39,046 nucleotides of DNA from Pseudomonadales bacterium (GTDB lineage Bacteria; Pseudomonadota; Gammaproteobacteria; Pseudomonadales; Azotimanducaceae), in assembly GCA_019090615.1 (NCBI GenBank), contig JAHRVQ010000029.1, forward strand, positions 1 to 39,046, in the 5' to 3' direction. Within the stretch, counting starts at the first letter, position 1. Each line of letters opens with the position of its first letter. Of this stretch, positions 1-39,046 are shown piece after piece. A program made the translations under genes and the position numbers. The notes below the pieces were generated by a model, which worked only from the letters and a program-made list of their open reading frames with translations, had not been told where the DNA came from and made no database searches.

Positions 1-467
1 GATATATATCGATCATCGGCCGAGACAAGGATATGATTATTACCGGCGGGCTCAATGTCTACCCTAAAGAAATCGAAATTTTGTTAGATGATATCCCTGG
101 GATTAAAGAATCCGCTGTTATCGGCCTGCCCGACGCTGATTTCGGCGAAGCAGTTACCGCGGTCATAGTGCTTGAAGAAAATATAGCTCTTGAAGATAAA
201 ACAGTGCTTGAAGAAAACACAGACCTTAATCCAGGCATCCTCCACAAGGGCCAAATAACCGATAACACTAATTTCAATCGGACTAGCCTCAATAATAGTG
301 CTACATTCAACAGCAATGAAAAATTCATTATTCATTACCTCAAAGCAAAAATAGCTGGCTTCAAGGTGGCAAAAAAAGTGTTCTTTATTGACGCCCTGCC
401 GCGAAATACCATGGGTAAGGTACAAAAAAATTTACTCAGGGAAAAATACCGTATTAGTCCAATTTAG
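1..467 (+). CDS. Acyl-CoA synthetase, probably malonyl-CoA synthetase (MatB-like), C-terminal part only
   Basis: The frame is open to the left edge, so only the C-terminal domain of an AMP-forming acyl-CoA synthetase is present. Visible hallmarks are the hinge GRDKDMIITGG, then NVYPKEIE, and the closing block LPRNTMGKVQKN, whose GK lysine is the catalytic adenylation lysine of the family. The PRNTMGKVQKN wording is typical of malonate-CoA ligases (MatB/RpfB), so malonyl-CoA formation from malonate is the likely activity; a related fatty acyl-CoA ligase cannot be excluded without the N-terminal domain. Oddly, about 45 low-complexity residues (roughly positions 180-324) separate the VIVLEE strand from the FIIHYLK helix, where relatives have a short loop. 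The stop is TAG at 465-467. The gene downstream is unrelated. Confidence 0.75.
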   Translation, partial: YISIIGRDKDMIITGGLNVYPKEIEILLDDIPGIKESAVIGLPDADFGEAVTAVIVLEENIALEDKTVLEENTDLNPGILHKGQITDNTNFNRTSLNNSATFNSNEKFIIHYLKAKIAGFKVAKKVFFIDALPRNTMGKVQKNLLREKYRISPI

Positions 468-498
468 TACTTACCCGTAATTTATTGGCAACAACTAC

Positions 499-563
499 TT
501 ATTTTCAGGTTTTGCGAGAGCGGGGCCTGGTAAAACCTGTTACTATCCCGCGCCTGAAAATAA
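499..563. repeat. Long imperfect inverted repeat downstream of the synthetase
   Basis: TTATTTTCAGG (499-509) is perfectly complementary to CCTGAAAATAA (553-563), and GCGGG (520-524) to CCCGC (547-551), giving a two-tier hairpin. A competing pairing exists: CAGGTTTT (506-513) with AAAACCTG (532-539). No clear T-run follows, so it is not a textbook terminator. It could be an mRNA 3'-end structure, a small RNA, or a palindromic repeat element. I did not see a second copy in this window. Confidence 0.45.
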
Positions 564-598
564 CTATATAACTTTTCCAATAAATGCTTTTTCCGACT

Positions 599-633
599 AT
601 TGCTCCCCCCACAATTGCTCCCCCCACAATTGC
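599..633. repeat. 15-bp tandem duplication upstream of purN
   Basis: The unit ATTGCTCCCCCCACA occurs back to back at 599-613 and 614-628, followed by a partial ATTGC (629-633). It ends about 20 bp before the purN start codon, where it may alter the leader or promoter spacing. It looks like a replication-slippage product rather than a binding site. Confidence 0.7.
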
Positions 634-651
634 CAGGCATGTAGACACACT

Positions 652-1230
652 ATGATAAATCTTGGCATTCTGGCCTCTCATCAAGGTACAAACTTTCAGG
701 CCATCATCGACGCCTGCAATACTGGCCGACTGCGGGCAAAACCAGTGCTTGCTATCAGCAACAATAGCCGCTCAACAGCCCTAAAACGGGCCCAAAAAGC
801 AGGTATTATCACCCGCCATTTATCACTCCAGACCCACCCTCAGCCAGAAGCACTGGATCGCGCCATCTTAGATTGTTTATTGGAGGCTGATGTAAAACTG
901 GTTATCACCGCCGGTTATTTGAAGAAACTAGGCCCAATGACCCTGAAAAAGTATCATCGCCGTATCGTTAATGTACATCCTTCGCTACTGCCCAGGTATG
1001 GTGGCCAGGGTATGTACGGGATGAATATACATCGCCGGGTAATAGAAAATCGTGACCCAGAAACGGGCATCACTATCCACTGGGTAGATGCAGACTACGA
1101 TACCGGCCCAATTATCAAACAACAGGTCATTCCAGTTAATAACAATGACACACCAGAATCCCTCGCTGCCCGGATACTCATTAAAGAACACGAGCTACTC
1201 ATCAATACCTTGCAACAACTTACGGACTAA
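652..1230 (+). CDS. purN: Phosphoribosylglycinamide formyltransferase (GAR transformylase 1)
   Basis: PurN transfers the formyl group of 10-formyltetrahydrofolate to glycinamide ribonucleotide, the third step of purine synthesis, in the cytoplasm. The 192-residue protein is close to the usual 190-215. The N-terminal nucleotide-binding turn reads SHQGTNFQAI (9-18) in place of the common SGxGSN. The catalytic block NVHPSLLPRYGGQGMYG (107-123) supplies Asn107 and His109, and DYDTGP (148-153) supplies Asp150, matching the Asn-His-Asp triad of the family. The gene is not next to purM, its frequent partner; instead a PRPP-synthetase-like gene follows after 3 bases, so the two are probably co-transcribed. 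The Shine-Dalgarno sequence is weak, so the start rests on alignment of the MINLGILAS strand. Confidence 0.9.
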   Translation: MINLGILASHQGTNFQAIIDACNTGRLRAKPVLAISNNSRSTALKRAQKAGIITRHLSLQTHPQPEALDRAILDCLLEADVKLVITAGYLKKLGPMTLKKYHRRIVNVHPSLLPRYGGQGMYGMNIHRRVIENRDPETGITIHWVDADYDTGPIIKQQVIPVNNNDTPESLAARILIKEHELLINTLQQLTD

Positions 1231-1233
1231 ACC

Positions 1234-2244
1234 ATGAGAACTAATCCACGCGCACCGATTGCCCTTATCACTTGCGAATCAGGGCGTGAATTTGCCGAAG
1301 CAGTGGCCCAACATATGCAGCTAGATCTGGTACCGACAACAGAATCCTGGTTTGCCTGTGGCGAAGGAAAACTCGAAATCAGAGCGAATGTCCGTGGCCA
1401 CGACGTATACATTTTTCAATCCCCCATCAGCAATCAGGACGATCTTTCAGTCTACGACCGTTTTATCATGTTGCTCCACGCCATCGAAGCAGCTGCCTTA
1501 TCCGACGCACAATACATTACCGCGATAACACCCTATTATCCCGGCGCACGTCAGGACAAACGTAAAGGTAGAAACAGAGAAGGTATTAGCGCTGGATTAT
1601 TTGCCAGAATGTTACAATGCGCTGGCGCGGACAGGGTACTCAGCGTAGAAATTCACAACGACGCTATTGCCGGTATGTTCAACCCTGCAATGGCGCATCT
1701 GGAAAACGTTTTCCTGACTCGACACCTGGTCCAGTGGTTAACCGAACAGGGTTTTGGTTGTGATGTGGTGGTTTCACCAGACGTGGGTTATCTTGAGCGC
1801 GCCAGAGCCTATGCTGAAGAACTTACAGCTGACCTGGCAGCACTGTCGAAAGAACGAGATTATTCCAAACCTAACCAGGTCTCCAGGTCCACGCTAATCG
1901 GCAATGTTGAGGCAAAAAATGTGCTCCTGGTCGATGATATCGTTGACTCTGCTGGCTCGGTAGTTGCTGCCATCAACGAGCTAAAACAACACGGTGCCAA
2001 AGATATAATAGTTGCCTGTTCCCATGCCATCATGTCAGCACCCGCCTGGGAACGCCTGACTGCAGTACATCAACAGGCAATGGAAGAAAACTGGAACTTT
2101 ACCTTCATTGGCACCAGCACAGTCACTCATAACAATACGCCTGACTGGTACCATACTTTCGAAATCGATAATCTCATGGCCACAATTATTGAAAAAATCA
2201 ATTCCAGAGGCAGCGTTACGCAGGTACATCAAGATCGACAATAG
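1234..2244 (+). CDS. Ribose-phosphate pyrophosphokinase (PRPP synthetase) family protein, divergent
   Basis: PRPP synthetases transfer a pyrophosphoryl group from ATP to ribose-5-phosphate, giving the activated sugar for purine, pyrimidine, histidine and NAD synthesis. The ATP-binding flexible loop is present as ARQDKRK (105-111), and the PRPP-binding phosphoribosyltransferase loop as VDDIVDSAGS (233-242). VEIHND (138-143) carries the conserved metal-site histidine (His141). At 336 residues it is somewhat longer than the usual 310-320. The loop after ARQD (GRNREGISAGLFA) and the C-terminal tail are quite unlike standard Prs, so this may be a paralogue rather than the housekeeping enzyme. It starts 3 bases after purN and is followed by a strong terminator, consistent with a two-gene purine-related operon. 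Confidence 0.85.
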   Translation: MRTNPRAPIALITCESGREFAEAVAQHMQLDLVPTTESWFACGEGKLEIRANVRGHDVYIFQSPISNQDDLSVYDRFIMLLHAIEAAALSDAQYITAITPYYPGARQDKRKGRNREGISAGLFARMLQCAGADRVLSVEIHNDAIAGMFNPAMAHLENVFLTRHLVQWLTEQGFGCDVVVSPDVGYLERARAYAEELTADLAALSKERDYSKPNQVSRSTLIGNVEAKNVLLVDDIVDSAGSVVAAINELKQHGAKDIIVACSHAIMSAPAWERLTAVHQQAMEENWNFTFIGTSTVTHNNTPDWYHTFEIDNLMATIIEKINSRGSVTQVHQDRQ

Positions 2245-2376
2245 GCCATTTCTTGACAAGTCATGTATTTTACCTAATGCTTCCATTATGACCCAGACCA
2301 AGCAAACCATTTTGATTAAACACAGGCAGATTATTCAGCAAATCTGGATGGGTTAGTGGCTTGCTTACAAGTTAAA

Positions 2377-2404
2377 AAATAACCCGCCACATGGCGGGTT
2401 ATTT
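2377..2404. terminator. Intrinsic terminator after the purN / PRPP-synthetase operon
   Basis: A perfect 12-bp stem (AAATAACCCGCC at 2377-2388 with its complement at 2393-2404) closes a 4-base loop ACAT. T-rich sequence follows, broken by a C and a G (CGTTTC, then a run of seven T further on). It lies about 130 bp after the upstream stop and about 65 bp before ileS, so it separates the two transcription units. Confidence 0.85.
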
Positions 2405-2428
2405 CGTTTCTAACGGCTATTTTTTTAG

Positions 2429-2456
2429 TGCATTTTTAAGTACACCTTTAAATGCA
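2429..2456. promoter_or_regulatory. Inverted repeat just upstream of ileS
   Basis: TGCATTT (2429-2435) and AAATGCA (2450-2456) form a 7-bp inverted repeat 12 bases before the ileS start, extendable by an AAG/CTT pairing inside. It could be an operator or a small leader hairpin. No T-box features were seen, as expected for a proteobacterium. Confidence 0.3.
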
Positions 2457-2468
2457 TAGATTTTATAG

Positions 2469-5400
2469 ATGCGAATCCAATCTAAACAGGTGAATGCGGT
2501 GACCACAATTTCTAATCCGGCTAACGACAACTTTTCCTTTGTCGATGCCGAACACAAAATCCTTTCATTCTGGGAGGATAAACAAATATTTCAACGCTCT
2601 CTGGAACAAACTGCCGACGCAAAATCCTATATTTTTTACGATGGCCCACCATTCGCCACCGGCTTACCGCACCACGGGCATCTAGTTGGCTCAATCATCA
2701 AAGACGCCGTGCCGCGTTACTTCACTATGAAAGGTTTCCATGTGCAACGTCGATTTGGCTGGGATTGCCATGGCCTGCCGATCGAACATGAAATTGACAA
2801 ATCACTCGGCATGTCCTCGCAACAGGCGGTGGAAAAGTTAGGTATCAAGGGATATAACGATGAATGTCGCAAAATTGTCCAGCGATATACCAGCGAATGG
2901 CAAACCACCATCTCCAGAATCGGCCGCTGGGTAGATTTCGACAACGATTATAAAACCATGGAACCCTGGTACATGGAATCCGTATGGTGGGTGGTAAAAC
3001 AATTATGGGAAAAGGATCTTATTTATCGCGGGGTTAAGGTGGTTCCCTTCTCCACCGCACTTGGTACTGTTTTATCCAATTTTGAGGCCACATCAAACTA
3101 TCAGGACGTACAGGACCCGGCGGTCACAATATTATTCAAGCTGGATGATGAAGATGCTTATATTGCTGCCTGGACCACCACCCCCTGGACTCTACCTTCT
3201 AATCTAGCGTTATGTGTCGGCGCCGACATCAGCTACGCCAAAGTACATGATACTGATCTGAATATTGACATTTATATCGCAGAAAATAGAGTCGAAGAGG
3301 TTGGCAAAGGTAAGCATCTGCAACCCGTCTCAACCTGCAAAGGCAGTGATTTAGTCGGCAAATCCTATCAACCCTTATTTGACTACTTTACCGACCAGAA
3401 ACAGTCAGGTGCATTCCAGATTGTGGCTGATGATTATGTCACCACCGACAGTGGTACTGGCGTAGTACATCAGGCCCCAGCCTTCGGTGAAGACGACTAC
3501 CGCGTATTAAAGAAAGCCAACATTACCGCCATGGTCTGCCCAATCGATATGAATGGTCAATTCACCGACGAAGTCTCAGACTTTGCTGGCATGCATGTGA
3601 AGGACGCCGACAAGCATATTATTAAAATGCTAAAAAACAACGGCAGCCTCTATCGGCACGAAACTATTGTCCATAGTTACCCCTTTTGTTATCGCTCAGA
3701 TACACCCATTATTTATCGCACCATTGATTCCTGGTATGTGCGAGTAGAAAAAATCCGTGACCGACTGGTTGAAGTCAACCAGGAAATCAATTGGGTACCA
3801 GACCATATTCAGTCTGGGCGGATGGGAAAATGGCTTGAGGGGGCAATTGACTGGGCAATTTCTCGCAATCGATATTGGGGTACACCGATCCCAATCTGGA
3901 TCAACGATGTCACCGACAAACGTATCTGTATTGGCTCTCGCGCTGAATTGAAAGCCTTAACCGGCGTTGAAATTGACGACTTGCATCGTGAAAACGTCGA
4001 CCACCTTAGTTTCACCATAGATGGCGAAGAAGGTACTTATCATCGCATTGAAGAAGTACTCGACTGCTGGTTCGAATCAGGCTCCATGCCCTATGCCCAG
4101 CTACATTACCCGTTTGAAAACCAGGCAGTATTTGATGCCGGTTTTCCTGCTGAGTTTATCGCCGAAGGCCTCGATCAGACTCGCGGCTGGTTTTATACTC
4201 TGATTGTGCTGGGCACGGCATTATTTGACACCCATCCCTTCAAAAACGTTATTGTTAACGGCATAGTGATGGCTGAAGACGGCAAGAAAATGTCAAAACG
4301 GCTTAAAAACTATACCCCGCCCGATGAATTGATGGAGCAATATGGTGCCGATGCCTTACGCTTATATCTGATTAACTCAGGCCTGGTACGCGCAGAAGAA
4401 CAAAAATTTTCTGACACCGGGGTTAAGGATATGGTGAGACGGGCGCTGCTACCCTGGCTAAATGCCTTCAAGTTTTTTAACACCTATGCGGTAATCGATA
4501 ATTGGCAGCCTGTCGCCAACGACAAACCCTCTGCTAACATCATGGATCAATGGATCCTGTCGCGGCTACAAACACTCAAAGCCAATATTGCCCAGGAAAT
4601 GGAGGCTTATAAATTATATAACGTAGTGCCAGCATTATTTGATTTTATTGAAGACCTGACTAACTGGTATATCCGCCTGAACCGGCCACGATTCTGGAAT
4701 GAACAGGCCAGTGAAGATAAAAATGCAGCCTACCAAACGTTATTTAGCACCATTGATGAACTCAACATAAGCATGGCACCTTTTGCCCCTTTCTTATCAG
4801 AAACACTGTTTCAACAACTTAGAACCTACAAACCTGACAACGATATTGAGTCAGTGCATCTATGCGAATATCCGGTAACCGTCGGCAGCATGACCCAACC
4901 GATACTGGAGCAGGCAGTCACGCGCATCCAGCATATTATTTTACTTGGTCGACAAAAACGCAATCAGGAAAAAATCAAAACCAAATATCCGCTAGCAAGC
5001 TTAACGGTTATCCATAAAGACACTGATCTACTTGATGAAATAAAAAGGCTAGAGGATTATCTCCAGACTGAACTTAATGTAAAACAAATACATTATTCAA
5101 CCGATGAGTCTAGCTATATCAACCTGTACGCCAAACCGAATTCAGCCATCCTTGGCAAACGGTTTGGTAAGCGCTTTAAAGGCATTAAAACCGCCATCGA
5201 AAATTTAACTTCAGACCAGATTGATCAGTTTCAAAAATCAGCACAACTTGAATTAGAAGGAGAATCTTTCTCCCAGGAAGATATCCTGGTGTTCAGAGAA
5301 GCCCGCGCCGGCACCAATGCCGTTTCAAACCGGTTTATTTCTATCGACCTGGATTGCACGCTTAATCAGCAACTGATCGATGAAGGTTTAGCCCGAGAAG

Positions 5401-5633
5401 TGGTCAATCGGATTCAAAAATCCCGGCAGAAAATGGGCTTAAACGTTGTTGACCGAATTTCTCTAAGGCTAAGCGCCAGCCCTGCCCTGGAAACTGCAAT
5501 TGCTGCCCATGAGGCCTATATCATGAAAGAAACCCTGGCCAATCGTATTGAACGTGGCAAAGATGATGTTGCGCTGCAATTTGATATTGACGACTACTCA
5601 CTTGAATTATCGATCACTAAAATAGCCAGTTAG
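2469..5633 (+). CDS. ileS: Isoleucine-tRNA ligase, type 2 (eukaryote-like)
   Basis: This enzyme charges tRNA-Ile with isoleucine and edits mischarged valine. The class I signature HIGH appears as HHGH (68-71) inside the block GPPFATGLPHHGHLVGS, and KMSKS as KMSKR (607-611). The CP1 editing insert lies between them and begins with the WTTTPWTLPSNLAL block. The GLPHHGHLVGS wording and the 1054-residue length fit the type 2, eukaryote-like clade, which usually ends without the C-terminal zinc finger of the E. coli type; I see no CxxC pair at the end. In the literature this clade is associated with natural tolerance of mupirocin. The ATG at 2469 is used; in-frame GTG codons at 2490 and 2499 are alternatives. 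It appears to be a single-gene unit, with no lspA downstream. Confidence 0.95.
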   Translation: MRIQSKQVNAVTTISNPANDNFSFVDAEHKILSFWEDKQIFQRSLEQTADAKSYIFYDGPPFATGLPHHGHLVGSIIKDAVPRYFTMKGFHVQRRFGWDCHGLPIEHEIDKSLGMSSQQAVEKLGIKGYNDECRKIVQRYTSEWQTTISRIGRWVDFDNDYKTMEPWYMESVWWVVKQLWEKDLIYRGVKVVPFSTALGTVLSNFEATSNYQDVQDPAVTILFKLDDEDAYIAAWTTTPWTLPSNLALCVGADISYAKVHDTDLNIDIYIAENRVEEVGKGKHLQPVSTCKGSDLVGKSYQPLFDYFTDQKQSGAFQIVADDYVTTDSGTGVVHQAPAFGEDDYRVLKKANITAMVCPIDMNGQFTDEVSDFAGMHVKDADKHIIKMLKNNGSLYRHETIVHSYPFCYRSDTPIIYRTIDSWYVRVEKIRDRLVEVNQEINWVPDHIQSGRMGKWLEGAIDWAISRNRYWGTPIPIWINDVTDKRICIGSRAELKALTGVEIDDLHRENVDHLSFTIDGEEGTYHRIEEVLDCWFESGSMPYAQLHYPFENQAVFDAGFPAEFIAEGLDQTRGWFYTLIVLGTALFDTHPFKNVIVNGIVMAEDGKKMSKRLKNYTPPDELMEQYGADALRLYLINSGLVRAEEQKFSDTGVKDMVRRALLPWLNAFKFFNTYAVIDNWQPVANDKPSANIMDQWILSRLQTLKANIAQEMEAYKLYNVVPALFDFIEDLTNWYIRLNRPRFWNEQASEDKNAAYQTLFSTIDELNISMAPFAPFLSETLFQQLRTYKPDNDIESVHLCEYPVTVGSMTQPILEQAVTRIQHIILLGRQKRNQEKIKTKYPLASLTVIHKDTDLLDEIKRLEDYLQTELNVKQIHYSTDESSYINLYAKPNSAILGKRFGKRFKGIKTAIENLTSDQIDQFQKSAQLELEGESFSQEDILVFREARAGTNAVSNRFISIDLDCTLNQQLIDEGLAREVVNRIQKSRQKMGLNVVDRISLRLSASPALETAIAAHEAYIMKETLANRIERGKDDVALQFDIDDYSLELSITKIAS

Positions 5634-5780
5634 TCAGCGTTTAATTAATCATTCTAAAATGAGCCGCTAACATGAGCCGCGAACAAGCAATATCAAACAT
5701 GGCTCGCCAGCGGCGACAGCAAACCGTATAGTAGGTAATCAATCGCCCCCAAACAGCCTACTAGATGGTGAACAAAGATC

Positions 5781-7178
5781 ATGGATGATATTTTTGCAGG
5801 TTCGTTACAGGACATCGCAGCCGCGATTCGCAGCAAGGAAATTACAGCCTTACGGCTAGTGACCGAATTTCTTGATCGAATAGAAAAAGTTAATGGGCAG
5901 TTAAATGCACTGGTTTATTCCAACGCAGAAGCTGCCATCAAAGCCGCCACCAAAGCCGATGAAGAACTACATCAGGGCACCCTCCGTGGCCCCTTGCATG
6001 GCATCCCCATGACCATCAAGGATTGTCTCGATACCAGTGACACCGTGACTACCTGGGGTACCACCGGGCGCGCTGAATTTCGACCGGGACGGGATGCCAC
6101 CTGTGTTGCAAGACTAAAAGATGCCGGAGCTATTTTATTGGGTAAAACCAATACCCCCGAATTTACCCTCTGGTTTCAGACCGATAACCTGTTGTTTGGC
6201 GCGACTAAAAACCCATTTGATCTACAACGCACACCTGGCGGTAGCAGCGGCGGTGCAGCGGCCTTAATTGCGGCCCACGCGACCCTGTTTGATATCGGCA
6301 CCGATACTGGTGGCAGTATTCGATTACCGAGCCATTTTTGTGGCATTGCAGGCATTAAACCCACCAGTGGTCGAATTCCCTGTACTGGCAATGCCTTGCC
6401 CAGTGCAGGCTTGATCGCATCCCTTAGCCAGCCTGGGCCAATGGCGCGACAGGTGGCTGACCTTGCCTATCTATTACCCCTGTTGTCAGGGCCTGATCTT
6501 ATTGACCCTTACTCTGTACCGGCTATTTTGTCAGACCCAGCGGACGTGGACATTCAGGCGCTTCGATTTGGCTATCATGCTGACAACGGTATTAAAACCC
6601 CCGACAAGGCCATAATTAAAACTATCATGCAGGTTGTTTCGCTATTATCCGAGCATAATATGCAGCCGGTTGAGTCGCGCCCTGAAGGAATCGAAATGGC
6701 GAATTTTATACTTGCCCGGGTATTTGGTGCCGATGGTGGTGAACTGGTAGAGGCACTAATCGAAGACTGTCGAACCGAAACTGTATCGGCCAAAATACAG
6801 GAAAGCCTGGATCTACCCGGGCCAGCAATTTCTCAACAGGAGTTCGCCCAGACCATCACCCTGTGGGATAATTTCCGCAGTACCATGCTCAGCTATTTCG
6901 AAGATTTTGATATACTCATCTGCCCCGTTAATGCCAACACGGCTATTGCCCTCGGTGAAGAAGAAGATCTATACGGCTACACCTATACCAGTGCTTACAA
7001 CCTCACCGGCTGGCCCTGTGTTGTTATCCGTGCCGGCACAGACCCTGCGGGCCTGCCCATCGGCATCCAGATCATTGCTCGCCCGTTTCGAGAAGATCAA
7101 TGTCTGGCGGTTGCTGCCTGGCTAGAAGCGCAGCTCGGTGAATTCTCTACACCCGACGTTTACTGCGGTAGTCATTGA
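5781..7178 (+). CDS. Amidase signature family hydrolase
   Basis: A 465-residue amidase-signature enzyme. The Ser-cisSer-Lys catalytic triad is complete: Lys80 in the MTIKD motif, Ser155 in the glycine/serine loop TPGGSSGGAAA, and the nucleophile Ser179 in DTGGSIR. The 75- and 24-residue spacings match those of characterised members such as fatty acid amide hydrolase. The family hydrolyses or transfers amide bonds (amides, peptides, Glu-tRNA-Gln). No GatC or GatB gene is adjacent and the C-terminal half is unlike GatA, so I favour a stand-alone amidase of unknown substrate. It has no signal peptide and is likely cytoplasmic. The 147-bp gap upstream has no recognisable element apart from a repeated ATGAGCCGC word. 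Confidence 0.88.
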   Translation: MDDIFAGSLQDIAAAIRSKEITALRLVTEFLDRIEKVNGQLNALVYSNAEAAIKAATKADEELHQGTLRGPLHGIPMTIKDCLDTSDTVTTWGTTGRAEFRPGRDATCVARLKDAGAILLGKTNTPEFTLWFQTDNLLFGATKNPFDLQRTPGGSSGGAAALIAAHATLFDIGTDTGGSIRLPSHFCGIAGIKPTSGRIPCTGNALPSAGLIASLSQPGPMARQVADLAYLLPLLSGPDLIDPYSVPAILSDPADVDIQALRFGYHADNGIKTPDKAIIKTIMQVVSLLSEHNMQPVESRPEGIEMANFILARVFGADGGELVEALIEDCRTETVSAKIQESLDLPGPAISQQEFAQTITLWDNFRSTMLSYFEDFDILICPVNANTAIALGEEEDLYGYTYTSAYNLTGWPCVVIRAGTDPAGLPIGIQIIARPFREDQCLAVAAWLEAQLGEFSTPDVYCGSH

Positions 7179-7351
7179 CTGCCGCCGTTTTCCAGTCAAT
7201 TGATGGGCCACAGCAGACTGTTTATCAGATCAGAAAAGCCGCAATTTGATAGACTTTGCTGGTAACTAACCAACTCAATCAGTATCCTACCTGCCATTTG
7301 TTGTGATGGTGCTAATAGGCGACCATCAATAAAGTTGGTCAAGGAATTTCT

Positions 7352-8737
7352 ATGAATTTGAATGTAAAACGCCTGCTCCGCCAGGGGCTTTGTTTAATAG
7401 GATCACTATTGATATTGGGGCAGTTTGCTCAGGCAGCCAATTTAGCTGAAATCTACGATCTGGCGGTAATTAATGATCCGCAACTGGGCGCTGCCAAGGC
7501 TACTTACCGGGCTGTAAAAGAAAGCACACCGCAGGCAAGGGCTGGGCTATTACCCAAACTTACCATCCAGGGTCGTACCACTGATACTCGACGCACGGTT
7601 TTCGATGTGGAAAATGAAGGTAGAATATTCGATTTTACTGACAAATATAACGAAAACGGCTGGCAGGCAATTCTTTCCCAGCCGCTGTTTCAGCTGGACG
7701 CCTGGTTCCTCTTCAGGCAAGCGAAAAACCTTGAAGCACAGGCCCTGGCGCAATTTGCCGCCGAACAACAGGCGCTGATTTTCAGAGTATCAGAAAGTTA
7801 TCTCAACATTTTGCAGGCAGAAGACCAGCTTGCCGCTTCAAATGCTGAACGCGATGCCGTAAAGAGGCAACTTGAGCAGGTTCAACAACGCTTTGATGTG
7901 GGCCTGGTTGCCATCACCGACGTACTTGAGTCCACCGCCGCCTTTGATTCTTCTACGGTAAATGTGATCGAAGCAGAAGGCGTCCAGGTGATCAGTTTTG
8001 AAACCTTGCTTAGATTAACCAGCCAGCCATACAACAGCATTGAAGGTCTGGCAGAAAAATTCCCCGTGGAGTATCCAGAACCCAACAATGAAGAAGCCTG
8101 GGTCCAACGGGCACTTGAGGGTAGCTATACCCTGCTTGCATCCCGCGAAGGAGTGCATGCTGCAGAACGCAATTTACATGCTGCCAGGAGTCGGCACCTG
8201 CCCACCGTAGGCGCTGAAATAACCTTTGCTGAAAGTGCATCTGGCGGTAGCAACAATTTCGGCAACGAAGTAGAACAGACGGCAGCACAATTAAATTTTA
8301 ATGTGCCCATTTTTTCAGGCGGCGCCACCCGTTCTGCAGCAAAACAAGCCGGCTTTCAATTACAGCAGGCACAAAAAAACCATGACCTGGCGAAACGCAC
8401 GGTGGTTGAAAACACGCGCAATTTATTTAGTGCTATTAACACCGATGTTGCCAGAGTGCGGGCCAGACTACGTGGTATCGAATCAAGCCAAAGTGCACTG
8501 GATGCCACCCAGACAGGGTATGAAGTGGGCACCCGTAATATTGTTGATGTGTTACTCGCCCAACAGCGGCTTTATCAGGCCCAGTTTCAGTATGCCAGCG
8601 CCCGCTACCAGTACATAAAAGATACCTTACGCTTAAAAGAAAGCGTCGGTTCGTTAAACCCGGATGATATCTATTCTCTGAGCCAGTTTATGACCACAGA
8701 AAAAACCGTCACCCGCACAACGTCAAGGACTCGCTAG
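7352..8737 (+). CDS. TolC-family outer membrane efflux/secretion channel
   Basis: TolC-type proteins form trimeric channels spanning the outer membrane and periplasm for type I secretion and drug efflux. The 461-residue protein starts with a signal peptide (basic MNLNVKRLLRQ, hydrophobic core, cleavage after AQA about residue 28). It shows the duplicated outer-membrane-efflux repeat layout: the first repeat begins ANLAEIYDLAVINDPQL, and the second half carries QLNFNVPIFSGGATRS and the helix GYEVGTRNIVDVLLAQQRLYQAQFQYASARYQYI, both characteristic of TolC. A Shine-Dalgarno AAGGA lies 7 bases before the ATG, next to a small hairpin (GACCA 7321-7325 / TGGTC 7336-7340). No membrane-fusion protein or ABC exporter is adjacent, so it probably serves partners encoded elsewhere. 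Confidence 0.9.
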   Translation: MNLNVKRLLRQGLCLIGSLLILGQFAQAANLAEIYDLAVINDPQLGAAKATYRAVKESTPQARAGLLPKLTIQGRTTDTRRTVFDVENEGRIFDFTDKYNENGWQAILSQPLFQLDAWFLFRQAKNLEAQALAQFAAEQQALIFRVSESYLNILQAEDQLAASNAERDAVKRQLEQVQQRFDVGLVAITDVLESTAAFDSSTVNVIEAEGVQVISFETLLRLTSQPYNSIEGLAEKFPVEYPEPNNEEAWVQRALEGSYTLLASREGVHAAERNLHAARSRHLPTVGAEITFAESASGGSNNFGNEVEQTAAQLNFNVPIFSGGATRSAAKQAGFQLQQAQKNHDLAKRTVVENTRNLFSAINTDVARVRARLRGIESSQSALDATQTGYEVGTRNIVDVLLAQQRLYQAQFQYASARYQYIKDTLRLKESVGSLNPDDIYSLSQFMTTEKTVTRTTSRTR

Positions 8738-8820
8738 GGAACTTTATACCACCTTTCAGGCTCTAATATTACTTGCCAGGTTACTGATGTAATTACCCAA
8801 CAAGCAGGCTTTTTGTATTT

Positions 8821-9900
8821 ATGAATTTTCGAATATTTGTCGCAGTGTTGATTATCGGTGTCGCTACTGCGGGCGTATTCGCCATGAATGCAGCAGAACC
8901 ACCTGCGGCCTTGCCAGTCACAGCGCCTTTTCTAACCAACGATGAAAATAACAATATCGCAGTATTTAAACAGGCAGGTCCATCGGTGGTTTTTGTCACC
9001 AATACCCGTTTGCGGCGCCAACGTTTTTCGCTCAATGTCATGGAAATCCCAACGGGTAGCGGCACTGGATTTGTATGGCATGAAAGCGGCCTGATACTCA
9101 CTAATTTTCATGTCATCTATAAAGCCAACAAGATCACTATTACACTCCAGTCAGGAAAGTCCTACCAGGCAACGGTAGTAGGCTCGGCACCCGAAAAAGA
9201 CCTGACCCTGTTAAAAATAGACGCACCAGACGAACAATTGATCCCTATTCCCTTAGGCGATTCCGCAGCGCTTTCAGTCGGCCGCAAGGTATTAGCTATA
9301 GGTAACCCCTTTGCGCTGGATACTAGCTTATCTGTTGGCGTAGTAAGCGCTCTGGGGCGAGAAATCAAATCCATCAGCAACAGAACCATTAAGGATGTTA
9401 TTCAGACCGATGCTGCCATCAACCCAGGTAACTCTGGTGGACCGTTGTTAAATTCAATGGGACAACTGGTGGGCGTTAATACTGCTATTTATAGCCCCTC
9501 TGGTGCCAGCGCAGGTATCGGCTTTGCCATTCCGGTGAATACCGTAAAATTGATTATTCCGCAGCTCATCAAACATGGCCGTTTATACCGACCAGTGTTA
9601 GGCGTTGAAACCCTAACGGATTATTGGGCCAAACGATTTAAGGTCAAGGGCATTGCCATCATGAGTGTTAAAGACGGCTTAGCCGCTGATATTGCCGGCA
9701 TGGTGGGTATGTCAGAAGACAGATTGGGCAACCTTCACCTGGGTGATGTAATCATTGCCGTCAATGGTGAACCCGTCACCACTGAAGATTCACTGCTATC
9801 ACTGCTAGAGCAATTCGAACCCGGTGAAGAGGTCAAGGTAACTACCATGAAAAACGAATCCATCCATAATTATCAGGTCATACTCACTGCACCAGAATAA
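8821..9900 (+). CDS. HtrA/Deg-like trypsin-type serine protease with one PDZ domain
   Basis: The 359-residue protein has an N-terminal hydrophobic segment (about residues 4-22) acting as signal peptide or anchor, then an S1C protease domain. The triad is complete: His97 (TNFHVI), Asp127 (EKDLTLL) and Ser205 (NPGNSGGPLL). One PDZ domain follows (about 250-355; RPVLGVETL ... LHLGDVIIAVNGEPVTTEDSLLSLLEQFEPGEEV). Size and single PDZ resemble the DegS group, although it lacks the usual DegS context. A periplasmic quality-control or signalling protease is likely. It starts 83 bp after the tolC-like gene, with a weak ribosome-binding site, and may be co-transcribed with it. Confidence 0.88.
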   Translation: MNFRIFVAVLIIGVATAGVFAMNAAEPPAALPVTAPFLTNDENNNIAVFKQAGPSVVFVTNTRLRRQRFSLNVMEIPTGSGTGFVWHESGLILTNFHVIYKANKITITLQSGKSYQATVVGSAPEKDLTLLKIDAPDEQLIPIPLGDSAALSVGRKVLAIGNPFALDTSLSVGVVSALGREIKSISNRTIKDVIQTDAAINPGNSGGPLLNSMGQLVGVNTAIYSPSGASAGIGFAIPVNTVKLIIPQLIKHGRLYRPVLGVETLTDYWAKRFKVKGIAIMSVKDGLAADIAGMVGMSEDRLGNLHLGDVIIAVNGEPVTTEDSLLSLLEQFEPGEEVKVTTMKNESIHNYQVILTAPE

Positions 9901-9972
9901 ACACCAATGCAGGACTAAAAGTCAAAGCAGCAAATTTCCCGCTTTTAAAGCAGGTTTGAAAAGAATACCAAT

Positions 9973-10362
9973 ATGTTTCTAGCATCTTTAACTCAAGCAC
10001 AACAACAGGCATTTTTCTGCCTGGCACATAATGTCGTTGTTTCAGACGGGGAACTCTCTGTCGGGGAAGAAATAATGATGGAAGCTATGCGCCGTGAAAT
10101 GAACCTGACAGCCTCATTTAAGCCACATTACCTGGATACCAACGGTATTGGAGCCATATTTGATACCAACCGTGCTTGCACCATAGCCATGATTTCTCTT
10201 ATTCGACTTGGTTATGCGGACGGTGCCTTTGAAGTCGAGGAGCGATGTTTTCTACAGGAATTATGCAGCGTTTTTAAAATTTCAGAAGAAGATTTCGCTC
10301 GCATTGACAATTGGGTACGCAGGTTACTCGCGCTCGAAAAAGAAGCCAAAGATTTTTTGTAA
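9973..10362 (+). CDS. TerB-like protein (tellurite-resistance TerB fold)
   Basis: A small all-helical 129-residue protein. Two repeats of the TerB-type acidic motif, DGELSVGE (25-32) and DGAFEVEE (83-90), flank a helical core; in TerB such repeats form a metal-binding four-helix arrangement. There is no signal peptide, so it should be cytoplasmic. No other ter genes are nearby, so a direct role in tellurite resistance should not be assumed; solitary TerB-like proteins are common and mostly uncharacterised. It lies 72 bp after the HtrA-like gene. The following 247 bp up to comF contain no gene I can support. Confidence 0.7.
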   Translation: MFLASLTQAQQQAFFCLAHNVVVSDGELSVGEEIMMEAMRREMNLTASFKPHYLDTNGIGAIFDTNRACTIAMISLIRLGYADGAFEVEERCFLQELCSVFKISEEDFARIDNWVRRLLALEKEAKDFL

Positions 10363-10609
10363 GTATCTCTGTTAGCAACCTTAACAGCCCATGAGCCAAC
10401 CAGATCGCACCCCTCACTAACTGTTAGTATCAAACAGGCGATCCTGAACAGTGCGACACATAATCTAAATGGGGTGTCCGCTGGGGTACCAAAGGCAATT
10501 ACCAACAGCCAGAAGCGCCAATCTCTTACATCAATTAACGACCAGGCCAGCGGTACCTATGAATCAATCAAGGCAAAATGGACTAACACACCACTACTGC
10601 TGAGAGCCC

Positions 10610-11330
10610 ATGAACACCTGGTTAAAGAAAATTCTTTACGGCATGATTCCTGGTCAATGCATCCTTTGTTCATGTCTCACCAGCCGCCACCTCGACCTAT
10701 GTTTTGCCTGTGAGGCTGATCTTCCTACCATTACAAACCCCTGCTGGCGCTGTGGCCTGGTAACCGAGCAGCAACACGAATTGTGTTTTAGCTGCCAGGC
10801 CCGTCCACCGCCATTTAGCCACTGTTTCTCTGGCCTTGCGTATCTGCCCCCGGTAGATCGACTAATTAATCAATTTAAAAACCAGCAAAAAATCATTACC
10901 GGAAAAACCCTGGCCCAGGTACTGGTACGGAACTATGTAGCCACCCATATGAACTTCCCAGATTATTGGTTACCGGTGCCACTGCATAAATCAAAACTGA
11001 AAAGCAGAGGTTTCAACCAAGCGCTGGAAATCGCTGAGGTACTTTCTGACGCAACCCAGGTACCGATAAACAACCGTTTATGTCGCCGCATTAAAAACAC
11101 TGCTGAACAAAAAACCCTAACCGCCAAACAACGCAGAAGAAATATGAAAAATGTATTTACCCTCGATACTAAACTCAATGGCGAAAACATCGGTATTGTT
11201 GACGACGTCGTTACCACAACATCCACCGTATCAGAGCTAAGCCGGATATTATTAACTAACGGCGCGAAGCAAGTACAGATAAGTCTGCCTGGCACGAACC
11301 CCGGTCAGCAGACCCCTTCTGCAAGAATAA
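10610..11330 (+). CDS. comF: ComF-family phosphoribosyltransferase-like protein (C-terminus frameshifted)
   Basis: ComF/GntX proteins are linked to natural transformation and DNA uptake; their fold is that of a phosphoribosyltransferase. The N-terminal part has eight cysteines in CxxC-type pairs (17/20, 31/34, 45/48, 59/62), a zinc-ribbon-like module. The central block LPVPLHKSKLKSRGFNQALEIA (about 121-142) and the PRPP-type loop IVDDVVTTTST (196-206) are typical. After residue 224 the frame loses similarity and runs on into nudC. Reading one base further on gives VCLARTPVSRPLLQE and a stop at 11328-11330, and CLARTP is the normal ComF ending. The end given here is therefore that of the repaired gene; the uncorrected frame stays open to 12229. 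Confidence 0.75.
11276..11285 (+). other. Probable single-base frameshift that joins comF to nudC
   Basis: In the comF frame the codons here read CAG-ATA-AGT-CTG. Dropping one base of the AA at 11281-11282 gives CAG-ATA-GTC-TGC, restoring the conserved ComF ending LARTP and a stop at 11328. The extra base may be a real mutation, a sequencing or assembly error, or, less likely, a recoding site. No classical slippery heptamer is present. Confidence 0.65.
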
Positions 11331-11377
11331 TCCGCCTGTGCTACAGTGTTGCCTTTGTAAAAAGTGAAGCCATTATT

Positions 11378-12229
11378 ATGGATTGGGAAACTATCAATAT
11401 CGCTCAGGACTTTCAGTCCGGCACCGAGGGACCAGCCGATTACGCTGAAAGCTTCCATATAGTGGTTTCTGATGAAGAAATCCTGACCATTGATGGTGCC
11501 AACCCCTGGCGTCCATTGACCAACGATGAATACCGCTGGTTAGGTATTGACGAAGTTGCCTGTCATTATCTTGGCCATGTGAACGGCACGCCTATATTTG
11601 CTAACGAAGTGGACCCAGAAGCTGAAGAGCCACAGGGCTATGAATTCGAAACTCTCTGGTCCTTCCTTGGCAGTGTCGATGAAGCCGTGTTTTATCTCAT
11701 AGGCCGCGCCAAACAAATCGTCGAATGGTACCAAAACCATCAATTCTGCGGCCAGTGTGGCAAACCCACAGGCGGCGCCGAAGTCGACCGATCTCGAAAA
11801 TGTAAAGATTGCGGCAATATGTTTTACCCGCGCCTGTCGCCGTCAATTATTGTCCTGATCACCAAAGGCGAAGAAGTCCTGCTGGCTAAAAATGCCCAGA
11901 CCCGTGGTAACTTCTACTCAACCCTGGCAGGCTTTATTGAACCAGGAGAATCCATTGAAGAAGCGGTACACCGCGAAGTATTTGAAGAAGTAGGTATCAA
12001 AGTCAAAAACCTACGCTACTTCAACAGTCAGTCCTGGCCATTTCCAAATTCCCTGATGCTGGGCTTTCACGCAGAATACGACGCCGGTGAAATCAACCTT
12101 CAGGAAGAAGAAATTGCCGACGCCCAATGGTTCCATTATAAAGATATGCCTAATCGCCCAGCCATGATTTCCATTTCCGGTTGGCTAATCGATGCGCATA
12201 TTAAAAATATGGCCACTGGGGCCGACTAG
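11378..12229 (+). CDS. nudC: NAD(+) diphosphatase / NADH pyrophosphatase, Nudix
   Basis: NudC hydrolyses NADH to NMNH and AMP, and in E. coli also removes NAD caps from RNA. Counting from the ATG at 11378 the protein has 283 residues, near the family norm. The zinc ribbon is complete (Cys124, Cys127, Cys142, Cys145). The Nudix box runs from Gly185 to Ile207 with the REVFEEVGI core, and the diagnostic SQSWPFPNS motif is at 217-225 (family form SQPWPFPxS). The in-frame region between comF and this ATG shows no homology that I recognise, which supports an independent start; an AAAAGTGAAG stretch may be the ribosome-binding site. As sequenced, it is also the C-terminal part of one 539-codon frame starting at 10610. 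Confidence 0.88.
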   Translation: MDWETINIAQDFQSGTEGPADYAESFHIVVSDEEILTIDGANPWRPLTNDEYRWLGIDEVACHYLGHVNGTPIFANEVDPEAEEPQGYEFETLWSFLGSVDEAVFYLIGRAKQIVEWYQNHQFCGQCGKPTGGAEVDRSRKCKDCGNMFYPRLSPSIIVLITKGEEVLLAKNAQTRGNFYSTLAGFIEPGESIEEAVHREVFEEVGIKVKNLRYFNSQSWPFPNSLMLGFHAEYDAGEINLQEEEIADAQWFHYKDMPNRPAMISISGWLIDAHIKNMATGAD

Positions 12230-12268
12230 TTGCCCAAAATCGCTCGCCCTACGGTGGCTTCCTATACG

Positions 12269-12305
12269 AGCTGTTCTTATAAGAGCTTTTTTTACAAGAA
12301 CAGCT
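12269..12305. terminator. Inverted repeat between nudC and modA, possible terminator
   Basis: AGCTGTTCTT (12269-12278) pairs perfectly with AAGAACAGCT (12296-12305) around a 17-base loop that includes a run of seven T; TTTATAAAAG follows. It lies 40 bp after the nudC stop and 36 bp before the chosen modA start. It could end the nudC transcript or act as a leader hairpin of modA. It does not match the ModE operator pattern. Confidence 0.4.
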
Positions 12306-12340
12306 TTTATAAAAGATTAGGCTTTACCACTCTTTGTAGT

Positions 12341-13129
12341 ATGTTTTTTAGGTCAGGAACATTTGCGGCACTAATTCTTGGCGTAATGCTATCTTTCCCA
12401 GCGACTGGCACCGCCAAGGTCGTTACCATTGCCAGTGCTGCAAATTTTAAAGCAACCCTGAACCTACTGACGCAGAAGTTTGCTAGCAACGATCAAATCG
12501 TTTTTAAAATTATCACAGCCTCATCAGGTACCTTGTTTGCTCAAATTCATCATGGTGCACCATTTGATATTTACCTCTCAGCAAATACCGCCTACCCAAA
12601 GCAATTGAGCAAGCAGCTAGACTCCGAACCCTTTATATATGCGCTGGGCCAACTGGTATTCTGGATGCCTGCAACTATTCAAGCATCAAATGCGACGCCA
12701 GACAGGCCGCTATCTTTTGCGCCCGTTAACCAACAAAGCTTTAAATTATTAAAATCCAGACTCGCCATTGCCAACCCAAAAATCGCCCCATACGGGAAAG
12801 CAGCCCAGCAAGTAATCAAGTTATTGAAGCCAGGGTTTGCGTCATTTGCGACCGCCAACAACATTAATCAGGCATTTCTGTTCACCGACTCCGGCAATAC
12901 AACTGCCGGCCTAGTGGCCTTATCACAGATGAACAATCAACCAGGCAATCGATACTGGCTAATTCCGTCAAAATACTATTCACCCATTGAACAAGGCGGC
13001 ATATTGTTGACCAACAAAGCGGCGGCAGTTTTATTTGTCAATTTCCTTCATTCAGAAGCAGCACAACAAATTATCCGCGCAAACGGCTACCTGCTACCCG
13101 CCAGTAATAAAAGAACGGATCATAGCTAG
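12341..13129 (+). CDS. modA: Molybdate ABC transporter, periplasmic substrate-binding protein
   Basis: ModA captures molybdate (and tungstate) in the periplasm for ModBC. I start it at the ATG at 12341, giving 262 residues and a clean signal peptide (MFFRSGTFAALILGVMLSF ... TAKV). The frame extends upstream to a TTG at 12230, but the extra 37 residues are repetitive, disrupt the signal peptide and overlap the inverted repeat. Family motifs are ASAANFKATLNLL, ASSGTLFAQIHHGAPFDIYLS (the oxyanion-binding serine and loop), ALGQLVFW and AIANPKIAPYGKAAQQVI. The next gene begins on the base after the TAG stop, so the operon is tightly coupled. No ModE-type operator was seen upstream. Confidence 0.88.
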   Translation: MFFRSGTFAALILGVMLSFPATGTAKVVTIASAANFKATLNLLTQKFASNDQIVFKIITASSGTLFAQIHHGAPFDIYLSANTAYPKQLSKQLDSEPFIYALGQLVFWMPATIQASNATPDRPLSFAPVNQQSFKLLKSRLAIANPKIAPYGKAAQQVIKLLKPGFASFATANNINQAFLFTDSGNTTAGLVALSQMNNQPGNRYWLIPSKYYSPIEQGGILLTNKAAAVLFVNFLHSEAAQQIIRANGYLLPASNKRTDHS

Positions 13130-13801
13130 ATGAGTGCGGGGGACTGGACAGCCTTATGGGTCACAGCACAACTGGCCACGATTACCACAGTAATTCTTAT
13201 TATAACCGCCACACCGCTGGCATGGTGGCTGGCCAGAACTACCCATCCAATACGCACGCTGGTCGAACCTTTGGTAGCGCTGCCCATAGTCTTACCACCT
13301 ACAGTACTCGGGTTTTATTTATTATTAGCTTTTTCACCCAGCAGCCCGTTTGGCCAATTATGGCTCAATATTACCGATCACACACTGGCATTTTCTTTCC
13401 CAGCACTGGTTATCGGCTCAGTGATCTATTCGCTACCGTTTTATGTGCAACCGCTACAGGTGGTGTTCGAAAACGTCGAACAAAGCCTGCTGGATGCAGC
13501 TGCCACCCTTGGCAGCAATAACTTGGACCGCTTTTTCGCTATCATAATACCCCTGTCCAGGCGCGGCTTCGTGGTTGCCATTTGCCTTGCCTTTGCCCAC
13601 ACAGTAGGCGAATTTGGCATCGTGCTAATGATTGGCGGCAACATCCCCGGTGAAACTCGGGTGCTATCCATCACCTTATTCGATCACGTAGAATCGCTCC
13701 AATATGGCCAGGCACATATACTTGCAGGTGGTCTGCTTACATTTTCTTTCTTACTGCTGACTCTGGTTTATGGCGTCAATCGGAAATGGCAAAATCGATG
13801 A
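13130..13801 (+). CDS. modB: Molybdate ABC transporter permease
   Basis: ModB is the membrane permease; a dimer forms the molybdate path across the inner membrane. The 223-residue protein has about five hydrophobic segments and the permease signature around TLGSNNLDRFFAIIIPLSRRG (the EAA loop that contacts the ATPase). LPIVLPPTVLGFYLL and AHTVGEFGIVLMIGGNIPGETR are near-invariant ModB blocks. It begins immediately after the modA stop and its TGA overlaps a modC start codon (ATGA at 13798-13801), a sign of translational coupling. Confidence 0.93.
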   Translation: MSAGDWTALWVTAQLATITTVILIITATPLAWWLARTTHPIRTLVEPLVALPIVLPPTVLGFYLLLAFSPSSPFGQLWLNITDHTLAFSFPALVIGSVIYSLPFYVQPLQVVFENVEQSLLDAAATLGSNNLDRFFAIIIPLSRRGFVVAICLAFAHTVGEFGIVLMIGGNIPGETRVLSITLFDHVESLQYGQAHILAGGLLTFSFLLLTLVYGVNRKWQNR

Positions 13802-14895
13802 AATATGTTCGTGCCAAAATCAATATCGAACAACCCTCCGGGTTTCGGCTTAACGTCGATATACTCGCCAAACAGGGTGAAATTACCGCCCTTTACGGCC
13901 CTTCTGGTTCTGGTAAAAGCTCCATTTTAAGACTTATTGCTGGATTGGATGGTGGTTATGAGCAACACAATGGTCAGCCAGCAATTGAGATTACAACGGA
14001 TAATCAGGTATGGACCAGCAGCAACGAACATATCCCTACACATCTGCGTGGCGTAGGTTTTGTGTTCCAGCAGGCGCAGCTATTTCCACATTTATCGGTC
14101 AGGGGTAATCTTGAGTTTGCACTACGACGGAAACACCAACCAACTGAAATTAATATTCAACAAGTGACCCAATGGCTAGGCTTAGACAATCTAATTAATA
14201 AACCAATCAGTCAATTATCCGGTGGCGAAATACAGCGGGTTGCGATTGCCAGGGTGCTATTAAACGGTGCACGAGTCCTGTTAATGGATGAGCCTCTCGG
14301 TGCACTCGACCTGCCAGCCAGAAAACAGATATTGCCCTATATTGACCAACTTCACCAAAAACTGGACATTCCCTTCATTTATGTCAGTCACGCCATTGAA
14401 GAGGTCACTTATCTCGCCGATCAAATTTATCTTCTCAAAGCAGGTGCAGTGGTTAAATCCGGTACAACTTTTGCGCTGGGTTCGTCCATTGAACTTAATC
14501 AAAGTGAAGGCGATGCTGCGGCAGCCGTGATTAAATGCAGCGTAAGCGACTTTGACAATCAATATAACATTACCAAACTGAATTTCGAGGGCCAGGATAT
14601 ATTTGTTAGCGGTGATCGCCGTGCACAACAATCAGACATAAAAGTCCGCGTCCCCGCCCGCGATGTAAGCCTGGCGCTGGTTGCTAATACAAAAAGCAGC
14701 ATACTCAATATTATCCATGGCGAAATCGATCAAATCCACCAGGACTTAAACGAAACCAGCGCGTTAATTCGTATTAAAGTGGGTGCTCAATATATTCTTA
14801 GCCGAATCACTCGGCGCTCAGTTGATCACTTAAACCTCAAACCACAGCAAAAGATTTTCGCCCAAATCAAAAGCGTAGGATTATTATCTGAATGA
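13798..14895 (+). CDS. modC: Molybdate ABC transporter ATP-binding protein
   Basis: ModC powers molybdate import. Using the numbering of the longer form (ATG at 13786), Walker A is GPSGSGKS (38-45), the signature LSGGEIQ is at 144-150, Walker B VLLMDEP at 164-170 and the switch histidine is His202. The C-terminal 110 or so residues form a TOBE/Mop domain that in relatives binds oxyanion and regulates transport. The ATG at 13798 overlaps the modB stop as ATGA and is preferred; the one at 13786 would add four residues. The stop overlaps the next gene in the same ATGA manner (14892-14895). Confidence 0.93.
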   Translation: MKYVRAKINIEQPSGFRLNVDILAKQGEITALYGPSGSGKSSILRLIAGLDGGYEQHNGQPAIEITTDNQVWTSSNEHIPTHLRGVGFVFQQAQLFPHLSVRGNLEFALRRKHQPTEINIQQVTQWLGLDNLINKPISQLSGGEIQRVAIARVLLNGARVLLMDEPLGALDLPARKQILPYIDQLHQKLDIPFIYVSHAIEEVTYLADQIYLLKAGAVVKSGTTFALGSSIELNQSEGDAAAAVIKCSVSDFDNQYNITKLNFEGQDIFVSGDRRAQQSDIKVRVPARDVSLALVANTKSSILNIIHGEIDQIHQDLNETSALIRIKVGAQYILSRITRRSVDHLNLKPQQKIFAQIKSVGLLSE

Positions 14896-15884
14896 GCAAT
14901 ACTCAACACCCCTTCACCGAACTTAAACCAGATCTGGTGATGGATGCGGTAGAAAGCGTCGGCTATCTCTGTGACGCACGTATTCTGGAACTCAATAGCT
15001 ACGAAAACCGTGTCTATCAAATTGGCATTGAAGCCCAACAACCTGTCATAGGGAAATTTTATCGCCCCAACCGCTGGACCGATGAACAAATTCTGGAAGA
15101 ACATACCTTTACTATGGAGCTCGCTGACAATGAAATATCTGTGGTCCCCCCACTAATACTACAAACCGGCAAAACGCTCGAATATCATGCTGGATTTCGT
15201 TTTACGCTCTATGCAAGACGAGGTGGGCGTGCGCCGGATATTGATGACCTTGCCAGCCTGGAAATTTTAGGCCGCCATATTGGTCGGATTCACGCTTTCG
15301 GTAGTCAACAAAATTTCACTCACCGGCCTACCATATCGGTTGCAAGCTACGGCCATGCATCACGCCAATTCCTGTTGGAAAATAACTTTATTCCCGCAGA
15401 ACTGCTTCCTGCCTATGAAACAGTAACTGAACAGCTACTGGCGGAACTGGATACCATTTTTAACACAGCAGATACCATCAAACATATTCGGTTGCATGGC
15501 GATTGTCATATGGGTAACGTGCTTTGGCGTGACAATCTGCCACATTTTGTTGATTTTGACGATGCCAGGATGGGCCCACCTATCCAGGATTTATGGATGA
15601 TGTTATCCGGCGATGCCGACGATCAAAGCCAACAACTCAGCGCAATCCTTAAAGGTTATAAAGATTTTTGCGCCTTTGATCATCGCCAGATTAGATTGAT
15701 AGAGCCATTACGTACCTTACGTATTATGTATCATGCCAGCTGGATTGCGCGGCGCTGGCAGGATCCAGCTTTCCCAAGAGCTTTCCCTTTTTTCGACAAC
15801 CAACGATATTGGGCCGATCATATTCTTGAACTCAGGGAACAATGGGCGCAACTTTCTGAACCTTCAATTCAGGTACTGTCCTAG
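14892..15884 (+). CDS. srkA: Stress response serine/threonine kinase SrkA (YihE/RdoA family)
   Basis: SrkA is a eukaryotic-like aminoglycoside-phosphotransferase-fold kinase; in E. coli it protects against stress-induced death and works downstream of Cpx. The 330 residues match the family length. The catalytic loop HGDCHMGNVLW has Asp204 and Asn209, and the metal-binding DFDDARMGPPIQDLWMM has Asp221, closely matching E. coli. It overlaps the modC stop by four bases and so appears to be the last gene of the modABC unit, an unusual partner for molybdate import; in E. coli it lies next to dsbA. The family assignment is firm, the substrate unknown. Confidence 0.92.
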   Translation: MSNTQHPFTELKPDLVMDAVESVGYLCDARILELNSYENRVYQIGIEAQQPVIGKFYRPNRWTDEQILEEHTFTMELADNEISVVPPLILQTGKTLEYHAGFRFTLYARRGGRAPDIDDLASLEILGRHIGRIHAFGSQQNFTHRPTISVASYGHASRQFLLENNFIPAELLPAYETVTEQLLAELDTIFNTADTIKHIRLHGDCHMGNVLWRDNLPHFVDFDDARMGPPIQDLWMMLSGDADDQSQQLSAILKGYKDFCAFDHRQIRLIEPLRTLRIMYHASWIARRWQDPAFPRAFPFFDNQRYWADHILELREQWAQLSEPSIQVLS

Positions 15885-15926
15885 ACAAGCAGTTTTAAGC
15901 AACGGTTCTTGCCTGGTTTTTTTGAT

Positions 15927-15954
15927 CGGTAGTTACTGCATTCAATAACTACCG
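15927..15954. terminator. Hairpin between convergent srkA and acyltransferase
   Basis: CGGTAGTTA (15927-15935) pairs with TAACTACCG (15946-15954) around a 10-base loop. It lies in the 72-bp gap between two convergent stop codons, where a shared terminator would be expected. The T-run (seven T) is on the 5' side for the plus strand, and only GTTT follows, so terminator strength is uncertain. Confidence 0.45.
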
Positions 15955-15956
15955 GT

Positions 15957-17147
15957 TTAGATGGGCTGCAGTCGTCTGGATTTATTCGAAAATTTTGTAA
16001 CAACAGGATTGGCATACATAGCAAGCCACTGGCCACGCCAATCTACCGGGCAACCCTGTAGCCGATCTTCAAATGACTGCGTATCAGGGAAAACCACATC
16101 TTGTTTCAGCGCCTCCCATGCCTGAACATATTTTTCTTCGACCGCTGACTCAGCCAATTCTCTCAAGGCCCAATAATTTATATAATATAACTGCAAATTA
16201 TCCATTATCTGCCGGTCAATCATATTCGCCACTTCATTGGCATTATGGAATTCCCCATCTAACGGCTCTCCAAACCGCAGGCATACTCGCCCCTTAAACT
16301 CGCCCAGACCCTTCACCAAACTTAATAGATCTTCACCATCAGGTTTAATGTACCTGCCTTCAGTTGCCACAGTATGAAGCTCTTTGGCTTTCAAATAGTC
16401 GCAGGGGTCAAATTCATAGGTAATGCACACAGGAACAATATTCAACTCAGCGACTGTCTGCCCTAATGCCTGTTTCCTTTTGACCAGGGTAAGCATTTTA
16501 ACGATGGCTGGATCAGTGATATCAACGCCATTTTTGGCCCGGCCTTCACTCTGAGCAATCCAGACAGATTGTCCGGCAGCGATGCTATGATGGATATAGC
16601 GGGAAGATTGCAACAATGCGGCATAGATTTTTTTTGCGCCGACAGCAGAACGCTTAATAAAAAAACTTTTATTAAGCTTCATCAATGCGGTAGCAAACTT
16701 ACGCTGCACAAGATTATCCCCCACGGCGATTCGAACCGTATCTCGCTCAGATAACCACAATGCGTAATTCAGCAGCATCGAATCACCTGCAATATCACGA
16801 TGATTACCCACAAACAGATAGGCCTTATCATCGCCAAGTTGATCCTGTCCAAAAAAATCAAACTGAGTGATTGTCCTGTCGACTAGCTGCGCGACATAGC
16901 CGGAAATAATCTGCTGAAAGCCATTCACAGTATCGATTTGACCTAACGACCTATTGAGCAATCGAGCAGCAAAAAAACGGCTAAATGCGGGGAAAATTCG
17001 GCTCAGACGTGGGGAATGATATTGACCCAAAAATGTCAAAAATTCCCCATCTGCAAGAAGCTGTTTGATCACCAGCGCCACTTCATCATCATGAAACGGT
17101 CTAATATCTTCAAATTCGAGCTGTTCAGTTAACACCATTTCATTCAT
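15957..17147 (-). CDS. PlsC-like glycerolipid acyltransferase (1-acylglycerol-3-phosphate acyltransferase family)
   Basis: The 396-residue protein carries the acyltransferase signature NHRDIAGD (115-122), the form in which a long branch of the family writes the catalytic NHxxxxD: His116 is the base, with an aspartate at +2 and another at +6. FFIKRS (162-167) and SEGR (200-203) correspond to motifs II and III (substrate phosphate binding and the EGxR block). Such enzymes acylate lysophosphatidic acid or related lysolipids at the inner membrane. There is no strong transmembrane helix and about 100 residues precede the motif, so it differs from classical PlsC (about 245 residues) and its exact acceptor is unknown. 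It is transcribed away from the SDR gene, across a 241-bp gap containing short direct repeats (TTGAGCATCT and CCATTTATA, each twice). Confidence 0.8.
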   Translation of the reverse strand: MNEMVLTEQLEFEDIRPFHDDEVALVIKQLLADGEFLTFLGQYHSPRLSRIFPAFSRFFAARLLNRSLGQIDTVNGFQQIISGYVAQLVDRTITQFDFFGQDQLGDDKAYLFVGNHRDIAGDSMLLNYALWLSERDTVRIAVGDNLVQRKFATALMKLNKSFFIKRSAVGAKKIYAALLQSSRYIHHSIAAGQSVWIAQSEGRAKNGVDITDPAIVKMLTLVKRKQALGQTVAELNIVPVCITYEFDPCDYLKAKELHTVATEGRYIKPDGEDLLSLVKGLGEFKGRVCLRFGEPLDGEFHNANEVANMIDRQIMDNLQLYYINYWALRELAESAVEEKYVQAWEALKQDVVFPDTQSFEDRLQGCPVDWRGQWLAMYANPVVTKFSNKSRRLQPI

Positions 17148-17388
17148 AAATTTATAGCACGTCGACAGAGTCGGTTAATAAGTATGTAATTTGTCCCAGG
17201 CGTTGAGCATCTATAGGAATTGAGCATCTTAGAAGTAGACCATTTATAAACGCCATTTATAGCAATAACTAAATCCTGATGAATAACCTGTTACCGGAAC
17301 AACAGGGATGATGTTGTTCAAAAAGTAGCATATTATCCTTGTTGCATATCAGGCCATCAATCATTAATTAGGTTCAGGAGTATAGTCA

Positions 17389-18174
17389 ATGGATCTTCAT
17401 CTAAAAAACAAGGTTGCGCTGGTAACAGGTAGCAACAGAGGCACCGGCTTTATCATCGCCAAAGCACTGGTGGATGAAGGCGCAACCGTATTACTACATA
17501 GCCTCGAAGCAGGCGCATCGGATGCCGCAGCCAATGACATCCCAGGTGCCATACCTGTCTCAGGGGACATAACCTCAGATGCAGGTAGCGCCGAACTGAT
17601 TGCTCAGGTCAAGGCCACATCTCTGTCGGTGGACATTCTGGTCAATAACTACGGCACCGCCGAATCTGGCAGGTGGCAAACCTCCACCAGCGCCGACTGG
17701 ATAGATATTTATCAAAAAAACACGCTGTCTATTATGCGCATGATACAGGCATTTACACCACAAATGACAGCGGGTGGCCGCGTGGTAAACCTCGGCACCG
17801 TAGGCTCGCAAAAACCCAATAGCCGCCAGCCTCATTATTACGCAGCAAAAGCTGCGCTAGCCAATATGACGGTAAGTCTGGCCAAAGAACTTGCCGGCAG
17901 GGATATCACCGTCAACCTGGTTTCACCCGGTCTCATTCGCACACCTGAAGTCGAAGCCGCTTACCTAAAACGCGCCAAAGTAGAAAACTGGGGCGATACC
18001 TGGGAACAGGCAGAGGCAGAAATCACTAAAAAATACGCCCCTAACCCGCTTTTAAGAATCGCAACACGCGAGGAAGTCGCCAACCTTGTGATCTTTTTAT
18101 GCGGCCAACCTGCCAGTTTTATCAACGGTCAAAATATTCGGGTAGATGGCGGCGCGTTGGATATTGTTAATTAA
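17389..18174 (+). CDS. Short-chain dehydrogenase/reductase (SDR)
   Basis: A 261-residue classical SDR, probably NAD(P)H-dependent and cytoplasmic. The cofactor motif TGSNRGTG is at 13-20, the NNAG structural motif reads NNYG (86-89), the catalytic Asn is Asn111, and YxxxK is Tyr150-Lys154. The usual catalytic serine 13 residues before the tyrosine is a threonine (Thr137 in LGTVGS), which can still hydrogen-bond the substrate but is uncommon. PGLIRTPE and the ending INGQNIRVDGG are standard. The Shine-Dalgarno AGGAG lies 9 bases before the ATG. Substrate cannot be predicted; no operon partner is obvious, since the repeat array follows the stop. Confidence 0.87.
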   Translation: MDLHLKNKVALVTGSNRGTGFIIAKALVDEGATVLLHSLEAGASDAAANDIPGAIPVSGDITSDAGSAELIAQVKATSLSVDILVNNYGTAESGRWQTSTSADWIDIYQKNTLSIMRMIQAFTPQMTAGGRVVNLGTVGSQKPNSRQPHYYAAKAALANMTVSLAKELAGRDITVNLVSPGLIRTPEVEAAYLKRAKVENWGDTWEQAEAEITKKYAPNPLLRIATREEVANLVIFLCGQPASFINGQNIRVDGGALDIVN

Positions 18175-18202
18175 AAGCCCGTGACTGTCGATTAAAGACT
18201 CT

Positions 18203-18280
18203 TCACCGTTGGTGACTTTCAATGACAAACTAGTCACCGTTGGTGACTTTCAATGACAGACTAGTCACCGTTGGTGACTG
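18203..18280. repeat. 31-bp tandem repeat carrying a palindrome, upstream of hemJ
   Basis: Two full 31-bp units (18203-18233 and 18234-18264) and a 16-bp partial third (18265-18280) are directly abutting and nearly identical. The two full units differ only at AAAC/AGAC. Each start is centred on the palindrome GTCACC-GTT-GGTGAC (6-bp arms, 3-bp spacer; the first copy has T for the first G). The 31-bp period equals about three helical turns, placing the palindromes on one DNA face, as in cooperative operator arrays. The array ends 31 bp before the hemJ start. As RNA, each palindrome would form a small hairpin. There are no spacers, so it is not CRISPR. Confidence 0.8.
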
Positions 18281-18311
18281 GGCCCCTGCAACTATTTAGA
18301 ATCTTATTTTT

Positions 18312-18728
18312 ATGCTCTGGATAAAAACCTTTCATATTCTCTTCGTGATGTCCTGGCTGGCAGGGTTGTTTTATTTACCACGGATATTTGTCCATTATGT
18401 AGAAGGAAAAAACAACAACGAAGACGTACGCCGACTGGTCATTATGGCCGGCAAACTATTCCGTTTTTCAACCTTAATGGCAAGCCTGGCACTGGGTCTC
18501 GGCACCTGGTTATGGCTCGGCTACGGGTTTTCTGGCAATTGGTTGTGGATCAAACTCGGCCTGGTGGGATTATTATTAGCCTATCACGGCCAATGTTATC
18601 ACTATCTGCAACGTATGCAGTTACAGAGGATCATCCCAACGTCGATTTTTTTTCGTATTTTCAATGAACTCGCGCTGATCATTGTTGTTCCTATATTGAT
18701 CATGGTTGTGGTCAAGCCATTTTACTAA
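18312..18728 (+). CDS. hemJ: Protoporphyrinogen IX oxidase HemJ (UPF0093 / CopD-like membrane protein)
   Basis: HemJ oxidises protoporphyrinogen IX in the penultimate step of haem synthesis in many bacteria that lack HemG and HemY. The 138-residue, four-helix membrane protein has the conserved N-terminal KTFHILFVMSWLAGLFYLPRIF with His8 (the haem-ligand position), the second-helix WLWIKLGLV with Lys81 (the conserved essential lysine), and the closing RIFNELALIIVVPILIMVVVKPF. The start is the ATG at 18312 just after the palindromic repeat array, with no clear Shine-Dalgarno sequence. A CopD-like function is less likely given the match to the HemJ pattern. Confidence 0.88.
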   Translation: MLWIKTFHILFVMSWLAGLFYLPRIFVHYVEGKNNNEDVRRLVIMAGKLFRFSTLMASLALGLGTWLWLGYGFSGNWLWIKLGLVGLLLAYHGQCYHYLQRMQLQRIIPTSIFFRIFNELALIIVVPILIMVVVKPFY

Positions 18729-18749
18729 CCGACTTATTTAAACAACGCT

Positions 18750-18774
18750 GTAACAGAAAAAGATAAATAAACGA
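18750..18774 (+). promoter_or_regulatory. Possible ECF-type promoter of the EF-hand/sigma operon
   Basis: GTAAC (18750-18754) and CGA (18772-18774) are separated by 17 bases of A-rich sequence, the general layout of ECF promoters (an AAC-containing -35 and a CG-containing -10). It lies about 75 bp before the EF-hand gene and could allow autoregulation by the encoded sigma factor. The match is short and could be chance. Confidence 0.3.
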
Positions 18775-18849
18775 CGGGTTTTACTACTTCAAACGTAAAA
18801 GATATTAGAAATTCAATAAAATAAATTCTTTTGCTAATCGGAGCATTTA

Positions 18850-19374
18850 ATGAAAATCAGGTCGCTTAAAACCATCAGCTTATTGCTCATACTGGGTCAC
18901 TCTGCTGTCGCTGAAAATCATAATAACCGCACTATCCTGCACCATCTTGATAACGATGATGATGGTCTCATTTCCTTTCAAGAATTCCATACCTCCAGGC
19001 ACGATCAGCGATTTCAGCAAGCCGATCAAAATGAAGACGGGCTGCTTACATTAGAAGAAATGATGCAACATCGTACAAAAAAGATACAACAGCGTACTCA
19101 ACAACGACAAGTGCAACAGGAAAAAATAACTGCTCGACTGGCAGCACATTTTACCGCCATGGATAGCAATGAAGATGGCGTATTAACTGCAGAAGAAAGA
19201 AAAATTGGCCTATTTAATAAATTAGACTCAAACCAGGATGGTTATTTGGCAAGCGATGAACTGGATCGCCCGAGAACACACGGCCGACATGGCATGAAAC
19301 AGCATCATGGCAGGAAACATGATCAGACCAGTGACCTGATGCAAGACAGCGATCATACAGAATCTATTGATTGA
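18850..19374 (+). CDS. Secreted EF-hand calcium-binding protein
   Basis: The 174-residue protein has a signal peptide with cleavage expected after AVA (residue 21), so it should be periplasmic or exported. It contains four canonical 12-residue EF-hand loops: 34-45, 59-70, 105-116 and 126-137, each with Asp/Asn at positions 1, 3 and 5, Gly at 6, a hydrophobic residue at 8 and Glu at 12. A Gln/Arg-rich helix (about 78-95) separates the two pairs, and the tail is rich in histidine and basic residues (144-159), which could bind other metals. Its stop (19372-19374) lies only 4 bases before the sigma factor ATG, so it is in the same operon and a plausible input sensor. No enzymatic domain is present. 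Confidence 0.9.
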   Translation: MKIRSLKTISLLLILGHSAVAENHNNRTILHHLDNDDDGLISFQEFHTSRHDQRFQQADQNEDGLLTLEEMMQHRTKKIQQRTQQRQVQQEKITARLAAHFTAMDSNEDGVLTAEERKIGLFNKLDSNQDGYLASDELDRPRTHGRHGMKQHHGRKHDQTSDLMQDSDHTESID

Positions 19375-19378
19375 GGAA

Positions 19379-19921
19379 ATGGAGGAGGCGCAGTTGGTGA
19401 TTCAGTTGCAGGCAGGTTCGATTCAGGCCTATCAGCAGCTGTTGGATAAACACCTGCCTCTCATTAACCGCTATATCATTCGCATGCTGGACAATGCGAA
19501 TGAAGCTGACGATATCACCCAGGAGGTATTTATTCGGCTTTGGCAAAAAGCCCAGCGCTTCGACCCCAGGGTCGCACGGCTTAGTACCTGGTTACACCAA
19601 ATCGCCCACAATTTATGTATCGATCATTTCAGAAAAAACAAAATCGACCAGGGCAATGAAGATAGTAACCTGCTGGAAGATATGCCAGGCGGTTGTGAAC
19701 CACAGACCGCACTATTACAGCAAAGACAGCACTTAAACATCAAACAAGCGATGAATTATTTGCCAGAACGACAACGCAGCGCCATCATCATGTGTCATTA
19801 TCAAGGTCTGTCAAACAAATTCGCTGCAGAAGTACTGGAAATATCCGTTGTAGCGCTGGAGTCATTATTGTCTCGGGCGAGAAAAAAGTTACGCGAAAAT
19901 TTACCAGCACCAACTGAATAA
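19379..19921 (+). CDS. RNA polymerase ECF-type sigma factor
   Basis: This 180-residue protein has only sigma regions 2 and 4. Region 2 includes ADDITQEVFIRLWQ (core binding) and RLSTWLHQIAHNLCIDHFR (promoter melting and -10 recognition). Region 4 is LPERQRSAIIMCHYQGLSNKFAAEVLEISVVALESLLSRARKKL, a helix-turn-helix for the -35. The ATG at 19379 is chosen; an in-frame TTG at 19367 would overlap the EF-hand gene and lacks a ribosome-binding site. GAGGA stands very close before the ATG, suggesting coupling to the preceding gene. The next gene starts 100 bp on. Gene order (sensor, sigma, one-TM protein, metal sensor) suggests regulation by membrane sequestration. Confidence 0.92.
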   Translation: MEEAQLVIQLQAGSIQAYQQLLDKHLPLINRYIIRMLDNANEADDITQEVFIRLWQKAQRFDPRVARLSTWLHQIAHNLCIDHFRKNKIDQGNEDSNLLEDMPGGCEPQTALLQQRQHLNIKQAMNYLPERQRSAIIMCHYQGLSNKFAAEVLEISVVALESLLSRARKKLRENLPAPTE

Positions 19922-20021
19922 GCGGCGTTGATAGAAATTGAAGGTAAATGAAAGTAATTGAAGGTAGTGGTAAATAAATGAAGCTTTATGGACAATTAAG
20001 GAATGTAAACCGAGACATAAT

Positions 20022-20552
20022 ATGAACCTCGCAAGATTCACTCAAATCGTTAGTGCCTATGGCTCAAAACCAACTGCCTGGCCCGAAGCAGAACGCAGCG
20101 CCGCAGAAGTTTTTGTTACCACCAACCCCAACGCAAAAATATTACTGCATAAAGAATCTTTGCTGGATAACCAGCTTGACGGCTATTTGGTAAAGCAAAA
20201 TAATATTGCAGGCTTACAAAGCAGTCTTCTGTCCAGCAGCAAATCCCGCCAACAAACCTTAAATACCGATAAACGCAAAACCGAATCAACAACTATCGAC
20301 CCAGAAGACGCGATAGAAGAAAATGAAACACCCAGATTCATAGATATATTGATCCAATGGGTATTACCGCTCCAACCCAGGTTTATCTGGCGGCCGATAA
20401 TCGCCGCCTGTTGCCCACTTGTCATTGGTACTTTGCTCGGCGCGGCCATTGATCTACAACAGGATACAGAAATGTATTCATCGACAGATAGCTGGGACGA
20501 TGAATTAGCGCTTATGTTTTATATCGATAGCTCGGAGATGGCGCATGAATGA
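20022..20552 (+). CDS. One-TM membrane protein, candidate anti-sigma factor
   Basis: I recognise no named family with certainty. The 176 residues begin with a helical stretch, FTQIVSAYGSKPTAWPEAER, a pattern often seen in short proteins encoded just after ECF sigma genes. A charged linker and one hydrophobic segment (about 122-144) follow, then a short acidic tail. Topology would be N-terminus in the cytoplasm, tail in the periplasm, as expected for an anti-sigma factor holding the ECF factor at the membrane. It overlaps the following metal-sensor gene by 8 bases, so the two are translationally coupled. The anti-sigma role is inferred from position, size and topology only. Confidence 0.6.
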   Translation: MNLARFTQIVSAYGSKPTAWPEAERSAAEVFVTTNPNAKILLHKESLLDNQLDGYLVKQNNIAGLQSSLLSSSKSRQQTLNTDKRKTESTTIDPEDAIEENETPRFIDILIQWVLPLQPRFIWRPIIAACCPLVIGTLLGAAIDLQQDTEMYSSTDSWDDELALMFYIDSSEMAHE

Positions 20553-21075
20553 TCATTCATCCAGCTCGGGAATCGCTACCAGAAGCAAAAAAAAACAGCG
20601 CCTGCTGACTATTCTACTGGCTATATCTCTGGCCTTAAATCTGCTCATCGCCGGCGCATTCATTGGCTTTCAATTGCGTCGAAACCACCATGAACGACCC
20701 ATGCCACAGCATATGCGCTGGATTACACGATCCCTTGATGAAAATACTAGAAGAGTGCTTATACCCATTATTGAATCTTATGCTGAAACCACCAGGCCTC
20801 TGAGACACGACTTACATCAGGCACGCCGCAACTTTAGCCAGGCAATTACGCAACCTAACCTCAACGACGAGCAGATCACTCATGCAAGTGATGAGTTGCA
20901 ACAGGCCTCACACCAGATGCAATCCAATATGCACCTGCAACTAGTAGTAATCATGAAACAACTGAGTGCTGAAGAACGAATGAAAGCCATGCAATTCCTG
21001 CAACGCAGAGTTAAAAGGCAAGCTAGACCCGAGCACCGTAAAAATACCACTCAAACCCAGGAAAACTTTAAATAA
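20545..21075 (+). CDS. Membrane-anchored periplasmic metal-sensor-like protein (CnrX/ZraP, Metal_resist fold)
   Basis: The 176-residue protein has a basic N-terminus, one transmembrane helix (about 20-42) and a helical, histidine- and methionine-containing periplasmic domain. Typical of the heavy-metal-resistance (Metal_resist, CnrX/ZraP/Spy-like) superfamily are a helix starting at PLRHDLHQARRNFSQAI and a second amphipathic helix ending LSAEERMKAMQFLQRR. NHHERPMPQHM (47-57) may contribute metal ligands. In Cupriavidus the homologous CnrX senses metal and releases CnrH from CnrY; the neighbouring genes have the same arrangement. Which metal or stress is sensed here cannot be read from the sequence. 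Confidence 0.75.
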   Translation: MNDHSSSSGIATRSKKKQRLLTILLAISLALNLLIAGAFIGFQLRRNHHERPMPQHMRWITRSLDENTRRVLIPIIESYAETTRPLRHDLHQARRNFSQAITQPNLNDEQITHASDELQQASHQMQSNMHLQLVVIMKQLSAEERMKAMQFLQRRVKRQARPEHRKNTTQTQENFK

Positions 21076-21155
21076 GGTCTATATACGCTAATGCGGCGTT
21101 CAATCAAAGTTGTCCTAAACTATTATTTTTCCAAACGGACAGACCCTGAAAAAGG

Positions 21156-21161
21156 TATAAT
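21156..21161 (+). promoter_or_regulatory. Candidate -10 box upstream of syd
   Basis: A consensus TATAAT sits 27 bases before the syd start. No good -35 is found at 16-18 bp spacing, so this is at best an activator-dependent or weak promoter for syd and perhaps aroA. Confidence 0.35.
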
Positions 21162-21188
21162 ATTGACTTTAGTGCCATACTCAATCAC

Positions 21189-21740
21189 ATGCATCAGGTC
21201 CAGCTCGCGCTCAACAATCTAATCAACCGAACCATTGCAATTCTGCCTGGGAATCGCTTTAGTACTGAATATGACGCTGAATGGCGTTCAGACTGTGAAC
21301 TGGAAACCGCCGGTGAGGTTAGTTTCTGGCGCCCCTGTCAACAGACAACCCCAGTCGATTTCAGCGGCCTGGCCAATGCTGTGGGGGCACCTGTTCATCC
21401 AGACATCCAGGCATTTTATGCCTCCTTCTGGTCCGGCGGTTTAACCACTGAATCAGCTGAAGGCCCAGTAAATCTTATACAACTATGGAATCCTGAGGAT
21501 TTTGACCGCCTTATAGAAAACCTGATCGGTCATTTTCTAGTACAAAAACGGGCCAATCTGCCCTTCACAGTATTTTTTGCCACCACTGACGAAGACTCAG
21601 AGTTATTTCTTAGCATCGACAATCAATCCGGTAAGATATTGCTGGATGAACCGGCCAAAGCCCCCGTCCGCGAAATTGATACCGACCTGTCGAGTTTTCT
21701 AAATCGGCTCGGCCCCCGTCTATTCAAACCAGAACCCTGA
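21189..21740 (+). CDS. syd: SecY-interacting protein Syd
   Basis: Syd is a small peripheral protein, largely confined to gammaproteobacteria, that binds SecY on the cytoplasmic side and checks the integrity of the translocon. The 183 residues fit the family (about 180). Diagnostic blocks are WRSDCEL, VHPDIQAFYASFWSGGL, IQLWNPEDFDRLIENLIGHF and the terminal LSSFLNRLGPRL. There is no membrane segment. It ends 12 bases before aroA, so the two are probably in one transcript. It is one of the best taxonomic markers here. Confidence 0.92.
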   Translation: MHQVQLALNNLINRTIAILPGNRFSTEYDAEWRSDCELETAGEVSFWRPCQQTTPVDFSGLANAVGAPVHPDIQAFYASFWSGGLTTESAEGPVNLIQLWNPEDFDRLIENLIGHFLVQKRANLPFTVFFATTDEDSELFLSIDNQSGKILLDEPAKAPVREIDTDLSSFLNRLGPRLFKPEP

Positions 21741-21752
21741 CAAGAACCCAGC

Positions 21753-23033
21753 ATGAAGCAACTTACCTTAAATACGGTTAAGCACATTAGTGGCGAGATC
21801 TCTCTACCCGGTTCAAAAAGCCTGTCTAATCGCGCTTTGTTACTGGCAGCGCTTTGCCCTGGTAAAACCGCGCTAAAAAACTTATTGCGTAGCGAAGACA
21901 CTGAACGGATGGTAGACGCACTCCGCCAACTGGACATCACCATCGATCTTTCCGAGACCTGGCAGCAATGCATTGTTCATGGCAACGATGGACTGTTCGA
22001 GGCACCAACCAACAACAGTTTCTTCCTTGGTTGTGCAGGCACAGCGATCAGACCTTTAACCGCTATACTCTCACTAATACCTGGTAATTTTTCTGTTGAC
22101 GGCGATCAATATATGCGTCTACGCCCCATAAACCACCTGGTAGATGCACTTAAACAGCTTGGCGCAGACATCTCTTTTACCGGCAAAGCCAATTGCCCGC
22201 CGATTAATATTGTTGGCGGCAATATTCAGGGCGGCAAGGTCAAAATACGTGGCGATATCTCCAGCCAATATCTAACCGCACTATTGCTCGCACTACCACT
22301 GGTACCGAACAACAGTAATATTGAGGTAATAGGTGAGCAGGTTTCTAAACCCTATCTGGATCTAACCCTCGACATCATGGAAAAGTTTGGCGTAACCGCC
22401 AAACATAATAACCATCAACAATTCGAGATCCCTGGCAAACAACAATATATTAGCCCTGATGAATATTTGATTGAAGGTGATGCCTCATCCGCCTCGTATT
22501 TTTTTGCTGCCGCAGCAATCAAGGGTGGCACAGTACGCGTCAATGGCATTGGCGAGAAGAGCGTCCAGGGCGACTACGCTTTTCTCGACGTTATCGAAGC
22601 CATGGGCGCAAAAGTCAAACGCTCAACGAACTGGGTAGAAGTATCACGGGGCAACCTTAAGGGTATCGATATGGATTTAAACCATATACCCGATGCAGCG
22701 ATGACTATAGCCACCATGGCCCTGTTTGCCACCGGAACAACCACCATGCGTAATATCTACAACTGGCGAGTGAAAGAAACTGATCGCATGTTCGCTATTT
22801 CCACCGAGCTAAGAAAACTTGGCGCCAAAGTCGAAACCGGAGATGACTATATAATCATTGAACCGCCAGAAAAAATCCTATCCGCAACCATCGATACCTA
22901 TGGTGATCATCGAATTGCTATGGTGTTTTCACTAGCCAGCCTTAGTGACGCAGAAATCACCATTAATAACCCTGAAGTTACTAATAAAACATTTCCTGAT
23001 TACTTTGAAGCTTTTGCACGTCTTTGCCAATGA
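21753..23033 (+). CDS. aroA: 3-phosphoshikimate 1-carboxyvinyltransferase (EPSP synthase)
   Basis: AroA joins shikimate-3-phosphate with phosphoenolpyruvate in the chorismate pathway, in the cytoplasm. The 426 residues align with E. coli numbering: Lys22-Ser23, Arg124 in RLRP, Asp314 in IPDAAMT and KTFPDYF near the C-terminus are all present. The active-site loop reads LGCAGTAIRP (92-101) where most class I enzymes have LGNAGTAMRP; Gly96, Thr97 and Pro101 are conserved but residue 94 is Cys instead of Asn. This is otherwise a class I enzyme of the glyphosate-sensitive type. It follows syd closely and stands apart from the usual serC/pheA/tyrA/cmk neighbours. Confidence 0.96.
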   Translation: MKQLTLNTVKHISGEISLPGSKSLSNRALLLAALCPGKTALKNLLRSEDTERMVDALRQLDITIDLSETWQQCIVHGNDGLFEAPTNNSFFLGCAGTAIRPLTAILSLIPGNFSVDGDQYMRLRPINHLVDALKQLGADISFTGKANCPPINIVGGNIQGGKVKIRGDISSQYLTALLLALPLVPNNSNIEVIGEQVSKPYLDLTLDIMEKFGVTAKHNNHQQFEIPGKQQYISPDEYLIEGDASSASYFFAAAAIKGGTVRVNGIGEKSVQGDYAFLDVIEAMGAKVKRSTNWVEVSRGNLKGIDMDLNHIPDAAMTIATMALFATGTTTMRNIYNWRVKETDRMFAISTELRKLGAKVETGDDYIIIEPPEKILSATIDTYGDHRIAMVFSLASLSDAEITINNPEVTNKTFPDYFEAFARLCQ

Positions 23034-23076
23034 AGCTTTTACACATCTTTGCCAATTAAGCTCAGCGAGCAATTAA

Positions 23077-23562
23077 TTAGGCCAGGCCCTGTGTGTCAAC
23101 CTGCTCCAGTGCCAGCAAATAGGATTTAGCCTCAAGACCGCCACCAAAACCAGTGAGGCTGCCGTTGGCACCAATCACACGATGACAGGGAATAACTATT
23201 GGCAGTGGATTTCTACCATTAGCCGCACCCACGGCTCGAACCGCCTTAGGTCTGCCGATCTGTCGTGCGATATCCTGATAACTACGCGTTGCTCCCCACG
23301 GAATGTCCTGAAGTGCATTAAGCACCGCAAGCTGAAATTCAGTCCCTTGCGGAACGAGGTCCAAATCAAACTGCTTCCTTTTACCAGCAAAATACTCCTC
23401 CAGTTGCTGCCTTGCTGCGCTACAACAATGCGGCTCAAGCAACCAGTCAGACTCAGGCTCGATCAAACCCTTACCCGTGGGAAAACCAACCTTGCACAAT
23501 CCAGCCCCATTACCTGCTAACAACAGCCTGCCTATTGGAGATTGAATATATTCATAGTACAT
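23077..23562 (-). CDS. ogt: Methylated-DNA-protein-cysteine methyltransferase (O6-alkylguanine repair)
   Basis: This suicide enzyme removes alkyl groups from O6-alkylguanine to a cysteine in its own chain. The active-site motif IPCHRVIG is intact with Cys126, preceded by the DNA-binding helix RPKAVRAVGAANGRNPLPIV. The ATG at 23562 gives 161 residues, the usual size, and begins MYYEYIQSPIGRLLLAG, matching the family start; an ATG at 23607 would add 15 poorly conserved residues. It lies downstream of, and on the same strand as, the Ada/AlkA gene, an alkylation-repair pair. Whether it is Ogt or the C-terminal Ada counterpart (AdaB type) cannot be decided from sequence. Confidence 0.92.
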   Translation of the reverse strand: MYYEYIQSPIGRLLLAGNGAGLCKVGFPTGKGLIEPESDWLLEPHCCSAARQQLEEYFAGKRKQFDLDLVPQGTEFQLAVLNALQDIPWGATRSYQDIARQIGRPKAVRAVGAANGRNPLPIVIPCHRVIGANGSLTGFGGGLEAKSYLLALEQVDTQGLA

Positions 23563-23665
23563 ATTTAGAAGCCCATTAACTGTTAAGGTTTTTAGAAAAA
23601 AAAGCATTTAGAAGTTTCGCGCAAAACATACGCCATCAAGGTAATACTTATCAGCGCCCTGCATG

Positions 23666-25123
23666 TTACACTTTATGCGCCGCTTTTCCCGCCTGTCGCC
23701 AAAGATGCATGCCTGCATAAGCCCGCCAGGGTCGCCAGCCATTAGACCGCTCAAGCAACAACTTATTAGTATTGATAGCCAATTCCTTGCTGGCCACTTT
23801 TAATAACACCAGGTCATTTGATAAAAACGCATCTGGGTCATTAAGTGCCCGCATAGCAATATATTGTGCAGTCCAATGACCAATACCTTTAAGGCTCAAC
23901 AACCGTTCAACCAGCTCATCGGGCCTATGACTTTGCGTAAAATCGATTTCTCCCTGATCCACAGCGCAGCTTAGATCCTTAATAGTCTGGGCCCGTCTTT
24001 GCGGCATAGGCATTGCTGCCACATCTAAAACCCGAAGCTGCCGAGGTGTAGGAAAACACAATCCGAGCGGTGTTTGCGCCCCATAGGATGCAGCAATACG
24101 CCCCATAATGGTGGTCGCACCTTTAACCGAAATTTGTTGGCCGACAATCGCTCTTATCGCAATTTCAAAAGGATCCCAGCATCCGGGGACACGTTGCCCA
24201 GGGTTTTGTAGTGCCATCATATGCATTTTTTTATCAGTCGCAAAACACTGCAATATTTTCAAAGGATCGGCGGTAAGATCAAACATTGATTTTAGTCGCT
24301 CTAATATTGTAAAGCAGTGGCTAGTATCATCATGCTCAATGCTGATTCGAATCTGTCGATTATCAGGGTCATCGCTCACCTGCACCCGACCAACCTGGTT
24401 GCCCACCACGATGGTTCGACTATATATACCATCCACGACCTGTTCTACGCCTGGAATTGCCCGTAATTTCAGAAATCCTACAATACCTGCATAATCGAAA
24501 GGCGGCCGATAACATAGCCTAAGGCTCAGACCCCGTTCTGGCTGTTGCGACAATGCACCTCCCCTAACGACCCTACCCCGTCGAATCGAACCAGGACTGC
24601 GCGCATAAACTTTTTGGAAATGGTCATTAAATCTACGCACACTGCTGTAACCCGCAGCAAGCGCAATTTCGATCATTGATAGCGTCGTTTCATCAACAAG
24701 TTTTTTTGCAAAATGTATCCGCCTGGTCAACGCAACGGTATTCGGCGACGCACCCAGATGCTGGTCAAATAATCGACGTAAATGCCGACTAGTTACGCCC
24801 AGGCGTGATGCTAACGCCTCAACGCTACCGTTATCCAGGGCACCCTCCGCAATCAATTTAAGGCCACGACTCACCGTAGTAGAAGTGCCCATCCAGGCTG
24901 GAGTGCCAGGGCTTGATTCAGGCCGACAGCGCAAACAAGGACGAAACCCAGCTTCCGCAGCTGCGGCGGCGGTACTATAAAAGGTCACATTTTTTGCCTG
25001 TGGTATTTTCACCGGGCAAACCGGACGACAATAAATACCAGTGCTCTTAACGCCGATAAAAAACCGCCCGTCAAATCTAGCATCACGGGTTTGTCGAGCC
25101 TGTTCTAATATTCCCGGGTCCAT
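23666..25123 (-). CDS. Ada-type regulator fused to AlkA DNA-3-methyladenine glycosylase
   Basis: A 485-residue protein with three domains. The Ada N-terminal zinc domain (about 1-75) has Cys32, Cys36, Cys63 and Cys66; Cys32 is the position that accepts methyl from DNA phosphotriesters. An AraC-type DNA-binding domain (about 85-183) follows. The AlkA part (about 195-485) has a helix-hairpin-helix LSLKGIGHWTAQYIAMRAL (409-427) and the catalytic aspartate Asp437 in LSNDLVL. It thus probably senses methylation damage, activates transcription and excises alkylated bases. The O6-methylguanine transferase domain of E. coli Ada is absent and encoded by the next gene downstream, so the two together reconstitute the full set. 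No clear Ada box was found upstream. Confidence 0.93.
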   Translation of the reverse strand: MDPGILEQARQTRDARFDGRFFIGVKSTGIYCRPVCPVKIPQAKNVTFYSTAAAAAEAGFRPCLRCRPESSPGTPAWMGTSTTVSRGLKLIAEGALDNGSVEALASRLGVTSRHLRRLFDQHLGASPNTVALTRRIHFAKKLVDETTLSMIEIALAAGYSSVRRFNDHFQKVYARSPGSIRRGRVVRGGALSQQPERGLSLRLCYRPPFDYAGIVGFLKLRAIPGVEQVVDGIYSRTIVVGNQVGRVQVSDDPDNRQIRISIEHDDTSHCFTILERLKSMFDLTADPLKILQCFATDKKMHMMALQNPGQRVPGCWDPFEIAIRAIVGQQISVKGATTIMGRIAASYGAQTPLGLCFPTPRQLRVLDVAAMPMPQRRAQTIKDLSCAVDQGEIDFTQSHRPDELVERLLSLKGIGHWTAQYIAMRALNDPDAFLSNDLVLLKVASKELAINTNKLLLERSNGWRPWRAYAGMHLWRQAGKAAHKV

Positions 25124-25370
25124 CGACTTATCACTCCGCTTATATGGCCATTTTTAGATCTAAGTATCAAACCAGCAATTGCTGCTTTTTTCTTTGGTCT
25201 TGCCGGTTTTTAAAAATTTGAAACTAGAATCAGGATATGCTTGCCGCTGACAACATTCTAGCCAAAATCGGACCTCTAGCGAAAAATCAATGCCTCGCCG
25301 CCACTCAAAGAACCCACAGCATTACGCCACGAAGGCGTATTTTTTTGGCAGGCAGTATATAATTGCAGCA

Positions 25371-26780
25371 ATGAATCATTCGTTTGGCTTAGTTGACAAC
25401 CCACAACAGGTATTTAATAACCTGCCTGAAACACGACCCTGCTGTATCAGTTTTGAATTTTCAATAGCGCAACATTACCTCAGCCAGGGGGATAAAAGAG
25501 TCTTGCGAGTATTATGCCTGCTAACAAACGAGGACTGTGCGTTAACAATAGTACCAGGCTGCGAATTCAGCATCGGCAATGCAGCGCCAGCGGCGACATT
25601 CGCCGCCGCATTAGAATTATGGCAGGTGAAAAGCGTTAATCTGAATCAACCCTGGTTGTTGCAAACCATTGGGATAGACAAACCCTGGGGCACAGAAATC
25701 TGGTATACCGGTATCGAGGCCAGAGGCATCTGTACCGTAAATGGTATTCCTTTGCCCTGGCTGGGGCTGTGTCTAAATGAATCTATCTACGGTAATTGTG
25801 CAGAAAAAGATCGGCACCAGGACCCTATTTTACTTAAAATTTTAGCGACTCGACCAGAACAGGACTACGGCGACCTGTATTTTGAAGTACACCAGGAAAA
25901 AACCGAAGTTTATATTGTCACCGACATTGATCACACGGTCTGGCCCTCGGGCATTGGCCAGATCCGCGTTGGCTTTAACCCCCATAAACAAAAAGAGTAC
26001 AGCTCGGTAGAGGAATTTAAGACCGCCTACCTTGGGGCAGTAACATCCTATCAAAAGATCCGCAATCAAATTGATCAACGACTTGATGAAAAAAAGTTAG
26101 CTGCTGGGTTCAGTCTTTCAGAACCAGTCGCAACCCACCAGCTTGAGCAATGGCAACTGAGCCTTCCTGATTCAATGATTCGATCAGAAGCAACACTAAA
26201 ACAACAAATGTATGCTTTTACTGCCATGCAATCATTACGGCCTGGCGACGTTATTCGTATCGAACCTTTTACCCCGCATTCACTGCAGCATGGTATTCGG
26301 GTGGTAGAATTTCAGACCGCACACTATGAACGCCACATTCTGTCTTTTACGCAAAAGGTACTAACGCAAAATCATTGGGATACTCAGCAAGGATTAAAAA
26401 ACGTCCGCCTTACCCCCCAAGAATCATCGGCGTTAAAAGTCACTGCCGAATCCTCACAGAATACAGTTGAACTGGCCGCTGAATTTGACCAGTTTTCAGT
26501 TTATCGTATTACCTTGCCGGTTGAGGGTATTTATACTCACAATCTCAGCCAATACAGCCTGGTTATCGGCATTACAGGCCAAATCATCGTTAATGATGCA
26601 TCTGTAACATCTGAACAAGGGTATTTTATTCCCGCCGCTGCGAGCCAACCCGTCACCTTCAAAAATCTTAGTAATCAAACTGGCATAGTACTCTTTGCTG
26701 TACCTTCCAGCACAGCAATTTCCAGTACAACAATTACCAGTACAACAAAGAGTACCGACCACCAGCATTCACCCAACTGA
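25371..26780 (+). CDS. Phosphomannose-isomerase-like cupin protein, function uncertain
   Basis: The ATG at 25371 gives 469 residues; an upstream in-frame ATG at 25290 would add 27 basic residues that do not look like protein. The middle contains KPWGTEIWYTG and the second half RPGDVIRIEPFTPHSLQHGIRVVEFQTAHYERHI, which resemble the metal-binding cupin core of type I mannose-6-phosphate isomerases (the His of TPH and the EFQ strand). A second cupin-like segment (IYTHNLSQYSLVIGITGQIIVN) follows near the end, as in isomerases with a C-terminal barrel. The N-terminal 100 or so residues are unlike standard ManA. I would call it sugar-phosphate-isomerase-like, substrate unknown. A Ser/Thr-rich tail is encoded by a 15-bp repeat. 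Confidence 0.65.
   Translation: MNHSFGLVDNPQQVFNNLPETRPCCISFEFSIAQHYLSQGDKRVLRVLCLLTNEDCALTIVPGCEFSIGNAAPAATFAAALELWQVKSVNLNQPWLLQTIGIDKPWGTEIWYTGIEARGICTVNGIPLPWLGLCLNESIYGNCAEKDRHQDPILLKILATRPEQDYGDLYFEVHQEKTEVYIVTDIDHTVWPSGIGQIRVGFNPHKQKEYSSVEEFKTAYLGAVTSYQKIRNQIDQRLDEKKLAAGFSLSEPVATHQLEQWQLSLPDSMIRSEATLKQQMYAFTAMQSLRPGDVIRIEPFTPHSLQHGIRVVEFQTAHYERHILSFTQKVLTQNHWDTQQGLKNVRLTPQESSALKVTAESSQNTVELAAEFDQFSVYRITLPVEGIYTHNLSQYSLVIGITGQIIVNDASVTSEQGYFIPAAASQPVTFKNLSNQTGIVLFAVPSSTAISSTTITSTTKSTDHQHSPN
26705..26749 (+). repeat. Three 15-bp tandem repeats in the 3' end of the cupin gene
   Basis: Units at 26705-26719, 26720-26734 and 26735-26749 share the pattern TTCCAGTACAACAAT with few changes. 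They encode SSTAI, SSTTI and TSTTK, an unstructured Ser/Thr tail. Length is a multiple of three, so copy-number change would preserve the frame. Confidence 0.75.
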
Positions 26781-26802
26781 GACAGGGTGAGCTAGGTAAC
26801 CG

Positions 26803-27783
26803 TTAGGCTGGCAATAACGCACTCACTGCATCACGCTCTTCTTTAAGTTCAGTTTCTGTTTCAGTCATCTTTTTGCGGCTAAATGATGAGATATTCTGAC
26901 CCTGCACGATACTCCAGTCGCCACCATCACAAGTACATGGAAATGAATAGATAAGGCCTTCCGCGATACCATAACTACCATCGGAATAAACCCCCATGCT
27001 AACGATATCGCCGTTCGAGCCAAGCGCCCAGTCGCGCATATGTTCAATGGCCGCATTCGCAGCTGAGGCGGCGCTACTCAAACCGCGGGCTTTAATAATT
27101 GCTGCGCCACGCTGTTGTACAGTAGGAATAAATTCATCTTCCACCCAGGCTTGATCCACTAGAGTCAAAGCCTCGGTACCTGCTACTGTGGTTTGAGTAA
27201 GATCAGGGTATTGCGTGGCGGAATGGTTACCCCAAATGGCCAGACCTTTCACTTCAGTCACATGTTTGCCGGTTTTTTGTGCAATCTGGGTGGTAGCCCG
27301 ATTATGATCCAGGCGTGTCATGGCAGTAAATTGCCTTGGATCAAGATCAGGTGCGTTACGCTGGGCTATCAGGCTATTGGTATTCGCTGGATTACCAACC
27401 ACCAGTACTTTCACATTTTTTGCAGCAGTATCGTTCAGGGCCTTGCCCTGTACTGAGAAAATAGCTGCATTGGCTTCAAGCAGGTCTTTTCTTTCCATGC
27501 CCGGTCCCCGCGGACGTGAACCCACTAGCAAGGCATAATCAACATCCTTAAAGGCTACTTCAGGTTGATCTGTCTGAATAATATTCTGAACCAGAGGGAA
27601 TGCGCAGTCGTCTAATTCCATTACCACGCCGCTCAGCGCTTCCATTGCAGGGGGAATTTCGAGCAATTGTAAAATTACGGGTTGATCCAGGCCTAACATT
27701 TGACCTGATGCTATTCTGAACAGGAGAGAATAGCTAATTTGACCTGCGGCGCCTGTAATTGCGACTCGTACGGGCTGTTTCAT
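26803..27783 (-). CDS. mdh: Malate dehydrogenase (NAD-dependent, type 2)
   Basis: Mdh interconverts malate and oxaloacetate in the citric acid cycle. The nucleotide-binding strand [21 protein letters not shown], the substrate-binding arginines in [24 protein letters not shown], the conserved TRLDHNRA block and the catalytic histidine in [11 protein letters not shown] are all present, and the sequence follows the type found in many proteobacteria and plant cytosol (about 326 residues). The ATG at 27783 is chosen because AAGGA lies 7 bases upstream; the ATG at 27786 (4-base spacing) is possible, and the one at 27798 is disfavoured since it precedes the ribosome-binding site. It converges with the cupin gene, only 22 bp apart. 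Confidence 0.95.
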
Positions 27784-27820
27784 CATGATTCCTTGCAAGG
27801 TTGGTTCGAAAAAGGGCCTG

Positions 27821-27851
27821 ATTGTAACAAATAAAAAGACATTTCCCTCAA
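27821..27851 (-). promoter_or_regulatory. Weak promoter candidate for mdh
   Basis: On the minus strand, TTGAGG (27846-27851) and TACAAT (27821-27826) are spaced by 19 bp, about 38 bases before the mdh start. The -10 is good, the spacing long. Confidence 0.3.
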
Positions 27852-28199
27852 CAATTAGTCTTTTAGTCTTTCTGCTTGTTAATTAACCCACTGTAACTGT
27901 TTGATTTTCCACCAGGGCTCATTAATCGCCAATCATTCTGCGAGCATGCACCTCAGCATACTAATTAAATCGCTCCTACCAGGCGCTTCCCTCTGCGGTT
28001 AAAAACCCTTCTTTGGACTGTATTTAGCCCTGGATTAATCGACTTGCGCTATCAGGATAGAAGCGGCATTGCCATGCGCACTAATCCTTAAAAGGCTGAA
28101 AATCGCCTGAAACCCACTACTTTCCCTCTATAAGCTCAAAATAGCCTTTAAAAACAACGTATTATATTGAGCATTCCAATCGCTCATAGGTCTAAAAAC
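27852..28199. other. Intergenic region between mdh and the gltB promoter
   Basis: About 350 bp with no reading frame of protein-like composition and no RNA gene that I recognise. It is AT-rich with several CAAT- and TTAAT-like words and may hold activator sites for gltB or mdh, but no convincing palindromic operator was found. Confidence 0.5.
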
Positions 28200-28227
28200 T
28201 TGACTTTAAGCCGTTTTTTGGTATTGT
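28200..28227 (+). promoter_or_regulatory. Candidate sigma-70 promoter for the gltB leader
   Basis: TTGACT (28200-28205) and TATTGT (28222-28227) with 16-bp spacing match the sigma-70 consensus at 5/6 and 4/6 positions. A start near 28234 would begin the transcript just ahead of the first leader hairpin, about 300 bases upstream of gltB. Confidence 0.5.
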
Positions 28228-28240
28228 TTTCGCCCCGTTC

Positions 28241-28515
28241 GAAGTGTGCTGTACTCAGCAATACTTCATTTTGAACGAAATCGCATAAAGATGTCTCTTA
28301 GCGTCGCTGGTTACTATTTTTGAGCCCAACTGCATATACAACGGCTTTAGCGACGAAAATATGTGCAGGTAACGAGCACCGTTAAAATACCTGAATCGAC
28401 AATAGTAAAACCTGGACGATATAGTCCAGGGTGATTTACTGTCGCTTCAGATAGCGCTTTTGTATAGGATTTGTACAATCCGGGGCTTCTGATGGGGCCT
28501 TGTTTGGCAAGACCC
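28241..28515 (+). ncRNA. Highly structured 5' leader of gltBD, candidate cis-regulatory RNA
   Basis: Six hairpins lie almost end to end. (1) 28241-28267: GAAGT and TGCTG arms with CAGCA and ACTTC. (2) 28302-28355: CGTCGCT with AGCGACG, with an inner GAGCC/GGCTT. (3) 28366-28393: CAGGTA with TACCTG, inner AACG/CGTT. (4) 28393-28448: a 20-bp interrupted stem made of GAA, CGAC, AGTAAA, CCTGGAC and their complements around GATATA. (5) 28467-28481: GGATT/AATCC. (6) 28494-28515: GGG..CTTG/CAAG.CCC. An alternative pairing (28331-28338 with 28360-28367) excludes hairpins 2 and 3, as in switching RNAs. No long T-run follows, so simple attenuation is not obvious. I recognise no known riboswitch, 6S, SRP, tmRNA or RNase P consensus. 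Confidence 0.6.
28291..28323 (+). CDS. Possible 10-codon leader peptide in the gltB leader
   Basis: An ATG at 28291 opens a 10-codon frame (MSLSVAGYYF) ending in TGA at 28321-28323, after a weak AAAG. Ribosomes translating it would cover the 5' arm of hairpin 2. Such a frame could easily occur by chance. Confidence 0.2.
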   Translation: MSLSVAGYYF

Positions 28516-28537
28516 AGTTGAATTGAATAGGTTATAA

Positions 28538-31500
28538 ATGACTAGCAGCAGTATGAAAAAGACAGGCGGATTGCCGAATAAAATTGGCCTTTACGACCCC
28601 ATCAATGAGAAGGATTCATGCGGTGTCGGTTTTGTAGCCCATATCAAAGGTAAGCCGAGCCATCAGATTATGCTCGATGCCTACCATATCAATAGTCGTA
28701 TGGATCATCGTGGCGGCTGTGGCTTTGAGGAAAATACCGGCGATGGCGCAGGAATTTTAACCGCATTACCGCATACATTTTTCTCAAAAATTGCCGCAGC
28801 TGAGGGCTTTGTGCTTCCTGCAGCTGGCAAATATGCCGTCGGCAATATATTTTTACCTCAGGATGAAGCAGAACGTGCTACCTGCAAAGCAGCCATTCTG
28901 AGCACAATCAGTGCTGAAGGTCAGCAATTTATCGCCTGGCGAACAGTGCCCATAGATCCCAATAAAGCCGACGTTGGACCCGCTGCAAGAACAGCTCAAC
29001 CAGTGATTGAACAACTGTTTATTGGCTCTACAGCAGCTGATGAAGCTACCTTTGAGCGTATTCTCTACATTATTCGCCGTCGTTTCACCGTACTGCTACG
29101 TCGCGGTTCTAATTTAAGCCAAAGTCATCTGTTTTACGCCTGCTCACTCTCCAGCCGCGTCATCGTTTATAAGGGCATGTTAACCCCAGCACAATTGTTC
29201 CCGTTTTATACCGATCTAGAAAATGTCGGATACGAAACCCATTTGGCAATGGTGCATTCTCGCTTTAGTACCAATACCTTCCCTTCCTGGGATCGTGCGC
29301 AACCCAATCGATTTATGAGCCATAACGGCGAAATAAACACCCTTCGTGGCAATATAAATGCCATGTCGTCCCGAGAAGGGGTGGTGAAATCTGATCTATT
29401 TGGCGACGATATCAAGAAATTATTCCCAATTGTCGAACCCGATTGTTCTGATTCAGGTAGTTTTGACAATGTGCTTGAGTTTTTACTCATGTCCGGCCGT
29501 ACCCTACAGGAAGCGGTGATGATGATGATTCCCGAGGCCTGGCAATCAGATACTAATATGTCTCAGGAAAAACGTGATTTTTACGCCTTTAATTCCACCT
29601 TGATGGAACCCTGGGATGGTCCAGCCTCTATTGTTTTTACCGATGGCCGCTATATTGGCGCCGTACTGGACCGCAACGGCCTCCGGCCAAGCCGTTACTA
29701 CATTACCAATGACGACAGGGTCATCATGGCATCCGAAGTCGGTGTTTTACCGGTTGACCCAGAAACTGTTATTGCCAAGGGTCGGTTACAACCCGGCAAG
29801 ATGTTCCTGATTGACTTTGACGCAGGACGTATGATCCCTGATGAAGAACTAAAACATGACTTTTCTACACGTCGCCCCTATGGCGACTGGTTAAAAAAGC
29901 AGCAGCTTGAACTCAGTGAGATACCTGTATCGGCCCGCGCAGCAGATCAACCCAATTTTGACCCAACAACTTTGATTCCACGCATGCAGTCATTTGGATT
30001 TACCGTAGAATCTATGCAATTCATGTTAATTCCTATGGTCACAGAGGCCCGTGACCCCCTTGGCTCTATGGGTAATGATGCCGCCCTTGCCTGCCTGTCT
30101 GATAAATCTCGAATGATTTATGATTATTTTAAACAGTTATTTGCTCAGGTTACTAACCCAGCCATTGATTCCATCCGCGAAGAAATTGTTATGTCTCTGG
30201 CCTGCTTTATCGGCCCGGAAGGCAATCTACTAGAAACCACAGAGCAGCATGCGCATCGGCTGAAAATCCCGCATCCGATTTTATCTAACGATGAACTCAA
30301 CAACCTGAAACAAATGGATCATCGTGGCTGGAAAACCTGCACCATTGACATTACTTTCGAAGCAGCAGAGGGCCACACTGGCATGATGCAGGCACTGGAC
30401 CGAATCTGTGCAGAAGCCTCAAAAGCCATCAAGGACAATTATTCGCTGATCATATTATCCGACCGCAATATATCCAAACAGCGTATGGCGATAAGTTCTT
30501 TGATTGCCTGTGGCGGTGTCCATCATCATCTTAACGCCCGTCACGAACGCACCCAGATTGGCCTGATTCTCGAAACCGGCGAAGCCCGTGAAGTTCATCA
30601 TCATTGTTTATGTGTTGGTTATGGTGCTGACGCCATTAATCCTTATCTGGCCTTTGAATCACTTTGGCAAGCCAAAGCTGACAATCTTATCGATGCCAAA
30701 CACTACCCAACCGATGCCAGCATCGTCACCGCGTATAAAAAAGCGGTTGCCAAAGGTATGTTAAAAGTCATGGCAAAAATGGGTATTTCGACCCTGCAAT
30801 CCTATAAGGGCGCACAAATATTTGAAGCGGTGGGGCTTGCCTCAGATATCATCGAACGCTGTTTTGTCGGTACCGCAAGCCGCGTCGAAGGCATAAATTT
30901 TGATGTCCTGTTCCAGGAAATGATTCAGCGCCATGAAATCGGTTATCCGCAGCGCAACGCCAATTTGATACCCTTGTTACCTAACCCTGGCGACTTCCAT
31001 TTTCGCCGCGAAGGTGACGCGCATATGTGGGACCCTACTGCCATCGCTTATCTTCAGGAAGCCTCTCGGTCTAACAATCAGGAAGCCTATGATGCCTTCG
31101 CCAAACATACTGACGAAGAAACCACACGGCGCTGTACCTTCCGCGGCCTGTTGTCATTTGTTGACGATGCCAATGGTGGAGCTATTGAACTCGACCAGGT
31201 TCAGCCAGCCAGTGAAATAGTTAAAAGATTCTGTACCGGTGCGATGAGCTTTGGTTCCATATCCGAAGAAAGTCATGAATCACTTGCAGTTGCCATGAAT
31301 AGAATAGGCGGCAAGTCCAATACCGGCGAAGGCGGTGAGGCAGAGAAACGCTTTGAACCCATGGCCAACGGTGATTCAAAACGATCCGCTATCAAACAGG
31401 TCGCATCTGGCCGATTCGGGGTCACCATCTGGTACCTGGCGAATGCTGACGAATTACAAATTAAAATCATCCAGGGTGCCAAACCCGGTGAAGGCGGTGA

Positions 31501-33118
31501 ACTACCAGGCGGTAAGGTTGACCAACAGATTGCCGACATCCGGCATTCTACACCTGGCGTCGGGCTAATCAGCCCACCGCCACACCACGATATCTATTCT
31601 ATCGAAGATATGGCGCAGCTTATCCACGATTTAAAGAATGCCAATCCCTCAGCACGTATCAGCGTAAAGCTGGGTTCAGAAATTGGTATTGGCACTATTG
31701 CAGCCGGTGTCACCAAAGCCAAAGCAGACCATCTGGTTATTGCCGGCCATGACGGCGGCACAGGTGCCTCCGCACTCACCTCAATCAAACATGCTGGGTT
31801 ACCCTGGGAACTAGGTTTAACGGAAACCCATCAGACCCTGGTAATGAACAATTTACGCTCCCGGGTATATCTACAAACCGACGGCCAGTTAAAAACCGGC
31901 CGTGATGTGGCCATTGCAGCCCTATTAGGCGCAGAAGAGTTTGGCTTTGCCACCGCCCCGTTGATTACGCTTGGCTGCATTATGATGCGAAAATGCCATC
32001 TGAATACCTGCCCCGTTGGGATCGCAACTCAGGATCCCGAGTTGCGTAAAAAATTCACCGGTAAACCAGAAAATGTCGTTAATTATCTCTTTATGGTGGC
32101 CGAAGACTTACGCAAAATTATGGCTCAACTTGGCTTTAAGACCATCAACGAAATGGTCGGCAGAGTTGATGCTTTAGAAATGGATAACGCCATTGATCAC
32201 TGGAAAGCCAATGGGCTTGATTTCAGCAAGATACTGACGCCAGCAAAAGTAATATTTGAAAATACTGAAACCTATCGTACTATTCCGCAAAATCATGGCC
32301 TCGAAAAGGCACTAGATAATGAACTCATAAGGCTCGCCAAACCAGCGCTGGACTCAGGCCAGAAAGTTGATATAGAACTACCCATTATCAATATTAATCG
32401 AGTAGTTGGCACTACCCTGTCTCATGAGCTAGCAAAGGCCACTAAAGGTAAACTACTTCCTGATGATACCATCAACATTAAGCTCAACGGTTCAGCCGGT
32501 CAAAGCCTGGGCGCATTTTTAGCCACAGGCATTAGCATTGCGGTTGAAGGTGATGCCAATGACTATGTTGGCAAAGGTTTATCAGGTGGGAAAATATCTA
32601 TTTATCCGCCCGCTATCAGCCCTTTTAAAGCGGAAGAAAATGTCCTTATTGGTAACGTTGTATTATATGGTGCCACCGGCGGCGAAGCCTATTTCAGAGG
32701 GGTTGCAGCAGAACGCTTCTGCGTTCGAAATAGTGGTGCCCGAGCCGTTGTTGAAGGCATCGGTGATCATGGCTGCGAATATATGACAGGCGGCCGCGTC
32801 GCTATCCTTGGTACAACCGGTAGAAACTTTGGTGCCGGCATGAGTGGCGGCATTGCTTATGTGTGGGATAAACAGGGCGATTTTAAAAACCAGTGCAATA
32901 TGGGCACCATTGAACTGGAGACACTTGAAGCAGCTGGCGATATTAGCGAATTAAAAACCATGCTCGAAAAACATAACAAACATACCGGCTCAACTGTTGC
33001 ACAGCATATTTTGGACAACTGGCAAAATGAACTGAAATCATTTGTTAAAGTCATGCCGACTGACTATAAACGGGTTCTGCAGGCACTAGCGGCGGCTAAA
33101 AAAGAAAATGCAGCATAA
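28538..33118 (+). CDS. gltB: Glutamate synthase (NADPH) large subunit
   Basis: GltB, with GltD, converts 2-oxoglutarate and glutamine to two glutamates. The 1526-residue protein has the glutaminase domain starting at Cys28 (EKDSCGVGF), the nucleophile exposed after removal of a 27-residue propeptide. The FMN/synthase domain contains GAKPGEGGELPGGKV, HDGGTGASALTSIKHAGLPW and the 3Fe-4S ligands Cys1147, Cys1153 and Cys1158 in the C-x5-C-x4-C pattern. The C-terminal glycine-rich beta-helix domain is complete (GGKISIYPP, NSGARAVVEGIGDHGCEYMTGG). Length and order are those of the proteobacterial enzyme. It is preceded by an unusually long structured leader and followed, across 172 bp, by gltD. Confidence 0.97.
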   Translation: MTSSSMKKTGGLPNKIGLYDPINEKDSCGVGFVAHIKGKPSHQIMLDAYHINSRMDHRGGCGFEENTGDGAGILTALPHTFFSKIAAAEGFVLPAAGKYAVGNIFLPQDEAERATCKAAILSTISAEGQQFIAWRTVPIDPNKADVGPAARTAQPVIEQLFIGSTAADEATFERILYIIRRRFTVLLRRGSNLSQSHLFYACSLSSRVIVYKGMLTPAQLFPFYTDLENVGYETHLAMVHSRFSTNTFPSWDRAQPNRFMSHNGEINTLRGNINAMSSREGVVKSDLFGDDIKKLFPIVEPDCSDSGSFDNVLEFLLMSGRTLQEAVMMMIPEAWQSDTNMSQEKRDFYAFNSTLMEPWDGPASIVFTDGRYIGAVLDRNGLRPSRYYITNDDRVIMASEVGVLPVDPETVIAKGRLQPGKMFLIDFDAGRMIPDEELKHDFSTRRPYGDWLKKQQLELSEIPVSARAADQPNFDPTTLIPRMQSFGFTVESMQFMLIPMVTEARDPLGSMGNDAALACLSDKSRMIYDYFKQLFAQVTNPAIDSIREEIVMSLACFIGPEGNLLETTEQHAHRLKIPHPILSNDELNNLKQMDHRGWKTCTIDITFEAAEGHTGMMQALDRICAEASKAIKDNYSLIILSDRNISKQRMAISSLIACGGVHHHLNARHERTQIGLILETGEAREVHHHCLCVGYGADAINPYLAFESLWQAKADNLIDAKHYPTDASIVTAYKKAVAKGMLKVMAKMGISTLQSYKGAQIFEAVGLASDIIERCFVGTASRVEGINFDVLFQEMIQRHEIGYPQRNANLIPLLPNPGDFHFRREGDAHMWDPTAIAYLQEASRSNNQEAYDAFAKHTDEETTRRCTFRGLLSFVDDANGGAIELDQVQPASEIVKRFCTGAMSFGSISEESHESLAVAMNRIGGKSNTGEGGEAEKRFEPMANGDSKRSAIKQVASGRFGVTIWYLANADELQIKIIQGAKPGEGGELPGGKVDQQIADIRHSTPGVGLISPPPHHDIYSIEDMAQLIHDLKNANPSARISVKLGSEIGIGTIAAGVTKAKADHLVIAGHDGGTGASALTSIKHAGLPWELGLTETHQTLVMNNLRSRVYLQTDGQLKTGRDVAIAALLGAEEFGFATAPLITLGCIMMRKCHLNTCPVGIATQDPELRKKFTGKPENVVNYLFMVAEDLRKIMAQLGFKTINEMVGRVDALEMDNAIDHWKANGLDFSKILTPAKVIFENTETYRTIPQNHGLEKALDNELIRLAKPALDSGQKVDIELPIININRVVGTTLSHELAKATKGKLLPDDTINIKLNGSAGQSLGAFLATGISIAVEGDANDYVGKGLSGGKISIYPPAISPFKAEENVLIGNVVLYGATGGEAYFRGVAAERFCVRNSGARAVVEGIGDHGCEYMTGGRVAILGTTGRNFGAGMSGGIAYVWDKQGDFKNQCNMGTIELETLEAAGDISELKTMLEKHNKHTGSTVAQHILDNWQNELKSFVKVMPTDYKRVLQALAAAKKENAA

Positions 33119-33161
33119 TTCGCTAAACGTCGGCCTTTGAAAAATAACTCCTTCAACATAG

Positions 33162-33245
33162 ATCGCTCTTTAATTAGTATGCTCGAAAGAACACAGGCTC
33201 CGAATAAATACGGGCTAATCAGCAAGCACTAATAACAAGAGCGAT
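33162..33245. promoter_or_regulatory. Long hairpin between gltB and gltD
   Basis: ATCGCTCTT (33162-33170) pairs perfectly with AAGAGCGAT (33237-33245), and ATTAGT (33173-33178) with ACTAAT (33228-33233), making a long stem around a 49-base loop. No T-run follows, so it would not terminate transcription by itself. It may stabilise the upstream mRNA or set the GltB:GltD ratio. It ends 45 bases before the gltD ATG. Confidence 0.6.
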
Positions 33246-33290
33246 TAAACAGTCCAATCAATTTGGTACAGGCAGTAGTAAGAGAAAATT

Positions 33291-34763
33291 ATGGGTAAAA
33301 CCACCGGGTTTAAAGAATTTGATAGAGTAGTAGCGCCATACCGCGACCCTGCAGTACGGCTAGTGGATTACAAGGAAATCTATACCGATCACAATGACAC
33401 TGAATTACAAACTCAGGGTGCCCGCTGTATGGATTGTGGGGTGCCTTTTTGCCAGTCCATCAATACTGCTAACGCAGCCCCGCCAGCCTCGTATGGCTGC
33501 CCAGTCTACAATCTAATTCCTGAATGGAATGACCTGGTATACCGGGGTCGCTGGCGTGATGCCCTTGAACGTCTGCATAAAACCAATAATTTCCCAGAAT
33601 TTACTGGTCGGGTTTGCCCAGCTCCCTGTGAAGGCTCCTGTGTACTGGGCATTACCGACCCACCTGTCAGCATTAAAAATATTGAATGTGCCATTGTAGA
33701 CAAAGGTTTTGCTGAAGGCTGGATTGTGCCTGAACCACCGACACAAAGAAGCGGTAAAAAAATAGCCATCGTTGGCTCAGGGCCCGCAGGCCTTGCTGCC
33801 GCAGCGCAACTGAACAAAGCCGGCCACCAGGTTAGCGTTTATGAACGGGCTGATCGGATTGGCGGATTGCTAATGTATGGCATACCTAATATGAAGCTGG
33901 ATAAAGACATCGTCAGTCGCAGGGTTGAAGTCCTACGACAGGAAGGTGTCGAATTTATCGTCAATGCCGATGTCGGCAAAGATATCGATATAAAAGAACT
34001 ATTAGATAGCAACGATGCACTACTATTTACCACCGGCTCAACCGTACCTCGGGATCTACCAATACCCGGCCGTGAAGGCGCTGGGGTGCATTTTGCGATG
34101 GAATTTCTCCTGCCTAATACTAAAAGCCTGTTGGATTCAAAACACAATGACGGTCAGTTTATTTCTGCCAAAGGCAAGGACGTTATTGTTATTGGTGGCG
34201 GCGATACCGGCACTGACTGTATCGGCACATCACTACGCCACCAGTGTAAATCTCTGGTCAATTTTGAAGTATTAGCCAAACCACCGCTCACCCGCGCAGA
34301 TGACAGTCCCTGGCCAATTGGTTTACCACGGGTCTACAAGGTGGATTACGGCCATGCTGAGGCAAGCCATCAATATGGTGATGACCCACGAGTATATTCT
34401 GTCATGAGCAAAGAATTTATACGCGACGAAAACAATCAGCTAACCGGTGTAATCACCGTGAATATCGATGATAAATTTCAGGAAATAGCTGGCACAGAAA
34501 AAACCTGGCCAGCGGATCTTATCTTCCTTTCTATGGGTTTTCTCGGCCCCGAACATTATGCCTCTGAACCCGTTGGCATTAACTATGATGAGCGAAGCAA
34601 TTATCAGGCAGTAAAAGGCAGCTACAAAACTTCAACAGCAAAAGTTTATGCTGCTGGCGATTGTCGTGGCGGTCAGTCACTCGTAGTACGAGCAATCAAT
34701 GAAGGTCGCGAAGCCGCAAGGGAAATCGATCGTGAATTAATGGGCAGTACTTTACTGCCTTAA
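33291..34763 (+). CDS. gltD: Glutamate synthase (NADPH) small subunit
   Basis: GltD takes electrons from NADPH through FAD and iron-sulfur clusters to GltB. The 490-residue protein has the N-terminal cysteine clusters: Cys46, Cys49 and Cys54 in CMDCGVPFC, Cys70, then Cys109, Cys113 and Cys117 in CPAPCEGSC, matching the 4Fe-4S ligand pattern. The FAD motif GSGPAG is at 162-167 and the NADPH motif GGGDTG at 302-307. The C-terminal [25 protein letters not shown] closes the FAD site. Co-transcription with gltB is likely despite the 172-bp gap. It ends before a strong bidirectional terminator. Confidence 0.96.
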
Positions 34764-34843
34764 TATTCAACTGCCTTAATATTTAGCGGAATCTGTTCAG
34801 AAAGAATTGTTGGGCAGAAATAGTTGAGCAGAAATAGACAAAT

Positions 34844-34870
34844 AAAAAAGGCGCCCAGGGCGCCTTTTTT
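34844..34870. terminator. Bidirectional intrinsic terminator after gltD
   Basis: An 11-bp stem, AAAAAAGGCGC (34844-34854) with GCGCCTTTTTT (34860-34870), closes a 5-base loop CCAGG. The T-run serves gltD on the plus strand and the mirrored A-run serves the reverse-strand surface protein, which ends 26 bp away. Confidence 0.93.
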
Positions 34871-34895
34871 ATTGCTTGTGGTATTTGGCCAGCCG

Positions 34896-37800
34896 TTAGA
34901 ACTGACAGTTGAATGTAATCGAACTTATCTCCCCATTAGGTGCCACAGCGGTTATTTCCACCGGTCCCGAACCACTGCCTAAGGCAGGATCTCGAATCAA
35001 ACTAACAAAGATGCTGGTAATAGCTGTACTATTTGTGCTGCCAAGCGTAAAGCCAGGCGTATTACCAATCAGACAACCACCTGCTGCCGACGCTGCATTA
35101 AATACCGTGCCTGCTGCCAGATGAGCATTATTGATATCAGAGACATCGATGATAACCCCCCCTGAACCTGCGGTTAATGTCGACGTATCACCTACCTGAG
35201 GCGCAACCTGCGTATCAGCATGACCGACAGTAAATGCTGTACCCTGCGCGATTGTCTGGGCCAGATTATCTAACTCATCCGATGCAGAAATATAGGAACC
35301 AGAGGCGATATTTAAATCAACACCATTTATATATTCACCATTAACACTACGCAGCCCGAATGCCGAGCCCGTATTGGAAAAAATAATCACTGCCTGGCGT
35401 CGAATACTAACCAGGTTCCGTGTACAAAACTGGCTAGTCGCCTCAACACAGGGCACAGTATTATTATCACAAACCTCCGTCCTGTCGCTGACACTTTTTT
35501 CACACAGAGAACCATTATAGATACCATTACCCAAATCAAACTGACCATTCTGATTAAAGTCAATAAACCGATCTTCATCACCACCTACCTGATAACAATT
35601 GCCTAAAACTTCGGTGGTCGGTGACAGCGGAGAATTAGGCCCATAACAGTTTCGACTAGTAAGGTCACGGGATGCATCAACAGTTGGGTCACCATTACCA
35701 AACACTGAATCTTCGTTATAGTCAACGACCGCTTCTGTCAAATCCACAAAAGGTTCACCAAAACTATACAAACCATCGCCATTGGTATCGATAAAACTCT
35801 CTTCGCCCACAGCGAAGGCCAAAATTGTGGAACGACTTCCATATAGTTGCCCCAGCCCACCTAAATAACCTGAACTAATCGCGCCACCCTGGCTAGTGGA
35901 ACCTGCCCGACAGGGCACACCCGTACGTCCTCTAAAGGGTGCCGTTGCGACGCCAGGCGCGGAGATCAAATGGGTAGTATCACTGCTATTATCTTCATCT
36001 GGAAAAGCCCTGGTATAAGTAATTCTTAAATTGGTTTCGCCAGAACAGTTGTCGGTAACGCAGGTTATTCCTGACCCATCAGCATCAACCAGATAATCCG
36101 TACCGAGCACTAATATCTCATCCTCAGCACCCAGTTCCGGCAAGATGCCCTTCTCCACACGATTAATGGCGTTGACAGTATAAAAAGTATCGCCAGCACC
36201 CGTTGCATTATCAATTATCACTACTTCGTCAAAAATCAGTTCTGAAGGGCAGGCGTTAAAAATATTTTGCTGAGTAAGGTTAGTATCCAGCGGGCCCCTG
36301 GGGTTAGCAGAGGTTAAGTTAACGGTACACAACCCATTAACCGTCTCACAGGAAGATACGATTTGACCGAACTCAGAGGTAAACTGTACTGTATCGTCTA
36401 CGGGGTTATTAAATTGATCGGCCAAGAAAACAGTGAAGGTAACCGTTTCACCATCAAGATCACCGCCTTGAAAGTTAAGATTATCAGCCGCCAGAGTAAA
36501 ACTATCCTGGTCCGCAATACCGCTATTAATGGACAGATTGCCTGACAGGGTAACAAGTGTGGTTGCACCTTCTGGTATATCATCAAAATCTGTTTTATCG
36601 CCGTCGTCGTCACGGTCCACATCCAGACTAGCCCGCACACGCACCGTTGTAGCGATAAACCCTGCTTCAAGAATCGCTGTCGCAAACCCATTTTCATCAG
36701 TAATATCTGACGCTGTCTCAAGTTTAATGCCACCTACTGTGGAAGTGAGTGAAAACAACACATTTTCATTTTCTGCTGGTGCACCAAATACATCTAATAC
36801 CTGAAACACCACAAATGCTGTTGAATTACCGCCTGATTCCTTAATAGAGATATCTGTAGTTGTCACATTGTTAGAATCAGTTACGCCACTAAATACGATA
36901 GCACCAATGTTTGCTGGTAGTACTGAAACAGTGCCCGTGGCTGTTTGTCCGGTGCTTGCTTCTGTTGCGGTGACGGTATCGGGGCCAACACAACCGTCAG
37001 CCTGATAATCCCCAGTCACTATACCCAGCGCGTTGGGCGCATCGTCGGAAATTTTGGCTAATGGTATAGCCGCACTTGAGCAACCAGAGCCAAACGTCAC
37101 GTCGATATCAGAAACAAAAGCACCACCAGAATCCTGGATCACCAGTCCAATATTCGTTGAACCACCGGCCGAAACCGTTGTTTCCGCAATATTAATTGTG
37201 CCAGCAGTAAACACCGTACCCGCACCGCAATCAGAGAAACTTGTACCGCCGCTACAGGTACCTATCTGCAATCCAGCAGCACTCACTTCAAAATTAATCA
37301 CCAGCTGGGTATCACCCACAACCACAGTAATTGCACCCGTACCTGAGTTCGCATCGGTAGCAAGTACAAACTCAATGGCGCCTTCGGAATCGCTTAAAGC
37401 GATGATGGTTTGTGCGGGCGTTTCACCTGGCAAATTTACTGTAACCCCGGTACCCACTTCATTAGAATTAAAAGTAGTGGTGATAGTCGCAGTCCTGAGC
37501 GGCAAATCTACCGCGCCTTCCTGCACCGTAATTCGCACACTGGCACTATCTTCTTTGGTTAGGGTATTGGTTTGATTACCTGGGGTTGCATCCGTAAAGA
37601 TGGAGCTTAAGGTAATAACTGCGTCACCCGCATTACCATTGGTTGCAAAATTCAGCGAGCGCGTATCAAAAGTTGCATTACCAATAACCACTGTCGCCGT
37701 AGCAACACCTGCCCCTGGCACACTGCCGGCATTTAATGAAACTGACGCTATACCATCACTATTGGTCAGTGCTAAGCCATTGATCGGAAACACATCACCA

Positions 37801-39046
37801 ATACCATTAGTTGAAAACTGTATAATAGTATCAGCCACTGGCTGACCTAAAGCATCCACCAGGTTGGCCTGCAATATGGCTGGATTATTCGCATCAACCT
37901 TACAATTAGCCGCTACACAGCCATTAGTTAGATTGGTAAAAAAATCTGCCCCGTTTACCGCCGAGCGAACAGTTAAGGTTAAACCCAGATTACTACTACC
38001 CACACCCTGAAAGGCAGCATCACCATCAGTAGCAAAAGTTATTGCACCATCTGCGGGTGAAGATAACGCCGCACCAGCAACTGATGTTGATGCAGAAATA
38101 GAACCAAACCCCTGGGTTGTACCCGCCAGCAAATTGGTTGTTGCCTGACCACTGACATTGGTGATATCGGTGGTGGTACTTAAAACACCATCACCATTAT
38201 TAACAAAATTAACAATAGCACCTAATACCGGTGCACCAGCGGCATCAATCACTGTCGCAGTCACTACTACAGGTGCCGCATTACTGACATTAGTATTAGG
38301 AATGCCAGAAGGTATTGATAAACCAATTGTAGCAACAGCATCTCCCAGACTAATAAAGGGAACCGGCTCAGCTGTGATGGTTTCACTCCCAGAAACGATA
38401 GAGGCGTTAATTTGACCACCACCGGCATTAGTGCCGGCCAGGACCGTAATAGTAGCAATACCCGTCGCGTTGGTGCCGGTAGATACTGCGCCACTGGCAG
38501 GGCTCAACAAACCAACGTTAGTGGTAAAGGTCACCACGGCCTGGTTAACGCCATTGCCATTGGCGTCCGTTACCGTCACTGAAGCTATACCAATATTATC
38601 TCGGCCGACCGCGTTAGAATTATCCGGGGTGGAAAGTGAAACAGCGCTAACTTTTAGAACATTCGAACCGCTGATTGTTTCCAGGCCATCACTTTGAATA
38701 CCCACTGTGTTGCTGGTAATGGTATTTCCTTCAAATTCTACAGATGCAGAAATATTAGCCGCAGCCTCTACCGTCCCCGCGGTTAAACGAATCTCCGCAA
38801 TACCGCCAGCTGCCGTTAAAACAGTACCTGAAACGGGCGTAAGTACCCCAGCCCCGGTGGTAAACGTAACAACCTGGCCAACAACTGCTGCATTATTTGC
38901 CGCAAGTAATATCGCCTGAACAGTCACCGGCGTATTACCAGATACATTATTGGTATTCGCCCCGGCGGCATTAGTAACGCTCAAGGTGAGCGTGGGTGTG
39001 GCAGGTGTTTCCCCACCGTCGGTCTGCCCTGCGCCTGGAGATGAGC
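34896..39046 (-). CDS. Giant multi-domain Ig-like (Big-type) surface protein or lipoprotein, 5' end missing
   Basis: The reverse-strand frame runs from the stop at 34896 to the right edge and stays open, giving at least 1382 residues. It contains about eight repeated units of roughly 100 residues, each with the bacterial Ig-like (Big_1 / invasin) pattern: VTFTT..GVLTP, a GIA..-type strand and a terminal TVTA-type strand. The sequence is rich in Thr, Val, Ala, Gly and Asn, poor in Cys and Lys. A linker of Gly, Thr, Pro and Ser at the edge suggests the start lies close by, perhaps as a lipoprotein. Acidic DxNxDG-like loops in the last third (e.g. DTNGDGLYSFGE, DFNQNGQFDLG) could bind calcium. 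It ends in FNCQF with no recognised sorting signal. Adhesion or matrix function is likely; the first codon visible as M elsewhere would be an internal TTG. Confidence 0.8.
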   Translation of the reverse strand, partial: SSPGAGQTDGGETPATPTLTLSVTNAAGANTNNVSGNTPVTVQAILLAANNAAVVGQVVTFTTGAGVLTPVSGTVLTAAGGIAEIRLTAGTVEAAANISASVEFEGNTITSNTVGIQSDGLETISGSNVLKVSAVSLSTPDNSNAVGRDNIGIASVTVTDANGNGVNQAVVTFTTNVGLLSPASGAVSTGTNATGIATITVLAGTNAGGGQINASIVSGSETITAEPVPFISLGDAVATIGLSIPSGIPNTNVSNAAPVVVTATVIDAAGAPVLGAIVNFVNNGDGVLSTTTDITNVSGQATTNLLAGTTQGFGSISASTSVAGAALSSPADGAITFATDGDAAFQGVGSSNLGLTLTVRSAVNGADFFTNLTNGCVAANCKVDANNPAILQANLVDALGQPVADTIIQFSTNGIGDVFPINGLALTNSDGIASVSLNAGSVPGAGVATATVVIGNATFDTRSLNFATNGNAGDAVITLSSIFTDATPGNQTNTLTKEDSASVRITVQEGAVDLPLRTATITTTFNSNEVGTGVTVNLPGETPAQTIIALSDSEGAIEFVLATDANSGTGAITVVVGDTQLVINFEVSAAGLQIGTCSGGTSFSDCGAGTVFTAGTINIAETTVSAGGSTNIGLVIQDSGGAFVSDIDVTFGSGCSSAAIPLAKISDDAPNALGIVTGDYQADGCVGPDTVTATEASTGQTATGTVSVLPANIGAIVFSGVTDSNNVTTTDISIKESGGNSTAFVVFQVLDVFGAPAENENVLFSLTSTVGGIKLETASDITDENGFATAILEAGFIATTVRVRASLDVDRDDDGDKTDFDDIPEGATTLVTLSGNLSINSGIADQDSFTLAADNLNFQGGDLDGETVTFTVFLADQFNNPVDDTVQFTSEFGQIVSSCETVNGLCTVNLTSANPRGPLDTNLTQQNIFNACPSELIFDEVVIIDNATGAGDTFYTVNAINRVEKGILPELGAEDEILVLGTDYLVDADGSGITCVTDNCSGETNLRITYTRAFPDEDNSSDTTHLISAPGVATAPFRGRTGVPCRAGSTSQGGAISSGYLGGLGQLYGSRSTILAFAVGEESFIDTNGDGLYSFGEPFVDLTEAVVDYNEDSVFGNGDPTVDASRDLTSRNCYGPNSPLSPTTEVLGNCYQVGGDEDRFIDFNQNGQFDLGNGIYNGSLCEKSVSDRTEVCDNNTVPCVEATSQFCTRNLVSIRRQAVIIFSNTGSAFGLRSVNGEYINGVDLNIASGSYISASDELDNLAQTIAQGTAFTVGHADTQVAPQVGDTSTLTAGSGGVIIDVSDINNAHLAAGTVFNAASAAGGCLIGNTPGFTLGSTNSTAITSIFVSLIRDPALGSGSGPVEITAVAPNGEISSITFNCQF

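Follow-up and report, generated by a model that had tools for sequence, protein, structure and literature searches.

Glutamate synthase is central to nitrogen assimilation, and the question raised by the present locus is whether the genes for this enzyme are preceded by a structured RNA leader and, if so, what such a leader may do. The window, which is the whole stretch of 39,046 nucleotides that was analysed, comes from a draft genome of 4.88 Mb in 92 contigs. On its plus strand it encodes the glutamate synthase large subunit, gltB (28538..33118, identified with Pfam), followed by the small subunit, gltD (33291..34763), in which Pfam detects Fer4_20 and pyridine nucleotide-disulphide oxidoreductase domains; the name gltD is given on the basis of these domains and of the position after gltB. 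The start codon of gltB is the ATG at 28538, with a Shine-Dalgarno-like AGG (28529..28531, plus strand), read from the sequence, 6 nt ahead of it, and the divergent gene at 26803-27798 has a Pfam match to lactate/malate dehydrogenase. The closest named gltB relatives are records from Pseudomonadales, the OM182 clade and Pseudohongiella. The GltB protein of the window's group (28538-33118) is apparently of a distinct type; its N-terminal part is 52-77% identical within its own family (43% in one genome), and in the other families of the order identity is mostly roughly 33-46%, a few of them reaching 56-71%.

The first-pass annotation had placed a sigma-70-like promoter just before the leader, and a promoter of this type is indeed found at 28200..28227 on the plus strand (-35 TTGACT, a 16-bp spacer ending in TGG, -10 TATTGT), which would belong to the extended -10 class. 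A scan over 1 kb returned two promoter-like sites, including that at 28200, where 2.0 are expected by chance, and the support for this promoter comes from its conservation and not from its match to the consensus. When 12 or more matches over 16 positions and a spacer of 16 are required, 91 of the 98 upstream regions taken from related gltB genes retain the promoter as compared with 8 of 294 shuffles, bearing in mind that the pattern was derived from the window itself and that the regions counted are related to each other. The sample consisted of 100 distinct gltB upstream regions, from which L072 and L083 were dropped as they have insufficient upstream sequence; among the seven that failed the criterion, L010 has its promoter further upstream. 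This conservation is restricted to the nearer relatives, since none of 40 more distant upstream regions from the window's own family scores 13 or more. In the wider check to which these 40 belong, made on 54 further regions with slightly more permissive scoring, five reach this score, all of them among L114-L127, several of whose leaders are identical to loci already counted. The promoter is part of a conserved upstream regulatory block (28139..28232, plus strand), which is 75-78% identical to the equivalent place in the congeners L004, L005 and L006.

As the promoter precedes the gltB ATG at this distance, the predicted untranslated leader is about 300 nt long (28234..28537, plus strand), its start site being placed from the promoter position. 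The fold of 28236-28537 has -93.4 kcal/mol, corresponding to z = -4.16, and none of 100 shuffles is equally low. A folding scan of the whole window, in which each strand was covered by 130 stretches of 302 nt and every stretch compared with 40 shuffles, gives the lowest z at 28201-28502 on both strands (-5.0 on the plus and -4.9 on the minus strand), the values for 28236-28537 in the scan being -3.9 on the plus and -5.65 on the minus strand. Clearly, the leader structure exceeds chance, and the multi-hairpin leader of about 300 nt proposed earlier ahead of gltBD is confirmed as the best-folding stretch of the window. Both strands fold well and therefore the signal consists mostly of clean inverted repeats; folding energy alone is no proof of RNA function and cannot tell which strand is the relevant one.

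The 5'-terminal hairpin, P1 (28236..28277, plus strand), comprises an outer stem CGUUCGAAGUG/CAUUUUGAACG (p 0.64) and an apical stem UGCUG/CAGCA (p 0.94), and its outer part is lost when the fold starts at 28231, GCCCC pairing instead with a downstream GGGGC. A putative small and weak hairpin, P2 (GCAU-AAAG-AUGU; 28283..28294, plus strand), lies at the site of the second hairpin of the relatives; it is present in the MFE structure, absent from the centroid, and poorly lined up in the alignment of the window with its relatives. On the same strand there follow a long central hairpin (28298..28385) with a dominant helix 28330-28338/28360-28368 (p = 0.95), an interrupted hairpin of about 20 bp (28391..28450) whose core at 28408-28443 is conserved in L005 and L006, and the hairpins UUGUAUA/UGUACAA (28460..28478, p = 0.82) and UGGG..CUUGU/GCAAG..CCCA (28493..28516, p = 0.50-0.69). 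The interrupted 20-bp stem of the earlier description can thus be drawn, and its inner helix CCUGGAC/GUCCAGG is predicted with p = 0.97, but the outer helices stay near 0.40 if folding begins at 28236 and reach high pairing probabilities if it begins at 28231, which makes the outer half sensitive to the ends chosen for the transcript. In fact, moving the start of the fold from 28236 to 28231 leaves the inner helices stable in both cases and shifts the outer ones.

Within the genus, the leaders have z values of -4.26 (window), -3.04 (L016), -2.49 (L005), -2.24 (L004) and -0.85 (L006), meaning that four of five lie below -2; in the same order, the upstream controls give -0.31, 0.88, 1.5, -0.17 and -0.5, and the coding controls -1.91, 1.03, -3.56, -0.4 and -1.73. 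In the 91 regions with a promoter, leader length behind it ranges from 35 to 373 nt (median 217). Excluding those shorter than 100 nt, the remaining 86 leaders have a mean folding z of -0.60, as compared with -0.56 for coding and -0.37 for upstream controls, and the leaders of the wider group are therefore not unusually structured; only eight of the 86 have z < -2, four of them from the window's genus. The gltB leader evolves fast, and the covariation in all six stems that had been envisaged finds no support among the five genus members, whose leaders have diverged beyond alignment.

A part of the leader which can be followed between congeners is the hairpin core 28408-28443. It aligns to the leaders of L005 and L006 with scores of 36 and 38 against 22 +- 3 (1/300 and 0/300 shuffles as high, respectively) and 80% column identity, whereas local alignment yields no match in the congeners L004 and L016, for which 111/300 and 162/300 shuffles score as high. 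Manual reading of the folds reveals a double change in one pair (A-U to G-C) and single changes in two others (G-C to G-U and C-G to U-G). Being close relatives of one another, L005 and L006 count as one independent comparison, and the hairpins look homologous in two of the four congeners. A local match of L055 at 28461-28525 (9/300 shuffles, one of ten alignments) was taken as chance. Ten subgroup alignments in all span z values from -5.6 to 0.0: the window with L005 and L006 reaches -3.8, L008/L055/L085 and L100/L101/L102 have -0.6 and -0.7, and those made of R1-type (see below) and Pseudohongiella-type leaders have -5.6, -3.2, -2.7, -2.1, -1.5 and 0.0. An alignment of all five genus leaders (z -5.2) was not trusted given its 32% identity, and RNAalifold returned no pair when given 24 leaders from the neighbouring group.

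A further comparison is provided by a 63-nt 5' domain which L004, L008, L085, L055 and L029 have in common, in which a hairpin capped by a loop of the UAYC type is followed by another, [AG]CUC-CA[AC]AA-GAGU. In the hand-drawn structure 97.4% of cells pair and three of eight pairs have both partners changed; among 500 shuffles, 9 attain the covariation score and 49 the number of such pairs, and an alignment of three of the sequences has no excess structure (z -0.63). The covariance model seeded with these five relatives, R2, matches six of 206 genomes of the window's family, every time upstream of gltB. Of these matches, five come from the genomes of the seeds or have the very score of a seed; the remaining one, L010 (24 bits), was found independently, and its promoter lies at the expected place. 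The window is matched weakly at 28231-28295, in exact register (6.1 bits, E 0.027 in 381 nt, filters off), and this match goes unreported in a larger search of 105,736 bases. The loop of the 5' hairpin occurs in 15 of 32 leaders versus 5.3 +- 2.1 in shuffles (0/500), in a post hoc test on related leaders. Homology of P1 to the 5' hairpin of the relatives, which in related genera lies equally far from the promoter, has weak support from these comparisons. Between the conserved 5' domain and gltB, the L010 locus also carries, at about 1066-1254, tandemly repeated units that resemble ACCGCACATCTTG and are partly N.

On balance, we lean towards considering that gltBD mRNA has a long structured 5' untranslated leader which acts on mRNA stability or translation. 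Such a leader would be transcribed from the extended -10 sigma-70 promoter and its RNA would act after transcription start: the 5'-terminal hairpin may protect the mRNA, and the hairpins near gltB may tune mRNA lifetime or ribosome loading, possibly via a protein or a small RNA, no intrinsic ligand switch being part of the proposed mechanism. The evidence that we count in its favour is the conservation of the promoter, the z of -4.16, the lowest z of the window scan, the genus z values, the hairpin 28408-28443 and the register of the R2 match; against it stand the z of the wider group, which is like that of coding sequence, the equally good antisense fold, the absence of hairpin 28408-28443 from L004 and L016, the low coding-control z within the genus, the silence of R2 in the larger search, the shifting outer helices, and the fact that promoter use is a prediction. 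In E. coli, an untranslated leader of gltBDF was reportedly described by Velazquez et al. (1991, J. Bacteriol.), and, like the leader of the window, it precedes gltB.

Much of the same evidence enters a second reading, less probable and yet to be taken seriously, according to which gltB simply has a long transcribed 5' UTR, devoid of a regulatory role, whose inverted repeats are specific to the lineage. The variation of leader length from 35 to 373 nt behind one and the same promoter, the coding-like z across the family and the similar folding of both strands are what one would expect from it, but four of five genus leaders remain structured despite sequence divergence, two congeners conserve one of the hairpins, and the leader is the strongest folding stretch of the window.

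We have also considered whether the leader may switch between two states. The pairing 28331-28338/28360-28367, which the first-pass annotation took for an alternative that would break other hairpins, does exist, but far from being a second choice it dominates the fold predicted for the full leader (p 0.90-0.97 per pair). When 28331-28338 is kept single-stranded the fold loses 1.8 kcal/mol, and prediction for transcripts that start at 28236 and grow in length shows a change of fold between end points 28360 and 28380. In this part the leader cannot be aligned with those of relatives. As the rival fold is only 1.8 kcal/mol worse and the fold of the growing transcript changes, a rearrangement during transcription is possible according to these models. 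A pattern scan of 27700-28700 gave one terminator-like site, on the minus strand, and no intrinsic terminator on the sense strand, and a switch via a terminator was discarded on this basis. The segment ACCUG (28389-28393) pairs with UAGGU (28528-28532) with p 0.55 when coding sequence is left out; sequestration of the Shine-Dalgarno sequence by this segment was rejected, as adding 50 nt of gltB moves the pairing to the first codons and the relatives have no common partner. Indeed, the two G of the window's Shine-Dalgarno sequence have low probabilities of being unpaired (0.34 and 0.14), their partners lying in the first gltB codons. A similar triplet is found in eight of nine relatives looked at, L004 having none, and its partners differ, being the first codons in L016 and L093, -12 to -14 in L006 and about -50 in L008, with none common to the nine. 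With regard to a leader-peptide attenuator, which would have a short conserved ORF with many Glu or Gln codons, one ORF of the leader was translated by eye; its product, MSLSVAGYYF (28291-28323), has neither residue.

Rfam 15 has no match at the gathering threshold in the window and none at E <= 5 in 27700-28700, which bears out the earlier impression that the leader is unlike a known RNA family. The same holds, in the window and in 27700-28700 (E <= 5), for the aptamer models of the glutamine riboswitch, named glnA RNA and Downstream-peptide in Rfam. Riboswitch aptamers are normally conserved much better than this leader, and no aptamer-like core can be aligned across all five genus leaders. 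That the leader is a riboswitch sensing a metabolite (glutamine, glutamate, 2-oxoglutarate or ammonium status) and switching gltBD translation or transcription is thus unlikely, considering also the empty Rfam search, the missing sense terminator and an ACCUG-UAGGU pairing that yields to the first codons and has different partners in relatives. To be set against this are the small energy gap to the competing fold, the changing fold of the growing transcript, the mostly paired Shine-Dalgarno G residues and the gene context, as a gltD riboswitch candidate and occasional glutamine riboswitches are reported before glutamate synthase genes elsewhere (PMC8632094). A two-state metabolite-sensing RNA is possible, without support from conservation.

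The candidate just mentioned, the gltD motif (SRC-18-1), is the closest published system to the window's leader in the open-access literature searched. It is frequently preceded by a predicted promoter, a possible RBS-occluding hairpin coming afterwards (PMC8632094). Both lie directly upstream of a glutamate synthase gene and, frequently so in the case of the motif, behind a predicted promoter; however, the representatives of the motif in sequenced organisms are only Selenomonadales and Veillonellales and it is located before gltD. For E. coli gltBDF, an antisense candidate is listed in PMC3175480, and in open-access literature searched for motif RNAs, riboswitches and leaders of gltB (PMC3175480 and PMC8124236 included) no account of a gltB leader RNA came up.

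It is very unlikely that the hairpins belong to the DNA level, as binding sites or remnants of repeat elements, and are not RNA elements, since, although folding is equal on both strands (antisense z -5.65), a 388-base query finds no second genomic copy at E <= 1e-3, a search which short repeats could escape, and by manual reading the helices 28236-28246/28267-28277 and 28330-28338/28360-28368 have G-U pairs in the sense strand only.

A distinct scenario is found in the neighbouring family f44, which has Pseudohongiella-type leaders, and whose gltB leaders hold a conserved element of about 116 nt, R1. The R1 model (14 seed sequences, 116 positions) matches 43 of 119 f44 genomes at E <= 1e-3, many of these being seed genomes. 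At E < 1e-11 there are 34 genomes, all of one genus (g98), and at each of the 30 loci fetched from these strong matches the element lies just upstream of gltB. In 38 aligned matches (36 distinct, seeds included; e.g. L070:1315-1429) 86.3% of cells pair and 11 of 15 pairs are changed on both sides. The both-side changes amount to 31 cells against 14.9 +- 3.4 in shuffles (0/500), which overstate the significance because the alignment is fitted to the model, the seeds served to draw the structure and the sequences are relatives of each other. Slid controls, with covariation of 0.03-0.10 versus 0.28, agree with the structure, and a mutual-information ranking of all R1 column pairs does not place the drawn pairs on top. 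Rfam assigns no family at threshold to the loci of 20 relatives, R1 carriers included, and a permissive scan of L070 gives one chance-level match, snR10 (10.8 bits, threshold 70). The f44 gltB leaders carry a better-conserved covarying RNA element than the leader of the window, and one which is new to Rfam.

The window itself was rejected as a member of R1, the best score in 28200-28560 with filters off being 1.5 bits (at 28522-28549), and the congeners L004, L005, L006 and L016 have no R1 match. In the window's family R1 matches four of 206 genomes, weakly (E 2.6e-4 to 8.4e-4), and in G001 and G004 on contigs other than that of gltB; a match on L084 (10.2 bits, E 0.2) was discarded as weak and located upstream of the promoter. 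R1 and the leader of the window are alike in the gene they precede, gltB, in promoter type and in position within the leader, and unlike in that the window has no R1 match. It would be a speculative step, and one we consider improbable, to regard the gltB leaders of the two neighbouring Pseudomonadales families as descending from one ancestral nitrogen-status cis-regulatory RNA, whose R1 core would have been kept in the neighbouring family and which, in the window's genus, would have been assembled anew out of hairpins particular to the lineage, with the promoter ahead of it remaining the same. The leader of the window and above all R1 provide concrete sequences for laboratory probing of ligand or protein binding.

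Some additional observations concern these loci. A long palindrome is found within an R1-type leader (L058:1200-1467; leader z = -8.6), where it is apparently tolerated in a loop. In the window, the 172-nt gap between gltB and gltD (33119-33290) also folds better than shuffles (z = -3.2). The ORF at 25290-26780 is without Pfam match at E 0.001, and a minus-strand ORF of 1362 aa (34896-38984) has four stretches matching Big_1 bacterial Ig-like domains.
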